From Saccharothrix luteola (GTDB lineage Bacteria > Actinomycetota > Actinomycetes > Mycobacteriales > Pseudonocardiaceae): a stretch of 64,000 bases of DNA. The DNA is taken from positions 62,001-126,000 of the forward strand of contig NZ_JAJHUO010000019.1 in assembly GCF_020859565.1 (NCBI RefSeq). The letters run 5' to 3'. Made by a program: the position numbers and the translations under genes. Positions 1 to 64,000 of this stretch are shown one piece after another (the first letter of the stretch is position 1; the number at the start of each line of letters is the position of its first letter). The notes beneath the pieces are model-generated. The model searched no databases. It was given only the letters and a program-made list of their open reading frames with translations, and was not told the DNA's origin.

Positions 1-201
1 GAAGCCGAGCGAGCGGTGCTGGGGGCCTGGTCAGGGGTTCACCTCCACCGCTATTCCACGCCGCAAGAGCACCCCGGAGTAGAGCCGCCGTCGGCCGTCG
101 GGAATGATGAGGCGCGCGCGGTTATACACGCTGACGAGCATGACCGAACACGTGTTCGTGAGGACACGGTCGACGTCGATCGAAATGCGGGAGGATTAGA
201 G

Positions 202-2745
202 GTGACTGCCGTCGAGCAGGAAGAAAGGAGAAGGACTCTCGCATCGCCCGTCTTCGGCGGAGTGCCACCGAGGAACGTCAACTTCACCGGGCGGGCGGAC
301 CTCCTCCAAGAGCTCGAACGGCGTCTGGTCCGGGGCGGGACCGCGGCCGTGCTGCCCGAAACGCTGCACGGCATGGGCGGGGTGGGCAAGTCTCACCTGG
401 CCATCGAGTACGCCTACCGCAACCGCGCGAACTTCGACCTGATCTGGTGGGTGCCCGCCGAGCGGTCGGTCAAGATCGTCAACTCGTTGGTGGAACTGGG
501 ACAACGCCTGGGCCTCGAAGGCGGCGCCGAATCGAACGTGGCGGTCCAGCAGGTGCTCGACGCCCTGCGCAGCGGCAACCACGCCAAGGTCCCGACCAAC
601 TGGCTGCTCATCTTCGACAACGCCGACAGCCCCGACGCCGTGCAGGAGTACCTGCCCACCGGCGGCACGGGACGCATCCTGGTCACCTCGCGCAATTCCC
701 AGTGGTTGAGCGTCGCCCGCCCGCTCGAGGTCAACGTGTTCCAGCGCTCCGAGAGCGTTCAGCTGTTGCGCCGACGTGACCCCGAACTCAGCGAGGAGGA
801 CGCCGGTCGCCTGGCCGAGGCGTTGGGCGACCTGCCGCTCGCCATCGCGCAGGCGGCGGCGTGGCGCGTGGAGACGGGCATGCCCGCCGACGAGTACCTG
901 GAACTGCTGGCCGAGAAGCAGCTGGAACTGCTCAACGTCACCACGACCCTCGACTACCCCGAGTCGGTGGCGGCGATGTGGGACCTGTCGCTCAACGAGC
1001 TCAAGCGCAAGAACCCGTCGGCGCTGCGGTTGCTGCAGGTGTGCGCCTTCCTGTCGCCGGAGCCGATCAACCGCACGATGTTCAGCTACAGCCGCAACAT
1101 CACCGGTGTGCCGCCCGAGCTGTCCCGGGTCCTGCGCGACCGCTTGCGGCTCAACGAGGCCATCCGCGACATCAACCGCTTCGCGTTGGTGCGCGTCGAC
1201 CACCGCACGAACTCCATCGAGCTGCACCGCCTCGTCCAAGCCGTGCTCATCAGCCAGATGAACGAGGGCGACCGCGCGGTCATGCGCAACGCGGCGCACC
1301 TGATCCTGGGTGAGAACGACCCGGAGGCGCCGGAAGAGCCCGACAACTGGCCGACCTACGTCGACCTGAGCGCGCACCTGGCCGCCTCGAACGCCTACGA
1401 GAGCGATGCCGAGTCGGTCCGGTCGCTGCTCCACAACCAGGTCCAGTTCCTCTACCGGTGGGGCGAGCACAAGCGCAGCGCCGAGCTGTCCGAGCGGATG
1501 TACAAGAACTGGGTGGAGCGGTTGGGGGAGGACCACCCGGAGACCCTGCGGATGGGCCGTTGGTACGGCTTCATGCTCTGGGTGGAGGGCCGGTACGCCG
1601 AGGCGACCCCGTTCAACCTGGAACTGCTGGACCGGCATCGCCGCGTTTACGGTGAGGAGCACGAGGCAACCATCGTGGCCGTGGGCCAGGTCGCGTCGGA
1701 CAAGCGGGCGGAGGGCGACTTCGTCGGTGCGCTGGAGCTGTCGAAGCGCAACTACGACATCTGCGTGCGCTATCTCGGCGACGAGGATCCGGTGACCCAT
1801 GGCGCGGCGCACAACCTGGGTGTGAACTTCCGCCTCATGGGTGACTTCGCCTCCGCCGCCACGCTCGACGCCGACACCTGGGACCGGAGGGTGCAGATCT
1901 ACGGCCAGGAGCACGAGGTACCGCTCAACACCCAGGTCGGCCTCGTCCTCGACAAGAGGGAACTCGGCCACTACCGGGAGGCCGCCGCCGAGCAGGAAGA
2001 AATCGTGCGCATCTACGAACGGCGTAGCGAGGGACGACCGCTGAACCCGGCGTGGCTCCGCGCCGTGCGGCACTTGGCTGTGATGCGCAGCAAGGCGGGT
2101 GACCACGAGGGCGCGATGCGCGCTGCGGAGACGGCGTTCGAGGGTTTGCGGCGGCGGTACAACCTCGACCACCCCGACGTGCTCGCCGCCGCGTTGGCCC
2201 GTTCCGTCGAGCTGAGGCACTTGGGTCGCCATGAAACGGCCGCGCAGCTCGCGCAGAACACGCTGACCCGCTATGCCAAGACGTTGGGAGCCGATCACCC
2301 CCACACCCTGTCCGCGGCCGTGAACGTGGCGATCCTCCGCCGCTTGAAGGGCGACTTCGAAGGTGCCCGCGACCTCAACCAGGCGACCTTGGCGGGCTTC
2401 CACACCCGACTGGGTGATGACCACCCGTCCACGTTGATCACCGGGATCAACCTGGCCAGTGACCTGCACGCGTTGGGCGACGTGCAAGGCGCCCACGACG
2501 CCGATGTCGAGATCCTGCGCCGGGTGACAGCGGTCTTCGGCGCCGACCACCCCACCGCGCTGGCTTGCCAGGTGAACCTCGCTCAGGACGTGCGTTCGCT
2601 CGGGCGCACCGACGAGGCGGACCAACTCCACCTGCGAGCGGTGGCCGCCCTGCGTGAACGGCTCGGGCAGCACCATCCTGCGGTGTCCGAGTTGAGCGAC
2701 CCCCGGGCGCGGGCGAACTGCGACATCGACCCGATGCCGCTCTAA
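202..2745 (+). CDS. fxsT: FxsT-like NB-ARC/TPR protein (FxSxx-COOH system)
   Basis: 847-aa STAND-type NTPase. The N-terminus carries FGGVPPRNVNFTGR, the usual opening of FxsT proteins of the FxSxx-COOH peptide systems. The P-loop HGMGGVGKS lies near residues 56-66 and a Walker B-like LLIFDNAD near 135-142. From about residue 410 to the end it is built of roughly 42-residue tetratricopeptide repeats of the LGEDHPETL type. GTG 202 is chosen because GGGAGG sits 7 nt upstream; the frame stays open back to position 16 without a ribosome site. The last 4 nt overlap the convergent HExxH gene. Known FxsT proteins accompany FxsA peptides and modifying enzymes and are thought to sense or regulate; no function is shown by sequence alone. 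Any radical-SAM FxsB would lie left of the window. Confidence 0.85.
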   Translation: MTAVEQEERRRTLASPVFGGVPPRNVNFTGRADLLQELERRLVRGGTAAVLPETLHGMGGVGKSHLAIEYAYRNRANFDLIWWVPAERSVKIVNSLVELGQRLGLEGGAESNVAVQQVLDALRSGNHAKVPTNWLLIFDNADSPDAVQEYLPTGGTGRILVTSRNSQWLSVARPLEVNVFQRSESVQLLRRRDPELSEEDAGRLAEALGDLPLAIAQAAAWRVETGMPADEYLELLAEKQLELLNVTTTLDYPESVAAMWDLSLNELKRKNPSALRLLQVCAFLSPEPINRTMFSYSRNITGVPPELSRVLRDRLRLNEAIRDINRFALVRVDHRTNSIELHRLVQAVLISQMNEGDRAVMRNAAHLILGENDPEAPEEPDNWPTYVDLSAHLAASNAYESDAESVRSLLHNQVQFLYRWGEHKRSAELSERMYKNWVERLGEDHPETLRMGRWYGFMLWVEGRYAEATPFNLELLDRHRRVYGEEHEATIVAVGQVASDKRAEGDFVGALELSKRNYDICVRYLGDEDPVTHGAAHNLGVNFRLMGDFASAATLDADTWDRRVQIYGQEHEVPLNTQVGLVLDKRELGHYREAAAEQEEIVRIYERRSEGRPLNPAWLRAVRHLAVMRSKAGDHEGAMRAAETAFEGLRRRYNLDHPDVLAAALARSVELRHLGRHETAAQLAQNTLTRYAKTLGADHPHTLSAAVNVAILRRLKGDFEGARDLNQATLAGFHTRLGDDHPSTLITGINLASDLHALGDVQGAHDADVEILRRVTAVFGADHPTALACQVNLAQDVRSLGRTDEADQLHLRAVAALRERLGQHHPAVSELSDPRARANCDIDPMPL

Positions 2746-4580
2746 CCAACCGGCCCCAGCCACTCGGCGAGGCGCTCCACGTCGGGCGTCTCGCCGGTGG
2801 CGGCGATCCTCCTCCGCACGGCGCGGACGAGGTGCGGGCGTTCGAGCAACGCCCGCGACGCCGGACCAGGCGACAGTTCGCGCACCGCGATCCCGAAGCC
2901 GGACCACGCGCCGGGCCGGTCCGAGCCCCCGGTGAGTTCGGTCGAGTACAGCGCGTGCGCCCGTTTGTAGTCTCCTGTGACGAGGGCGAAATCCGCCTCG
3001 GTCACGTCTTCGGTGATCTTGTGGACGTGACCGGGAGGGTCGAACCGCAACGCGTCGAGCTCCGCTCGGCCCGCCAGGAGGATGCGGGTGAGGATGGCCT
3101 TGGCATCCAGCCTGGGAGGTGTGGCGGCGGCCACCACGGGGGAGTGGGTTTCCAAGGGCGGCGCCGGCTCTCCCGCGTGCCATCGCTGGGCGCACTCCAG
3201 CACCTGTGCTCGCACCGGGTGCAGGTGCGTGGCGCGCCAGGCCGTGCGGTGGTCCAGTGCTGCTGCCTCTGCGGCTGCGCGCAGTTCGGCGGGCACCGCG
3301 GCCTTGTCCAGAGGCTCCAGCCGCTCCGCCAGGCGAGCGGCGAACCTCCGTCCGAGATCGGTCAGCGACGGGTGCCGGCGTAGCGCGTGAAGCGCTTCGG
3401 TCACCTGAGTGCGAACGAGGGCGAACTCGAAGTGCGCCAGAGCGGCGTGTGAACCGCTCAGGTGCTCGCGTTGCCTCACCCAGAACTCCGCGACAGCGAG
3501 GAAGGCGTTCACCCCTTGGTACAGACCGGATACCGGACGTGGGTCGTCGCGCCACGGCGCGTAGCAGGTGGCCGGCGGGCCCTCGTGGACCAGAGGTGTC
3601 AGATGGCTGATCGCGTTCAGCTTGCTGTGCTGGTACTCGTGCACCATCGTCACGGCCAGCTGTGCCGCGTCGTGCGGTTCGGAGATGATCGCGGCGCCGT
3701 ACCCTTCGCCGACCGACCCGCTGTACGGTCGGAAGCGGTGGGCCGCGGGTCGCGGTGTGATCACCGACAGGCCGCTGGAGAGTTCCCGTGCGCGGTGCGG
3801 GTGGTTCTGCTCCAGGATCGTCCACGCCTCGGCGAAGACCTTGTTCCACCGCGTCGCCGATGATTCCGACAATGGGTCGGGATGCTCGGGGACCTCCAAT
3901 CCCCGGTACGGTCCGGTGTCGTCCAGGTGGATGCGCGGCGCGACGGAACCCGCCTCGTCCCCGAGAAGGCGGATCGGCTCACATTCGACCGGGTGGGCCG
4001 TGCCGTCGCTGGTTTTCACCGTCAACCCCGTCGCATTCGCGACCAACGTGCCATGACCCCATTCGGCCGCCTCGGGCACTCGCACGGAACCCAGGCCGGG
4101 AAGCACGCCGATTCCATTCCACAGCGGAATAGGAATCGCAAATCGCAGTTTTGCGGACAAGCCCCCCGCGGCGGCCAACAGGTGCAATTGGCCGAGGTGG
4201 AACCACACCGGCGCGGTGTCGGTGACCTTGTTCCGGAGGCGCCGCAGGACGTGCGCCAGCCACAGGCCGACCTGCGGACGTGACAGCAGGGCGGCCACCG
4301 CTTCAGGGTCGGCGCGCTCGGCGGTGATCAGGAGTTCCCACGCCTCGTCCACGGGTGGCAACGGGTTTTGTGAGGCGTGGTGGTGGCGGGCGTGGTGCAA
4401 CACCAGGCGCAAGGCGAGTAGTCGCCGTGTCCGCTCGACGTGGTGCAGTAGCGCCGAGGTGCCGCCGTCGGTCCTTTCGGACGCCATGGCGTCGAACTGG
4501 GCCAGAGACATGCCGTGGTGGGGCAGCGATAACCCGTGCGCGGAGTTGCAGCCTGCCACCTCGTGGTCGCCCCTCGTCAT
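2742..4580 (-). CDS. HExxH-motif peptide-modification enzyme (aKG-HExxH type)
   Basis: About 612 aa. The metal-site motif MVHEYQHSKLNA is at residues ~312-323, followed by the family block CYAPWRDDPRPVSGLYQG, which together identify the HEXXH-motif domain of FxSxx-COOH systems (TIGR04267 family). In many such systems this domain is the C-terminal part of FxsB, fused to a radical-SAM domain; here it stands alone, with no radical-SAM cysteine motif. Some relatives are annotated as 2-oxoglutarate-dependent peptide beta-hydroxylases. It starts 17 nt after the stop of the FxsA-like precursor on the same strand, so enzyme and peptide should be cotranscribed. The start may instead be Met at 4511 (MSLAQFDAM), since neither candidate has a clear ribosome site. 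Substrate assignment to the adjacent peptide is inference. Confidence 0.8.
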   Translation of the reverse strand: MTRGDHEVAGCNSAHGLSLPHHGMSLAQFDAMASERTDGGTSALLHHVERTRRLLALRLVLHHARHHHASQNPLPPVDEAWELLITAERADPEAVAALLSRPQVGLWLAHVLRRLRNKVTDTAPVWFHLGQLHLLAAAGGLSAKLRFAIPIPLWNGIGVLPGLGSVRVPEAAEWGHGTLVANATGLTVKTSDGTAHPVECEPIRLLGDEAGSVAPRIHLDDTGPYRGLEVPEHPDPLSESSATRWNKVFAEAWTILEQNHPHRARELSSGLSVITPRPAAHRFRPYSGSVGEGYGAAIISEPHDAAQLAVTMVHEYQHSKLNAISHLTPLVHEGPPATCYAPWRDDPRPVSGLYQGVNAFLAVAEFWVRQREHLSGSHAALAHFEFALVRTQVTEALHALRRHPSLTDLGRRFAARLAERLEPLDKAAVPAELRAAAEAAALDHRTAWRATHLHPVRAQVLECAQRWHAGEPAPPLETHSPVVAAATPPRLDAKAILTRILLAGRAELDALRFDPPGHVHKITEDVTEADFALVTGDYKRAHALYSTELTGGSDRPGAWSGFGIAVRELSPGPASRALLERPHLVRAVRRRIAATGETPDVERLAEWLGPVG

Positions 4581-4597
4581 GGTGCCGGGTCCGTCGG

Positions 4598-4771
4598 TCA
4601 GGAGCCGCCTTCCGAACCGCCGCCTACGCTGCTGCCGGCGTGGTCCACCTGTCTGAGGAGGCGGTCCGTCGACACTGCCAGGATCTCGTCGTCGAATGTG
4701 TCCAACGTTTCGAGGGAAACGTTCGTCAAGTCGACCAGGTCGGAGTCGATCCGCATCGCCGATTCATCCAC
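4598..4771 (-). CDS. FxsA-like RiPP precursor, non-canonical C-terminus
   Basis: 57-aa peptide with the FxsA leader signature: DSDLVDLTNVSLETLD, an acidic DTFDDEIL stretch and a DRLLRQVD helix. In FXSXX-COOH precursors this leader is followed by a C-terminus ending F-x-S-x-x. Here the end is GSSVGGGSEGGS, with no aromatic residue after the leader, so the usual signature is absent. GTG 4771 is preferred because GGGAGG lies 7 nt upstream; an internal ATG at 4756 (MRIDSD) would give 52 aa. It is followed at once by the stand-alone HExxH enzyme. The tail rich in Ser, Gly, Asp and His is the likely modified core; which residue is modified cannot be told. A different radical-SAM step cannot be excluded because upstream sequence is missing. 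Confidence 0.72.
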   Translation of the reverse strand: MDESAMRIDSDLVDLTNVSLETLDTFDDEILAVSTDRLLRQVDHAGSSVGGGSEGGS

Positions 4772-4912
4772 TAGCGGGCCTCCCGAGTTGGCCACCGGGC
4801 AACGGCGCCCCCGCGCGGTGGGGATTCACCTTCGATGGCATGACCCAGTGTAATGTCCTGGAAACAGAGCGGAAGTGGTGCGTATGGCGGTATTCGGCGC
4901 CGTGAGGGGCAA

Positions 4913-5809
4913 CTAAACGCCACTGACCCGTTCGGCCAACAGGGTGTCGAGTTCGGCCATTTCGGTGGAACCGGCGGCGTAGAAGCGGATCGCGGCCAGC
5001 AGTGCTTCGAGGCCACCCGGGTAGTGCGCGCACGTCCGGACGATGCTGACCGTGTCCGGGCGGTCGGCGTTGTGGCGGGTGATGGAGGCGGCGAAGGGCA
5101 CCTCGCGCAGCACGAGGTCGCGTCCCTCGCGGGTGTCGAAGCCGGGGGTGCGCAGCATGACCTCGATGACCGGGCCGAGTTCGGCCAGGGTCAGGCTCCG
5201 GGTGCGGGCGGCGGGGCGTGTGGTCTCGATCGGGTGACCGTCGACCAGGCGGACCCAGACGTGCGCGTCCACCTCCTTCACCTTGGCCTGCGCCGCCACG
5301 TAGTCGTCGGGCCTGGTGGCCGCGTCGTGGTGGACCACGGAGCGGTAGAAGTGGTCGGAGACGACCAGGACCAGGGTGGCGGTCGAGGTCTTGAGGGCCT
5401 GCTTGGCGGCCGGTGCGTCGAGGATCCGGTAGGTGAAGATCATCTCTTCGCTCGTCTTGCCGCGCTCGTCGAAGTGGACCTCGCCGGCGTGCACGGCCAT
5501 CCTCATCCCCAACCGCGCTTCGTGCGCGTGGGTGTGGTTGTGCCTGCGCAGCGCGGCGACGACGCGCTCCGGCAGCCGTTCGACCAGCACGGACTTGGGC
5601 ACGTCGGCGGGCACCAGCACCATCAGGCTGTCGCCCGCGTCGTCCACCGACTTGTCGTCCCAGGGCAGGTCGCAGTCGGCGAACGCGCTCATCAGCACCT
5701 GGTACATGCCGTTGCGCACGGCGGTGCGGTGAGGTGACGTCCGCGCCGGATCGCCGTAGGACTCCACGTCCACGACGACGAACGAGTGGTGCACCGCGGC
5801 AGACTCCAT
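4913..5809 (-). CDS. Degenerate nucleotide-cyclase protein with EAD2-like C-terminus
   Basis: 298 aa. Residues ~8-195 form a class III cyclase-like fold (FVVVDVESYGD, DAGDSLMVLVP, MRMAVHAGEVHFDE), a family common in actinomycetes where catalytic residues are often incomplete. The final ~90 residues (ELGPVIEVMLRTPGFDTREG ... TCAHYPGGLEALLAAIRF) resemble effector-associated domain 2, a small adaptor known from NTP-dependent conflict systems that pairs effectors with sensors. ATG 5809 is preceded by GGGGAGG at 6 nt. It is upstream of, and in the same direction as, the peptide and HExxH genes, with a 141-nt gap, so it may have its own transcript. The association with the FxsT-like STAND protein fits a sensor-effector circuit; this is inference. 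Confidence 0.72.
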   Translation of the reverse strand: MESAAVHHSFVVVDVESYGDPARTSPHRTAVRNGMYQVLMSAFADCDLPWDDKSVDDAGDSLMVLVPADVPKSVLVERLPERVVAALRRHNHTHAHEARLGMRMAVHAGEVHFDERGKTSEEMIFTYRILDAPAAKQALKTSTATLVLVVSDHFYRSVVHHDAATRPDDYVAAQAKVKEVDAHVWVRLVDGHPIETTRPAARTRSLTLAELGPVIEVMLRTPGFDTREGRDLVLREVPFAASITRHNADRPDTVSIVRTCAHYPGGLEALLAAIRFYAAGSTEMAELDTLLAERVSGV

Positions 5810-5910
5810 GTGACCTCCCCATGCTTGTTGTAGTCCAGCCGAGGGGTGGCGTGGCAGCCGCTCCACTCGAAATGACCAACACCCCGGTTGCGGGACGGCC
5901 CGGATCGGGT

Positions 5911-7188
5911 ATGGAGTCGGGTGTGGACGGGTACGGGTGGACGGTCGCGCTGGTCGCGGTGCTGGTGTTGCTGAACGCGGTGTTCGCGGGCAGCGAGATG
6001 GCGCTGATCAGCCTGCGCGAGGGGCAGCTGCGGGCGTTGGAGCGTGACGACCGGGCGTCCGCGAAGACGCTGGTGAGGCTGGCGCGCGACCCGAACCGGT
6101 TCCTGGCCACCATCCAGATCGGCATCACGCTGGCCGGGTTCCTGGCCTCGGCGACGGCGGCGGTGTCGCTGGCCGAACCCCTGGTGCCGGCGCTGTCGTT
6201 CCTCGGCGGCGCGGCGAACCCGGTGGCGATCGCGCTGGTCACGGTGGTGCTGACGTTCCTGACCCTGGTGTTCGGCGAGCTGGCGCCCAAGCGGCTGGCG
6301 ATGCAGTACGCCATGCGCTGGGCGTTGCTCGTGGCACGGCCGCTGCACGTGCTGTCGGCCGCCTCACGGCCCGCGGTGTGGGCGTTGAGCGCGTCGACGA
6401 ACCTCGTGGTCCGGCTGTTCGGCGGCAAACCGGAACCGGAGTCCGAGCAGATGTCGGCCGAGGAGCTGCGCGAGCTGGTCTCCGCCCAGCGCGGCCTCAA
6501 CGCCGAGCAGCGCATGATCATCACCGGCGCCCTGGAGATCAGCGAGCGCCGGCTGCGCGAGGTCCTGGTGCCGCGCCGGTCGGTGGTCACGTTGGCCGCG
6601 GAAACGGACGTGCCGTCCGCCCGCGCCGAGCTGGCCGCCTCGGGCCACTCGCGCGCACCCGTCGCGCGCGGCGGTCACCTGGACGACGTCGTGGGCGTCG
6701 TGCACTTGCGAGACCTGCTCGACGACGACGCCAAGCTGGTCGACGTGGCCCGCACGCCGATGGTCTTCCCCGACTCGGTCCGGGTGTCCGACGCGCTGCG
6801 CCGGTTCAAGGCCGAGCGCGAGCAGCTCGGCCTGGTCGTGGACGAGCACGGCGCGGTCGACGGCATCATCACGCTGGAGGACCTGCTGGAGGAGATCGTC
6901 GGCGAGATCCTGGACGAGACCGACCGCGACGTGATGGCCGTCCGCAGCGGCGCGGACGGCTCGCTCGTCCTGCCCGGCACGTTCCCCATCCACGACCTGG
7001 TCGACCTGGGCGTCGAGCTGGCCGACCCGCCCGAGGGCGACTACGCCACCGTCGCGGGCCTGGTGCTGGTGGTGCTCGGCCGCATCCCCGAGGGCCCCGG
7101 CGACCGGATCACGATCCCCGGCTGGTCCATCGAGGTGCTGAAGGTCGAGCACCACGCCATCACGTCCGTGCGGCTGCGCCGGCGCTGA
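5911..7188 (+). CDS. CNNM/CorC-family (hemolysin-like) membrane protein
   Basis: About 425 aa: an N-terminal DUF21/CNNM transmembrane domain with four hydrophobic segments (AVLVLLNAVFAGSEMALISL, then segments around residues 65-145), a cytoplasmic CBS-pair (residues ~210-335, including VVGVVHLRDLL and GIITLEDLLEEIVGEI) and a C-terminal CorC_HlyC transporter-associated domain ending ITSVRLRRR. Family members influence Mg2+/Co2+ homeostasis; 'hemolysin' is historical. The start is ATG 5911, with GTG 5923 also possible; neither has a strong ribosome site. It is divergent from the cyclase-like gene, with about 100 nt between them, and ends directly against the convergent aminopeptidase gene with no gap. 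Confidence 0.88.
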   Translation: MESGVDGYGWTVALVAVLVLLNAVFAGSEMALISLREGQLRALERDDRASAKTLVRLARDPNRFLATIQIGITLAGFLASATAAVSLAEPLVPALSFLGGAANPVAIALVTVVLTFLTLVFGELAPKRLAMQYAMRWALLVARPLHVLSAASRPAVWALSASTNLVVRLFGGKPEPESEQMSAEELRELVSAQRGLNAEQRMIITGALEISERRLREVLVPRRSVVTLAAETDVPSARAELAASGHSRAPVARGGHLDDVVGVVHLRDLLDDDAKLVDVARTPMVFPDSVRVSDALRRFKAEREQLGLVVDEHGAVDGIITLEDLLEEIVGEILDETDRDVMAVRSGADGSLVLPGTFPIHDLVDLGVELADPPEGDYATVAGLVLVVLGRIPEGPGDRITIPGWSIEVLKVEHHAITSVRLRRR

Positions 7189-8604
7189 CTACCGGCCCGC
7201 CGCCGCGACCCACGCCTCCAGCCCGGCCACGTCGTTGGGAAGCGCGGAGGACAGCACCCGGTTGCCCTCCCGGGTCACCACGACGTTCTCCTCCAGCCGC
7301 ACGCCGATGCCGCGCAGCTCCGGCGGCACCGTCTCGTCGTTGGGGTGGAAGTACAGGCCGGGCTCGACGGCCAGCGCCATGCCGACCTCCAGCGTGCCCT
7401 CGTGGTAGGCGGCCGGGCTGGAGTTGGCGCAGTCGTGCACGTCCAGGCCGAGGAAGTGGCCGACGCCGCACGTGATGTAGCGGCGGTGGTGCTGGCCGTC
7501 CGGGTCGAGCGACTCCTCGACCGACACGGGCAGCAGGCCCCAGTCGTGCAGGCCCTCGGCGAGCACCCGCATGGCCTCCTGGTGGAAGTCCCGGTACGCC
7601 GCGCCCGGCCGCACGACCGCCAGCGCCGCCACCGACGCGCGCTCGATCAGCTCGTGCACCTGCCGCTGCGCGGGGCTGTACGAGCCCGACACCGGCAACG
7701 TCCGGGTGATGTCGGCGGTGTAGAGGGTGTCCAGCTCGACGCCCGCGTCCAGCAGCAGCACGGCGTCCTCGGGCACGGGACCGTCGTTGCGCACCCAGTG
7801 CAGCACCGGCGCGTGCGGCCCGGCGGCCACGATCGAGGCGTAACCCGGGCCGTTGCCCGCGGTGCGGGCGCGCCGGTCGAACGTGCCCTGCAACCACCGC
7901 TCGCCACCGCCCTTGACGGCCGCTCCCAGCTCGGCGGCGACGTCGGCGAAACCGAGGATCGTGGCGTCCACGGCGGCCTGGAGCTGGCCGACCTCCCAGT
8001 CGTCCTTGATCCGGCGCAGCTCGGCCAGCGCGGTGCGCAGCTCGGCGGTGTGGTCGCCGCCCGCCAACGCGTCCAGCAGCGGGTCCACGCCGGTCGTCGC
8101 GTGCACGGCGGGCAGCCTGCCGCGCAGCGCCGACGGCAGCTCGTGCAGCGGGCGGCAGCGCACGCCGAGCGCCTCGCCCCACTCGGCGAGGCCGGGCACC
8201 GGGCCGATCCACAGCTCGCCGTCGCGGGCGTTGGCGAAGAAGTCCGGCTCGTCCGGACCGGCCGGCGGGCGCAGGAACAGCTCCGCGTCGTGACCGCCGG
8301 CGACCGGGTGCATCACCAGCACCGCGCCCTCTGCGGCGCAGCCCGTCAACCAGGAGAAATCGCTGTCGGGCCGGAAGCCGTGGTCGGTGTCGTTGGACCG
8401 CACCGGCGCCCAGCCGGCGGCCACCGCGATGCGCGCGCCGGGCAACGCGGCGCTGAGCCGGTCGCGGTGCGCGGCGGCGGCCCGCGCGGCTCCGGGCGCG
8501 ACCCGGGCGGCGCGGTCGGCCGGGCCCCAGCCGTGCTGGACGAACTCGCGGAACCCGGAGGCGTCGACGAGCTTGCTCGGGTCGCGGCGGGCGGGTTTGG
8601 TCAC
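7189..8604 (-). CDS. pepP: Xaa-Pro aminopeptidase (M24B, aminopeptidase P)
   Basis: 471 aa, usual length for actinomycete aminopeptidase P. An N-terminal creatinase-N-like domain (residues ~40-190) precedes the pita-bread catalytic domain. All five metal ligands are visible: Asp in LLLDAG (~285), Asp in TADITRT (~296), His in GVGHFLG (~382), Glu in VEPGLYF (~413) and Glu in RLEENVVV (~437). It removes N-terminal residues preceding proline, probably in the cytoplasm as no signal peptide is seen. GTG 8604 has an AAGG-type site 9 nt upstream. It abuts the convergent CorC-family gene. Confidence 0.92.
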   Translation of the reverse strand: MTKPARRDPSKLVDASGFREFVQHGWGPADRAARVAPGAARAAAAHRDRLSAALPGARIAVAAGWAPVRSNDTDHGFRPDSDFSWLTGCAAEGAVLVMHPVAGGHDAELFLRPPAGPDEPDFFANARDGELWIGPVPGLAEWGEALGVRCRPLHELPSALRGRLPAVHATTGVDPLLDALAGGDHTAELRTALAELRRIKDDWEVGQLQAAVDATILGFADVAAELGAAVKGGGERWLQGTFDRRARTAGNGPGYASIVAAGPHAPVLHWVRNDGPVPEDAVLLLDAGVELDTLYTADITRTLPVSGSYSPAQRQVHELIERASVAALAVVRPGAAYRDFHQEAMRVLAEGLHDWGLLPVSVEESLDPDGQHHRRYITCGVGHFLGLDVHDCANSSPAAYHEGTLEVGMALAVEPGLYFHPNDETVPPELRGIGVRLEENVVVTREGNRVLSSALPNDVAGLEAWVAAAGR

Positions 8605-8789
8605 CGTGGGCAGCCTTTCGGGTCGGGGCCGTGAGCACGCCCGATCGCGATCGGCGACCGGGCGTCACCCAGGATGCTCTCACCAGCCGGTGCATCGCCC
8701 AACCGGGTGTCTCCTGTGCTGAAACGGCCTACCACGCGTGGGCGATCCGGTAGGTAACAGCTCACGGCTACCTACGGCAGGGGAAACGC

Positions 8790-11291
8790 ATGCGTCCCGA
8801 GGACGTCGTCGAACTGCGGGTGCACGGCGTGTCCGGCACCCCGCCGGAAGCGATGCTGGGTGACCCGTTCCCGACCCCGGTGGCCGGTGACGACGTCGCG
8901 CGGTTCCTGCGGGCGGCCAAGCCGGCGCGGGCGCCGTCCAGCGGGCGGACGCGGACCGTGGAGGCGTTCCACTGGGGCCGGTTCACCTCGGGCGGCGCGA
9001 GCCGGGCGCTGTGGCTGGTGCTGATCCCGTTCGCGATCCTCAACCTGGCCCGGTACACGCTGCTCGGCGCGGGCCGGTTCGCCGAGGCGGTGTTGCGGCT
9101 GCTCGGCCTGGTGCTGACGGGCATGCTGGTGGCGGCCACCGCGTACGTGTCGCTGGAGCTGCTGGTGCGGCAGTGCGCGGGCACGGCGGCGTGCCGGTCG
9201 GAGCACCTGGCGTTCTTCGACGGCTGGCCGTTCGGGGCGATGCTGCTGGTCGGCGCGGTCCCGCCGGGGCTGGTGATCACCGTGCTGTGGTGGTTCGGCC
9301 GGCAGACGTTCCTCTACGAGCCCAAGGGCACGCACCACGCGTGGGAGACCCGCACGGGCAGCCTGGGCGACTACGCGTTCTGGCACACGTCGCCGCGCAC
9401 GCCAGTGCTGCGTGACGCGCACGTGGCGGCGGCGTGCGTGGTGGTGGGGGTGCTGTACGCGGGCGCGTTGCGGACCTCGCAACCCGATCGGCCGTCGGAC
9501 GTGCTGTCGTGGACGGTGGTCGGGCTGGGCGTGGTGGTGCTGGCGTGGGCCATCGGGTGCGTGGTGATGTCGCCGGACCGGCGGGAGGTGAACTCGCGGG
9601 CGCTCAAGTGGGTGTCGGCGGCGTACCTGCTGCTCGCGGCGGGGTTGGCGACGGCGTTCCTGTGGCGGGTGCCGACCGGCGCGTCCGGGTCGGTGACGCC
9701 GTTGGCGGGGTTCGAGTCGGTCACGAACATCCTGGCGGCCTCGGCGATGCTGCTGCTGGTCGTGCTGCTGGGGGCGTGCGTGCGCCTGCGGCACTCCGCG
9801 CGCGGTGTCGAGCTGATGGTGGCGGACAAGCGGTTCCGGCCGATGTGGCACGGCTACGCGGCCGTGGTGATCGCGGCGGTCGCCACCACGTTGGCGGTCG
9901 GGTTCAGCGGTGGGCTGGCGTACCGGGTGGTGGACTGGATCGGCGACCCGGTGCCGGAGGCGGGGCGCCAGGGGCTGGTGCTGAGCACGAGCTACCTGGT
10001 CGGCGCGGGGCTGTGGGGCGTGCTGGCGATCGCGTTCCCGCTGCTGGTGGCGCCGATCGTGGCGGCGATGGTGCGGCAGGTGTCGAGCGCGCTGGTGCTC
10101 GCGGCGGGTTCGGCCGCCGCGGCGGTGGCGGTGGTGTTGCGGTGGACGCCGATGCCGGGCTGGGCGTTCTGGGCCGCCGCGGTCGCGGCCGGTCTGCTGT
10201 ACGCGGTCGGCGCGGTGTCCTGGGCGCGCCACGCGAACGGCGTCGAGGTCCGCGAGGGCGTCGTGACCGACTACCCCGGGCGCGCGGACCGGCCGGGCAT
10301 CGGCAAGGTGGCGTTCAACCAGCGGTTGGCCTCGGCGAAGTACCGCTACCACTGGCTGCTCGGCGCGATCGCGTTGCTGGGTGGTGTGCTGGTGGCGGCG
10401 GGTGGCGGGCTCGCGCTGGCCCGGCTCGCGCACCCGGACTGGCGGGCCGCCCCGCCGCCGGGCCTGGCCGACTGGCTGTCGACCGTCCCGGCGCAGGAGC
10501 TGGGCGCGTTGGGCAGCCTGGTGGTGTCCGGGCTCGTGCTGGTCTTGTTGTTGTTGGGCGTGCGGACGTGGCAGAGCCCGCGGATGCGCACGGCGGTCGG
10601 CATCGTGTGGGACCTGGTGGCGTTCTGGCCGAGGTTGGCGCACCCGATCTGCCCGCCGCCCTACGGCGGTCGCGCCACCATCGAGCTCACCTCCCGGGCG
10701 GTCCGGCTGGCCGGGCACCACGACGTGGGCGCGGTCGTGCTGTCGGGGCACAGCCAGGGCAGCGTGGTGTGCTTCGCCGCGTTGTCGTTGCTGCGCCGGG
10801 AGAGCGAGCGACCCGACCCGGCCGACGGCGAGCGGTACATCCGACAGGCCGACGCGGTCGCCGCGCTGCGCCGGGTCGGCCTCGTCACGTACGGCTCGCA
10901 GTTGCAGTGGGCGTACTCGCGGCTGTTCCCGCACTACCTCGGCCACGCCGAGCTCGTCGGCCTGCACGACGAGCTCGGCGACCGCTGGTGGAACGTGCAC
11001 CGGCTCACCGACCCGTTGGGCGGGCCGGTGCAGGTGTGGCCGGAGACGGCCGAGGAGCAGGTGTTCGCGGGGCCCAAGCTGTGGGGCGTGCGCTGCGGCA
11101 ACGACGTGCGGCTGCGTGACCCGGAGTTCCTCGACCCGGACCCGGACATGGTCGCCTCGCCGTTGCGCGGGCACAGCGACTACTACGACGACCCGGTGTT
11201 CGACGAGGTGGTGGCCAGGGTGGCGGAGGCCGTCGCGCCGGTGCGCACCACCGTGGTGATCGGCGACCTGTCGCTGTCGGGCGGGTCCTGA
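8790..11291 (+). CDS. Polytopic membrane protein with C-terminal lipase-like hydrolase
   Basis: 833 aa. The N-terminus (VELRVHGVSGTPPEAML) is typical of an actinomycete family of unknown function. From about residue 75 to 595 I count roughly 13 hydrophobic segments. The C-terminal ~230 residues contain AVVLSGHSQGSVVCFAAL, a GxSxG nucleophile elbow of an alpha/beta hydrolase, and a late His in PLRGHSDYYDD that could complete the triad. ATG 8790 follows AGGGGA by 6 nt. The product should be a membrane-anchored esterase or lipase; the substrate is unknown. It ends 3 nt before the convergent SDR gene. The 185 nt upstream, shared with the divergent aminopeptidase gene, hold no other gene. Confidence 0.75.
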   Translation: MRPEDVVELRVHGVSGTPPEAMLGDPFPTPVAGDDVARFLRAAKPARAPSSGRTRTVEAFHWGRFTSGGASRALWLVLIPFAILNLARYTLLGAGRFAEAVLRLLGLVLTGMLVAATAYVSLELLVRQCAGTAACRSEHLAFFDGWPFGAMLLVGAVPPGLVITVLWWFGRQTFLYEPKGTHHAWETRTGSLGDYAFWHTSPRTPVLRDAHVAAACVVVGVLYAGALRTSQPDRPSDVLSWTVVGLGVVVLAWAIGCVVMSPDRREVNSRALKWVSAAYLLLAAGLATAFLWRVPTGASGSVTPLAGFESVTNILAASAMLLLVVLLGACVRLRHSARGVELMVADKRFRPMWHGYAAVVIAAVATTLAVGFSGGLAYRVVDWIGDPVPEAGRQGLVLSTSYLVGAGLWGVLAIAFPLLVAPIVAAMVRQVSSALVLAAGSAAAAVAVVLRWTPMPGWAFWAAAVAAGLLYAVGAVSWARHANGVEVREGVVTDYPGRADRPGIGKVAFNQRLASAKYRYHWLLGAIALLGGVLVAAGGGLALARLAHPDWRAAPPPGLADWLSTVPAQELGALGSLVVSGLVLVLLLLGVRTWQSPRMRTAVGIVWDLVAFWPRLAHPICPPPYGGRATIELTSRAVRLAGHHDVGAVVLSGHSQGSVVCFAALSLLRRESERPDPADGERYIRQADAVAALRRVGLVTYGSQLQWAYSRLFPHYLGHAELVGLHDELGDRWWNVHRLTDPLGGPVQVWPETAEEQVFAGPKLWGVRCGNDVRLRDPEFLDPDPDMVASPLRGHSDYYDDPVFDEVVARVAEAVAPVRTTVVIGDLSLSGGS

Positions 11292-11294
11292 GCC

Positions 11295-12071
11295 TCAGCC
11301 CTGGAGCACGGACCGGGTGACGCGTTCGGCGATCGCGGCCACCATCGTGCGCGGGCGGCGCGGGACGAGGTGGGCGCCGAGCGCGTTGCGCAGGCCCGGC
11401 GTGACGTAGGCGCGGTCGCGGTCCAGCCCGTCGAGGGCCGCGCGCACGACGGCCTCGGCGCTCATCATCCGACCGCCGATCGCGGCGCGCGGGGTGACCC
11501 GGTCGAAGAAGCTGGTCTCGGTCGGGCCGGGGCACAGGGCGAGCACCTTGATGCCCCGGTCCCGGTACTCCCGGCGCAGCGCGAGGCTGAAGTTCAGCAC
11601 GAACGCCTTGCCCGCGCTGTAGGTGGCGAAGTACGGCGAGGGCTGGAACCCGGCCGTGGAACCGACGTTGACCACGGCGCCGGAGCCCGCTTCGAGCATC
11701 CCCGGCACGAGCGCGCGGGTCAGGCCGACCAGCGCGACCACGTTGACCATCAGCTGCTCCTGGTCGTGGCCGTTGGGGATCTCCTCGAACCGGCCGGCGG
11801 TGCCGAAGCCGGCGTTGTTCACCAGCGTGTGGACGGGGCCGGTCAGCCGTGCGACCACCGAGTCGACCGCGTCCGGCGCGGACAGGTCCTGCACGACGAC
11901 GTCGACCTTGGCGCCGTGCTCGTGGCGGAGGCGGTCGGCGAGGGCGTCCAGGCGGTCGGCGGAGCGGGCGACGAGGACGAGGTCGTGGCCGCGGGCGGCG
12001 AGCCGGTCGGCGAACTCGACGCCCAGCCCGGCGGACGCGCCGGTGACGAGGGCGGTGGGGCGGTGGGCCAT
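11295..12071 (-). CDS. SDR-family oxidoreductase (DltE/YqjQ-like)
   Basis: 258 aa classical short-chain dehydrogenase. The nucleotide-binding motif TGASAGLG is at residues ~9-16, NNAG near 90, catalytic Ser in NVGSTAG near 138, and Tyr/Lys in ATYSAGK near 151-155. The arrangement (LVTGASAGLGVEFADRLAARG) fits the subgroup annotated as general NAD(P)-dependent reductases acting on ketones or acyl chains; substrate unknown. ATG 12071 follows GGAG by 5 nt. It is divergent from a TetR gene with 121 nt between, so it is the likely target of that repressor. Confidence 0.86.
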   Translation of the reverse strand: MAHRPTALVTGASAGLGVEFADRLAARGHDLVLVARSADRLDALADRLRHEHGAKVDVVVQDLSAPDAVDSVVARLTGPVHTLVNNAGFGTAGRFEEIPNGHDQEQLMVNVVALVGLTRALVPGMLEAGSGAVVNVGSTAGFQPSPYFATYSAGKAFVLNFSLALRREYRDRGIKVLALCPGPTETSFFDRVTPRAAIGGRMMSAEAVVRAALDGLDRDRAYVTPGLRNALGAHLVPRRPRTMVAAIAERVTRSVLQG

Positions 12072-12159
12072 GTCATCTCCATCGGCTCGGTTATGTGAGA
12101 CATGTTAGGCACAGGTAGGCCACTAGCTGCGACACTGATGTTCCATTTGATGCGATAGC

Positions 12160-12177
12160 TGTACCATCGGTGGTGCA
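12160..12177. promoter_or_regulatory. Candidate operator (imperfect palindrome) for TetR-type regulator
   Basis: TGTACCATCGGTGGTGCA, 14 of 18 positions symmetrical (TG-ACCA ... TGGT-CA), lies in the divergent SDR/TetR spacer immediately before the TetR ribosome site. The position suits autorepression. The symmetry is imperfect and it occurs once, so confidence is low. Confidence 0.35.
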
Positions 12178-12192
12178 CGGGAGGAGACAGTC

Positions 12193-12762
12193 TTGGCAGC
12201 GACACGGCCGTTGCGCGCCGATGCCGAACGCAGCGTGCGGACGATCCTCGAAGCCGCCGAGCGCCTGCTGTCGGTGAACCCCGGCGCGTCCATGGAGCAG
12301 ATCGCCGAGGCCGCGGGCGTCGCGCGGACCACCGTGCACCGGCGGTTCGTAAACCGGCAGGCGCTGGTGGAGGCGATGACGGCCGACGTGGTGCGGCAGC
12401 TGGACGAGGTGATGGACGCGGGCCGGCCGGAGACCGCGCCGCCGCTGGTCGCGCTGCACGAGATCACCGCGAACGTGCTGCGGGTCAAGATCGGGTGGCC
12501 GTTCGCGATGGGCGTCGTCTTCACCGCCGCCGACTCGCCCGCCGCCGAGGGCAAGCGCCGGGTGGACGACCGCTGCCTGGTGCTGCTGCGCCGGGCGCGG
12601 GACGAGGGGCTGCTCGACGCCTCCGCCGACCTGGACTGGACGCGGCGGGTGTTCTACGCGTTGATCGGCGAGGCGGTGCACGGGCCGGACAGCGGCCTCG
12701 AACCGGACGCGCTGGCGCAGCGGGTGGTCGACACCCTCCTGCACGGCGCCGGGCCGCGTTAG
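12193..12762 (+). CDS. TetR/AcrR-family transcriptional regulator
   Basis: 189 aa. The N-terminal helix-turn-helix spans residues ~15-60 (ILEAAERLL ... MEQIAEAAGVARTTVHRRF); the rest is a helical ligand-binding domain. The start codon is TTG 12193, supported by GGGAGGAGA about 5 nt upstream. It is divergent from the SDR at 11295-12071, the usual arrangement for a repressor controlling a neighbouring enzyme. Its C-terminus abuts a decayed amidohydrolase. The ligand is unknown. Confidence 0.85.
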   Translation: MAATRPLRADAERSVRTILEAAERLLSVNPGASMEQIAEAAGVARTTVHRRFVNRQALVEAMTADVVRQLDEVMDAGRPETAPPLVALHEITANVLRVKIGWPFAMGVVFTAADSPAAEGKRRVDDRCLVLLRRARDEGLLDASADLDWTRRVFYALIGEAVHGPDSGLEPDALAQRVVDTLLHGAGPR

Positions 12763-12804
12763 GCGGGGCGGGTGGGCTTGTCCGGGTCGGTGATCGAGCA
12801 GACG

Positions 12805-13465
12805 CCTGCCTGCCGGGCAACCTGGCGCGGCAGCGCGAGCTGGCCGCGTCCCGAGACGACGGCGCCGACCTGCCCGTCCTCGCGCCGGAGGTGGTTGAGG
12901 CGTTGGTGGACATGGCGCACGAGCGGGGGTTGAAGGTCATCGTCCACGCCATCACGGCGAAGGAGGTCGGGATCGCGGTGGACGCGGGGTCGACGGCCTG
13001 GCGCACGTGTGGTGCGACGCCGGCGACGACCTGGTCGGCTGGGTCGCGCAACGGGGTGTCTTCGTGGTCGGCACACTCGTGTACTTCGAGTCCATCAGCG
13101 GTCGGACGACCACCGTCGACCACGCGGCGCACGGCAGCTTCGAGCACGCCCTGCACGCGCGGCACGTGTGCTGCACCAGGCCGGCGTGCCGATCGTCGCG
13201 GGCACCGACGCGAACCCGTGGGCGTCACGAGCACGGCGTGGCCGTGCACCGGGAACTGGAACTGCTCGCCCGGGCCGGCCTGACCCCGCGACAAGCCCTC
13301 ACCGCGCCGACCAGCGCACCGCCCTCCACTTCGGACTGACCGACCGGGGCCGCGTCGCGCCGGCCTGCGCGCGGACCTGCTGCTGGTGGACGGCGACCCG
13401 ACCACCGACATCACGGCGATCGGCGCGGTGTCCGTCGTGTGGCGGCGCGGGGTCAGATTCGCTCG
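12805..13465 (+). pseudogene. Amidohydrolase (imidazolonepropionase-like) remnant, multiply frameshifted
   Basis: Translated pieces in changing frames read as one metal-dependent amidohydrolase C-terminus: LPVLAPEVVEALVDMAHERG and LKVIVHAITAKEVGIAVDAG, then GLAHVWCDAGDDLVGWVAQR and GVFVVGTLVYFES, then VLHQAGVPIVAGTDANPW, then HGVAVHRELELLARAGLTPR, then TALHFGLTDRGRVAP, then GLRADLLLVDGDPTTDITAI. At least five frame changes occur within about 650 nt. The N-terminal half, with the first beta-strands and HxH metal motif, is missing, and part of the middle seems deleted. No ribosome site or start is visible. It lies between the TetR gene and the 3' end of the NACHT gene and overlaps the latter slightly. 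Confidence 0.8.
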
Positions 13466-16400
13466 ACCTTGATCCCCTTGCCCGCTCCCACGACTCGGTG
13501 GCGGTTCGCGTAGACGCGGACCGTCATCCGCCGGTCGCCCAACGGGGACAGGTCGATGTCCTGGATGTCGTCCCGGCTGGACAGGATTTCCACCACCTGG
13601 ACCCCGGACAGCCCCCTGATCTGGTCGAGGTACTCGGCGTGGGCCGTCGTGGAGATCTGGAGGGTGGTCAGGGACCTCACCGCGTCGAGCCTCGACAGGT
13701 CGAGCGCCCCGCACAGGCGCAACGACAACGCCCGCAACGCGGGGAAGTGCGCCAGTTCAGCGAGGTCGTCGAGCCCGTCGACCCGGTAGAACCCGAGGCT
13801 CGTCAGGTGCGGCGCGTACTCGGCGAGCGCTCGCAGCCCGCCTTCGAACCCCAGCGGTCGCCCGTCTCCGAGCCGGCCGAGGTCGAGGTCGCGCAGCGCT
13901 TCGAGCTCGCCGAGCGGCGCCGGGTCGAGGCCGGCGGGGAAGTCGTAGAGCGCCAGCTGCTCCAGCCGGGAGAGGCTCGTGAGCGGCGCCAGGTCGGCAG
14001 TGGGCGCCAGGTTCTTCACACCCAGCCCGGACAGCCGGGGCAGCGCCCGGAGTTCGGACAGGTCGACCGACTGATCGCCGCGCGGGTAGAAGTACAGGCG
14101 CTCCAGCGCCAAACCGGCGAGCGGCTCCAGGTGGACGTGCGGGACCGGGCCGAGCAGGAGCGTGTGCAGTTCCCGGTGTTCCAGCAGCGGGGCGAGGTCG
14201 TCGAACCGGCCGCCCAGCGAAGCGGACGTGAGGTGCGGCAGGCCGGCGAGGGGGCGCAGGTCGGCCATGCTCTCCAACTCCACGCGGAGCCCGCCGAGGT
14301 GGCGCAGCTTCGGGACCTGGGTCAGGAGGACCTCGTCATCCACCCTGATCTCCCCGTCGAGGAGCGGTGCGTCGGCCAGCACGCGGTCGGCGTACTCGCC
14401 CGGGTCGAAGTAGCGCCACGCCTTGATCAACTCGCGCTGGACCTCGTGGCGCGGGTCCCGCGCGAAGCGTTCGAGGACCGGCCAGGCGTCGGGGCCGTTG
14501 ATCAACGCGGCGGTGCGCACGGTCGCGGCGGCGGCGGCCTCCGACAGGTCCCCCGGGTTGACGCCCAGGCGCGGCAACAAGGCTTCGCCGCCTGCCGCCA
14601 GGGACCGGGCCTCCACGACGCTGCGGGGCGGCAAGAGGTCGGCCAGGCAACGCTCGACGCGTTCGGCCAGGTCCGGGGACAAAGCCGGGTCGGCCTCCAT
14701 CGCCGCGGCGGCCAGCAGGTGGAGTCGGCGGCGTCGCCGCGGCTCGGCGTCGGCGCGGTCGAGCAGGCCGGACAGGAGCTCGGCGCGCAGCGGGGCGTTC
14801 GCGAGACCGGCGGCCATCACCACGATGTCGCGCCACTGGTCCAGGTGCGCCTGCCGCACCAGCAGGCCGATGTCGCCCTGGTCCGCGGCCTCCTCGGCGG
14901 TCAGGAACTCCTGGAAGCTGCGGTGCACGAAGTCGATCCGGCCGGTCACAGGTTCGCGCACGACGCCGCTGCGGTGGACGAGGTGGTCGAGCACCGTCTC
15001 CGCGTCGTGCGTCACGCGCGGCATGGCGGCCAGCCGTTCGGCCAGGCGGCGCACGGCTTCCTCGCGGCTCAGCTCGGACCGGCCGTTGATCGACAGCCGC
15101 CAGGCCAGGTGGCGCAGCAGGTGACGGCGGTCCTGGCCGGCCAGCTCGGTCGCGCCGCGGATGTGGCGCTCGGCGTCACGCCGGTCCAGCAGCAGCGTCA
15201 ACGCCGTCCGGTACAGCTCCAGGCGGTCACGCGGCAGGAACGTGCGGCGGTCGAGGTTGAGCGCGCAGAGCATCGCGCACAGCAGGGGACTGGTGGCCAG
15301 CGCGCGCAGGTGCGGGTTGGCGTCCAACCGGCTGAGCAACGCGCCCTCGTGCCGGGGCAGGTCGGCTTCGTCGCACGGCAGCCCGCCCGCGTCCCGCGCG
15401 GCCCGGTGCCAGTGGCGGATCAGCGCGCGGACGTCGGCGGCGCTCATCCGCTCCAGGAACGCGGACTCGAAGCCCTCCGCCGTCAACCACCCCGCCGTCG
15501 CGGCGCCGGGGCGTGAGGTCAGCACCCAGCGGACGTCCGGGAACGCCCGGCTCAGCTTGCTCAACCACTCCCGCACGGGGCCGCGTTCGGCCGCCGGCAG
15601 TTCGTCCACGCCGTCCACGAGCACCAGCGCGCGCCCGGACTCCAGTTGCCGGTGCACGAAACCGGGCGGCATCACCCCGGCCAACGGCTGCGCGGTGTCC
15701 TCCACGAACCCCTCGGGGCCGGGCAGACCGCGACCGGCGTGACCACGCAGCTCGACCAGGAACGGCACGCGGCCGTTGAGGTCCGCCAGCTCACCCCGGA
15801 ACGCGCCGCGTGCCGCGTTGATCGCGAGCCAGCGCAACAACGTCGACTTGCCCGAACCCGCCTCGCCCCGGATGAGGATGCGTTCGTTGGCGGCCAGAGC
15901 GCGCTCCACCCGCACCGCGCCGTCCTGCCCGTCGTGCGTTCCGTCGCGCCACCGCGTCAGCTCGTCGGCCGCGTGCGCGCGCCGTTGCGCCCCGGTGACC
16001 GACAGGCTGATGTACGCGACGCTCAACGTGGTCCGGGGCCGGAAGCGGCGCACGTCCACGCCGAACAGCTCGATGTCGTCCAACGACTCGCTCACCAGCC
16101 GCAGGTAGCGGGTGCGGAACTCGGCGTCGTTCGCGGTGCCCTGCGGCGCCATCAACGCCGGCGCGGGCAGCCGGGCGAGCACCTGCCCGACCTGTTCGGA
16201 CAGACCGGACACCCGGCCCAGCAGTTCGGCGCTCGCCCGTGCCGCGAACGGCGTCAGGTGCACGACGAGTTGGATGAAGCACGCGCAGCACTCGTCCAGC
16301 AGGACGGTGTGGAACCACGACGCCGCCTCGCCGAGGCCGGCGCCGGCCGGTAACGCGGCGCGCAGCCGACCGGCCAGCTTCGCCGGGTCGACGTCCACCT

Positions 16401-16713
16401 CGAACAGCCCGGCGTCGGACAGGTCCGCGCCCTCGAACGCCGACACCACCTCGGCCATCGCGGCGAGCCGTTCGTGCTCGGGCAGGCCGGGCACCTCCTG
16501 CCGGCACAGCGGCAGCAGGCGTTCGGCGACCGCGTCCACCAGGGCCTCGACCTCGCGGTTGAACCGCCGCCGCTGGAAGTCGTCGGTCAGCCGGGCCCCG
16601 ATCAGGTCCACCAGCGGCTTGGTCCGCTCCGCCCGGCCCGTGCGCTGGGTCAGCCACAGCTTCAACGCCGACCCGACCAGCGTGCCGCCCACCCGCAGTA
16701 CCACCGGCTCCAC
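13453..16713 (-). CDS. NACHT-domain STAND NTPase with leucine-rich repeats (bNACHT-like)
   Basis: 1086 aa. Residues ~1-190 are a helical N-terminal region (VLRVGGTLVGSALKLWL ... FQRRRFNREVEALVDAVAER) like the NACHT N-terminal helical domain NNH1. The NACHT core has Walker A RGEAGSGKSTLLRWLA near 280-290, Walker B ALVLVDGVDELP near 362 and WVLTSRPG sensor region, followed by a winged-helix area (FVHRSFQEFLTAEEAA). From about residue 795 to 1060 there are leucine-rich repeats (LRPLAGLPHLTSASL, LRALPRLSGLGVKNL). GTG 16713 follows GGAGGAGGGG. Relatives defend against phage by sensing infection; no separate toxin domain is evident, so the effector may be the N-terminal domain. No partner gene is adjacent on the same strand. 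Confidence 0.85.
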   Translation of the reverse strand: MEPVVLRVGGTLVGSALKLWLTQRTGRAERTKPLVDLIGARLTDDFQRRRFNREVEALVDAVAERLLPLCRQEVPGLPEHERLAAMAEVVSAFEGADLSDAGLFEVDVDPAKLAGRLRAALPAGAGLGEAASWFHTVLLDECCACFIQLVVHLTPFAARASAELLGRVSGLSEQVGQVLARLPAPALMAPQGTANDAEFRTRYLRLVSESLDDIELFGVDVRRFRPRTTLSVAYISLSVTGAQRRAHAADELTRWRDGTHDGQDGAVRVERALAANERILIRGEAGSGKSTLLRWLAINAARGAFRGELADLNGRVPFLVELRGHAGRGLPGPEGFVEDTAQPLAGVMPPGFVHRQLESGRALVLVDGVDELPAAERGPVREWLSKLSRAFPDVRWVLTSRPGAATAGWLTAEGFESAFLERMSAADVRALIRHWHRAARDAGGLPCDEADLPRHEGALLSRLDANPHLRALATSPLLCAMLCALNLDRRTFLPRDRLELYRTALTLLLDRRDAERHIRGATELAGQDRRHLLRHLAWRLSINGRSELSREEAVRRLAERLAAMPRVTHDAETVLDHLVHRSGVVREPVTGRIDFVHRSFQEFLTAEEAADQGDIGLLVRQAHLDQWRDIVVMAAGLANAPLRAELLSGLLDRADAEPRRRRRLHLLAAAAMEADPALSPDLAERVERCLADLLPPRSVVEARSLAAGGEALLPRLGVNPGDLSEAAAAATVRTAALINGPDAWPVLERFARDPRHEVQRELIKAWRYFDPGEYADRVLADAPLLDGEIRVDDEVLLTQVPKLRHLGGLRVELESMADLRPLAGLPHLTSASLGGRFDDLAPLLEHRELHTLLLGPVPHVHLEPLAGLALERLYFYPRGDQSVDLSELRALPRLSGLGVKNLAPTADLAPLTSLSRLEQLALYDFPAGLDPAPLGELEALRDLDLGRLGDGRPLGFEGGLRALAEYAPHLTSLGFYRVDGLDDLAELAHFPALRALSLRLCGALDLSRLDAVRSLTTLQISTTAHAEYLDQIRGLSGVQVVEILSSRDDIQDIDLSPLGDRRMTVRVYANRHRVVGAGKGIKVERI

Positions 16714-16825
16714 GGACCCCTCCTCCACCGTCGACACCCTGTTTATCGCGTCCGGCACACGCTCCGCACCGGTTCGCGGGCATGTGATGAGGTGGGGTCG
16801 CCTGCTACCGGGGAGGACCGTGCCA

Positions 16826-17272
16826 GTGATCATCCGCCGTGCCACCGCCGAGGACGTCCCCGCCATCGTCGCCCTGCTCGCCGACGACGAGTTGGGCGCG
16901 CGACGCGAGTCGCCGGACGACCTGGCGCCCTACCTGCGGGCGTTCGAGGCGATCGACGCGGCCGGGCACGAGGTGCTGGCGGTGGCGGAACGCGACGGGC
17001 AGGTCGTGGGCACGCTGCAGCTCACGGTGTTGCGCGGCCTGTCGCGGAGGGGTGCGGCGCGGGCCCAGGTCGAGGCCGTGCGGGTGGCGTCCGCGGTGCG
17101 CGGGCAGGGGCTGGGGGAGCAGTTGATGCGGTGGGCGGTCGACGAGGCGAGGGCTCGCGGTTGCGTCGTCGTGCAGTTCACGTCGGACAAGACCCGCGTG
17201 GACGCGCACCGCTTCTACCGCCGCCTCGGCTTCGTCCAGTCCCACGAGGGCTTCAAGCTGCCGCTGTCGTGA
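16826..17272 (+). CDS. GNAT-family N-acetyltransferase
   Basis: 148 aa single GNAT domain: IIRRATAEDVPAIVALL opening, acetyl-CoA loop motif VASAVRGQGLGEQLM (R/Q-x-x-G-x-G/A) near residues 91-105, and C-terminal DAHRFYRRLGFVQSHEGF, a common end of small cytoplasmic acetyltransferases. GTG 16826 is 9 nt from GGGAGG; GTG 16820 in the same frame is the alternative. It is divergent from the NACHT gene with about 110 nt between. Acceptor substrate unknown. Confidence 0.86.
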   Translation: MIIRRATAEDVPAIVALLADDELGARRESPDDLAPYLRAFEAIDAAGHEVLAVAERDGQVVGTLQLTVLRGLSRRGAARAQVEAVRVASAVRGQGLGEQLMRWAVDEARARGCVVVQFTSDKTRVDAHRFYRRLGFVQSHEGFKLPLS

Positions 17273-17318
17273 CGCCGGGTAGGTTGCGGCGGTAAGTCCG
17301 CTCGACCGGGAAGTGCTG

Positions 17319-17702
17319 ATGATCCAAGTCCTCGCGACCGCGTTGACGGTCGTGGCGCTCGTCGCGGCCCTGTGGTCGCTGGTGCTGGTGGTCGCCGACC
17401 GGCCCATCACGCTCGCCACCAAGCCCACCCTCGGCCTCGCCGCGGTCGTCGTGCTGCTCGAAGCCGGGTTGCTCGTGCAGGCGGTGGCCGCGACGGTCGC
17501 CGTGCTGGGCTCCGACCGGGCCGGTCTGGACGCGCCCACGTTCTTCGGCTACCTGATCGCGGTGGTCGCCGTGCTGCCGGTCGGCGCGTTCTGGGCCCTG
17601 GGCGACCGGTCCCGGTGGGGCGCCGGGGTGTTGGCGGTGGCGTGCTCGAGCGTGCCGGTGATGATCCTGCGGCTCAACCAGCTCTGGGCGACCCATGGGT
17701 GA
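17319..17702 (+). CDS. Small four-helix membrane protein, unknown function
   Basis: 127 aa with four hydrophobic segments at residues ~3-22 (VLATALTVVALVAALWSLVL), 33-55, 72-92 and 98-115, and no enzymatic motif. ATG 17319 follows GGGAAG. Its stop overlaps the next small membrane protein by 8 nt, so the two are translationally coupled and probably form a pair. I do not recognise a characterised family; similar paired proteins are widespread in actinomycetes. Confidence 0.7.
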   Translation: MIQVLATALTVVALVAALWSLVLVVADRPITLATKPTLGLAAVVVLLEAGLLVQAVAATVAVLGSDRAGLDAPTFFGYLIAVVAVLPVGAFWALGDRSRWGAGVLAVACSSVPVMILRLNQLWATHG

Positions 17703-18120
17703 GCGGCGCGACGAGCTGGCGGTGACCACCCGGTCCGGTCCGGGTCGGATGCTGATCGCGGTCTACGGGATCTTCGCCGTCGCCGCCACCGCCCGCTCCG
17801 CGGTGCAGCTCGCCACCCGGTTCGAGGAGGCGCCGCTGGCGTACGTGCTCTCGGCGTTCGCGGCGGTCGTCTACGTCGTGGCCACCGCCGCGCTGGCCGG
17901 CGTCGTGTCACGGCGGGTCGCCTACCTCGCGTGCGGTGTCGAGCTGGTCGGGGTGGTCGTGGTCGGCGCGGCGAGCCTGGCGTTCGCCGACGCGTTCCCG
18001 GACGCCACGGTGTGGTCGGACTTCGGCGGCGGCTACGGGTTCGTCCCGCTCGTGCTGCCCTTGCTCGGTCTGCTCTGGCTGCGCCACACCGGACTGCGGT
18101 ATTCCGAACGGGCCCGCTGA
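17695..18120 (+). CDS. Small four-helix membrane protein, unknown function
   Basis: 141 aa. After a polar N-terminus (residues 1-18) there are four predicted membrane helices at ~19-38, 47-70, 74-98 and 115-131. The start ATG lies inside the preceding gene, giving an 8-nt overlap. The sequence resembles actinomycete 'integral membrane protein' entries without known function. No charged residues suggest a transport path. Followed by a strong hairpin at 18238-18267 that may end this transcript. Confidence 0.7.
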   Translation: MGERRDELAVTTRSGPGRMLIAVYGIFAVAATARSAVQLATRFEEAPLAYVLSAFAAVVYVVATAALAGVVSRRVAYLACGVELVGVVVVGAASLAFADAFPDATVWSDFGGGYGFVPLVLPLLGLLWLRHTGLRYSERAR

Positions 18121-18461
18121 ACTTCCGCGCCCCCTATCTCGTAATTGATTCAGGTCGCCGGGCCCCACAACCGGCGGCCGGTCCGTGGCGGCGGCCGAGA
18201 CCAAGGGCGTCCGGCAGGGCACGCCGTCGTGGGTGCAGGAGGCCGGGGACACGCGTCCCCGGTCTCCGTGACAAAGATCACCATGCCCGCGCGATCTTGT
18301 AACGCTCGCCGTTCGCACAGGTCAGAGCCGGTTCGGCGGGGGTGCGGTCAACCCATGTCTGAGCCCGTTCTCAGGTGGGGTGTGCCAGCGTTCGCACATC
18401 CGCCCGCGGTACCCCGAGCAGTCGCCTGCCGGCCGGTCCGCTCACCAAGGAGATTCCCACG
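18121..18461. other. Intergenic stretch with terminator and RND-exporter promoter region
   Basis: No supported gene. It contains the hairpin at 18238-18267, a looser inverted repeat CAAAGATC ... GATCTTG (18273-18299), and, just before the RND gene, the ribosome site AAGGAGA at 18447-18453. A convincing promoter or operator was not identified by eye. Confidence 0.5.
18238..18267. terminator. Intrinsic terminator-like hairpin
   Basis: GGAG-G-CCGGGGAC / loop ACGC / GTCCCCGG-T-CTCC: 12 paired positions plus one G-U, between the small membrane-protein pair and the RND gene. No T-run, as is usual in this GC range. Confidence 0.6.
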
Positions 18462-21400
18462 ATGTCCGTGCTGGCTCGGCTGAGCCTGGCCAACCGAAGT
18501 CTCGTCGGGCTGCTCAGCCTGCTCGTGATCGGTTTCGGTGTGTTCACGCTGCCCTCGATCAAGCAGCAGCTCTTCCCGTCCATCGAGTTGCCCGCCGCGG
18601 TGGTCATCGCGCCCTTCCCGGGCGCGTCGCCGGACCTGGTGGACAGCCAGGTGGCCGAGCCCATCCAGTCGGCCGTGCGCGGCGTCGACGGCGTCGAGCA
18701 GGTGTTCACCCGCTCCGCCGAGAGCTCCGCGACCGTGCAGGTGATGTTCACCTACGGCACCGACATCGACGCCGCCGTGGCCCAGATGCAGCAGGCGGTG
18801 AACCGGCTCCAGCCGCGCCTGCCGCAGGGCGTGGAGCCGACCGTCGCCCAGGGCAGCACCGACGACATCCCGGTGATCGCGCTCGCCGCGACCTCCGGTG
18901 ACGACGACATCGCCGCCGCGGCCCGGCTGCGCGCCGAGGTCGTGCCCGGCCTGGAGGCCATCCCCGGCGTGCGGGAGGCCAGGGTCAGCGGTGAGCGCGA
19001 CCGCCAGGTCAGCGTCACCGTCGACTACGCCCGCCTCGGCGCGGCCCGGGTGGACCCCCAGGCGCTGACCGCCGCCCTGACCACGGCCGGCGCGGTCATG
19101 CCCGCGGGCACCGTGCCGGATGCGGACAAGACGCTGACCGTGCAGGTCGGCAGCCCCGTCGGCACCGTCGACGACCTGCGCAACCTGCTGCTCGCCTCGC
19201 CCACGGGCGCGGTGAAGCTGGGCGACGTGGCCCGGGTCGAGTCCGCGCCCGAGGCGGCGACCGTGCTCACCCGCACCGACGGCGAGGCGACGCTGGGCGT
19301 CAGCGTCACCATGACCGCCGACGGCAACGCGGTCGAGATCTCCCGGCAGGTCCGCGACAAGCTCGGTGAGTGGGGCGAGGCGGCCGACTCCACGCTCACC
19401 GTCGCGTTCGACCAGGGCCCGCAGGTGGAGAAGGCGATCAGCGGCCTGACCACCGAGGGCCTGCTCGGCCTGCTGTTCGCGGTGGTCGTGATCCTGCTGT
19501 TCCTGCTGTCGGTGCGGTCCACGCTGGTGACGGCGGTGTCGATCCCGCTGTCCGTGGTGGTCGCGCTGATCGCGCTCTACACCGGCGACCTGTCGTTGAA
19601 CCTGCTCACCCTCGGCGCGCTGACGATCGCGGTCGGCCGGGTGGTGGATGACTCGATCGTGGTGCTGGAGAACATCAAGCGGCACCTCGGGTACGGCGAG
19701 GAGAAGCAACGCGCCGTGCTGGACGGCGTGCGCGAGGTGGCGGGCGCGGTGACCGCGTCCACGCTGACCACGGTGGCGGTATTCCTGCCGATCGCGTTCG
19801 TCGGGGGCATCGCGGGCGAGCTGTTCGGGCCGTTCTCCATCACGGTCACGGTGGCGCTGCTGGCCTCGCTGCTGGTGTCGCTGACGATCGTGCCGGTGCT
19901 GGCGTTCTGGTTCCTCAAGCGCCCGGCCGTGCCGACCGACCCGGAGGAGGCGGCGAAGGCGCGCGAGGCGGTGCTGGAGAAGGAGAAGCGCAGCCCGTTG
20001 CAGCGCGCTTACGTGCCGGTGCTCAAGTTCGCGACCACGCGCCGTTGGGTGACGTTGGTGATCGCCGTGCTCATCTTCGGCGGCACGCTCGGCCTGGCCG
20101 GGTCGCTGGAGACCAACTTCATCGACAACGCGGGCGGCACCGCGTTGCAAGGCAGCCAGAAGCTGCCGCCGGGCAGCAGCCTCGCCGCCCGGGACGACGC
20201 GGCGCGCAAGCTCGAAGGCGTGCTGGCGGAGACCGAGGAGGTCGAGACCTACCAGGTCACCGTCGGCACGGACAACAGCCTGGCCGCGTTCGGCGTCGGC
20301 GGTGACGGCGACACCAGCGTGCGCGCCACCGTCCGCGAGGGCACGGACCTGGAGGCGTTGCAGGACCGGCTGACCGAGCAGTTGAAGAACACGGCCGGCG
20401 CCGGCGAAGTGGCGTTCGGCGCGGCGGCGTCCGGCTTCGGCTCGGACACGATCGACGTGCTGGTCACCGCGCCCGACGAGAAGGCGCTGCGGGACGCGGC
20501 CGACCGCGTGCGGCAGGTCGTGTCCGGCACGCCCGGCGTCGGCGAGGTCACCGACGACCTGTCGGTGAGCGCGCCTCGCGTGCAGGTGACGGTGAACCAG
20601 GCCGCCGCGGCGGCCCGCGGGCTCAGCGGCCAGACCATCGGCCAGTTCGCGGCGCAGGCGTTGCGCGGCGTGCCGGTGGGGCAGCTGCCGATCGACGGCC
20701 GGTCGCAGCAGGTCCTGCTGCGCACGGGCACCGCGCCGACCGACGTGGCCGCGCTGCGCGCGTTGCCGCTACCGGGCGGCGTCACGCTCGGCCAGGTCGC
20801 CGAGGTGGCCGTGGTGGACGGTCCGGTGCAGGTGCGGCGCACGGACGGCGCGCGCAGCGCCACCGTGTCGGCCAAGGCCACCGGGTCCGACCTGGGCGCG
20901 GTGACGGCGGACCTGACGTCGCGGCTGGACGCGCTGGACCTGCCCGCGGGCGCCACGCACAGCATCGGCGGCGTCAGCGCCGACCAGGCCGAGACGTTCG
21001 CCGACCTGGGGCTGGCCATGCTCGCGGCCATCGCGATCGTGTTCCTGATCATGGTGGCGACGTTCCGCAGCCTGGTGCAGCCGCTGATCCTGCTGGTGTC
21101 CATCCCGTTCGCGGCGACCGGCGCGATCGGTTTGCTGCTGCTCACCGGCACCCCGCTCGGCCTGCCCGCGTTGATCGGCATGCTGATGCTCGTCGGGATC
21201 GTGGTGACCAACGCGATCGTGCTGATCGACCTGGTCAACCAGTACCGGCGGGACGGCATGCCGGTGCGCGAGGCGGTCGTCGAGGGTGGACGTCGGCGGC
21301 TGCGGCCGATCCTGATGACGGCCGCGGCCACGATCTTCGCGCTGCTGCCGATGGCGCTGGGCATCACCGGCGAGGGCGCGTTCATCGGCAAGCCGCTGGC

Positions 21401-21551
21401 GATCGTGGTGATCGGCGGCCTGATCAGCTCGACGCTGCTCACCCTGGTGCTGGTGCCCACGCTGTACTCGATGGTGGAGGGCCGCAAGGAACGTCGCCGA
21501 GCGCGCAAGGCCGAGCAGCCGGTCGAGGACCGGGAGCCGGTCGGCGTCTGA
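18462..21551 (+). CDS. HAE1-type RND efflux transporter (SwrC/AcrB-like)
   Basis: 1029 aa, full RND length. Two repeated halves each carry six membrane helices and a large extracytoplasmic docking/porter region. TM4 has the proton-relay pair in VGRVVDDSIVVLEN (Asp ~396-397). The TM10 position equal to AcrB Lys940 is Thr in GIVVTNAIVL (~914), as in SwrC-like Gram-positive members. There is no membrane-fusion or outer-membrane partner gene nearby, in keeping with a Gram-positive envelope. ATG 18462 has AAGGAG 9 nt upstream. Likely exports amphiphilic or surface-active compounds; substrate unknown. Followed by a strong bidirectional terminator. Cytoplasmic loop around residues 490-515 is charged. 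Confidence 0.9.
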   Translation: MSVLARLSLANRSLVGLLSLLVIGFGVFTLPSIKQQLFPSIELPAAVVIAPFPGASPDLVDSQVAEPIQSAVRGVDGVEQVFTRSAESSATVQVMFTYGTDIDAAVAQMQQAVNRLQPRLPQGVEPTVAQGSTDDIPVIALAATSGDDDIAAAARLRAEVVPGLEAIPGVREARVSGERDRQVSVTVDYARLGAARVDPQALTAALTTAGAVMPAGTVPDADKTLTVQVGSPVGTVDDLRNLLLASPTGAVKLGDVARVESAPEAATVLTRTDGEATLGVSVTMTADGNAVEISRQVRDKLGEWGEAADSTLTVAFDQGPQVEKAISGLTTEGLLGLLFAVVVILLFLLSVRSTLVTAVSIPLSVVVALIALYTGDLSLNLLTLGALTIAVGRVVDDSIVVLENIKRHLGYGEEKQRAVLDGVREVAGAVTASTLTTVAVFLPIAFVGGIAGELFGPFSITVTVALLASLLVSLTIVPVLAFWFLKRPAVPTDPEEAAKAREAVLEKEKRSPLQRAYVPVLKFATTRRWVTLVIAVLIFGGTLGLAGSLETNFIDNAGGTALQGSQKLPPGSSLAARDDAARKLEGVLAETEEVETYQVTVGTDNSLAAFGVGGDGDTSVRATVREGTDLEALQDRLTEQLKNTAGAGEVAFGAAASGFGSDTIDVLVTAPDEKALRDAADRVRQVVSGTPGVGEVTDDLSVSAPRVQVTVNQAAAAARGLSGQTIGQFAAQALRGVPVGQLPIDGRSQQVLLRTGTAPTDVAALRALPLPGGVTLGQVAEVAVVDGPVQVRRTDGARSATVSAKATGSDLGAVTADLTSRLDALDLPAGATHSIGGVSADQAETFADLGLAMLAAIAIVFLIMVATFRSLVQPLILLVSIPFAATGAIGLLLLTGTPLGLPALIGMLMLVGIVVTNAIVLIDLVNQYRRDGMPVREAVVEGGRRRLRPILMTAAATIFALLPMALGITGEGAFIGKPLAIVVIGGLISSTLLTLVLVPTLYSMVEGRKERRRARKAEQPVEDREPVGV

Positions 21552-21563
21552 GCTCGTGGGGCC

Positions 21564-21604
21564 GGGAACGCCCCGCCGTCCACACCGGGCGGCGGGGCGT
21601 TCCC
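21564..21604. terminator. Bidirectional terminator hairpin
   Basis: Perfect 15-bp inverted repeat GGGAACGCCCCGCCG / CGGCGGGGCGTTCCC with an 11-nt loop, between the convergent RND and methyltransferase genes. Confidence 0.85.
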
Positions 21605-21637
21605 GATTCACGATTCGGGAGGCGCCGGCAGCGGCCG

Positions 21638-22666
21638 TCAGCGGGCGACGGCTTCCACGATCGAGGCGACGAACCCGGTGTCGATGACCCGCGTCACCTC
21701 GAGGTCGGCCTTGGCCAGCAGCGCCCTGAACTCCTCCTCCGTCCGCTCCCGGCCGGGGAGCAGGGACATCACGACGATGTCGTACAGCTTGCCCGTGTGC
21801 GGGGCGTTCTTCGGCGGGATCACCGCGTCCAGCACCAGCACCCGTCCACCGGGGGACATGGCCTTGCGGCAGTTGCGGAGGATCTGCACGCACTGCTCGT
21901 CGTTCCAGTCGTGGATGATGTGCTTGAGCAGGTACACGTCCGCCGGCGGGCACTCCTCGAAGAAGTCGCCCGCGACCAGCTCCCAGCGGCTGTCGTCGCC
22001 CAGCTCGCCCAACCGGTGGTCGGACACGACGTGCTCGCCGAGGTCGAGCAGGATGCCGCGCAGGCTGGGGTCCTGGCGCAGGACGTCCAGCAGCAAACCC
22101 CCGTACCCGCCGCCGACGTCGACGACCGTGGCGCCCGGCGGGAACCGGTAGTTGCGCATGATGGACGGGTTCTCCGAGTCGGATTTCGCCTGCATCCCGG
22201 AGTAGAAGACCTCCGGTGACGCCACGTCCCGGAAGTACTCGAAGAACGACGTGCCGAAAACGTGGTCGAAGCTCGGGTTCCCGCTGCGCAGGCTCTCGAC
22301 CAGTTCGCCGTGCGAGGCCCAGAACGCCTTGTCCGTGAACGTCACGACAGCCGCCCGGAGCGACCCCTCCGCGTCCGTGCGCAGCAGGTGGGCTTCGGGG
22401 GTCAGTTCGAACCGGCCGTGGTCGTCCTCCCGGAACACACCCCGCATGGCCAGCAACCTGAGCACGCGGAACAGGTGGTCCTCCTTCGTCCCGGTGTCCG
22501 CGGCCAGTTCGGCCGGCGTCTTCGGGCCGTCGACGAGGTGGTCGGCCACGCCCGCGATGGCGGCGGCCCGGAGCGCCGCGGAGTAGACGTAGCCCAACAT
22601 CTCGTCGAACAGGCGAATACCGGCCAATTCCCTGTCGGAAGGATTTGCTGCACCGCTGCTGTCCAC
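21638..22666 (-). CDS. SAM-dependent O-methyltransferase (small-molecule type)
   Basis: 342 aa of the plant-type/antibiotic O-methyltransferase family. An N-terminal winged-helix dimerisation region (residues ~18-110: AAIAGVADHLVDGPKTPAEL, HLFRVLRLLAMRGVF) precedes the Rossmann core with SAM motif VVDVGGGYGGLLLDVL near 168-183, the acidic loop LVAGDFFEECPPADVYLLKH, and catalytic His in LKHIIHDWND near 244. GTG 22666 is supported by GGAG 7 nt upstream, although the frame is open much further 5'. Family members methylate hydroxyl groups of polyketides, carotenoids or phenazines; no biosynthetic core gene is nearby, so the substrate is open. Downstream of, and same strand as, the TetR gene. Confidence 0.86.
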   Translation of the reverse strand: MDSSGAANPSDRELAGIRLFDEMLGYVYSAALRAAAIAGVADHLVDGPKTPAELAADTGTKEDHLFRVLRLLAMRGVFREDDHGRFELTPEAHLLRTDAEGSLRAAVVTFTDKAFWASHGELVESLRSGNPSFDHVFGTSFFEYFRDVASPEVFYSGMQAKSDSENPSIMRNYRFPPGATVVDVGGGYGGLLLDVLRQDPSLRGILLDLGEHVVSDHRLGELGDDSRWELVAGDFFEECPPADVYLLKHIIHDWNDEQCVQILRNCRKAMSPGGRVLVLDAVIPPKNAPHTGKLYDIVVMSLLPGRERTEEEFRALLAKADLEVTRVIDTGFVASIVEAVAR

Positions 22667-22788
22667 GAATTCACTCCAGTCGCCGCCGGTTGGCTTTCCT
22701 CCGCCATCCTCGACGGGGGCGGCGACCGGGTGCACCTTCTGTCGTGCGGTACCACCGACCCGCGCCGGGCACGCGCGGTTCTGACCGG

Positions 22789-23385
22789 TCAGCGCGCTCC
22801 GAAGCGCAGGCCGTCGATGAGCAGCCCGACCATCCGCTGCGTGTGGCCGTCGTCCTCCCGGGCGGGCAGGGTCAGGTTGGCGGTGGCGCGCAGCAGGTCG
22901 TACGGGTCGACGTCGGCGCGGACCTCGCCGGCCCGCGCCGCGCTGTCGAGCAGACCGCGCAGGACCGGCACGAAGCGCTCCTGGAAGTAGGCGGGCAGGC
23001 TGGTGTAGGCCGGGTCGCCGGAGTGCAGGGCGGCGCTGAGCCCGTGTTTCGTGCCGATGAAGCCCGTGAAGCGCTGCAACCACTTGACCAGCGCTTCGAG
23101 CGGCTCGTGCTGGGCGGCGAGCACGGGCGCGGCGTCGGCGCAGGCGTCGACCTCGTGGCGGAACACCGCGGCGATGAGGTCCGAGCGTTGCGGGAAGTGG
23201 CGGTAGAGCGTGCCCGCGCCCACGCCGGCCTTGGCGGTGATCTGGCGCACGGGCGCGTCCACGCCCGAGGTGGCGAAGACCTCCGCGGCGGCGCTGAGCA
23301 GCGCGTCGGTGTTGCGCCGGGCGTCGGCGCGCACGCGCTTGCCCGGCCGTTCCTCGGTCACACCCGCGTCGACTTCCTCGCTCAC
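22789..23385 (-). CDS. TetR/AcrR-family repressor of the aldo-keto reductase divergon
   Basis: 198 aa. The helix-turn-helix is at residues ~17-65 (LLSAAAEVFATSG, ITAKAGVGAGTLYRHFPQR), followed by a helical effector domain. GTG 23385 follows AAGGAGGGG by 4 nt. Its start is 112 nt from the divergent aldo-keto reductase, and the spacer contains the symmetric repeat CGGAACAACGTT ... AACGTTGTTCCG. The protein is paralogous in its DNA-binding half to the TetR at 42557-43093, whose operator region shares the flank TGCTAAGCGGA. Ligand unknown. Confidence 0.88.
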   Translation of the reverse strand: MSEEVDAGVTEERPGKRVRADARRNTDALLSAAAEVFATSGVDAPVRQITAKAGVGAGTLYRHFPQRSDLIAAVFRHEVDACADAAPVLAAQHEPLEALVKWLQRFTGFIGTKHGLSAALHSGDPAYTSLPAYFQERFVPVLRGLLDSAARAGEVRADVDPYDLLRATANLTLPAREDDGHTQRMVGLLIDGLRFGAR

Positions 23386-23397
23386 GGCACCCCTCCT

Positions 23398-23445
23398 TGC
23401 TAAGCGGAACAACGTTCCGTATTGTCGAAGTCGAACGTTGTTCCG
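23398..23445. promoter_or_regulatory. TetR operator region (double palindrome)
   Basis: CGGAAC-AAC-GTTCCG at 23405-23419 is a 15-bp palindrome. The 12-mer CGGAACAACGTT (23405-23416) recurs in inverse orientation as AACGTTGTTCCG (23434-23445). It lies between divergent TetR and aldo-keto reductase genes, covering the probable promoters of both. The flank TGCTAAGCGGA is repeated at 43127-43137 in the other TetR divergon. Confidence 0.8.
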
Positions 23446-23497
23446 TTTGTGTCAGCGTAGCGCTGCGCCGGGCACCCGCCAACGCACGAGGAGAACC

Positions 23498-24526
23498 ATG
23501 AAGTACCGCACGCTGGGCCGCACCGGCATCAAGGTCAGCCCGTACGCCCTGGGCGCGATGATGTTCGGCGCCGCCGGCAACCCCGACCACGACGACTCCG
23601 CCCGCATGATCCACAAGGCACTGGACGCGGGCATCAACTTCGTGGACACCGCCGACATCTACTCGCACGGCGAGTCCGAGGAGATCGTCGGCAAGGCCCT
23701 GGAGGGCCGGCGCGACGACGTCGTGCTGGCGACGAAGGCGCACCTGCCGATGGGCGAGGACCCGAACCGCCAGGGCAACTCGCGGCGCTGGCTGGTCCGC
23801 GCCCTGGACGACTCGCTGCGCCGCCTGCGGACCGACCACGTCGACCTCTACCAGATCCACCGGCCCGCGCCGGACACCGACGTGGAGGAGACGCTGTCGG
23901 CGCTCACCGACCTCGTGCGGGCCGGGAAGGTCCGGGCCATCGGCTCCTCCACCTTCCCCGCCTCGGAGATCGTCGAGGCGCAGTGGGTGGCCGAACGGCG
24001 CGGCCTGGCGCGGTTCCGCGCCGAACAGCCGCCGTACTCGATCCTCGACCGGCGCATCGAGAACGAGGTGCTGCCCGTCTGCGAGCGCTACGGCATGGGC
24101 ACGCTCGTCTGGAGCCCGCTCGCGCAGGGCCTGCTCACCGGCCGCTACCGCAAGGGCGTGCAGGCCGAGGGCAAGCGCGCGAGCTACGGCTTCAAGCACA
24201 TGACCGACGAACGCCGCCTCGACGCGGTCGAGCAGCTCATCCCCGTCGCCCAGGACGCCGGGATGTCCCTGACGCACCTGGCGATGGCCTTCGCGATCGC
24301 CCACCCCGGCGTCACGTCCGCCATCATCGGCCCGCGCACCACGGAGCAGCTGGACGACCTGCTCGCCGGCGCGGACGCCGTGCTGGACGACGACGTGCTC
24401 GACCGGATCGACGCCATCGTGCCGCCCGGCACCGGCGTCGGTGCGCTCGACATGGACTACCGCACGCCCGCCGTGCAGCAGGCCCGCCTGCGCCGCCGCC
24501 CGGCCGAGGAACGCTCCGCCGCCTGA
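23498..24526 (+). CDS. Aldo/keto reductase
   Basis: 342 aa (beta/alpha)8 NADP-dependent oxidoreductase. Catalytic tetrad: Asp in NFVDTAD (~52), Tyr in DIYSHGES (~57), Lys in VLATKAHL (~84) and His in YQIHRPAP (~127). The NADP-binding end GVTSAIIGPRTTEQLDDLL is present. The opening MKYRTLGRTGIKVSPYALG is typical of the AKR11/YajO-like group, which reduces aldehydes and quinones. ATG 23498 follows GAGGAGA by 3-4 nt. Divergent from its probable TetR repressor; a perfect hairpin terminator follows. A role in detoxification of reactive carbonyls is inference. Confidence 0.92.
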   Translation: MKYRTLGRTGIKVSPYALGAMMFGAAGNPDHDDSARMIHKALDAGINFVDTADIYSHGESEEIVGKALEGRRDDVVLATKAHLPMGEDPNRQGNSRRWLVRALDDSLRRLRTDHVDLYQIHRPAPDTDVEETLSALTDLVRAGKVRAIGSSTFPASEIVEAQWVAERRGLARFRAEQPPYSILDRRIENEVLPVCERYGMGTLVWSPLAQGLLTGRYRKGVQAEGKRASYGFKHMTDERRLDAVEQLIPVAQDAGMSLTHLAMAFAIAHPGVTSAIIGPRTTEQLDDLLAGADAVLDDDVLDRIDAIVPPGTGVGALDMDYRTPAVQQARLRRRPAEERSAA

Positions 24527-24567
24527 CCGGCGATTCTTCTCCGGTCGATTTCCGATTCATTCCCGCG

Positions 24568-24607
24568 ATGGTGCCGCCCTCGTTCGCGGAGAAGAGGGCG
24601 GCACCAT
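24568..24607. terminator. Bidirectional terminator hairpin
   Basis: Perfect 14-bp repeat ATGGTGCCGCCCTC / GAGGGCGGCACCAT with a 12-nt loop, between the convergent aldo-keto reductase and the small secreted protein gene. Confidence 0.85.
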
Positions 24608-24645
24608 TCTTCATGTGCGGGACCGTCGATTGTCGGTTGGCGGGA

Positions 24646-25029
24646 TCAGACTTCTTCGTACCAGTCCACGCAGAGGTGGGCGACGTAACCGGTGCGGCCG
24701 TCCCACTGCACCTGGATCCACCAGCTGCTCGTGCCGCCGCACGCGGTGTAGCTGCTGCCCGAGGTGGCGTCGCACGACGCCGCGGCGCGCTGTCCGGGCT
24801 GGATGATGCCGAGGCGCGTGGAGTCGTCGTTGGTGCGCAAGCGGACGTTCACGCCGCTCACGCCTGATTTGGGTGTGACGTAACACGCGGGCACGTCCGA
24901 CCGGTCCACCGCGTGGCCGGTCGGCGCCGGCGCGGCCGTCGACGCCGCGGACGCGGAGGACGGCACCAACGCCATCATGACGAAAACGATCAGCGCGCCG
25001 AGACATGCGGCCAGAGAATTCTTATTCAC
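24646..25029 (-). CDS. Small secreted SH3-like protein
   Basis: 127 aa. An N-terminal signal peptide (charged MNKNS, hydrophobic core LAACLGALIVFVMMALV, Ala-rich cleavage area near residues 26-32) leads to a ~85-residue domain with VNVRLRTNDDSTRLGIIQPG and WWIQVQWDGRTGYVAHLCVD, the pattern of bacterial SH3b-type domains. Four cysteines (ACYVT, SCDAT, ACGGT, LCVDW) could form two disulfides outside the cell. GTG start with GGGGGAG immediately upstream. Likely binds the cell wall; no catalytic domain. Just upstream of its ribosome site is a perfect stem at 25037-25063. Confidence 0.78.
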   Translation of the reverse strand: MNKNSLAACLGALIVFVMMALVPSSASAASTAAPAPTGHAVDRSDVPACYVTPKSGVSGVNVRLRTNDDSTRLGIIQPGQRAAASCDATSGSSYTACGGTSSWWIQVQWDGRTGYVAHLCVDWYEEV

Positions 25030-25036
25030 AGCTCCC

Positions 25037-25063
25037 CCTTCGGGATCCTTTTACGGTCCCGAA
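25037..25063 (-). promoter_or_regulatory. Leader stem abutting the ribosome site of the SH3-like gene
   Basis: CTTCGGGA / TCCCGAAG, 8 perfect pairs around an 11-nt loop rich in A, ends against the GGGGGAG ribosome site. It could affect initiation or stabilise the mRNA; function is unproven. Confidence 0.4.
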
Positions 25064-25093
25064 GGTGACGATAGCCATGCCGTCGGCGCTTGG

Positions 25094-25138
25094 CAGTCCC
25101 TCGTCGGTGTGAATGCGACGGACTCCGACGAGGGACTG
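25094..25138 (-). terminator. metH terminator hairpin
   Basis: Perfect 14-bp inverted repeat CAGTCCCTCGTCGG / CCGACGAGGGACTG with a 17-nt loop, 43 nt past the metH stop on the minus strand. Confidence 0.78.
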
Positions 25139-25180
25139 TTGATCCGTTGATCGTGCATTCGCGCAGGCTCTGTCGCGGTG

Positions 25181-28768
<3,588 letters not shown>

Positions 28769-28772
28769 GCGG

Positions 28773-28862
28773 CCTCCCAGGTTGGGAGGCGCCCTTCGGA
28801 TCGTCGAGCCCCGGCCGAGCGTGGCGGGCTCGTCGCCCGTTGCAGCGCCTCTCGATCGGGAG
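28773..28862 (-). ncRNA. SAH riboswitch-like leader of metH
   Basis: Read on the minus strand, the leader has the SAH-riboswitch order: helix arm GAGGCGC (28851-28845), conserved GCTGCAACG, hairpin GGGC-GACGA-GCCC, then GCCACGCTCGG, and the closing arm GCGCCTC (28792-28786), a perfect 7-bp P1. An upstream CGAG can pair with CTCG as in the pseudoknot. The P1 closing arm overlaps CCTCCC, which can instead pair with the metH ribosome site GGGAGG across loop AACCT. Forming P1 would free the ribosome site, so ligand should switch metH on. Family assignment rests on the remembered consensus, not a covariance search. Confidence 0.72.
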
Positions 28863-28888
28863 TCCGATCCTAGCGAACCACGCGATCG

Positions 28889-28904
28889 TGGGCGGATCCG
28901 CCCA
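28889..28904. repeat. Perfect 16-bp palindrome between lutC and metH
   Basis: TGGGCGGATCCGCCCA lies 27 nt before the metH riboswitch and 28 nt after the lutC stop (minus-strand order). It may be a short terminator-like stem or a repressor operator; neither is established. Confidence 0.45.
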
Positions 28905-28931
28905 TAGGGTGAGAACACGATCACCGGTGCT

Positions 28932-29771
28932 TCAGCGCGTGATCACGACCTCCAGCGTGCGCGGCCCGTGCACGCCTTCGACGCGTTCCAGCTCGATGTC
29001 GCTGGTCGCGGACGGCCCGCTGATCCACGTCTGGGTGCGCACCCCGGCCAACGCCGCCACCGCGTCCGGCACGCCGGCCACGACTTGGTCGGCCCGCACG
29101 ACCACCAGGTGGTAGTCCGGCACGAGGGTGAGGGCCCGGGGGCCTTGGTCGGCGGCGTCGTGGTCGAGCACGATCGTGCCGGTTTCCGCGATCGCCACGT
29201 GACAGGCCGTGACGACGGCGTCGGCCGCTTCGACGATTTCGCGAAGCGCTTCGCGCGCGTCCCCGCCAAGGGGAACCCTTGATTCGATTCTACCGCTGGA
29301 GTCCGACAATTCCGCGTGCTCCGACCCCTGCCCGCCCGGTTCCGGCCCGGGGTCGCCCGGTCCCGTCGCAGGTCCGGCCTCCGGTTCGACCCCGGTTCCG
29401 GCTGGTTCGATGCCCGGCCCGGCTTGCGGTCCACCCTCGCTTCCAGGCCCAGCCCCGCCTGCGGCGTCCGATTCCGCCGACGACCCGACCCACGCGGCCG
29501 TCCACTGGGCCGTCCACTCGGGCGGGGTGCCGGGCGCGGTCACGACGTGGCGCGCGCCCCGGTCAGCCAGGGCGGCGGCGACGGCTCCGGCCACCTCGTC
29601 GGCGGCCACCACGCGGACCAGGGCGCGGTAGTCGCGCAGGCGTTCGGCGAACAGCTCCAGATCACCCGGCCCCCGGGTGCCGGCCGCCCGGTAGTCACGG
29701 GGCACCGGCGCCACCTCACGCGGACCCTTCGCCCGCCGCACCCTCGCCAAGACCTCGTCACGAGCGCTCAC
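28932..29771 (-). CDS. lutC: Lactate utilization protein C
   Basis: 279 aa LutC/YkgG-family protein. The conserved C-terminal half is intact: [38 protein letters not shown] and [23 protein letters not shown] split across residues ~175-270. Between about residues 94 and 160 there is a Gly/Pro/Glu-rich low-complexity insert, unusual for the family, which interrupts the domain. GTG 29771 overlaps the lutB stop (GTGA), so it is translationally coupled as the third gene of lutABC. Part of the cytoplasmic L-lactate oxidation complex. Confidence 0.9.
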
Positions 29772-31165
29772 CGGTTCTCCCACCAGTCGCGGAACGTCTC
29801 CTTCGGCGGCTCCGGCAGGTCGCGGGCCGTCGACCACCCCGGCAGCGGCACGTGCCGGCTCGCCACCCGCCCGAACCGGCCCAACCGCACCAGCCGCCGC
29901 CACCGCCGCGCGTCCGACATCGCCCACGCCAACGCGCGCATCGCCGTCGACTCCGGCGTGGTCCGCTTCGACGAGGTGACCCGCTCCCGCAGGTGCACCA
30001 GCATCGACGGGATGTCGATCGCCACCGGGCACACGTCGTAGCAGACACCGCACAACGACGAGGCGAACGGCAGCGTCGGATTGCGGTCGACGCCGGTCAG
30101 CTGCGGCGACAGCACCGCGCCGATCGGGCCGGGGTAGGTCGAGCCGTACGCGTGCCCGCCGGTGCGCTCGTACACCGGGCACGAGTTCAGGCACGCCGAG
30201 CACCGGATGCAGCGCAACGCCGCCCGCCCGTCCGGGTCGGCGAGCGTCGCCGTGCGGCCGTTGTCCACCAGCACCACGTGGCTGGTCTGCCCCTCGGTCG
30301 GCCCCGTCCACACCGACGTGTACGGGTTCATCCGCTCACCGGTCGACGAACGCGGCAGCAGTTGCAGGAACACCTCCAGATCACGCCACGTCGGCACCAG
30401 CTTCTCGATGCCGACCACGCTGATCAGCGTGCGCGGCAGCGTCAGGCACATCCGGCCGTTGCCCTCGGACTCGACCACCACCAGCGACCCGGTCTCGGCC
30501 ACGCCGAAGTTCGCGCCCGAGACGGCCACGTCCACCGTCATGAACTTGTGCCGCAGGTGCTTGCGCGCCGCCTCGGCCAACGCGCGCGGGTCGTCGGTCA
30601 GGTCCGGGTCCACGCCCGGCATCTCGCGCCGGAAGATCTCCCGGATCTCGGTGCGGTTGCGGTGGATGGCGGGCACCAGGATGTGGCTCGACTTGTCGTT
30701 GCCCAGCTGCACGATCAGCTCGGCCAGGTCGGTCTCCACCGCGTGCACGCCGATGTCGGCCAGGGCCTCGTTCAACCCGATCTCGACCGTGGCCATCGAC
30801 TTGACCTTGATCACCTCGCGCGTGCCGGTCGCGCGCACCAGGTCGGAGACGATGCGGTTGGCCTCGTCGGCGTCGCGCGCCCAGTGCACGTGCGTGCCCC
30901 GGCTCGTCAACGCCTCCTCGAACCGCACGAGGTGCTCGTCCAGGTTCGCCAGCACCTCGTCCTTGATCGCCGCGCCCGCCGCGCGCAGCTGCGCCCAGTC
31001 CGGCAGCTCGCCGACCACGTCCGCGCGCTTCGCCCGGATCGTGGAGGTCGCCTTGGCGAGGTTGCGGCGCAGCTGGGCGTCGCCCAGGGCCGCGCGCGCG
31101 GCCTTCGGGAACGGCTCGCCGGTCAGGTTCCCGCCACCGGCGGGCATGCCCAGGAACGTCGTCAT
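29768..31165 (-). CDS. lutB: Lactate utilization iron-sulfur protein B
   Basis: 465 aa. The LUD domain (residues ~65-290: KSMATVEIGLNEALADIGVH, VAVSGANFGVAETGSLVVVE) is followed by a ferredoxin-like region with two [4Fe-4S] motifs, CIRCSACLNSCPVY and CGVCYDVCPV, and a C-terminal helical tail of LutB type ending FRDWWENR. It transfers electrons in L-lactate oxidation to pyruvate. ATG 31165 overlaps the lutA stop (ATGA), and its own stop overlaps the lutC start, so the three genes form one coupled operon under the divergent GntR-family regulator. Confidence 0.95.
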   Translation of the reverse strand: MTTFLGMPAGGGNLTGEPFPKAARAALGDAQLRRNLAKATSTIRAKRADVVGELPDWAQLRAAGAAIKDEVLANLDEHLVRFEEALTSRGTHVHWARDADEANRIVSDLVRATGTREVIKVKSMATVEIGLNEALADIGVHAVETDLAELIVQLGNDKSSHILVPAIHRNRTEIREIFRREMPGVDPDLTDDPRALAEAARKHLRHKFMTVDVAVSGANFGVAETGSLVVVESEGNGRMCLTLPRTLISVVGIEKLVPTWRDLEVFLQLLPRSSTGERMNPYTSVWTGPTEGQTSHVVLVDNGRTATLADPDGRAALRCIRCSACLNSCPVYERTGGHAYGSTYPGPIGAVLSPQLTGVDRNPTLPFASSLCGVCYDVCPVAIDIPSMLVHLRERVTSSKRTTPESTAMRALAWAMSDARRWRRLVRLGRFGRVASRHVPLPGWSTARDLPEPPKETFRDWWENR

Positions 31166-31890
31166 CGCGTGTGCTCCAGGATCTGGGCCAGGTGCAGCGG
31201 TCGGACGCCGCTGCGCAGCCTGCTCAGGCCGCCGCCGATGTGCATCAGGCACGACGAGTCGCCCGCCGTGAGCACACCGGCCTTCGTGCTCAGCACCGCG
31301 CTCATCTTGTCGCCGAGCATGGCCGTGGAGGTGTCGGAGTTCTTCACCGCGAACGTGCCGCCGAAACCGCAGCACGTCTCGGCGGACGGCAGCTCCACCA
31401 GGTCGATGCCCTCGACCGCGCGGAGCAGCCGCAACGGCCGGTCTCCCACCTTCAGCACGCGCAACGAGTGGCACGTGGGGTGGTAGGTGACCCGGTGCGG
31501 GAAGTACGCGCCCACGTCGGTGACCTGGAGGACGTCCACGAGGAACTCCGACAGCTCGTACGTGCGCGCGGCGGTCGCGGCGGCGGCCTCGGCCAGCTTC
31601 GCGTCACCGTGCTTGCGGGCCACGTCGGCGTGCTGGTGGCGCACCGATCCCGCGCACGACCCGGAGGGCGCGACGATCACGTCGGCGTTCTCGAACGCGT
31701 CGACGTGGTTGCGGATCACGGGCATCGCCTGGCCGGGGTAGCCGGTGTTGACGTGCATCTGGCCGCAGCAGGTCTGGCCGGGCGGGACGACCACCTCGTG
31801 GCCGAGCCGTTCCAGCAGTCGGACGGTGGCCTTGCCGACGTCCGGGAACAGGCCGTCGACCAGGCACGTGACGAACAGCGCGACTCTCAC
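31162..31890 (-). CDS. lutA: Lactate utilization protein A (CCG-domain Fe-S subunit)
   Basis: 242 aa. Two cysteine-rich CCG modules are visible: PPGQTCCGQMHVNTGYPGQ near residue 40 and PSAETCCGFGGTFAVKNSD near 170, with further Cys in SGSCAGS, HPTCHS and DSSCLMH, the set that coordinates an Fe-S cluster in LutA and heterodisulfide-reductase-like subunits. First gene of lutABC. GTG 31890; the region just upstream lacks a clear ribosome site and the two operator palindromes begin 18 nt away, so the transcript may be nearly leaderless. Confidence 0.94.
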   Translation of the reverse strand: MRVALFVTCLVDGLFPDVGKATVRLLERLGHEVVVPPGQTCCGQMHVNTGYPGQAMPVIRNHVDAFENADVIVAPSGSCAGSVRHQHADVARKHGDAKLAEAAAATAARTYELSEFLVDVLQVTDVGAYFPHRVTYHPTCHSLRVLKVGDRPLRLLRAVEGIDLVELPSAETCCGFGGTFAVKNSDTSTAMLGDKMSAVLSTKAGVLTAGDSSCLMHIGGGLSRLRSGVRPLHLAQILEHTR

Positions 31891-31908
31891 CGCCGCGACT
31901 CTAGACTG

Positions 31909-31945
31909 TGTGGTCTGACCACACCAGGACTGTGGTCAGACCACA
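31909..31945. promoter_or_regulatory. Two GntR/FadR-type operators controlling lutABC
   Basis: TGTGGTCTGACCACA (31909-31923) and TGTGGTCAGACCACA (31931-31945) are perfect 15-bp palindromes differing only in the centre base, with centres 22 bp apart (same helix face). The TGGTC-N-GACCA core fits the FadR/LldR operator type. They fill the lutA/regulator divergent promoter. Confidence 0.92.
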
Positions 31946-31961
31946 TGGCGGAGGTGTTCCC

Positions 31962-32654
31962 TTGTCCGGGTACGGCGCGGTGCTGCGGCACGTGGAGGCG
32001 GAGCTGAGCGCGGGCCGGCTCGGGGTGGGGCAGCAGCTGCCCGCCGAGCGCAAGCTGGCCGAGGACCTCGGCGTCAGCCGGGCCACGGTGCGCGAGGCGA
32101 TCCGGGTGCTGCAGGCGATGGGCGTGGTGCGCAGCGGCGTCGGGTCGGGTCCGGACGCGGGCACCACCGTCATCGCCGACCCGGCGGGCGGGCTCGGCGC
32201 GGCCCTGCGCCTGCACCTGGCCACGCGCCGGCTGCCGATGGCCGACCTCGTCGGCACCAGGGTGATGATCGAGAGCCACTCCGTGCGCGCGGCGGCGGTC
32301 CGTCCCGACCACCCCGACCTGGCGCGGGCCGCCGAGCTGTTGACCCTCATGGACGCCCCCGACCTGGACGCCGACGCGTTCCACCTGCTCGACGCGGATT
32401 TCCACGTCGCCCTCACCGCCGCCGCGGGCAACGCGGTGAACACCGCGATCATGGCGGCGCTGCGCGACGCGATCCACCGGACCGTGCTGGACGCCGTGCA
32501 GGCGTTGCCTGACTGGTCGCGGACCGCCGTGCGGCTGCGCCGCGAGCACCGGTCGATCCTGCGCGCCGTCCAGGCGGGCAACGGCGAGCTGGCCGCCACG
32601 AGGGTCACCCGCCACGTCGAAGGCTTCCACCGCGAGTGGGCCCGGCACGCCTGA
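31962..32654 (+). CDS. GntR-family (FadR subfamily) lactate regulator
   Basis: 230 aa. Winged helix at residues ~5-68 (QQLPAERKLAEDLGVSRAT, VREAIRVLQAMGVV) and an FCD ligand domain (DADFHVALTAAAGNAV, HRSILRAVQAGNGELAATRV) holding the metal-binding Asp/His residues. TTG 31962 is chosen for GGAGG 7 nt upstream (31950-31954). It is divergent from lutABC across two perfect operators, so by position it is the LldR/LutR-type repressor relieved by L-lactate. The ligand is inferred. Confidence 0.9.
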   Translation: MSGYGAVLRHVEAELSAGRLGVGQQLPAERKLAEDLGVSRATVREAIRVLQAMGVVRSGVGSGPDAGTTVIADPAGGLGAALRLHLATRRLPMADLVGTRVMIESHSVRAAAVRPDHPDLARAAELLTLMDAPDLDADAFHLLDADFHVALTAAAGNAVNTAIMAALRDAIHRTVLDAVQALPDWSRTAVRLRREHRSILRAVQAGNGELAATRVTRHVEGFHREWARHA

Positions 32655-32668
32655 ACCGTCGAGGACGC

Positions 32669-32707
32669 GACCGGCCCGGCCCCCGGGAACCGGGAACCGG
32701 ACCGGTC
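32669..32707. terminator. Probable bidirectional terminator
   Basis: GACCGG-C-CCGG ... CCGG-A-CCGGTC, ten pairs with one mismatch and a 17-nt loop, between the convergent regulator and peroxidase genes. Confidence 0.55.
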
Positions 32708-32718
32708 TTCGGCGGGCG

Positions 32719-34383
32719 TCAGTCGCCGAGCGGGTTGAGCAGGTCCGCCTTGCCCTCGAACGCGAACAGCAGCAGGTCCGTCATCCGGAACGTCTGCGAG
32801 TCCGGCCCGAACGCCGGCCGCCACGACGGTTCGCGGACGATCGACGTGCGGCTGCCCTCGATGGCGCGGTGGAACACCTCCGCCACGATCCGGCCGCCCA
32901 CCGGCCCGAGCCTGCCGCCGTTGAACTCCGCCTCGCGCAGCACGTAGAACCACAACGGGGTCGCGGCGGTCACCGCGGCCTTCTGCGCGTCGGTCAGCGA
33001 GTCCAACGTGACGCCCCGGTCGCCGAGCAGGATCTGCTCGGCGGTCAACGGCTCCACGCCGAGGAACTCCGCCATCTGCTGCCCACTGGCCAGCCGGACC
33101 ATGTTCGCCCGGGTCAGGTTGCGGAACGCCAGGTTGCGCTCGATCTCGTCGAACGTGCTGCCGCGCCCGTCGAACGTGCCCGCCGGCAGCTGCGTCAGCG
33201 GGTTCACCAGCAGGCTGTCGACCCGCTTGGTGACGTTCCCGCCGTCGGCGGTCGGTGGCACGAGGTCCGGCCGGTCGGCCTCGGTGAAGTCGAACAGCCG
33301 GCGGAAGTCGGCGATCCAGTTGGTGGGCAGCGTGTCGACCGTGCCCGAGTTGGGGTTGTCCAGGTCCGGCAGCTGCGACCCCGGGTCGAAGTTGCCGGAC
33401 GTGCCGGTGAAGACGAACAGCAGGAACAGGGTGGCCGCGCCGCCCGGCCCGTCCGCGGTGAACACCCGGTTCCACTGGTACGCGCCGCGGATCATGCTGT
33501 GGCCCAACCGGTACGCCGCCACCGAGAACTCCAGCGGCATGGTCGGCCCCAACCCGTGCGGCGACGTGCCCCGGCCCGGCGCCTCGAAGAACCGCCGACC
33601 GTTGGCGAACACGTCGTCCACGATCGCCGGGTCCACGATCCGCGGCAGGAAGTCGGTGCGCAGCACCCACTGGTAATGGCGCACCACCTGCTCCCGTGCT
33701 GCCGCGAACAACCGCTGCCCGGTCAGCCCGCGCAGCGCCAGCTCGTCCACGACCCGGTTGTGGAACCTGATGAACGCCAGGTGGGTCTGGGCCACGGCCA
33801 GGTTCTCGTCGTTGCGGGCGTCCGGGATCAGCGGCCTGCGCCGGTCCGCCCCCGTCGTGCCCGCCGCGCCGAACCTCGGCAGGTCGAACCCCTCCAACGC
33901 GACGTTGACCCGCTCGTCCGGGAACGGCGTCGGCGAGGTGGTGCCGACCTTCAGCTTCACGCCGTCCGCGGCGTAGAAGATCCGGTCGTTGCGGTCGCGG
34001 GGACCGCGTCCGTACACCGAGTCGAGGTCCAGCGCGGGCGAGCGGCCTTGCACCAGCTCGTCGAGCGTGACGTCCTCGCCGAGCTGCGACTCGGTGCGGT
34101 CCATGGTCAGGTCGTGGTCGACGAACTGGCCGAGGTAGGTGAAGCCCGCCGGGATCGACGGGTCCGCCGAGTCGGGCTGCGGCACGTCCGCGGTCATGGC
34201 GGTGGCCAGGGCGACCCTGGTCCCCTCGTCCAGCGGCGTCCCCTCCGGCCCCAGCCGGGAGAACCGGAACCGGCGCAACTCCTCCACCGTGAGCGGGCGA
34301 CGGGTCGTGGCCTCGCCGTCGCGGTCGAACTCCAGCACTCCCTCGCCCACGACGAAGAAGCTGTTCGTGCCGTGCTGCTTCAT
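32719..34383 (-). CDS. Haem peroxidase of the animal-peroxidase superfamily
   Basis: 554 aa. The distal-His/calcium motif TYLGQFVDHDLTMDRTE lies near residues 100-116, and the proximal-His helix YRLGHSMIRGAYQW near 290. The region around FFEAPGRGTSPHGLGP and NPLTQLPAGTFDGRGSTFDE matches bacterial members of this family. No signal peptide is recognisable; the N-terminus is short and polar (MKQHGTNSFFVVGEG), so export is uncertain. ATG 34383 follows a run of G (GGGGGG) by 3 nt. Known members oxidise halides or organic donors with peroxide; the physiological donor is unknown. Confidence 0.87.
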   Translation of the reverse strand: MKQHGTNSFFVVGEGVLEFDRDGEATTRRPLTVEELRRFRFSRLGPEGTPLDEGTRVALATAMTADVPQPDSADPSIPAGFTYLGQFVDHDLTMDRTESQLGEDVTLDELVQGRSPALDLDSVYGRGPRDRNDRIFYAADGVKLKVGTTSPTPFPDERVNVALEGFDLPRFGAAGTTGADRRRPLIPDARNDENLAVAQTHLAFIRFHNRVVDELALRGLTGQRLFAAAREQVVRHYQWVLRTDFLPRIVDPAIVDDVFANGRRFFEAPGRGTSPHGLGPTMPLEFSVAAYRLGHSMIRGAYQWNRVFTADGPGGAATLFLLFVFTGTSGNFDPGSQLPDLDNPNSGTVDTLPTNWIADFRRLFDFTEADRPDLVPPTADGGNVTKRVDSLLVNPLTQLPAGTFDGRGSTFDEIERNLAFRNLTRANMVRLASGQQMAEFLGVEPLTAEQILLGDRGVTLDSLTDAQKAAVTAATPLWFYVLREAEFNGGRLGPVGGRIVAEVFHRAIEGSRTSIVREPSWRPAFGPDSQTFRMTDLLLFAFEGKADLLNPLGD

Positions 34384-34634
34384 AGACCCCCCCAGGTCTT
34401 GGTTCCCCGGAAATCCCGGGTGGACGAACGCACCCCCTGTGGTCGCCCTCCACAACACATGTACCAGGACTTGTCGATCAGATACGCGGCCCAATCCACT
34501 GGTCCGGTTGCGCTAGTCCACGTGGGTGGGCAACCGGCAGGTCGGGGGCTTCCTGAGAAAGCCTGTGAATCCCGCGCCACAACGCTTTCGTCGTCACCGT
34601 CACACCGCGAGCCGGGGTCACCGTCCGAGGCGGT

Positions 34635-34667
34635 GGCGCGACAGCCCCGCGCGGGGACTGTCGCGCC
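34635..34667 (-). terminator. Terminator hairpin after the small secreted protein gene
   Basis: GGCGCGACAG / CTGTCGCGCC, ten perfect pairs whose loop contains a further CCCCGC/GCGGGG stem. The remaining 34384-34634 spacer before the peroxidase gene holds no supported gene. Confidence 0.75.
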
Positions 34668-34676
34668 GGCACCGCG

Positions 34677-35069
34677 TCAGTAGTACATCCACGCCGGGAT
34701 CAGCCCGTTGTCGGCGACCTCGAACATGATCGCCCCCGCTCCGGAGGCGGGTTCCATGTTGGCGACGGCCGCCGCGTCGGTGGGGCTCCCGTAGTTGCCC
34801 ATCCAGTGCCACTGCGGCGCCAACGCCCGCGGTGACGACGCCCGCTGCGACACGATGCGCCGCTTGATCGCCATCCCCTCGGCCGCGGTGAGCACGCGGT
34901 CGGGAGCGATGTGGTTCGGGTCGGCCTTGTCCGGCACCGCCTCGACCACCTGCCGATCGGCGGCGCCCGCCGGCGCGGGGTCGGCGATCACGGTCGACGC
35001 GGTGACCGTGCCGGCGACCGCGAAGGCGGCCACCGCGCACAACACGGACAACGTCCGCAACCTGTTCAT
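34677..35069 (-). CDS. Small secreted protein, unknown function
   Basis: 130 aa. Signal peptide: charged MNRLR, hydrophobic TLSVLCAVAAFAVAGTV, and an Ala-rich cleavage area near residues 28-36 (ADPAPAGAA). The mature part has LTAAEGMAIKRRIVSQRA and a C-terminus with APQWHWMGNYGSPTDA and MEPASGAGAIMFEV. No cysteines after the signal sequence and no domain I recognise. ATG 35069 is 5 nt from GGAG; ATG 35081 would add four residues. Divergent from the SARP gene, with 194 nt between. Confidence 0.68.
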   Translation of the reverse strand: MNRLRTLSVLCAVAAFAVAGTVTASTVIADPAPAGAADRQVVEAVPDKADPNHIAPDRVLTAAEGMAIKRRIVSQRASSPRALAPQWHWMGNYGSPTDAAAVANMEPASGAGAIMFEVADNGLIPAWMYY

Positions 35070-35263
35070 GGGGGACTCCATTTCCGACGAAGTGAATGCG
35101 CGCTGCCTTCCTCCCTTGAGGTCATTCCCGCCTCATCGGTCGGCGCAGCGGATTCCACCGTGGTGTCGCACCCTGTGCGCGGACCTTGCGGCGATCTTGC
35201 GGAGCAGTCAGCATCGGGTTTCCGCCGACTTGTCCACGCACAGTCGACCGGTTTGGGGGGCAC

Positions 35264-36682
35264 GTGGAATTCCGCATGTTCGGCCAGGTGGAGGTGCGGT
35301 CGGAAGGCCGGTCGCTCGACGTGGGCACACCGCGGCAGCAGGCGGTGCTGGCCGCACTCGTCGTCGACGCTCGAAGACCCGTGGCGATCGGGACGCTGAT
35401 CGACCGCGTCTGGGATCACGCGCCGCCCGCCGATCCCCGGGCCGTGCTGTACTCGCACTTGAGCCGGATCCGCCGACTGCTGGAGCAGGCCGCCGCGCCC
35501 GCCGGCGCGACGGCGGTGCGGGTCGAGCGCCGCCACGCCGGTTACGTGCTGGACGTCGACCCGGAGTCGGTGGACCTGCACCGCTTCCGGCGTTTGGTCG
35601 ACCAGGGTGAGGACCCGCGTCGCGACGACGAGGACCGGGCCGCCGCGCTCGCGGAGGCGTTGGGGCTGTGGCGGGGCTCGCCCCTGGCCGGTCTGCCCGG
35701 CGAGTGGGCCGCGCAGGTCCGGGACAGCTGGGACCGGCGGCGGTTGGACGCGGTGGTGCAGTGGGCCCGGCTCGAGCTGCGGCTCGGCCGTCCCGGCTCG
35801 GTGCTCACCGCGTTGCCCGACCTCGCCGCCGAGCACCCGCTGGTGGAACCCCTCGAAGCCCTGCTCATGAGTGCGCTGCACGCGACCGGGCGGGGCGCGG
35901 AAGCCCTCGACCGCTACACCGCCGTCCGGCAGCGGTTGGCCGACGAACTGGGGGCCGACCCCGGTCCGGAGCTGCGTGCCGCGCACCAGGCCGTCCTCCG
36001 GGGCGAACCGCAGAACTCCGCGGTGTCCGCCACGCACAGGGCGGACGACGAGCCGTCGGCGCCGGAGGACAGCGCACCCGAGACTCCGCACGTGCCCGAG
36101 GCGCCCGGGTGGTTGCGCCGGCGGACGGTGCTGGTCGCGTTGATCGCCGTAGGTCTGCTCGCGTCGATCGGGTCGGTGCTCGCCTTCCAGCGTGACGAGG
36201 ACACCCCGCCGTCGGTCGAACGCGCGCACGAGCTCTTCGCCACCGCGCGGGAGCTCGACCAAGAGGGAAGGGGAGAAGACGCCCGGGCCGCGCTCGTCGA
36301 CGCCGTGCGCCTCTACGGCGAGCTGGTCGAGCTCGACCCGGAGCGCAACGCACCGCCCCTGGCCCCGGCGATCATCGAGGCGCTGCGCACCGCCGGCGTG
36401 GACTTCAGCGTCACGCGCGACGTGCTGCTGACCTGGCTCGCCAATCCGGCCTTCACCCCCTACCCGGCCATTTCCCAAGTGCTCCTGCTCCAGGGCTGGC
36501 GGTTCACGGACCCGGTGTTCCTCGACGTCATCGTCTGGAATTACGAGCAGGCACCTGGAATGACCTCCCCGCGAGCCGCCGCGGACGTCGAGCCCGAAGT
36601 GTTGAAAACGGCGGTCGTGGCCGGCTCGAATTCGCGTCACGGGACGTCGGGCACGGATTTCGAGCGGCTCCTCGAATCCTGA
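35264..36682 (+). CDS. Membrane-anchored SARP/BTAD-family regulator
   Basis: 472 aa. Residues ~1-95 form the OmpR-like winged helix of SARPs (FRMFGQVEVRSEGRSLDVG, LYSHLSRIRRLLE) and ~100-245 the bacterial transcriptional activation domain (DLHRFRRLVDQGED, ALHATGRGAEALDRY, ELGADPGPELRAAH). A single strong helix VLVALIAVGLLASIGSVLAF at ~289-308 follows, then ~165 residues predicted outside the membrane with ERAHELFATARELDQEGRGE, a TPR-like stretch. GTG 35264 follows GGGGGG by 3 nt. SARPs usually are soluble activators of antibiotic pathways; the membrane anchor plus external tail suggests direct signal sensing, which is inference. It is followed by a methyltransferase and a transglutaminase-like gene on the same strand. 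Confidence 0.85.
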   Translation: MEFRMFGQVEVRSEGRSLDVGTPRQQAVLAALVVDARRPVAIGTLIDRVWDHAPPADPRAVLYSHLSRIRRLLEQAAAPAGATAVRVERRHAGYVLDVDPESVDLHRFRRLVDQGEDPRRDDEDRAAALAEALGLWRGSPLAGLPGEWAAQVRDSWDRRRLDAVVQWARLELRLGRPGSVLTALPDLAAEHPLVEPLEALLMSALHATGRGAEALDRYTAVRQRLADELGADPGPELRAAHQAVLRGEPQNSAVSATHRADDEPSAPEDSAPETPHVPEAPGWLRRRTVLVALIAVGLLASIGSVLAFQRDEDTPPSVERAHELFATARELDQEGRGEDARAALVDAVRLYGELVELDPERNAPPLAPAIIEALRTAGVDFSVTRDVLLTWLANPAFTPYPAISQVLLLQGWRFTDPVFLDVIVWNYEQAPGMTSPRAAADVEPEVLKTAVVAGSNSRHGTSGTDFERLLES

Positions 36683-36717
36683 GCGTGGCCGCGGCGTCGG
36701 TGTCTACCGTGTGCGTC

Positions 36718-37404
36718 GTGACGTTCTCCGACTTCCACCGCGCGCCCAACATCGCCGACCACCCCGACCTCTACGAGCGGGAGAACGAGGCGATCGACCC
36801 AGACGGACGGCTGTGGCGCGCGCTGCGCGAGCAGGCCGACTGGGCCGGTCGCACGCTGCTGGACCTCGGCTGCGGCACGGGGTTCTGGCTGCCCCGCTAC
36901 GCGGTCGACGCGGGCGCGGTGATCGGCGTCGAGCCGGACCCGGACCTGCTGGCCAGGGCGCGGGAGCGGGGCGACGTGCGGCACGGCTCGGCGGAGCACG
37001 TCCCGCTGCCCGACGCGAGCGTGGACGTGGTGCACGCCCGGTTCGCCTACTTCTTCCCGCCGGACGGCGAGCCGGGTCTCGCCGAGGTGCGGCGCGTGCT
37101 GCGGCCCGGCGGCACGCTCGTCGTGATCGACAACGACTGGCGGCGCGGTGAGTTCTCCGAGCTGCTCGCCGCCTCACCGTGGGCGTCCGCGCAGGGGACC
37201 GCCGACACGACGGACGCGTGGTGGCGGGAGCGGGGCGCCGGGCGCACCGAGGTGATGGCGTCCTGGCGGTGCCGTGACGCGGCGGAGCTGGAAGCCGTGC
37301 TGCGCATCGAGTTCCCCGGCGACGTCGTGGACGGCTGGGTCCGCGCGAACCCCGGTCGGCACGAGTTGACCTACGGCTACGTGCTGTTCACCGTGACCGC
37401 TTGA
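36718..37404 (+). CDS. Class I SAM-dependent methyltransferase
   Basis: 228 aa. Motif I TLLDLGCGTGFWLPRYA near residues 46-62, acidic residue in VIGVEPDPDLL, motif II-like DASVDVVHARFAYFFPPDGE and post-motif VLRPGGTLVVIDND are present, the ubiE/type-11 pattern. GTG 36718 is the likely start although no ribosome site precedes it; TACCGT sits about 12 nt upstream, so translation may be leaderless. It begins 35 nt after the SARP stop. Substrate unknown. Confidence 0.82.
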   Translation: MTFSDFHRAPNIADHPDLYERENEAIDPDGRLWRALREQADWAGRTLLDLGCGTGFWLPRYAVDAGAVIGVEPDPDLLARARERGDVRHGSAEHVPLPDASVDVVHARFAYFFPPDGEPGLAEVRRVLRPGGTLVVIDNDWRRGEFSELLAASPWASAQGTADTTDAWWRERGAGRTEVMASWRCRDAAELEAVLRIEFPGDVVDGWVRANPGRHELTYGYVLFTVTA

Positions 37405-37460
37405 CCGTGCCCCGGGGGCAGGCGTTAGACAGGGCGGCACACAGGCCGAGGGGAGCCCAC

Positions 37461-38315
37461 ATGATCGACTACACCACGCACAGCCGGTTCACCGACCCCG
37501 GTCCGGCGGCCGGGTGGCTGGACGGCGTCGGACCGGACCTGGCGGAGTTGCGGCGGGTCGCGGCCGGGCTGGTGTTCCACTACTGGGGCAACGGGGACAT
37601 CACCGACCACGGGTTCCCGGCGGAGCGGCTGGCGGAGGTCGACCTGCGGTACGCGGCGGACATGTTCGCCCGGCTGCACGTGCTCGACCCCGCGCCGCTG
37701 GCACAGGAGCGTGCGCCGACCGAGCGGATCGTGGGCTGCTGCCGCGACTTCACGCTGCTGTTCGTGTCGATGGCGCGGCACCACGGCGTGCCGGCGCGGT
37801 CGCGGGTCGGGTTCGCCGGGTACCTCGCCGCCGACTGGTACCTGGACCACGTGGTGGCCGAGGTGTGGGACGGGCGGCGGTGGCGGCTGGTCGACCCGCA
37901 GTTCCTGGACGGCGAGGTCGACCTGATGGACGTGCCGAGGGACCGGTTCCTCGTCGGCGCGGACGCGTGGCAGGCGTGCCGTTCGGGTGCGATCGAGCCC
38001 GAGCGGTTCGTGGTCTCGCCCGAGCTGACGATCCCCGGCACGCGCGGCCTCACGCAGGTGCGGCACGACCTCGTGCAGGACCTGGCGTCGTTGAACAAGC
38101 ACGAGATGATCCTGTGGGACCTGTGGGGCCGGTTGAGCGACGACCCGGAACTGTCCGAAGAGGACATCACGGCGGCCGACGAGCTGGCGGCGTCGATGCA
38201 GGACCCCCGTGCCGACCTGCGAGCGCTCTTCGACACCGACGACTACCGCGTGTCGCCGGTGATCACGTCGCACGACCAGGTGACTCAGTTGCCGGTGGAG
38301 GTCGTGTTGCGCTGA
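37461..38315 (+). CDS. Transglutaminase-like superfamily protein
   Basis: 284 aa. The transglutaminase-like Cys-His-Asp set is visible: Cys in ERIVGCCRDFTLLFVSMARH (~93), His in WYLDHVVAEVWDGRRW (~134) and Asp in WRLVDPQFLDG (~147). The family includes proteases, peptide N-glycanase-like and uncharacterised cytoplasmic enzymes; no signal peptide. ATG 37461 follows GAGGGGAG by 5 nt and is 56 nt from the methyltransferase stop. Its 3' end overlaps the convergent SDR gene by 31 nt, an unusually long convergent overlap. Confidence 0.82.
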   Translation: MIDYTTHSRFTDPGPAAGWLDGVGPDLAELRRVAAGLVFHYWGNGDITDHGFPAERLAEVDLRYAADMFARLHVLDPAPLAQERAPTERIVGCCRDFTLLFVSMARHHGVPARSRVGFAGYLAADWYLDHVVAEVWDGRRWRLVDPQFLDGEVDLMDVPRDRFLVGADAWQACRSGAIEPERFVVSPELTIPGTRGLTQVRHDLVQDLASLNKHEMILWDLWGRLSDDPELSEEDITAADELAASMQDPRADLRALFDTDDYRVSPVITSHDQVTQLPVEVVLR

Positions 38316-39151
38316 GTCGCGTTGCGGGCCGCGGCGGGGCTGAGGCGGTTCATCACGGCCAGGTACGAGGTGGGGAAGAGACGGGCCAGGATGTCGGGTG
38401 CGATGGCGGTCCACGCGATCAGCACCCGGCCCCGGCGCTTCGCCACACCGGCCAGGATGCGCTCGGCCGCCTTGTCCGCGGGGTAGGTGAGGAGCTTCGC
38501 GAAGCTCGCCTTGCCCTGCGCCGCCTCGGCTTCGCCGACCCCGGACGCCACCCGCGCGGTCTCCGCGATCCTGGTGCGGATGCCGCCCGGGTGGACGCAG
38601 GTCACGCCGACGCCCCGGTCGGCCAGCTCGTGGCGCAACGACTCGCTGAACCCGCGCAGGGCGAACTTGCTGGCCGAGTACGCCGTCTGGCCGGGCGGCC
38701 CGATGAGGCCGAACAGGCTCGACACGTTGACCACGTGGCTGCCCGGCGACTCCAGCAACGTCGGCAGCAGCAGCCGGGTCAACGCCACCGGCGCGCGGAA
38801 GTTGATGTCCATGACCCAGTCGAACTCGTCCGCGCTGACCTGGTCGAACGTGCCGCCGAGCGCCACGCCCGCGTTGTTGACCAGCAGGGTGACCCGCGGT
38901 GCGGCGGCCAGCACGCGCGCCGCGAGGTCGGCCAGCCCGGCGATGTCGGACAGGTCGGCCACGAGCGTCTCGACCCGCGTGCCCCGGATCCTCCCGGCCA
39001 CCGCGGCGAGCCGCTCGGCGTCCCGGTCGATCAGCACGAGGTCGCTGCCGCGCCGCGCCAACCCGTACGCCACCTGCTCGCCGATCCCACTGGCCGCGCC
39101 GGTCACCACCGCCGTGCCGCCTGCGAACCGGTAACGCGCGAGCTGGGACAT
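38285..39151 (-). CDS. SDR-family oxidoreductase of a virS-mymA-like locus
   Basis: 288 aa. TGAASGIG at residues ~17-24, NNAG near 93, catalytic Ser in VVNVSSLFG near 142 and YSASK near 156. A C-terminal extension of about 45 residues (RRGRVLIAWTAIAPDILARL) is typical of SDRs near Baeyer-Villiger monooxygenases, such as the sadH-type gene of the mycobacterial mymA operon. ATG 39151 follows GGGAGG by 4 nt. It lies downstream of the AraC-family regulator on the same strand, 141 nt away. Confidence 0.87.
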   Translation of the reverse strand: MSQLARYRFAGGTAVVTGAASGIGEQVAYGLARRGSDLVLIDRDAERLAAVAGRIRGTRVETLVADLSDIAGLADLAARVLAAAPRVTLLVNNAGVALGGTFDQVSADEFDWVMDINFRAPVALTRLLLPTLLESPGSHVVNVSSLFGLIGPPGQTAYSASKFALRGFSESLRHELADRGVGVTCVHPGGIRTRIAETARVASGVGEAEAAQGKASFAKLLTYPADKAAERILAGVAKRRGRVLIAWTAIAPDILARLFPTSYLAVMNRLSPAAARNATQRNTTSTGN

Positions 39152-39292
39152 GGGGCCTCCCGGGGGACGTCGGTGGACACCACCCAGTCTGGCCCGACCC
39201 GCCCGGCGCGGCTTGACCTCACGCGACAGGAACTTGACCCGGCACGACACCACACCCGCGCGACATCACGCCCCGCACCGGACCCGGACAGC

Positions 39293-40294
39293 TCACGCCC
39301 CGCGGCGGACCGCGCTCGGCGTGATGCCCCACCACCGGCGGCAGCAGCGGCTCAGCGCGGACTGCTCGGACAGCCCCAGCATCCCCGCCACCTGGCTCAT
39401 CGGGATGTCCGTCGTGGTCAGGTAGCGCTTGGCCGCCTCACGTCGCACCTCGTCGAGCACGGCGGCGAACGTGGTGCCCTCGGCGGCCAACCGCCGCTGC
39501 ACCGTGCGCGGGTGCAGGTCCACCAGCCGGGCCACCGCGCCGATCTGCGGCGGGACCGTGCCCAACGACCGGGTCAGCACGCCGCGCACCCGTGCCGTCG
39601 TGGTCGCGCCCTCGCCCGCGGTCTGCTCGGCCAGGAACGCCAGCGCCAACCGCCACACCCGCTCGTCACCGCCCGCCAACCGCCGGTCCAGCAGGGCGCG
39701 CGGCAGCCGCAGCAACGGCGCGCCCTGTCCGGTGTGGACGGTCGCGCCGAAGAACTCCTCGTACACCGCGAGCGGCGCGACGGGCGTGTACGGCAGCTCC
39801 ACGCTGCGCAACCCGTACGAGCCGCCCACCAGGTAGGTGATCGACCGGTGCAGGAACCCGAGACCCAGGTCGATCGCCTGCACCGAGATCGGCAGGCCGG
39901 GCGGCACGCCGTAGTGCAGCGCACCGAGGTCGGGCGCGCCGTAGGGGTCGTCCACCAGCGACAGGCTCAACGACCGGGCGTGCACGAACAGGTAGCGCGA
40001 CGTGCACTCCAGCGCGTCGGCCACGGTCGGCGAGTTCTGGATGGCCAGCGCCAGCGGCCCGAGCATGCCGAAATCCTGCCGCGCGGCCACCCGCAGGCCG
40101 AGGTCAGGGCAGCCCAGCCCCTCGGCGGCGACCTCCAGCACGGCCGCCAGCACCCGGTCCGACACCAGCAGGTCGTCCACGTCGAGCGCGGCCACCGGCA
40201 GCCCCGCCGCGCGGGCGTAGTCCTCGGCCCGGCCGCCCAGCTCGGCCACCGTCGCCCGGAACCCCCGCAACCCCGCCGACCGGACCACCGACAT
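39293..40294 (-). CDS. AraC-family regulator (VirS/OruR-like)
   Basis: 333 aa. The N-terminal Arabinose_bd/OruR-like domain covers residues ~15-200 (GRAEDYARAAGLPVAAL, GPLALAIQNSPTVADAL) and the C-terminal AraC helix-turn-helix ~230-333 (VARLVDLHPRTVQRRLAAEG, MSQVAGMLGLSEQSALSRC). This layout is that of VirS. ATG 40294 lacks a ribosome site; the leader reads TTGACCCTGTACGAC directly before it. Divergent from the monooxygenase gene across 69 nt, as virS is from mymA, so it probably activates that gene. Confidence 0.87.
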   Translation of the reverse strand: MSVVRSAGLRGFRATVAELGGRAEDYARAAGLPVAALDVDDLLVSDRVLAAVLEVAAEGLGCPDLGLRVAARQDFGMLGPLALAIQNSPTVADALECTSRYLFVHARSLSLSLVDDPYGAPDLGALHYGVPPGLPISVQAIDLGLGFLHRSITYLVGGSYGLRSVELPYTPVAPLAVYEEFFGATVHTGQGAPLLRLPRALLDRRLAGGDERVWRLALAFLAEQTAGEGATTTARVRGVLTRSLGTVPPQIGAVARLVDLHPRTVQRRLAAEGTTFAAVLDEVRREAAKRYLTTTDIPMSQVAGMLGLSEQSALSRCCRRWWGITPSAVRRGA

Positions 40295-40363
40295 GTCGTA
40301 CAGGGTCAAATACTTGTCGTGTCCAGTCAAGAACCGCGCCGGCCCCTCCAGCACACTGGGCGC

Positions 40364-41860
40364 ATGACCACTCCCGAGCACCTCGACGTCGTGATCGTGG
40401 GCGCCGGACTGTCCGGCGTCGGCGCGGCCTACCGGCTGCGCACCGAGTGCCCCGGCAAGTCCGTCGCGATCCTCGAGGCCCGCGACACGATGGGCGGGAC
40501 GTGGGACCTCTTCCGGTACCCGGGCATCCGGTCCGACTCGGACATGTTCACCCTCGGCTACCCGTTCCACCCCTGGCGTGACGCGAAGTCGATCGCGGAC
40601 GGCCCGTCGATCCTGCGCTACATCCGGGCCACGGCCGCGCGGTTCGGCATCGACCGGCTGGTGCGCTACCGGACCAGGGTGCTCGCCGCCGACTTCTCCA
40701 CCGAGACCGCCCGCTGGACGGTGACGATCAGCCGCCGCGACGAGCACGGCGCGGTCGCGGAGAGCGTGATCACCTGCGACTTCCTCTACTCCTGTGCCGG
40801 CTACTACGACTACGACCAGGGCCACGACCCGGTGTTCCCCGGCGTCGAGTCGTTCCGCGGCGACGTGGTGCGACCGCAGTTCTGGCCCGAGGACCTGGAC
40901 TACGCGGGCAAGCGGGTGGTCGTGATCGGCAGCGGCGCGACCGCCGTGACGGTGGTGCCGGCGATGGCCGAGACCGCGGCGCACGTCACCATGCTCCAAC
41001 GCTCGCCGACGTGGGTCGGCGTGGTGCCCGGCCGCGACAAGCTCGCCGACAAGGTCCGCGAGCTGCTGCCCGCCCACGTCGCGCACCGGCTGATCCGGAC
41101 CAAGAACATCCTGTTCGGCGTGGCCTTCTACCAGTTCTGCCGCCGCTGGCCCAGGGCCGCGCGCAAGGTGCTCACCGGGCTGTCGACCAAGGTGCTCCAG
41201 GACGAGGCCGTGGTCCGCGAGCACTTCACGCCCACCTACGACCCCTGGGACCAGCGGCTCTGCGCGATCCCGGACGCCGACCTGTTCAAGGCCCTCAAGA
41301 GCGGTCGCGCGTCCGTCGTCACCGATCACGTCGACACGTTCACGCCGGACGGCGTGCGGCTGCGGTCCGGGCGCGAGCTGGCGGCCGACGTCGTGGTCAC
41401 GGCGACCGGGCTGCGGCTGCTCGCCTTCGGCGGGATCGCGCCGACCGTGGACGGGCGGCGGGTGGAGCTGTCCGAGCAGTTCGTCTGGCGCGGCGCGATG
41501 ATCACCGGGCTGCCGAACTTCGCCGTGTGCGTCGGCTACACCAACGCGTCGTGGACGTTGCGCGCCGACCTGACCTCACGCCTGGTGTGCCGGGTGCTCG
41601 ACCACATGGACCGGCACGGCTACGCCTCCGTCGTGCCCACCCCGGACCGCCCGCTGGTCCGCCGCCCGATGCTCGACCTCGCCTCCGGCTACATCCAGCG
41701 GGCCGTCGACGCGTTCCCGCGTCAAGGCGACCGCGGTCCGTGGCGGGTGCGGCAGAACTACCCGCTCGACGCCCTGTCCACGTTGCGCGGCGACCTGGGC
41801 CGGCACCTCGTCGGCACGCGGCGCGCGGCCGTCGACGGCGCGCTGTCGGTGCGCCGGTAG
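40364..41860 (+). CDS. Flavin-containing Baeyer-Villiger-type monooxygenase (EthA/MymA-like)
   Basis: 498 aa. FAD Rossmann motif VVIVGAGLSGVGAAYRL at residues ~9-25, the first BVMO signature MGGTWDLFRYPGIRSDSD near 43-60, and the NADPH Rossmann motif VVIGSGATAVTVVPAMA near 186. The second fingerprint, normally FxGxxxHxxxWP/D, reads FRGDVVRPQFWPED: the His is Arg (~172). EthA/MymA relatives oxidise ketones and activate thioamide drugs; the substitution may change NADPH handling. ATG 40364 has no strong ribosome site. Ends 5 nt before the convergent Cys-repeat gene. Confidence 0.88.
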   Translation: MTTPEHLDVVIVGAGLSGVGAAYRLRTECPGKSVAILEARDTMGGTWDLFRYPGIRSDSDMFTLGYPFHPWRDAKSIADGPSILRYIRATAARFGIDRLVRYRTRVLAADFSTETARWTVTISRRDEHGAVAESVITCDFLYSCAGYYDYDQGHDPVFPGVESFRGDVVRPQFWPEDLDYAGKRVVVIGSGATAVTVVPAMAETAAHVTMLQRSPTWVGVVPGRDKLADKVRELLPAHVAHRLIRTKNILFGVAFYQFCRRWPRAARKVLTGLSTKVLQDEAVVREHFTPTYDPWDQRLCAIPDADLFKALKSGRASVVTDHVDTFTPDGVRLRSGRELAADVVVTATGLRLLAFGGIAPTVDGRRVELSEQFVWRGAMITGLPNFAVCVGYTNASWTLRADLTSRLVCRVLDHMDRHGYASVVPTPDRPLVRRPMLDLASGYIQRAVDAFPRQGDRGPWRVRQNYPLDALSTLRGDLGRHLVGTRRAAVDGALSVRR

Positions 41861-41865
41861 CGCGC

Positions 41866-42438
41866 CTAGGCGGAGTGGACCTGCACCGCGTAGTCGAACG
41901 AGTTGGTGGCGTCGTGCCCCGAACCGGGTGCGGCCATGCACCGGCCGTTGTCCACCGGAATGGTCCCGTAGGCGGGCAGGAAGATGTTGGTGCACTTGAA
42001 GCACGAGCGCCAGCCCCGGTGGTGCCAGTTCGCGGGGTTGCCCAGGTCGTGCTCGACGACGTAGGCGAACGACGCCCGGACGGTCCGGCTGTTCACCCGG
42101 TGGCCGTTGGGGTCGCCGGGGCAGTGGCCGGAGAAGCCGCCCGCCCACCACAGGCACTGGCACGCCGCGCAGGAGCGCCACCCCACCTGCTCCGCCGGAC
42201 CGTCCTGCTCCAGCAGCACCTTGTACACCACGCCGTCGAACGGGTCGCGCTCGTGGACCCCGCCTCCGACGCACAGCGACACCGCCGCCACGTTGGGGAA
42301 GAACAAGCTCCGGCACTTCCGGCACCTCGACCACCCGCCCTGGGCGGCGTGCGCCGTGGCCGGGGCGACGAGTTGACCGGCGGCGGTCGCCACCACCGCG
42401 CCGCTCGCCGCACCCAGGAACACCCGACGGTTCACCAT
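41866..42438 (-). CDS. Tat-exported protein with three Cys-x-x-Cys repeats
   Basis: 190 aa. The N-terminus VNRRVFLGAASGAVVATAAG is a twin-arginine signal with Ala-rich cleavage near residue 35. The mature part is three ~50-residue repeats, each opening with Gly-Trp: GWSRCRKCRSLFFP, GWRSCAACQCLWWAG and GWRSCFKCTNIFLPAYG. Each has further Cys/His (SLCVGGGVH, GHCPGD, GRCMAA) and a closing aromatic strand (VVYKVLLEQ, SFAYVVEHD, SFDYAVQV). The pattern suggests three metal-binding modules folded before export. I know no characterised homologue. ATG 42438 is 6 nt from GGAG. Confidence 0.75.
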   Translation of the reverse strand: MVNRRVFLGAASGAVVATAAGQLVAPATAHAAQGGWSRCRKCRSLFFPNVAAVSLCVGGGVHERDPFDGVVYKVLLEQDGPAEQVGWRSCAACQCLWWAGGFSGHCPGDPNGHRVNSRTVRASFAYVVEHDLGNPANWHHRGWRSCFKCTNIFLPAYGTIPVDNGRCMAAPGSGHDATNSFDYAVQVHSA

Positions 42439-42556
42439 CACCCGCTCCACTCCGCTCGGCCCTACCTGCTCGGAACTCGCCGGGCCGGGCGGGTGCGTTA
42501 CCGTCTGTAACCCGTTCGGGGGACGTCACGAGCGGACAGCGTCGCGAGCGGGCGGG

Positions 42557-43093
42557 TCAGGGTCGGTAGCGCAGGCCGTCGATCACGAGGTCGAGCATCC
42601 CGTCCGCCGGGCCGACGTCGGGCACCGTGAGCGCGATGCCCGCGATCGTGGCGATCACGTCCAACGGCTTGACGTCCGGACGGTCGACGGCCGTCAGCAA
42701 CGTGCCCATCGCCTCGGTCAGCCGGTCCTTGCTCTCCGCGTACGGGTCGCCGCCGGACGCGATGACCGCGCGCAACGCGTCACCCATGCCCTGCTTGGTG
42801 GCCATGTACTCGACGAACCGGTCCATCCACGCCCTGGTCGCCTCGTGCGGCGGCAGCGTGCGCAGCAACTCGGGCACGGCGTCGCACAGCTTGGCCAGCT
42901 CGTTGCGGTAGACCGCCTCCACCAGCGCCTCGCGGGTGGGGAAGTGGCGGTAGAGCGTGCCGATGCCGACGCCCGCGCGCTTGGCGATCGCGTCCAGCGT
43001 GGCGTCCGCGCCCTCGTCGGTGAACGCCTCCAGCGCCGTCTCGATCAGGCGGTGGCGGTTGCGCTGGGCGTCCGCGCGCAGTGGGCGGGACAC
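42557..43093 (-). CDS. TetR/AcrR-family repressor of the 43-kb SDR divergon
   Basis: 178 aa. Helix-turn-helix in residues ~12-58 (RLIETALEAFTDEGADATLD, IAKRAGVGIGTLYRHFPTRE) and a short helical effector domain ending LDLVIDGLRYRP. GTG 43093 follows GGAGG by 4 nt. Its N-terminus resembles the TetR at 22789-23385, and both end in a DGLRF/DGLRY segment, so they are probable paralogues. The divergent SDR at 43205 and the symmetric repeats between identify the regulon. Ligand unknown. Confidence 0.88.
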   Translation of the reverse strand: MSRPLRADAQRNRHRLIETALEAFTDEGADATLDAIAKRAGVGIGTLYRHFPTREALVEAVYRNELAKLCDAVPELLRTLPPHEATRAWMDRFVEYMATKQGMGDALRAVIASGGDPYAESKDRLTEAMGTLLTAVDRPDVKPLDVIATIAGIALTVPDVGPADGMLDLVIDGLRYRP

Positions 43094-43126
43094 GGTGCCT
43101 CCATACGGGTGTGACGCAGCTCTCCA

Positions 43127-43180
43127 TGCTAAGCGGAGGAGTCTCCGGTTACTGTCGAACGTAACGGAGGAACCTCCGCT
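43127..43180. promoter_or_regulatory. TetR operator region (double palindrome)
   Basis: CGGAGGAGTCTCCG (43134-43147) and CGGAGGAACCTCCG (43165-43178) are each palindromic. Together with flanks they form a larger near-symmetric element, AAGCGGAGG ... GTTAC / GTAAC ... CCTCCGCTT. The left flank TGCTAAGCGGA (43127-43137) is identical to that of the 23.4-kb TetR operator, while the core changed from GGAAC/GTTCC to GGAG/CTCC. Confidence 0.82.
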
Positions 43181-43204
43181 TCAGTGTACGGCAGGGGAGC
43201 AGAC

Positions 43205-44128
43205 ATGACCGGGCACATCACCACGCCGTTCGGCGCGGAGTCCACCGCGGCGGAGGTCGTCGCGGGCATCGACCTCACGGGCAAGCGCGCGGTGGTCACC
43301 GGCGCCGCGTCCGGCATCGGCGTCGAGACCGCCCGGGCGTTGGCGTCGGCGGGCGCCGAGGTCACGCTGGCGGTCCGCGACACCGGGGCCGGGCGGCGGG
43401 TGGCCGACGAGATCGGCGGCGACGTCCGGGTCGCGCGGCTCGACCTGGCCGACCAGGCGTCCGTGGCGGCGTTCGTCGCCGGCTGGGACGGCCCGCTGCA
43501 CATCCTGGTCGACAACGCGGGCGTGATGGCCACGCCGGAGACCCGGACGCCGGAGGGCTGGGAACTCCAGTTCGCCACCAACCACCTCGGCCACTTCGCG
43601 CTGACCAGGGGCCTGCACCCGTTCCTGGCCCGGGAGGGCGCACGGGTCGTGGCCGTCAGCTCCAGCGCGCACCTCATGTCGCCGGTCGTCTTCGACGACA
43701 TCCACTACACCGACCGCCCCTACGACCCGTGGACGGCGTACGGGCAGTCCAAGACCGCGAACATCCTGTTCGCCGTGGAGGCGAACAAGCGCTGGGCGGC
43801 CGACGGGATCACGGTGAACGCCTTGATGCCCGGCGGGATCATGACCAACCTCCAGCGGCACACCGACCGCGCGCAGATGGACGCGATGATCAGCCAGGCC
43901 GTGGCCGACGGCTTCACGCTGAAGACGCCGGAGCAGGGCGCGGCCACGTCGGTGCTGCTGGCGACGTCACCGCTGCTGGAGGGCGTCGGCGGCCGGTACT
44001 TCGAGGACTGCGGCGAAGCCCTGCCGAACCGGGGCGACACCATGATCAGCGGTGTCGCGGCCTACGCGCTCGACCCGGAGGCGGCCGCGGAGTTGTGGCA
44101 GGTCACCGAGGAGACCCTGGCCCACTGA
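43205..44128 (+). CDS. SDR-family oxidoreductase (retinol-dehydrogenase-like)
   Basis: 307 aa. NADP-binding TGAASGIG near residues 37-44, DNAGVMATP near 108, catalytic Ser in VAVSSSAHL near 157 and YGQSK near 181-185. The long form (LQFATNHLGHFALTRGLHPF) is that of the RDH/WWOX-like group, whose bacterial members have unknown substrates. ATG 43205 follows GGGGAG by 4 nt. Divergent from the TetR repressor with a double operator between. A hairpin at its stop separates it from the convergent SDR. Confidence 0.9.
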   Translation: MTGHITTPFGAESTAAEVVAGIDLTGKRAVVTGAASGIGVETARALASAGAEVTLAVRDTGAGRRVADEIGGDVRVARLDLADQASVAAFVAGWDGPLHILVDNAGVMATPETRTPEGWELQFATNHLGHFALTRGLHPFLAREGARVVAVSSSAHLMSPVVFDDIHYTDRPYDPWTAYGQSKTANILFAVEANKRWAADGITVNALMPGGIMTNLQRHTDRAQMDAMISQAVADGFTLKTPEQGAATSVLLATSPLLEGVGGRYFEDCGEALPNRGDTMISGVAAYALDPEAAAELWQVTEETLAH

Positions 44129-44147
44129 CCTGGGCCACCCCCAGGTC
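44127..44147. terminator. Short bidirectional terminator hairpin
   Basis: GACCTGGG / CCCAGGTC, eight perfect pairs with a 5-nt loop, overlapping the stop codon of the SDR gene and facing the convergent SDR. Confidence 0.65.
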
Positions 44148-44159
44148 GATCACCGCTGA

Positions 44160-44927
44160 TCACGGCAGCGTGACGCCGGTGATCTCCGCGCAGGCGCCGA
44201 GCAGGCGCTCCTGGACCTCCACGTCGTAGGCGGCGGGGTTGGCGCGCAGGTCCTCGCGCCACTTGAAGTAGCGGCCGGTGACGGTGGCGGCGGGCTCGTC
44301 GCTCGTGGCCAGCCACACCTGCGTGTCGGCGCCGGTCGGCAGGTCGTCGGTGGCGTTCGGGCCGCCCAGCTTGGTCTTGATCCAGCCCGGGTCGACCGCG
44401 TTGCTCAGCACGTCCGGCCACCGGCGCGCCACCGCGAACGCCAGCACCACGTCCAGCAGCTTCGAGTCCGAGTACGCCTGCATCCCGTCCCACGGGCCGC
44501 GCTCGTGCTGGAGGTCGTCGAGGTCCGCCACGCCCTGCGACTCCAGCCCCGACGTCAGGTAGACCAACCGCCGCGGCCGGGGCACGAGGGCCGTGAGCAC
44601 GTACGGCGCCAGCACGTTGACCTGGAACAACAGCTCCAGGCCGTCCTCGGTCACCGTCCGCTCCGGCAGGCCGCCGCCGAGCCCCGCGTTGTGGATCACC
44701 ACGTCGAAGGGCTCGGCGGAGGCCGCCGCCGCCATCTCCCTGGTCCGGGCCAGCGACGCGAGGTCGCCGACCAGCACGCCGGCCGCGCCCGGCACGGCGG
44801 CCAGCGCCTGCCCGGCCCGCGCCTCGTCGCGCGCGTGCAGCACCACCCGGTGCCCGAGCGACACCAGCGTCGCCGCCGTCTCCCGACCGATACCGTCCGC
44901 CGAACCCGTGACCAGAACGCTCGTCAT
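44160..44927 (-). CDS. SDR-family oxidoreductase behind a CebR-type operator
   Basis: 255 aa. TGSADGIG near residues 7-14, HNAGLGG near 83, Ser in LVYLTSGLES near 124, and YSDSK near 152-156. Tail GRYFKWREDLRANPAAYDVE resembles small SDRs annotated as daunorubicin C-13 ketoreductase-like, though the substrate cannot be told. ATG 44927 lacks a good ribosome site. A perfect 14-bp LacI-type operator sits 17-30 nt upstream, between this gene and the preceding glycosidase gene on the same strand, so it can be controlled separately. Confidence 0.84.
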   Translation of the reverse strand: MTSVLVTGSADGIGRETAATLVSLGHRVVLHARDEARAGQALAAVPGAAGVLVGDLASLARTREMAAAASAEPFDVVIHNAGLGGGLPERTVTEDGLELLFQVNVLAPYVLTALVPRPRRLVYLTSGLESQGVADLDDLQHERGPWDGMQAYSDSKLLDVVLAFAVARRWPDVLSNAVDPGWIKTKLGGPNATDDLPTGADTQVWLATSDEPAATVTGRYFKWREDLRANPAAYDVEVQERLLGACAEITGVTLP

Positions 44928-44943
44928 GCGCGGCAGCGTACCG

Positions 44944-44957
44944 TGGGAGCGCTCCCA
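44944..44957. promoter_or_regulatory. Perfect CebR/LacI-type operator
   Basis: TGGGAGCGCTCCCA is a perfect palindrome identical to the CebR-binding consensus known from Streptomyces cello-oligosaccharide genes. It lies in the 35-nt gap between the glycosidase stop and the SDR start. No LacI-family gene is present in this window. Confidence 0.75.
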
Positions 44958-44962
44958 GGCGC

Positions 44963-46627
44963 TCAGCCGAAGACCTGCCACCGGGCCAGCTGCCCGGCCG
45001 GCCAGCCCGTGTTGCCGCTGAACCTCAGCCGCACGTGCCGGGCGCTCACCCCGGCGGGCAGCGTGAGGGTGACCGCGTTGCCGGTGGCCGGGTCGAACAC
45101 GTGGCCGGCCCCGCCGACCACCGTGGTGAACGTCGAGCCGTCCACCCCTGCCTCCACCGCGATGGTCTGCGTGCGGCGTCCCCACGCGGGGTTCGGCGGC
45201 AGGCTCAGCACCATCCGGCGCGGCGCGGCCACCGTGCCGAGGTCGACCCCGATCCACTGCGGGAACGCGCCGTTCGCGCTCTCCCAGTAGCTGTGCGGGT
45301 CGGCGTCCACCGCGAAGTGGCTGCCGTAGTGCTGGGTCTGGCTGCTCTGCGTGGTCGGCCTGCCCGCCGCGAGGTCGCGCTCGACGGGCGGTGTGTCGGT
45401 GAGCATCGGCTTGGTCGGGCGCACGGCCGTCAACGCGATCTGGCCCTTGAGCATCCGGCCGCCGTCGCCGGTGAGCCGCAGGTAGTAGTCCGACGAGCAC
45501 CGTGTGCCGTCCTCGTCGAGGGCGAGGAAGCCGGAGCCGACCGGGATGCCGGCCTGCGTCTCCGGCGTCTTGGCGATCTGGTTGGCCTCGTTGTACTCGT
45601 CGAACATCGAGATGTAGATGCCCTGCACGCCGAGGCGGCACATGTTGTAGAACTGCCGCCACATGAAGTCGCCGTGCGCCCGGTGCCGCCGGGACAGGTC
45701 GCCGGGCAGCACGCAGGGCTGGTAGTCGATGCCGAGCCGGGTGCACTCGGCCTGGTCGGGCGAGTTGACGTTCGTGAAGAAGTGGTCGGCGTCGGCGACG
45801 TTCCCGATCCGGCCGACCATCCACGGCGAGAGCATGTCGAAGCTGCGGTAGACGCCGCCGAACCCGGGCCGCGAGTCCTCGATCTCCCGCCGCCAGTGCG
45901 TCGGCACGCCGCCGATCAGGTACACGCCCTGGCCCTTGAACCAGTCGACCACGTCCTGGCACTGCTGCGGGGTGAACGGGCGGCCGGGGTCGTTGAAGCC
46001 GAAACCCCAGACGCAGACCACCGGCTTGCCGTTCTGGCGCGCGTACATGGGGGACGAGGTGTGCGCGCGCATCTTGGTGAGCCAGTCGGTTTTGATCTCC
46101 GACTGCATGTTCGTCCAGTTCGTGACGTCGTACATGACGTAGAACTTCACCCCGTGCGCCTCGGCGGCCCGCCGGACGTGCGCGGTGACGGCGTCGCGGA
46201 TCGGGCCCTCGCCGCCGGTCGGGTTGAACCGCTGCAGGGCGGCGGTGTCGCAGCCGTACTCGCGCATCCAGCGGAAGTGCACGTCCACGGTCTGGTGATC
46301 GTGGTTGGAGAACACGGTGGCCGGTTGGCCGTTGCCCAGTGCGCCGAACGCGGTGGGGTACTTGGTCGCGTAGTCGGTCATGTCCGGCCAGGCCATGAGC
46401 GCGTGGTTGGTCGGCGACGGCGGCCGGCTCCAGTCGTCGCTCCAGTGCCACCAGCCGTCGATCGGCGAGTTGTCGCCCCGGGCGGCGAACCAGCCCTGGT
46501 AGCCGACGGTGATCTTGCCGACCACGTCGCCCGGCGGACTGGCCGCGCCCGCCGGGGTCGACGTGGTGGTGGTCAGGGCGGACGCGGCCAGGGCCGACCC
46601 GAGGAATGTCCTGCGTGACAGGGGCAC
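44963..46627 (-). CDS. Secreted GH71/99-like glycoside hydrolase with discoidin domain
   Basis: 554 aa. Tat signal LSRRTFLGSALAASAL with Ala-rich cleavage near residue 30. Residues ~35-375 read as a GH71/GH99-like TIM barrel (ITVGYQGWFAARGDNSPIDG, VKFYVMYDVTNWT, GIYISMFDEYNEANQI), probably an endo-mannanase or glucanase-type enzyme. Residues ~415-554 are an F5/8 type C (discoidin, CBM32-like) domain: AAGRPTTQSSQTQHYGSHF, YWESANGAFPQWIGVDLG, HVRLRFSGNTGWPAGQLARW. GTG 46627 is 6 nt from AAGGAG. Catalytic acids cannot be fixed by eye. It acts outside the cell on polysaccharide. Confidence 0.82.
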   Translation of the reverse strand: MPLSRRTFLGSALAASALTTTTSTPAGAASPPGDVVGKITVGYQGWFAARGDNSPIDGWWHWSDDWSRPPSPTNHALMAWPDMTDYATKYPTAFGALGNGQPATVFSNHDHQTVDVHFRWMREYGCDTAALQRFNPTGGEGPIRDAVTAHVRRAAEAHGVKFYVMYDVTNWTNMQSEIKTDWLTKMRAHTSSPMYARQNGKPVVCVWGFGFNDPGRPFTPQQCQDVVDWFKGQGVYLIGGVPTHWRREIEDSRPGFGGVYRSFDMLSPWMVGRIGNVADADHFFTNVNSPDQAECTRLGIDYQPCVLPGDLSRRHRAHGDFMWRQFYNMCRLGVQGIYISMFDEYNEANQIAKTPETQAGIPVGSGFLALDEDGTRCSSDYYLRLTGDGGRMLKGQIALTAVRPTKPMLTDTPPVERDLAAGRPTTQSSQTQHYGSHFAVDADPHSYWESANGAFPQWIGVDLGTVAAPRRMVLSLPPNPAWGRRTQTIAVEAGVDGSTFTTVVGGAGHVFDPATGNAVTLTLPAGVSARHVRLRFSGNTGWPAGQLARWQVFG

Positions 46628-46724
46628 CGCACGCTCCTTCGTTGGAGGGACGGCATCAGCATGCAAGAAGTGAGCAGCGTCACGCAATAATTCGACAAAC
46701 CGGGATTCTGGCGGCGGACCGGGA

Positions 46725-47561
46725 CTAGTCGAGTCCGGCGAGCAGCTCGGCGGCCTGCCGCGGGCGGACCAGGAAGCCCATGTGGCTGGTGTCGAGGGTG
46801 TGCACGTCGAACGGGTTGTCCGGGAGCAGCGCGTCGGCCTCGCGGATGAACCGGTCCTGCAACCCGACCGGGACCGAGCGGTCGCCGGCCAGGCGGACGT
46901 AGGTGTGCGGCAGGCGTGCCCAGGCCTCCGGGTCGACGCGGTCGCTGCCGCCGTCCAGGCTCTCGTCCGGCTCCAGGGTGTTCAGCGCGGCCAGGAACTC
47001 CGCGTCCGTGCCGTCGGCCAGCATCGCGGCCTTGAGCTTGGCCAGCAGCTCCGGGTCGGCGGTGCGCCAGTTCATCCGGAGCACGCCGAGCTCGGCCGGG
47101 TTGGCCGCGATCAGGCCCGGGAGGTCGTTCAGCGCGCTCGACGCCCACTCCGGCCCCTCCATGTAGCCGCCGGCGGTCACGTCGACGCAGCACCACGCGG
47201 ACACGTACACGACCCGGTGCAGCAGGTCGGGCACCGCGTTCGCCACCCCGGTCACGGTCATCCCACCCCGGCTGTGCCCGACGAGGACCACCGGGCCGTG
47301 CTCGCCCGCCCGGCGCACCACGTCGATCACGTGGTCGACGTTGTCGGCGTGGCTCACGCCCGTGAGCCCGGACGGGGCGGTGGCCAGCGACGCGGGGTCC
47401 TGAGGTGCTTGGTACGACGCGGGGAACGGGGCGCCGAAGCCGTGCCCGGGCAGGTCGACGGCCAGCGCGCGGCGGCCGAGCAGGGTGAGTTCGCGGAGCA
47501 GGGGGGACCAGTGGAACGAGTTGCTGTTGGAGCCGTGCACGAAGACGTAGATCGCGTTCAT
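46725..47561 (-). CDS. Alpha/beta hydrolase
   Basis: 278 aa. IYVFVHGSNSNSFHW oxyanion loop at residues ~4-18, nucleophile elbow VVLVGHSRGGMTVTGVA (Ser ~92) and C-terminal His in LDTSHMGFLVRP (~265). The fold matches plant hydroxynitrile-lyase/esterase-like (pyrethroid hydrolase, RutD-like) bacterial enzymes. The start ATG overlaps the EamA transporter stop by 4 nt (ATGA), so the two are coupled. Substrate unknown; cytoplasmic. Confidence 0.87.
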   Translation of the reverse strand: MNAIYVFVHGSNSNSFHWSPLLRELTLLGRRALAVDLPGHGFGAPFPASYQAPQDPASLATAPSGLTGVSHADNVDHVIDVVRRAGEHGPVVLVGHSRGGMTVTGVANAVPDLLHRVVYVSAWCCVDVTAGGYMEGPEWASSALNDLPGLIAANPAELGVLRMNWRTADPELLAKLKAAMLADGTDAEFLAALNTLEPDESLDGGSDRVDPEAWARLPHTYVRLAGDRSVPVGLQDRFIREADALLPDNPFDVHTLDTSHMGFLVRPRQAAELLAGLD

Positions 47562-48442
47562 GGAGAGATCCTCACATTCGGCCGTGACCGGGCCAGCAGC
47601 ACGCCACCGATCACGACCGCACCGCCGACCAGTGTGTTCCAGCCCACGGTCTCGCCGAGCAGCACCGCGCCGATCGCCGTCGACCACAGCGGCGCGACGT
47701 AGGTGACGGTCGACGCCACCGCCGGCCCGGCTGCCCGGATCACGTCCAGGTTCAGCACGTACGCCAGTCCCGTCCCCGCCGCGCCGAGCACGACCAGCGC
47801 CACCGCGGCCGACATCCCCGGCCAGGACGGCAAGCCGCCCGACGCGGGCGCGACCAGCGCCAGTTGCAGCGTCGCGCACGTGATCTGCACGGCCGACAAC
47901 GCGCTCGCGCTGTGGTCGCCACCGGAGAAGAACCGGCGGGTGTAGGCGAAACCCGCGCCGTAGCACGCGGTCGCGGCCAGGCAGGCGAGGCTGCCTTCGA
48001 GGACGTCGTCGGCCAACCCGCGCCACGCGCCCAGCACCACGAGCACACCCGTGAAGCCGACCAGCAGCCCCACGACCCGAGCCACCGTCATCCGTTCGCT
48101 CGGCACGATCAGCAGCACGAACACCAGCGTGGTCAACGGCGTGGTGGCGTTGAAGACACCGGCCAGCACCGAGCTGACCTGCGTCTCGCCGTGCGCCAGC
48201 AGCGTGAACGGCACCGCGTTGAGCAGCAGCGCGACCACCGCGGCGTGACCCCACGTGCGCCGGTCCAGCGGCACGGTCGCGCCCTGCGCCAGGCAGATCG
48301 CCCACAACGTGAGCGCGCCGAACAGGCAGCGGAACAACGCCACCCACACCGCGGGCACGCCCGCGTCCACCGCCACCTTGATCAACGCGAAGCTGCCGCC
48401 CCAGATCACGGACAGCAGCACGAACTTCCCGGACGTAGGCAC
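47558..48442 (-). CDS. EamA/DMT-superfamily exporter
   Basis: 294 aa with ten hydrophobic segments forming two EamA repeats (residues ~3-135 and ~145-285): VLLSVIWGGSFALIKVA opening and YVAPLWSTAIGAVLLGETV in the second repeat are typical. Such proteins export small metabolites or amino acids. GTG 48442 has no clear ribosome site. Divergent from a LysR regulator with a 70-nt spacer, and coupled to a hydrolase; the regulator probably controls both. Substrate unknown. Confidence 0.88.
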   Translation of the reverse strand: MPTSGKFVLLSVIWGGSFALIKVAVDAGVPAVWVALFRCLFGALTLWAICLAQGATVPLDRRTWGHAAVVALLLNAVPFTLLAHGETQVSSVLAGVFNATTPLTTLVFVLLIVPSERMTVARVVGLLVGFTGVLVVLGAWRGLADDVLEGSLACLAATACYGAGFAYTRRFFSGGDHSASALSAVQITCATLQLALVAPASGGLPSWPGMSAAVALVVLGAAGTGLAYVLNLDVIRAAGPAVASTVTYVAPLWSTAIGAVLLGETVGWNTLVGGAVVIGGVLLARSRPNVRISP

Positions 48443-48512
48443 TGGGCGAGAATCGCCGCACCTGCGAGGATGAGTCCAACAAGTGACACCTGCCCACCCA
48501 TGAGAGTTGTTC

Positions 48513-49373
48513 ATGGCCCTGAACCTCGCGCAGCTCCGCGCGTTCCTCGCCGTCGTGGACGAGGGCGGTTTCGGCACGGCCGCCGACGCGCTCGGCCTCA
48601 CGCAGTCCGCCGTGTCTCACGCCGTGGCCGCGCTCGAACGCACCCTCGGCCACCCGGTGCTCCTCCGGCGCGGCAGGCCCCGGCCGACGGCGTTCGGAGC
48701 GGAGGTCGTGGCGCACGCCCGGGCCGCGGTGGCCGCGTCGGTGGCGATCACGGACCTGGCCGCGCGGCGCGGTGGGGCGGCCCGCGGCACGATCAGGCTG
48801 GCGGCGCCGCCGACCGTGTGCCAGGGGCTGCTGCCGGAGCTGATGTCCCGGTGGGAGGCGGAGTTCCCGCACGTGCGGGTGCGGGTGTTCGAGGGCGAGG
48901 ACGACGAGGTGGCCGAGTGGCTGGCCAACGGCACGGTGGAGATGGCCGTGGTGGTCGACCCGCCGCCCGGTCACGGCGTGCTGGTGGGCGAGGACGCGTT
49001 CCACGCCCTGGTGCGCGCCGACCACCCGTTGGCAGGGGTGGGCGAGGTGCACGTGGCGGACCTGGCCGACGACCCGTTCCTGCTCTCGTGCGGCGGGTGC
49101 GAGCGGCACGTGCGGCAGGTGCACGCGGGCCTGCCGTTCGACCCGCTGCACCGGGTGCGCGAGCTGGGGACGTTGCTGGCGATGGTGCGGGCCGGGGTCG
49201 GCATCTCGATCGTGCCCGGTCTGGTGGCGTCGATGCCGGCCGCGGGGTTGGTGCTGGTGCCGTTGCGGCCGAGGGTGGTGCGCCGGCTGGTGGCGTGCGG
49301 CCCGGCGGGGCGCGAGTGGCACCCGGCCGTGACCGCGCTGGTGGCGTCCCTGCGCGGCGGCGATCCCGAGTGA
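48513..49373 (+). CDS. LysR-family transcriptional regulator
   Basis: 286 aa. LysR winged helix at residues ~4-63 (LAQLRAFLAVVDEGGFGTAA, LGLTQSAVSHAVAALERTLG) and a periplasmic-binding-protein-like effector domain (TIRLAAPPTVCQGLLPELMS, AMVRAGVGISIVPGLV). Its effector domain has paired Cys (LSCGGCERH), which could sense redox state or metal; that is a guess. ATG 48513. Divergent from the EamA exporter, its likely target. No clear T-N11-A box was picked out in the spacer. Confidence 0.9.
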   Translation: MALNLAQLRAFLAVVDEGGFGTAADALGLTQSAVSHAVAALERTLGHPVLLRRGRPRPTAFGAEVVAHARAAVAASVAITDLAARRGGAARGTIRLAAPPTVCQGLLPELMSRWEAEFPHVRVRVFEGEDDEVAEWLANGTVEMAVVVDPPPGHGVLVGEDAFHALVRADHPLAGVGEVHVADLADDPFLLSCGGCERHVRQVHAGLPFDPLHRVRELGTLLAMVRAGVGISIVPGLVASMPAAGLVLVPLRPRVVRRLVACGPAGREWHPAVTALVASLRGGDPE

Positions 49374-49464
49374 CCTCGCGTTCCGGGTGGGTCGGTGACC
49401 GCCGGACCAGCTCGACCGCGCGTGACGCGAGTTTGATGCGCTCAGGGCGGGCAACTCCCGGGCC

Positions 49465-49887
49465 ATGACGAGAGGCGCGCGAGCGGCGCTGGTGCTCGGC
49501 CTGGGGGTCGGCGGGTTCGTGGACGGCATCGTCGCCCACCAGCTCCTGGGCTGGCACCACATGCTGTCCGGCTGGTACCCGGACGACCTGCACCTCAACA
49601 TGCGGGCTGACGGGCTGTTCCACCTGCTGTGCCTGCTGCTCGTGCTGATCGGCGTCGCCATGCTCAACCGCGCCGGCACGGTGCCGCGCCCGGTGCTGTG
49701 GGGCGGTGTGCTGACCGGTTGGGGTGTGTTCAACCTCGTCGAAGGCGTCGCCGACCACCTCGTCCTGGGCATCCACCACGTGCGTGGCGGCCCGCACGAA
49801 CTCGCCTACGACCTCGGCTTCCTCGCGCTGGGGGCGATCTTGGTCCTGGTCGGCGGGCTCCTCGCGCGGGAGCGGGCGAGCCGGTGA
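49465..49887 (+). CDS. DUF2243 membrane protein
   Basis: 140 aa with four membrane helices. The signature [20 protein letters not shown] near residues 15-34 and [15 protein letters not shown] near 92-106, with repeated His residues, matches DUF2243. Function unknown; the conserved His residues in membrane-facing positions might bind haem or metal. Its stop overlaps the GTG start of recQ (GTGA), indicating coupled translation although the products have no obvious relation. Confidence 0.88.
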
Positions 49888-51482
49888 GCGGCGTGCGCGA
49901 ACGCCTGCGCCGGGCCGCCGCGGACGTGTTCGGGTGGCCGGAGCTGCGTGATGAGCAGATCGACGCCATGGAGCAGGTGCAGGCAGGACGGGACGTGTTC
50001 GTCGTGCTGCCCACCGGCGCGGGCAAGTCGGCGGTCTACCAGGTGCCCGGCGTGCTGCTGGACGGCCTCGTCGTCGTGGTGTCGCCGTTGATCGCGTTGC
50101 AGCGCGACCAGGTGGCGGCGCTGCGCGGCAACGGCGCGCCGCCCGCCGCCCTGGTGAACTCCGCGCAGTCCGAAGTGGACAACGAGGCCACGTGGGCGGC
50201 CGTCGGGCGCGGCGAGGTGCGGTACCTGTTCGTCTCGCCCGAGCAACTGGCCAAGCCCGACGTGCCGGACCGGTTGGGCGAGCCCGCGTTGGTCGTGGTC
50301 GACGAGGCGCACTGCGTGTCCGTGTGGGGCCACGACTTCCGGCCGGATTACCTGAGGCTCGGCTCGGCGGTGGAGCGGATCGGCCGGCCGCCCGTGCTCG
50401 CGCTCACCGCCACGGCGGGCACGACCGTGCGCGAGGACGTGATCACCCACCTGGGTCTGCGCGACCCGGTCGTGGTGGCCGTCGGGTTCGACCGGCCCAA
50501 CCTGTCGCTGGCCGTGCGCGCGTTCGTCGAGGACGACGACAAGCGGCGCGCGGTGCGCGACTGGGTGCGGGAGGCGCCGAAACCGGGGTTGGTCTACGTC
50601 GCGACGCGCAAGGACGCCCGCCGGTACGCGGAGGAGCTGGGCGCCGAGCCGTTCCACGCGGGGATGAAGGCCGCGGAGCGGGAACGCGTGCAGGACGCGT
50701 TCATGCGCGGCCGGGTGGACGTGGTGGTGGCGACCTCGGCGTTCGGCATGGGCATCGACAAGCCGGACGTGCGGTTCGTCGCGCACGCGTCCGCGCCCGG
50801 TTCGCTGGACGCCTACTACCAGGAGATCGGCCGGGCGGGACGGGACGGCGAGCCGGCCGAGGCGGTGCTGTTCTACCGGCCGCAAGACCTGGGGTTGCAG
50901 CGCTTCCTGCAGTCGCGGCACGTCGACCGGGACGCGCTGGCCGGGCTGGCGGCGTTCGTGCGCGACCACCCCGGGCTGCGGGTCACCGAGCTGGCGCGGG
51001 AGATCGGGCAGTCTCGCCGCAAGGTCACCTCCGGGGTGAACCTGCTGGAACGGGTGGGCGCGGTGGAGGCGGCCAAGTCCCGGTTCCGACTCGTCGTCGA
51101 GCCGGCGCGGGCGGCCGACCTGGCGTCGGAGGAGGCGGAGCGGCTGCAACGCCTGGACCGGTCGCGGATCGAGGTGCTGCGGGCGTACGCGGAGACAAGG
51201 GCGTGCCGGCGGCAGCACCTGCTGGGGTACTTCGGCGAGGTGCTGGAACGGGCGTGCGGCAACTGCGACACGTGCGCGCGGGGCGAGGCGGGCACCGGTG
51301 TGTCGGCCAACCCCGAGTACCCGGCGCAGTCGCGCGTCCACCACGCCGAGTGGGGTTCGGGCACGGTGGTGCAGAGCGAGGCCGACCGGCTCACCGTGCT
51401 GTTCGAGCAGGTCGGGTACAAGACGCTGTCGTTGGAGGCGGTGCACGCGGCCGACGTGCTCGGCCGACACCCGGAGACGTGA
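49884..51482 (+). CDS. recQ: RecQ-family ATP-dependent DNA helicase
   Basis: 532 aa. Motif [17 protein letters not shown] near residue 36, DEAH-box [20 protein letters not shown] near 137, motif III ALTATA, and motif [15 protein letters not shown] near 318. The zinc-binding region has Cys in [13 protein letters not shown] and CGNCDTC near 440-462. There is no HRDC domain; instead the last ~60 residues form an SH3-like module ([20 protein letters not shown]), as in short actinomycete RecQ proteins. It unwinds 3'-5' during repair and recombination. GTG start inside the preceding gene's stop. Confidence 0.93.
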
Positions 51483-51629
51483 CAGGTCCGCTCGCCGGCG
51501 GGGTGGGCCGGGGCGCTGCGGCCTGCCGAAGGCTGTCCACAGTGGACAGATGGTTTACTGGTGCGGACACCGCCGCCGCCCGACCGGGTTCCACATTTGA
51601 TCACCGCAGATCAGTTGGAGGAGACCGAC

Positions 51630-52040
51630 GTGTCCGTCATCAGCCCGATCCGCGGGGCGCTGTCCCTGCTGTCCGTCGTGGCCGCTCTCGCCGCGGTGCT
51701 CGCACCGGCCGCGACCGCGGCCCCGACCGCCGACCCGACCACCGACCTCACCATCTCCGTGTACGGCCGGTTGACGCCGGTCGTCCGCGAGTTCCGCCTC
51801 ACGTGCGACCCGGACGGCGGCACGCACCCGCAGCCCAAGGCGGCGTGCGAGGCGATCCGGAAGTCACCGGGCACGATCAAGCCGCCACCGCCGACGGCGA
51901 ACTGCTACGACCGCGTCTTCGGGCCGGAGCACGCCAAGGTGAGCGGTCGGCTGTTCGGGGTCGAGGTGGCGGCCGAGTTCAACCGCCGCAACTCCTGCGA
52001 GGAGGACCGCTGGCAGGCGTGGCTCCCGGTCTGGGGCTGA
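51630..52040 (+). CDS. Subtilisin-inhibitor-like (SSI family) secreted protease inhibitor
   Basis: 136 aa. Signal peptide (MSVISPIRGALSLLSVVAAL, Ala-rich cleavage near 30) then an SSI domain: LTISVYGRLTPVVREFRLTC, CDPDGGTHPQPKAACEAI, and four Cys in total for two disulfides (~59, ~73, ~91 and ~116). Aligning CYDRVFGP with the classical CPMVYDP reactive loop puts Arg at P1, suggesting inhibition of trypsin-like proteases; the loop is one residue longer. GTG 51630 follows GGAGGAGA by 6 nt. It is convergent with a large subtilase and shares its terminator. Confidence 0.85.
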   Translation: MSVISPIRGALSLLSVVAALAAVLAPAATAAPTADPTTDLTISVYGRLTPVVREFRLTCDPDGGTHPQPKAACEAIRKSPGTIKPPPPTANCYDRVFGPEHAKVSGRLFGVEVAAEFNRRNSCEEDRWQAWLPVWG

Positions 52041-52053
52041 CGCCCCCGGCTGA

Positions 52054-52086
52054 CGCCCCGGGCCGGTGGTCGACCGGCCCGGGGCG
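52054..52086. terminator. Bidirectional terminator hairpin
   Basis: Perfect 14-bp arms CGCCCCGGGCCGGT / ACCGGCCCGGGGCG with a 5-nt loop between the inhibitor and subtilase genes. Confidence 0.88.
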
Positions 52087-52098
52087 CCACCGCAGGCG

Positions 52099-55000
52099 CT
52101 ACTCGCGGGTGATCTTGTAAGCGCGGATCACGGTGTGCTCGAACGTGTTGCCGTCGCTGTCGGAGCCGGACGCCTTGAGCGAGACGTAGCCGGCCGCGTC
52201 GGGATGCCGCACGAGGGCCGCCCCGCCCGCCACCGGCACCCGGCGCCAGGTCTTGCCGTCGTCGAACGACACGTCGACCCGGACCTGGCCCACCTCGCCG
52301 TTGTCCGCGCCGTCCTGCTGCTCCACGACCAGCGGCACGCTCAGCAGCCGTCCGGCGGGCGTGCCGCCGGCGGCGTCGAGCTCCGGGTTGAACCGGACCA
52401 CCGACATCGGCAGCCGGCGGCCGTGCCCGTCGGGCAGGGTCGCCATCCGGAACGTCCACGCGCCGCTGACCCGCGTGCTCAGCTCGTGCGCGGTCGGATC
52501 GCGGACGATGTCGTGCTCCACCCGGTAGCGGCCCTCGCCCTCCGGCACGGTGAACTCGCCCCACTGGTCGCGGAGTTGGCCGACCAGCCGCCCGTCCCGG
52601 TACACGGAGGTGCGCGCCGACTCGTGGCCGCCGCGGCCGAGGTTGCCGTCGCGGTCGTTGATCAGCGGGATCTGCGCCGTGACGCGGTCCTCGTGCACGC
52701 CGAGGTAGGTGGCCGAGTAGCCGGACAGGCCGGGCCCGAGCACCGGGCGCCCGAACCGCTCCACGTGCTCCTCACCCAGCCGGTACGTGCGGTTGAACGA
52801 GGAGTAGTCGGCCTCGGTCCGGTACTGGGGCGACAGCCGCTGGAAGCCCCAGCTCCACGTGAGCCGGTCGGGCGTGACCAGGTCGACGACCGCGCCGCCC
52901 ACGGGCACGGGCAGGCCCACCGACCAGCCGCCCGAGCCGTCCGGCGGGCTGGCGTTGCCGCTGTGCAGGTACTGGCGGTCGGCCGGGCCGGGCGCGAACG
53001 TGGTCCGCACCTCGGCCAGCTCGGCCCTGGTCGGCGCGCGGGTGTACCCGGTGGGCACCGCGCCCTGCTCCATCCAGCGGAACCGGTAGTGCGTCGGCGT
53101 GCCGTCGACCGGCGGGCTCTGGAACTGCGCGCCGATCGAGACGGTCAGCTCCTGGTCGGTCAGGGTCGGGCCGACGTGACCGAGCGCCATGTCCCCGAAG
53201 CCGCCGAGGAACGCCGTGTTGAGCACCACGCGCCTGCCGTTGAGCACCCGGGACACGTTGATGTCGCCGATCATCGGGGCCGCGGCGGGGTCGGGCGCGG
53301 TGACCTGCAGCGGTTTCGCGACGCGGGCGTCGAAGGTGTAGCGGGTGTGGTCGGCGTCGACGGTCAGCGCCGGCCGGGCGAGCACCCAGGTCTTGGGCCA
53401 CGACCGGATCACTGCCCGCGCCATGTACTCGCCCTTGGGCACGCGAGCGCGAGCGGTGCCGTCGGGGCCGTACAGGTTCTCGTAGACGTCGTTGTTCATG
53501 CCGACGAGCGCGGTCGAGTTGTCCAGGGCCGGGTTGCCGTCGGCGTCGATGTTCTCGATCGCGATGTCGTAGCTCTCGACCTCGCGGGCGAGGCTGACCG
53601 GGACGCGGGTCGGCCCGCCGACCAGCGCGCCGGAGTAGACGCCGTCGAGCGTGCCGACCCTGGTGTCCGCCGTGACGGCCACGGCTGCCGTGCCGCCGGC
53701 GGGCACGGTGACCTTCGCCGGGGTCGCGGTGAGCAGGCCGGCGGGTGCGGCGGCGCCGTTCGGGCCGCGGAGCTCGGCGGTGAGGTCGAACGTGACGGGC
53801 TCGGGACCGCTGTTGCGGTAGGTGACGGTCTTGGTGACCGGGGTGTCGTCGTGGTGGGGCCACAGCTGCTCTTCGAACGTGACGCTCACCGGCGTCGCGC
53901 CGACGGTCGCCGTGATCGCGCGCGGCACGTCCACCCGGCCGGTGCCCTGGTCGAACACGGACAGGCCGGGGTTCGGCTTGGCGGAGGCCATGAGCACGGC
54001 CTTGAGCTGCGCGCCGGTCCAGTCGGGGTGCCGCTGGGCGAGCAGGGCGGCGGCGCCCGCGACGTGCGGCGTGGCCATCGAGGTGCCGGACAGGGCCGTG
54101 TGCCGCCTGCCGACCGGGGTGCCGAGGATCCCCTCGGCGGCCTTGGCGGCGACGATGTTCAGGCCGGGCGCGGTGATGTCGGGCTTCACCGCGTCGTCGC
54201 CGTTGCGCGGGCCGCGGCTGGAGAAGTGGGCGAGGTCGTCGTCGTGCCGGACCGCGCCGACGGTGAGCGCGGCGTCGGCGCTGCCCGGCGAGTCGATCGA
54301 CTTGGACCGCCCGCCGTTGCCCGCCGCGACGACGAACAGGGTGCCGGTCTTCTCGGTCAGCTGGTTGATCGCGTCCTCGAGGGGGTCGACGCCGGGTGAG
54401 TCGTAGCCGCCGAGGCTGAGGTTGACGATGTCCGCACCCTCGTCGACGGCCCACTGCACGCCGGCCAGGATCGCGGACTCGGGGCAGCCGTTGGCACCGC
54501 AGACCTTGCCGTCGAGGATGCGGGCGTCGGGCGCGACACCCCGGTAGGTCCGGCCGCCGCCGGCGATGGTCGCGGCGACGTGCGTGCCGTGCCCGGTGAC
54601 GTCGGTGGCGTCGGGGTCGGCGGTGAAGTTGCGCTCCACGACCTCCTTGCCCCTGAGGTCGGGGTGGTCGCCGTCGACGCCGCCGTCGAGCACGGCGACC
54701 CGGACGCCCTTGCCGGTGAGGCCTGCCCGCCAGGCGGTCGGCGCGCCGATCTGGGCGGTCGAGCGGTCGAGGGACGGGCGCAGCACGCCGTCGAGCCACA
54801 CCCTGGTCACGCCGGGGTCGGCGAGCAGGTCGCGGAACACGCCGCCGGCGTCCGCCTTGGGCGCCTCGGTGGCGAAAGCGCCGGGCAGCGCGCGGGCGGA
54901 GCGCAGACCGGTGGTCGGCGTGCCGGTGACGATGAGCGGCACGTGGTCGCGGCCGGCGTCGTCGTAGCCGGCTTCGATCAGGCCCGTCACGTCGAACAGC

Positions 55001-55311
55001 CGCGGGTCGAGCTTGCCCGCGGCGATGCCCTTGAGCGCGTCCTCGGGGACGACGTTGAGCCGACCGTCCCGATAGGTCGAGTGGAAGGTGACGTCGTCGC
55101 GACCCGGACCGGGCCGCAGCGACCCGACCGCCTCGCCGGTCACCACCACCCGGTCACCGGTGACGAGGGTGACGGTCCGCGGCTGGACGCCCGCCGCGGG
55201 GGTCGCCGACGCGGTCTCCGCACCGGCCACCCCCGTGACCGGTGCGGAGACGAGCCCTAACGCCAGGACGGCGGCTCCCAGGGCTTTACCGCGCTTTCGT
55301 GGTCTGAACAC
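52099..55311 (-). CDS. Secreted S8 serine peptidase (subtilase), multidomain
   Basis: 1070 aa. Signal peptide RPRKRGKALGAAVLALGLVS, a propeptide-like region (residues ~35-190, VTLVTGDRVVVTGEAVGS) and the S8 catalytic domain: Asp in VAVLDGGVDGDHPDL (~204), His in TGHGTHVAATIAG (~241), Asn in FVVAAGNGG and Ser in LSGTSMATPHVAGAA (~409). The C-terminal ~600 residues contain Ig/Fn3-like beta-sandwich stretches (VTFDLTAELRGPNGA, VPAGGTAAVAVTADT) and end IRAYKITRE. GTG 55311 follows GGGAGG by 5 nt. It should degrade proteins outside the cell. The adjacent SSI-type inhibitor may control it or host proteases. Confidence 0.92.
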   Translation of the reverse strand: MFRPRKRGKALGAAVLALGLVSAPVTGVAGAETASATPAAGVQPRTVTLVTGDRVVVTGEAVGSLRPGPGRDDVTFHSTYRDGRLNVVPEDALKGIAAGKLDPRLFDVTGLIEAGYDDAGRDHVPLIVTGTPTTGLRSARALPGAFATEAPKADAGGVFRDLLADPGVTRVWLDGVLRPSLDRSTAQIGAPTAWRAGLTGKGVRVAVLDGGVDGDHPDLRGKEVVERNFTADPDATDVTGHGTHVAATIAGGGRTYRGVAPDARILDGKVCGANGCPESAILAGVQWAVDEGADIVNLSLGGYDSPGVDPLEDAINQLTEKTGTLFVVAAGNGGRSKSIDSPGSADAALTVGAVRHDDDLAHFSSRGPRNGDDAVKPDITAPGLNIVAAKAAEGILGTPVGRRHTALSGTSMATPHVAGAAALLAQRHPDWTGAQLKAVLMASAKPNPGLSVFDQGTGRVDVPRAITATVGATPVSVTFEEQLWPHHDDTPVTKTVTYRNSGPEPVTFDLTAELRGPNGAAAPAGLLTATPAKVTVPAGGTAAVAVTADTRVGTLDGVYSGALVGGPTRVPVSLAREVESYDIAIENIDADGNPALDNSTALVGMNNDVYENLYGPDGTARARVPKGEYMARAVIRSWPKTWVLARPALTVDADHTRYTFDARVAKPLQVTAPDPAAAPMIGDINVSRVLNGRRVVLNTAFLGGFGDMALGHVGPTLTDQELTVSIGAQFQSPPVDGTPTHYRFRWMEQGAVPTGYTRAPTRAELAEVRTTFAPGPADRQYLHSGNASPPDGSGGWSVGLPVPVGGAVVDLVTPDRLTWSWGFQRLSPQYRTEADYSSFNRTYRLGEEHVERFGRPVLGPGLSGYSATYLGVHEDRVTAQIPLINDRDGNLGRGGHESARTSVYRDGRLVGQLRDQWGEFTVPEGEGRYRVEHDIVRDPTAHELSTRVSGAWTFRMATLPDGHGRRLPMSVVRFNPELDAAGGTPAGRLLSVPLVVEQQDGADNGEVGQVRVDVSFDDGKTWRRVPVAGGAALVRHPDAAGYVSLKASGSDSDGNTFEHTVIRAYKITRE

Positions 55312-55500
55312 GCATACCTCCCGGATTCGGCGCGCGCGAGGATCGCGCGGTCCGGGGGCGTCGCAGACCCGCGGTGGCGGTGGAACCGGAAGGTGACGAA
55401 GCCCCCGACGCCTCGACGCTAGCCACCCGTCACGGTGCGGTCAGCGTCTTTTGGAAGGGTGTTCGGCCACCCGAATGCACTATCGGCGGCTCGTGCGCGG

Positions 55501-56169
55501 TCACCAGGAGAGGTCGCCGGACTCCACCCGCGCGGTGAACGCGTCGGCGTCCGGGGCCACCGGCAGGGCGTCCGACAGCGACACGGGAGCCGGGTCGAGG
55601 GTCAGGTCGAACGAGAGCCGCCCGCGTGCGCCGTCGTCGCCGATGACCGCCATGCCGGCGGTCTCGGTGGCCTCCAGCGTCTCCATTGGCGTGTAGAGGG
55701 TGACGAACGTGTCGCCCCGCCACCCGCTGCGGAACCACGACTCGCCCTGGAGGTAGCGCCGCCACGCAACCGGCAGCGGACGTACCAGCGCGGCCTCGGC
55801 GCGGTCGAACTCCTCGTCCGCCACCGGACCCCGGTACTCGGCCTCGCACACGATCTCGCCGACGACGTTGGCGTTGAACTCCTCCAGGTCCTCGGCGGGC
55901 ACCCAGTGCTCCAGCACGTCACGCCCGCCGGCCTGCCGCACGGGGTACCGGTCGAGGAAGTCGCGCCGCACGCTGAACCGCGTGACGAAACCGACGCCCT
56001 CGGCGGGCACGTTCCACTCGCGCGCGATCTTGGTGGCGTACCAGCGGTTCGCCACCGGGTAGAAGATCGGCTGGTCGGGCAGCCGCGGCGGCCACGCCCG
56101 CCACCTCGACGCCGCGACGAGGTCCAGCTCGGCACGTCCGGTCGGGCGCCACAGGTCCACCATGTCCAT
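55501..56169 (-). CDS. Uncharacterised protein with SMI1/KNR4 (SUKH)-like C-terminus
   Basis: 222 aa. The first ~120 residues (LWRPTGRAELDLVAASRWRA, WPPRLPDQPIFYPVANRWYA, EHWVPAEDLEEFNANVVGEI) match a widespread actinomycete family sometimes labelled ADP-ribosylation/crystallin J1, without known function. The C-terminal ~100 (ALVRPLPVAWRRYLQGESWF, TLYTPMETLEATE) look like an SMI1/KNR4 domain, common in immunity proteins against polymorphic toxins. No toxin gene lies nearby. Start ATG 56169 or 56163; ribosome site weak. Cytoplasmic. Confidence 0.62.
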   Translation of the reverse strand: MDMVDLWRPTGRAELDLVAASRWRAWPPRLPDQPIFYPVANRWYATKIAREWNVPAEGVGFVTRFSVRRDFLDRYPVRQAGGRDVLEHWVPAEDLEEFNANVVGEIVCEAEYRGPVADEEFDRAEAALVRPLPVAWRRYLQGESWFRSGWRGDTFVTLYTPMETLEATETAGMAVIGDDGARGRLSFDLTLDPAPVSLSDALPVAPDADAFTARVESGDLSW

Positions 56170-56227
56170 GGCGGAAGGGTAGGTCGACCTCCCCGCGGCA
56201 CCACCGGATTTTCGGCGCGCCCCCGGT

Positions 56228-58239
56228 TCAGCCCACGTCCACGTTCACCGGCATGCCCGTGACGGGCCGCCCGGTGGCGAAGGCGATCGCCGCCGCCGCG
56301 GGCGGGTAGGCCAGTTCTCCCAGGCCGCCGATGGGCGCGTCCGACCGCACGAGCACCACGTCGACGTCCGGCGCCTGGTCGATGCGCGCCCACGCGTAGT
56401 CCCGGAACGACGACTGCACGACCCGACCGTCCCGCACGGTGATCTGCGCGCCCGACACCGTGGACAACGCGTCCATCACGCCGCCCTCGACCTGCGCCCG
56501 CACCCCGGACGGGTGCAGCACCGGGCCGACGTCGACGGCCGCCGTGACGCGGCGGACCCGGCCCTCGGAGGCGTCGGCGATCACCGCGATCACCGAGCCG
56601 TAGTCGTCGTGGCACGCCACACCGCGGCTGGAGCCCGGCCGGGCGGTCCCCGCCCTGGCCGCCGCCGCGTCCAGCGCCCGCCGCAGCCGCGAGTCGGCGG
56701 GCAGCAGCCGTCGCCGCAGGTCGACCTGGTCGAGCCCGGCGCGGTGGCCGAGTTCGCTCAGGAAGTTCTCCTCGGCGTACTGGAAGTGCCCGGCGTAGAC
56801 CGCGCGCCAGAACCCGGTGCGCAGCGGCGCGGCCCGCAGGACCACGTCCACGCGGCCGGGCACCGCGTACGGGAAGTGGTCGCCGCTGGCCTTGACGATG
56901 GCGGGGTTGTCGAAGAACGGCAGGACGGTCAACGGCCAGGTCGCGATGCCGTGCGCCCGCCACGTGGGCATCCCGGACGCGTCGAGGACCGCGGACAGCC
57001 GGTGCACCGACATCGGCCGGTACGAGTCGTGCCGCATGTCGTCGTCGCGGGTCCACAGCACGCTCACCGGCGCGCCCACCACCCGTGAGCAGCCGACGGC
57101 CTCCAGCACCGGGTCGGGCTCGATGCGCCGGCCGAACGCGCCGCCGGTCAACGTCGGCTCGACCCGCACGGCCGCCTGGTCGAGCCCGAGCTGACCGGCC
57201 AGGGACTGCCGCAACGAGCCCGGGTCCTGCGTCGGCGTCCACACGGTGAGGCCGGTGGCGGTGAGGTGCGCGGTGGCGTTCATCGGTTCCATCGGCGCGT
57301 GCGCCAGCAGGGGCAGCCGGTAGGTGGCCTCGAACGCCACCGGGCCCGGCGCGGTCGGCACGGCGGGCAGCGCGGCCTCCAGGTCCGCGAGCCACTGCCT
57401 GCTGTCCGCGGTGGGCGTGCCGCCGCGCCACGTCACGCGCAACGCCTCACGCCCGCGCAGCGCCTCCGGCACCGACCGGGCGATCACCGCCACCCCGCCC
57501 TGGCCGGACGTCGCCGGGTCGAGCGTCGTCACCGCGACCACGCCCGGCACCGCCCTCGCCGCGCTGTCGTCCACCGCGTCGACCAGCGCCCCGATCCACT
57601 GTGGACGGAGCACGACGGCGACCAGCGCGCCCGGCGGCCGGGTGTCGATGCCGTACCGCGCCCGGCCGGTCACGATCGCCTTCGCGTCCACGCCGCCGGC
57701 CCGGGTGCGGCCGAGCAGCCGCCACCGCTCCGGCGGGGTCGTCGTCACCGGCACGGTCGCCGGGTCCAACGCCGCGGCGTCCCGCACGAGGCTCCCGTAC
57801 CGCAGCACGCGCCGCCCGTGGTGGACCGCGCCGTCCCGGGCGGAGCACTCCTCGACCGGGACGCCCCACCGTCGCGCGGCGGCGGCGACCAGCAGGCAAC
57901 GGGCGGTCGCGGCGGCCCGGCGCATCGGCTCGTAGAGCTGCCGGGCCGAGAACGAGTTGCCGACGCCCTGGTACCCGAACCGGGCCGTGTCGCCGTGCGC
58001 CTGCTCCAGCCGGACGTCGTCCAGGCCGACCGCCAGCTCCTCGGCGACCAGCAGCGCGACCATCGTGCGCACACCCTGCCCGGAGTCGGGCTTGGGCGCG
58101 GTCGCGGTGATCCGGCCCCGTTCGTCCAACCGGACGAAGACGTTGGGCGCGAACTCCTCGGCGGCCTCGGCCGAACCGGGCAGCGCGACGGGCACGGAGA
58201 CGACGAGCACGCCACCCAGGAACGTGCGCCGGCTGATGC

Positions 58240-58243
<4 letters not shown>
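56228..58243 (-). CDS. Molybdopterin-binding subunit, IorB/xanthine-dehydrogenase family
   Basis: 671 aa. Tat signal [20 protein letters not shown], then aldehyde oxidase/xanthine dehydrogenase molybdopterin domains: [59 protein letters not shown] and catalytic Glu in [18 protein letters not shown] (~640). The Tat signal and fused domain order fit the isoquinoline 1-oxidoreductase (IorB) type, exported with its [2Fe-2S] partner. It overlaps the upstream IorA-like gene by 4 nt (ATGA). Hydroxylates an N-heteroaromatic or aldehyde; substrate unknown. No cytochrome or maturation gene is adjacent. Confidence 0.9.
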
Positions 58244-58710
<467 letters not shown>

Positions 58711-58843
58711 CGCGGCCTCCTCCACGTTCGGCCTGACCTCATCGTGGTGGCGCGCGGACCGGCAGGCAATCATTCGATCAGCCGCTGAAGGATGGTCCGG
58801 GTACGGCCGACAGGCGGTTGCGCGCCTGCTCCGACCGGGTAGG

Positions 58844-60079
58844 TCAGGGCCTGCGGCCGCGGAACGTGCGGCGCAGGTCGTCCACCCAGGCGTCGGGGTT
58901 CTCCCACGGGATGAAGTGGCCGCCGCGGTCGTGAGCGGTGACGTTGACGTGGTTGAAGTACCCGCTCAGCGGGCCGGTCGTGAACGCCCGGACGCGTTCG
59001 TCGGCGGTGCGGATGCCGGGCGGGTTCTCGTAGGTGACGAAGGTGAGGCCGACCGGGGCCCGCACCACCGGGGTGCGGTCGTGGGAGGGGGTCCAGGGGT
59101 GGCGGTTGGCGTTGGCGTAGTAGCGCATCGACGTGGCGATGGAGTTGTTCGCCCAGTAGATCGTGGCGTGGGTGAGCAGGTCGTCCTTGGTGAAGACGGA
59201 CTCGACGTCGCCGCCGTTGTCGCTCCAGGCGCGCCAGCGCTCCAGCAGCCAGGCGAGCAGTCCCGCGGGCGAGTCGCTGAGCCCGTGGGCCAGGGTGGCG
59301 CCGTCGAGCACGTGCACCGCGAGGTGGGTCGCGAAGCGGTGGTCCAGCTCGACGATGCGGGCGCGGACGTCGGCGGGCTGGTCGTCGGTCAGCGGCCGGT
59401 TGCGGGCGAAGTCCCAGGCGCGGGGGCCGGTGAAGAAGTCGAGCGGCAGCCCCGAGCCGATGTGGATGCCGTACAGCTCGTCGGCGTACTTGTGGCCGAG
59501 CTGGCTGGAGACGACGCCGCCGATGTCGCAGCCCCCGGCCGCGTACTTCTCGTAGCCCAGGGCCTCGGTCATCAGGGTGTGCCAGAGGTCGGCGACCTTC
59601 CAGAAGTTGACGTCCGGGAAGCCGGTGAGCGGACCGGGGAAGCCGAAGCCGGGCAGGGACGGCACGATGACGTCGAACGCGTCGGCGGGGTCGCCGCCGG
59701 ACGCGGCCGGGTCGGCGAGCGGGTCGACCACCTTCGACCAGTGCCAGAACGTCCACGGCCAGCCGTGGGTGAGGATCAACGGGATCGGGCGTGGGCCGCG
59801 GCCGGGCTTGCGCATGAAGTGCACGGGGACGCCGGCGACGCTCACCCGGTAGTGCTCGTAGGCGTTGATCGCGGCCTCGGCCTTGCGCCAGTCGTAGCCG
59901 TCCCGCCAGTAGGCGACCAGCTCGCGGAGGTAGCTGTGCGGCACGCCGTAGGACCAGTCCTCGTTGCCCTCGTCCAGCGGGGGCCGGGTCGACGTGAGCC
60001 GGTCGCGCAGGTCGTCGAGGACCTCGTCGGGCACGTGGATCGGCGTGGGCTCCAGGGGGAAGGCGTGCGAGGTGATCAC
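58844..60079 (-). CDS. Epoxide hydrolase (EHN-domain alpha/beta hydrolase)
   Basis: About 411 aa. The N-terminal EHN domain spans residues ~5-115 ([39 protein letters not shown]) and the catalytic alpha/beta domain follows, with oxyanion motif [14 protein letters not shown], nucleophile Asp in [19 protein letters not shown] (~187), and the final His in [15 protein letters not shown] (~388). This is the juvenile-hormone/microsomal epoxide hydrolase type; the usual DWGG nucleophile block reads DIGG. GTG 60079 is chosen; GTG 60133 would add 18 residues but would overlap the region with LacI-type sites. Substrate unknown. Confidence 0.88.
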
Positions 60080-60181
60080 CAGCGTGGTCCGTTCCGGGTG
60101 AGGCCGTGTCGTCGGCCTCGAACGTTTCCACACCCGCCCGACGCGGCGCCGCGCACGGGCAGCTGTCCGACGCTCCTACTA

Positions 60182-60193
60182 TGAAACGTTTCA
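60182..60193. promoter_or_regulatory. LacI-type operator upstream of the BNR-repeat gene
   Basis: TGAAACGTTTCA is a perfect 12-bp palindrome with the central CG of LacI-family operators, 65 nt before the BNR gene. A partial copy, CGAACGTTTCCA, is at 60119-60130. Position suggests catabolic repression of the divergent pair; the regulator is not in this window. Confidence 0.65.
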
Positions 60194-60257
60194 CTTCTGT
60201 GCGACAGTCGTGGTCCGCCCGCCAACCGTCACCGACAACCGATCCCCGAGGTCTTCA

Positions 60258-61652
60258 ATGAGGAAGGCACCACTCGCGGCGGCCATCGTGCTGGCCGCGT
60301 CCCTGGTCCACCCCGGCGTCGCGCAGGCCGCGCCGGGCGTCACCCTGCTGTCCGACACGCTGCTCGACCAGTCGGCGCTGTACTTCGTCTCCTACGACGG
60401 CCTGGTCAACAACAACGCGTTCCAGGACGCCCTGGTCACCTACAACGGCCACCAGTACGCGGCCTGGTACACCTCCACCCGCAACGCCGTGATCGCGCGG
60501 CGGGTGTTGGGCGGCAGTTGGGAGAAGGCGGTGCTGCCGCACCGGCTGAGCACGAACGACTCGCACAACGTGATCTCGCTGGGCATCTCGCCCCAGGACG
60601 GCACGCTGCACGTCGCGATGGACACCCACGACACGCGGCTGTACTACTCGAAGTCGGTCGCCGGGCTCGCGTCGCAGCCCGGTTCGCACGCCTGGTCGCC
60701 GTCGGTGTTCGGCGCCGTGCAGCGGACGCTGGGCGGCGTGGAGCTCGGCAACATGACCTACCCGCAGTTCGTCGTCACGCCCGAGGGCGCGTTGCAGTTC
60801 AGCTTCCGCACGGGCCGGTCGGGCAACGGCGTGAACGAGCTGGCCGAGTACACCGGCGGCGCGTGGCGGCGGCTGGGCGGGTGGTCGTCGGCCACCGGCA
60901 ACTACACCGGTCCGAACGGCGTCGTGTCCACGACCCGCAACATGTACCTGCACGGCCTGACCTACGACCGGCGCGGTCGGCTGCACGCGGCGTTCACGTG
61001 GCGCGAGGGCAACTCGGGCGTGCTGTGCAGCCCGGGCGGTCTGACCAACCACGACACCGGCTACGCCTACAGCGACGACCGCGGTCGGACCTGGCGCAAC
61101 GGGGCGGGCGCGGTCGTCGGCACGACGGGCGGCACGCGGGTGTCGGTGACCTCGCCGGGCCTGGTCGCGGACCCGTTGGACCCGAACCACGGCCTGATGA
61201 ACCAGGAGGGCCAGGGCGCGGACTCGGCGGGCACGCCCCACGTGGTGATCAGCTACGTGCCGGGCCGGTTCACGCAGTGCGTCTCGAACTACTCGCAGCA
61301 GCGCGCCCAGTACGGCCGGACGTTCCACGTCGTGCGCAACGCGAACGGCACGTGGACCAAGCGCGAGGTGCCCGTGCCGCCGGGCAGCACCCAGCGGACC
61401 AAGCTCGTGTTCGACCGCGCCGACAACGCCTACCTGGTGATGCCGCGCGGCCGGATCGTGTCGGCGAGCAAGGCCTCCGGGTGGACCGACTGGGCCCTGG
61501 TCTTCGACCGGTCGTCGATGAACGCGTTCGGCGAGGTCAACGTCGACACGTCCAGGCTGGCCGCGGACGGGGTGCTGTCGGTCCAGTACCAGCAACGCTC
61601 CAGCGGCACCACGCCGTCACCGATCCGGGTGGCCGACTTCCGCCTCGGCTGA
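60258..61652 (+). CDS. Secreted BNR-repeat protein (BNR_4 family)
   Basis: 464 aa. Signal peptide KAPLAAAIVLAASLVHPGVA with cleavage near residue 26. The mature part is a beta-propeller-like BNR_4 protein: YNGHQYAAWYTSTRNAVIAR, STNDSHNVISLGISPQDGTL, HVAMDTHDTRLYYSKS, YAYSDDRGRTWRNGAG. This family includes polysaccharide lyases and hydrolases such as ulvan- or rhamnose-polymer-degrading enzymes, but the catalytic class cannot be fixed here. ATG 60258 follows GAGG by 7 nt. The LacI-type operator upstream fits a carbohydrate-use gene. A strong hairpin follows. Confidence 0.8.
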   Translation: MRKAPLAAAIVLAASLVHPGVAQAAPGVTLLSDTLLDQSALYFVSYDGLVNNNAFQDALVTYNGHQYAAWYTSTRNAVIARRVLGGSWEKAVLPHRLSTNDSHNVISLGISPQDGTLHVAMDTHDTRLYYSKSVAGLASQPGSHAWSPSVFGAVQRTLGGVELGNMTYPQFVVTPEGALQFSFRTGRSGNGVNELAEYTGGAWRRLGGWSSATGNYTGPNGVVSTTRNMYLHGLTYDRRGRLHAAFTWREGNSGVLCSPGGLTNHDTGYAYSDDRGRTWRNGAGAVVGTTGGTRVSVTSPGLVADPLDPNHGLMNQEGQGADSAGTPHVVISYVPGRFTQCVSNYSQQRAQYGRTFHVVRNANGTWTKREVPVPPGSTQRTKLVFDRADNAYLVMPRGRIVSASKASGWTDWALVFDRSSMNAFGEVNVDTSRLAADGVLSVQYQQRSSGTTPSPIRVADFRLG

Positions 61653-61699
61653 GGCCGGTTCGACACCGCCCGCTCGGGCACGCGATCCGCCTGCTCGGT

Positions 61700-61726
61700 C
61701 AGGGGTCCTCGATCCGAGGATCCCTG
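61700..61726. terminator. Bidirectional terminator hairpin
   Basis: CAGGG-G-TCCTCG / CGAGGA-T-CCCTG, 12 pairs including one G-U and a 3-nt loop, between the convergent BNR and transglycosylase genes. Confidence 0.8.
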
Positions 61727-61741
61727 CGCCGGGACGGCGAC

Positions 61742-62551
61742 TCAGTACCCGACGTAGCCGGTGCCGGCGTTGATGCCGACGAGCCCGGGGTGGCGGGCGA
61801 AGCCGCCGTAGCGCGCGTAGGTGTAGCGGACGCCCGCGATGATGTTGTCGACCGGCGCGTAGATGTCGTCGTAACCGGCCAGCTTGTACGACTGGAACGT
61901 CGGGTCGATGCACTGCATCAGGCCCTTGGAGGGTGTGCCGCGGGCGGCGTTGGAGTCCCAGGTGTTGACGGCGTTGGGGTTGCCGTTGGACTCTTTGATG
62001 ATGATCGTGTAGATCTCGTCGACGCTGCTCTCGTCGATCGCGGTGCCGTTGGCGGCCAGGACGGCGATCGCCTCGCGGATCCAGCCCTCGATCTGGCGCT
62101 GCTTCGGCGGCTTGCGCGCCTCCTCGGCCTCGCGAGCCTCCCGCGCCGCCTGCTCCTCGGCCGCCTTGCGGGCCGTGTAGCCGTCCTGCGCGATGCCGCT
62201 GGCCTGGTTGAACGTGTGCAGCGCGGCCAGTTGCTCCTGGCGGATGATCCGGGCGGTCTCCGAGCCGAGGTCCACGGCGTGCACCGTGTCGACCTTGCCG
62301 GTGCGCACCGTCTCGTCCGGCACGCCGCCGAGGTCCGCGCCACCGGCCACCGGGCTGAACGTCCCGGTCATCGCGTGCGCCGCCGCTCCGGCGCCGGAGA
62401 CGATGCCGACGGCCACCGCGACTCCGGCGATGCGTCGCGGGAGGACCCGCTCGGCCTCGGCCCGGTGCGCGCCCTTGTAGCCGGGCGGCGGCGGGGGTAC
62501 CTGGAAGGTGGTCTGCCCACGTTTGTTCTTGTGACGGACATGCCGAGCCAA
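61742..62551 (-). CDS. Transglycosylase SLT-domain cell-wall protein
   Basis: 269 aa. A basic N-terminus (RHVRHKNKRGQTTFQ) precedes a Pro-rich stretch and a membrane helix IAGVAVAVGIVSGAGAAAHA near residues 42-61. A charged coiled-coil (KAAEEQAAREAREAEEARKP) follows near 125-150, then the SLT lysozyme-like domain with catalytic Glu in TIIIKESNGNPNAVNTW (~188) and GLMQCIDPTFQSYKLAGY. It cleaves peptidoglycan outside the membrane. TTG 62551 has AGGAGG 8 nt upstream. A long GC-rich leader precedes it, as in many actinomycete wall hydrolase genes. Confidence 0.84.
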   Translation of the reverse strand: MARHVRHKNKRGQTTFQVPPPPPGYKGAHRAEAERVLPRRIAGVAVAVGIVSGAGAAAHAMTGTFSPVAGGADLGGVPDETVRTGKVDTVHAVDLGSETARIIRQEQLAALHTFNQASGIAQDGYTARKAAEEQAAREAREAEEARKPPKQRQIEGWIREAIAVLAANGTAIDESSVDEIYTIIIKESNGNPNAVNTWDSNAARGTPSKGLMQCIDPTFQSYKLAGYDDIYAPVDNIIAGVRYTYARYGGFARHPGLVGINAGTGYVGY

Positions 62552-62690
62552 GGGTGCAGCCTCCTGCGGTCGGGGAACTCCGTCACCGGAGACCTGGCGG
62601 GGGATCCAGGTGGACTCGGGCCGTCCCAGGGGATGTCGGGCCCGTGTCCCTTCGGTGATGGAACCGTGATCTGCGGCCGAGAACGTAACC
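62552..62690 (-). promoter_or_regulatory. Structured leader of the transglycosylase gene (possible c-di-AMP riboswitch)
   Basis: The leader has long-range pairing ATCACCG (62659-62653) with CGGTGAC (62588-62582), internal GC stems, and GCCCGAGTCC resembling part of the ydaO-type core (GCCCGAATCC). Actinomycete wall-hydrolase genes are often under ydaO/c-di-AMP riboswitches, so the context fits, but the other conserved boxes are not clear. Confidence 0.3.
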
Positions 62691-62760
62691 GTTCGTGTTT
62701 TGCGGAGGCAAGGCATGGGCGTTAATGGGTGACGCTCGTCACGTTTGTGCCGAGCAACCA

Positions 62761-64000
62761 CTACCGATTGTTGCTCTGTGTGCCACTAGCGGGTGAGAAG
62801 GGTAGTGGGCGTGGTGACGGACCAGCCTCGAACGGCGCAAACGCGGGAGCCACCGCCACCTCGGCGCCCGTCACCGGGTTGTGGACGAGGTGCCGGGCCG
62901 GTCCGAGCGCGGTCGCCTCGGCGTTCATCGCGGCCACGTCGGCGGCCGGCCACCGCCCCGTCCCGATCCGCTCGAACAGCACCCGGAACGCGACGATCTC
63001 CTCGGCCGCGCTGAACCGGCAGTGCCCGGCCCGGTCGACGGAGTACTGGCGCAGCCGCTCCGGCTGCCGCACCCGGGCCGCGTAGGCCGACCCGTTCGAC
63101 GCCGGCAGCAGGCCGTCGCCCGCGTTGTGCACGGTCAGCACGGGCCACGGCGTCAACCCCACCGGCAGGCTGGTCCGCGCCAGGTACGCCACCGCCCGCG
63201 CATCGGGCGCGACCCTCGGCGCGGCGGCCAACCGGTCCAGGTCCGCCTCCAGGTCGAGCCCGGCCGCCGCGTACGCCTTCGACACCAGCGCGCGCTCGTC
63301 GGACCGCGACAGGAGCCGCCGGTAGTCGACGCCCGCGTTCCAGCTCGGGTTGCCGCCCGCCCACCTCTCCATGTCCGCCCGCGCCGGCCCCGCCGCCCAG
63401 ACCCGGAAGTACCGCAACCAGACAGCCGCCCAGTCGACCTGCTCGTCCACGGACGCCGGGCGCGGCGCGGTCGGGTCGAACCAGCCCGGCACGTCCGCCA
63501 ACGCCGCCGCCAGCGCCAGCCGCGGCCGGGCCGCCGGGTCGGCGGAAGCCGCCGTGACCGCCTCGGTCAGCCGCGCCTCGTTGGCCGCCGGGTCCGCCGC
63601 CTCCACCAGGTCGACCTCCACGCCCAGCAGCACCGACAGCGCGAACACCACGTCGAGCCCCGAGTTCCAGTACGTCGCGCCACCCGCCGTCGCGCCGCAC
63701 AGCGACAGCGCGCCGTCGAACCGCCCGGGGTTGCGCTCCGCCAGCACCAGCGACGTCGCGCCGCCGATCGACGCGCCGGCCGAGACCGTCCGCCGGGGCG
63801 CGCCGACCTCGCGCCGGAACCAGTCGAGCAGCGCCACCTGGTCGCGCAACCCGTCCTCGGCCGACCACCCGACCGGCGTGCGGAACAAGGACGCGCCCAG
63901 CGCGTAGCCCTGCGACAGCAGGTGCTCCTCGGTCTCCGGCCGGTTGGTCAACGGGATCGCCGCGGGCATCGAGCCGAAGGCGCCGTGGCTCCACAGCACG
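62761..64000 (-). CDS. Alpha/beta hydrolase, 5' end cut by the window edge
   Basis: At least 412 residues; the start lies beyond position 64000. The visible part contains an oxyanion-like LWSHGAFGSM, nucleophile elbow TVSAGASIGGATSLVLAE (GASIGG Ser near 97 of the visible part), acid candidate in VLTVHNAGDGLLPASN and His in VDRAGHCRFSAAEE (~340), the order of prolyl-oligopeptidase/lipase-like secreted hydrolases. Whether it has a signal peptide cannot be seen. The stop is 210 nt from the transglycosylase start on the same strand, and between them lies the structured leader. Confidence 0.75.
   Translation of the reverse strand, partial: VLWSHGAFGSMPAAIPLTNRPETEEHLLSQGYALGASLFRTPVGWSAEDGLRDQVALLDWFRREVGAPRRTVSAGASIGGATSLVLAERNPGRFDGALSLCGATAGGATYWNSGLDVVFALSVLLGVEVDLVEAADPAANEARLTEAVTAASADPAARPRLALAAALADVPGWFDPTAPRPASVDEQVDWAAVWLRYFRVWAAGPARADMERWAGGNPSWNAGVDYRRLLSRSDERALVSKAYAAAGLDLEADLDRLAAAPRVAPDARAVAYLARTSLPVGLTPWPVLTVHNAGDGLLPASNGSAYAARVRQPERLRQYSVDRAGHCRFSAAEEIVAFRVLFERIGTGRWPAADVAAMNAEATALGPARHLVHNPVTGAEVAVAPAFAPFEAGPSPRPLPFSPASGTQSNNR

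Follow-up and report, generated by a model that had tools for sequence, protein, structure and literature searches.

A stand-alone HExxH enzyme and an FxsA-type leader peptide as a putative peptide-modifying module of an actinobacterial conflict system

Two adjacent minus-strand genes in the window analyzed here, a stretch of 64,000 nucleotides (contig C11, bases 62001-126000, of a 10.3-Mb draft genome), encode a small peptide with an FxsA-type leader and an HExxH enzyme. We consider it probable that the pair acts as the peptide-modifying part of a VMAP-type conflict system of actinobacteria, in a form that has no FxsB, no RxD or acidic tail, and no local MoxR, in which an αKG-HExxH enzyme would oxidize the tail of a leader-guided peptide serving an NLR-like ATPase. 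The pairing is part of a large, already described class (Kaur et al., 2020), of which the window represents a branch with an unusual tail. Both reading frames were recovered where a preliminary description of this DNA had placed them, with the short spacing between the two genes; the peptide frame has a GTG start preceded by a likely ribosome-binding site (Table 1).

Table 1 The HExxH enzyme, its partner peptide, and neighboring genes in the window.
Feature	Position	Strand	Remarks
Stand-alone HExxH enzyme, 612 aa	2742..4580	-	TIGR04267, 162.2 bits; start 17 nt past the peptide stop
HEYQH, residues 314-318	3627..3641	-	H314, E315, Q317, and H318 invariant in 24 aligned relatives
WRDDPR, residues 343-348	3537..3554	-	W343, R344, D346, and R348 invariant in 24 relatives
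Precursor peptide, 57 aa	4598..4771	-	GTG start; FxsA-type leader at about residues 7-43, Ser/Gly tail; HAGSSVGGGSEGGS
Precursor tail, H44 to stop	4598..4642	-	DNA alignment (5 relatives), protein alignment (11 relatives)
GGGAGG, likely ribosome-binding site of the peptide	4779..4784	-	7 nt 5' of the GTG; invariant in 5 relatives
1304-aa protein, 3' part in the window	1..2745	+	Begins 1169 bases beyond the left edge of the window; NB-ARC and TPR after a vWA-like N-terminal region
Protein with C-terminal EAD2 (effector-associated domain 2), upstream of the peptide	4913..5818	-	Pfam EAD2, 78.5 bits

The enzyme scored above the cut-off of 40 of TIGR04267, the model for αKG-HExxH peptide β-hydroxylases, and profile searches of its 612 residues found no radical-SAM half, which bears out its earlier description as a stand-alone protein. 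In the AlphaFold model (pLDDT 88.8), an oxygenase-like fold spanned approximately residues 27 to 430. The remaining C-terminal residues formed an additional helical part containing a TPR-like repeat, visible as TPR matches of the enzyme profile near the C-terminus. The only Foldseek entries at E ≤ 0.001 were SjiH (22ob, E 2.1e-21, TMt 0.86) and ChlH (8s5f, E 4.7e-11, TMt 0.76); no peptidase was found at this threshold, and aminopeptidase chains appeared only at E ≥ 0.4. The enzyme resembles the αKG-HExxH domains of ChlH and SjiH (22nu, 22ob) in its fold, its HExxH motif, and a WRxDxRP block, of which WRxDxR is common to the enzyme, ChlH, and 22nu; however, ChlH is described in the literature as the HExxH domain of a radical-SAM fusion, whereas the window enzyme stands alone and carries the additional helical part. 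Residue E365, at a position where a third gluzincin ligand might lie, was Glu in only 14 of the 24 aligned rows. Judged from model and sequence, the protein looks like an intact αKG-HExxH peptide oxygenase that has a precursor as its partner and is conserved in many actinobacteria.

The leader of the precursor matched TIGR04268, the model for FxSxx-COOH peptides, over model positions 1 to 34 of 44; at 18.2 bits (E 0.0022), this match falls short of the curated cut-off, which is 28 bits. This score is weak on its own, because 21 other sub-threshold matches were present in the same genome and sub-cut-off matches were also found in 8 of 14 control genomes. The match is more than chance, because an FxsA-type leader is conserved beside the same enzyme, adjoining it in all 11 sampled clade relatives and at 103 of the 117 distinct stand-alone HExxH genes surveyed, and because pairwise dN/dS within the clade is about 0.4 for leader, tail, and enzyme alike. 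A family profile that itself includes the precursor retrieved it from this genome at E 2.4e-19. Among the 78 related precursors searched, out of 104 distinct ones, 45 matched TIGR04268 at E ≤ 0.1.

In agreement with the earlier proposal that the leader is kept and the FxSxx tail gone, the peptide ended in SEGGS. No F, W, or Y occurred after residue 26, as had been stated for aromatic residues of the tail, and a single His (H44) preceded the Ser/Gly stretch. The precursor was of neither the RxD nor the acidic tail type (GSSVGGGSEGGS). The tails of the relatives mostly read SVGGH[DNE]S, and the window tail differed from them by an in-frame 9-nt length change located in a GGC-rich stretch. Within the clade, the medians of pairwise dN/dS (Nei-Gojobori) were 0.39 over 60 leader pairs, 0.44 over 60 tail pairs, and 0.41 over 66 enzyme pairs, and the comparison of the window with locus L037 gave 0.59 for the tail, 0.39 for the enzyme, and 0.32 for the leader; all these values are rough, because the tail comprises only about 14 codons and the dS of the enzyme is near 1. 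A repeat search of window positions 2500-6200 gave nothing notable.

The survey of relatives drew on 43 regions (from the genome, from its family, or from flanks of its relatives) and 78 named loci with flanks of up to 6 kb, and it yielded 136 HExxH ORFs, 122 of them distinct and 119 of these spanning at least 350 model positions, in a sample that leans to stand-alone forms and close kin because the relatives were gathered with the window enzyme as query. Precursors, called at scores above 6 bits, lay at a median of 42 nt from the aligned enzyme start. Hand inspection added five precursors to the 103 (three missed by the length filter and two located 3' of the enzyme). Three precursor scores below 10 bits (L073, L129, and L157) and the nine of 117 stand-alone enzymes that had no assigned precursor were counted against the best reading. 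When the C-termini were compared, as had been suggested, none of the 103 precursors of stand-alone relatives ended in FxSxx. Near the 117 enzymes, an NB-ARC/TPR gene was present at 111 (converging in 106), VMAP at 79, and MoxR at 67.

An FxsB in the left flank, for which a search had been advised, was not detected: none of the ORFs within 15 kb left of the window was FxsB-like (phmmer, E ≤ 1e-20), three of them having also been scanned against Pfam. The preliminary description had named an FxsB with a canonical FxsA just outside the window as a finding that would overturn its reading; both were indeed present in the genome, yet on a different contig (C9), where FxsB and an FxSxx peptide scoring 53 bits formed a separate locus with its own HExxH and TPR genes. 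No FxsB was found near any of the 117 distinct stand-alone enzymes, and an FxsB-like gene occurred in the loci of two of the 119 distinct HExxH enzymes, with four such loci in all. Twenty further regions, chosen for fused-looking matches, contained 13 fused and five separate FxsB-like genes, two being without; precursors recognized in them ended in AFESSF (L190, L191) or in GWNSAIDGDD and GFESALDGDD (L188, L189).

The left flank holds VMAP and NB-ARC/TPR genes, which place the two genes within an already described conflict system. This membership had been missed by the preliminary description. The 1304-residue protein converged on the HExxH gene with an overlap of 4 nt, matched NF040586, the TPR protein of FxSxx systems, with 847 bits, and contained Pfam NB-ARC and TPR domains. 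Its first 420 residues aligned with relatives bearing vWA signatures such as VVDDSPSM and VLTDGV; in this N-terminal region no vWA domain was matched by Pfam, or by Foldseek at E ≤ 0.001, and the AlphaFold model (pLDDT 77) gave weak Rossmann-like matches, including an ANTXR2-containing entry at E 0.013. The EAD2 protein was also a neighbor in relatives, and PADLOC returned one weak DpdK match for it (E 0.0022). Left of the window, a VMAP protein carried EAD2, VMAP-M0, and VMAP-C (Pfam; L005:12064-13575). No MoxR match was obtained at this locus (L005), where only about 0.3 kb separates VMAP and vWA, and elsewhere in the genome AAA gave one weak match (E 1e-6). The absence of MoxR is recurrent and not special to the window, because it was missing from 19 of 79 locus rows (a count that includes loci fetched twice from two collections), among them Actinoplanes, Micromonospora, and several Streptomyces; MoxR loss as a mark of the window clade alone was accordingly dropped.

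In a quick unrooted tree of 140 enzyme rows, tail types tracked enzyme clades. The window clade (12 rows, support 100) had GG..S tails and was of neither the RxD nor the acidic type. A second clade, from Streptomyces, had STIGGSSGS-like tails, and other clades ended in YNPQRD, QxQ, PLITC, or RxD. A branch with support of 93, not starred, set the radical-SAM-linked enzymes apart, with one exception (L071). The preliminary description had gone further and proposed that the cross-linking step was lost; such a loss does not follow, because the tree is unrooted and only splits radical-SAM-linked from stand-alone enzymes.

The R-x-D-COOH ending was found in 35 of 104 distinct precursors versus one of 464 ORFs from these loci that are likely to be coding. 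At position -5, 33 of these 35 had Ala, Gly, or Pro, as did 38 of 40 when five hand-found precursors were included, against a background share of about 0.30 near ORF ends, so that the common ending of the RxD relatives is [Ala/Gly/Pro]-x-Arg-x-Asp-COOH. The 40 tails fell into nine clusters at 50% identity, of which only the doubtful L073 cluster was entirely without these residues. One example of an RxD pair is that of Amycolatopsis (L116), with the tail SGGERID. Gly-Gly within the last 20 residues occurred in 52 of the 104 precursors versus 66 of the 464 ORFs.

In the accessible part of their report, Kaur et al. (2020; PMC7159879) describe a module that pairs a zincin-like HExxH protein with a fast-diverging precursor. 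The precursor types are FxSxx, RxD, acidic, and FtsH; radical SAM accompanies only the FxSxx type (another kind occurs with FtsH), and the RxD and acidic types feature an AP-ATPase fused to the vWA protein. The enzyme is read there as a peptidase, and cleavage is proposed together with a role as a toxin or signal. Since radical-SAM-free types are thus on record, the RiPP branch suggested by the preliminary description is not a new one. The window locus resembles this VMAP-ternary module in its HExxH gene with a small variable precursor, its VMAP, its lack of a radical-SAM gene, and its NB-ARC/TPR protein, in which these domains follow a putative vWA region marked by signature residues in relatives. 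It differs from the module, as presented in that part of the report, in a tail that is neither RxD nor a run of four contiguous acidic residues, in the lack of a MoxR gene between VMAP and vWA, and in our taking the enzyme for an oxygenase. With the FxsA/FxsB system (TIGR04268, TIGR04269) it has in common the leader, the NF040586 NB-ARC/TPR partner, and the HExxH partner, but not FxSxx, an aromatic tail residue, or a local FxsB. A literature search, mostly outside subscription journals, found nothing on this pairing beyond PMC7159879.

Further parallels come from PosC, PflC, and PesO, which, according to the accessible parts of PMC12636437 and PMC13060819, are HExxH enzymes unfused to radical SAM that act on leader-guided peptides near the C-terminus. 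PosC and PflC hydroxylate Gln, and an oxidative cut at the Ala of a C-terminal ARMD yields an amide, with PosC cutting partly at Gly in a variant (PMC12636437); PesO hydroxylates the Pro before R(V/T)DN, and sites known for the family are His, Asp, Phe, Gln, and Pro (PMC13060819). The [A/G/P]-x-R-x-D endings recall ARMD and R(V/T)DN, the spacing being off by one residue relative to ARMD. The window tail, in contrast to these substrates, has no R-x-D, and their leaders (of nitrile-hydratase type in PflA) and clusters, as given there, differ from those of the window.

We propose that the FxsA-type leader would bind the stand-alone HExxH enzyme and that this enzyme, an Fe(II)/α-ketoglutarate oxygenase by fold and motifs, would oxidize a short C-terminal segment. 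Once modified, the peptide may serve the neighboring vWA/NB-ARC/TPR ATPase as an intracellular ligand or checkpoint. Candidate sites in the window peptide are the backbone or side chains of the Gly/Ser tail G46-S57, or the conserved D43-H44; no single site can be named, because the tail has neither the RxD motif nor the His/Asp of its relatives. In relatives that end in [A/G/P]-x-R-x-D, the A/G/P residue would be the best guess.

That the HExxH protein is instead a zincin-like metallopeptidase, cutting the precursor to release its C-terminal end as a peptide, in line with the suggestion of Kaur et al., appears unlikely. The HExxH motif would suit such an enzyme, and two published points were counted against the oxygenase reading, namely the peptidase view of the same module and the hydrolysis of a leaderless substrate by PflC, a member of the same enzyme family (PMC12636437, accessible part). 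The structural matches to αKG oxygenases, the variable Glu at position 365, and the WRxDxR block held in common with ChlH argue against it. A larger, though still minority, chance attaches to an oxygenase that removes the tail oxidatively, as PosC and PflC do, and leaves a peptide amide rather than a hydroxyl. The small residue before x-R-x-D-COOH in nearly all RxD tails, the cuts at Ala and Gly reported for PosC, and the Gly-rich window tail are consistent with this outcome; however, the Ala of ARMD, as reported, directly precedes Arg while the small residue here lies one position further up, the same route would not be easy for Pro, and the window clade has no R-x-D.

Decay of the window peptide into a copy whose tail no longer matters seems improbable. 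The tail does depart from the clade pattern through the 9-nt change, and its dN/dS relative to L037 exceeds that of leader and enzyme, but the clade medians are similar for all three parts, the tail is very short, and there is no loss of the frame, the start, the ribosome site, the leader, or any catalytic residue. The decayed copy that had been envisaged as an alternative was thus not encountered, the peptide being no evident wreck. Modification in trans by the FxsB of contig C9 is very unlikely. An FxsB is encoded in the genome and the leaders are related, but that FxsB has its own FxSxx peptide and the stand-alone enzymes uniformly occur without one nearby; this reading was rejected because the tail has no aromatic residue.

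A wider and doubtful picture would be that many actinobacteria license an NLR-like ATPase through a small ribosomally made peptide, oxidized near its C-terminus at the Ala, Gly, or Pro before x-Arg-x-Asp by an O2/αKG-dependent enzyme so far taken for a peptidase, and that in the window clade this chemistry has shifted to a Gly/Ser(/His) tail. A bacterial immune switch would in that case respond to the supply of oxygen or 2-oxoglutarate. If the proposed reading is right, an oxygenase would stand where a widespread class of conflict systems has been credited with a 'peptidase', and dozens of small precursors without a curated family of their own would be leader-guided peptides with swappable tails. 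Peptide oxidation would also become linked to NB-ARC/TPR proteins. To our knowledge, the triggers of these proteins in bacteria are mostly unknown. The common [A/G/P]-x-R-x-D ending predicts a modification site, and together with the tail type of the window clade and the missing MoxR, here and in several other clades, it adds to the account of Kaur et al. (2020).

One idea is that the vWA MIDAS might bind an RxD tail much as it would an RGD ligand. Loss of the MIDAS serine as a companion of MoxR loss is not claimed, given that MoxR-bearing loci, among them L048, L065, L067, and L074, also depart from DxSxS; in the window clade, the MIDAS site reads DDGPAM or DEGPAM.

When the precursor tails of the window's clade (its HExxH enzyme and 11 sampled relatives) were compared with FxSxx, the H-[DNE]-S endings (L041, L039, L040, L042, L045, L047 and other loci) resembled the aromatic-x-S of that motif, with His replacing Phe, and no FxsB was found near the clade loci bearing these tails.

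The window's genome contains a third HExxH locus, on contig C43, where an FxsA-like leader and the tail GSSMGGSAPVGGG run into the HExxH enzyme in one continuous reading frame with no separating stop. Judged from this frame, precursor and enzyme look as if they formed a single protein; the in-frame read-through may, alternatively, be a sequencing error.

Two HExxH genes on opposite strands were observed at 10 Streptomyces loci. A separate precursor accompanies each gene, and at most of these loci a YNPQRD-type precursor is paired with an AERFD-type one. Precursors ending in GPPGRVD were located 3' of the HExxH gene rather than upstream (L120 and L164).

VMAP and vWA lie 1.0-1.7 kb apart, with MoxR inside, in most other loci, and the arrangement without MoxR between them, as in the window's own locus (L005), is spread over several clades. 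The EAD2 protein gave a weak PADLOC match to DpdK, and its N-terminal half had no Pfam match.

Positions of the described features and the loci sharing them
Feature	Location	Remark
EAD2 protein	window 4913-5818	upstream of the 57-aa peptide
Third HExxH locus	L006:7976-11356	contig C43
GPPGRVD precursors	L120:9254-9577; L164:9028-9222	
VMAP-vWA interval, MoxR absent	L005:13575-13832	
Further loci without MoxR between VMAP and vWA	L037-L040, L042, L089, L090, L099, L111, L113, L136, L143, L147, L150, L154, L155, L161	
Two-HExxH loci	L092, L094, L095, L104, L109, L110, L119, L122, L142, L145	Streptomyces
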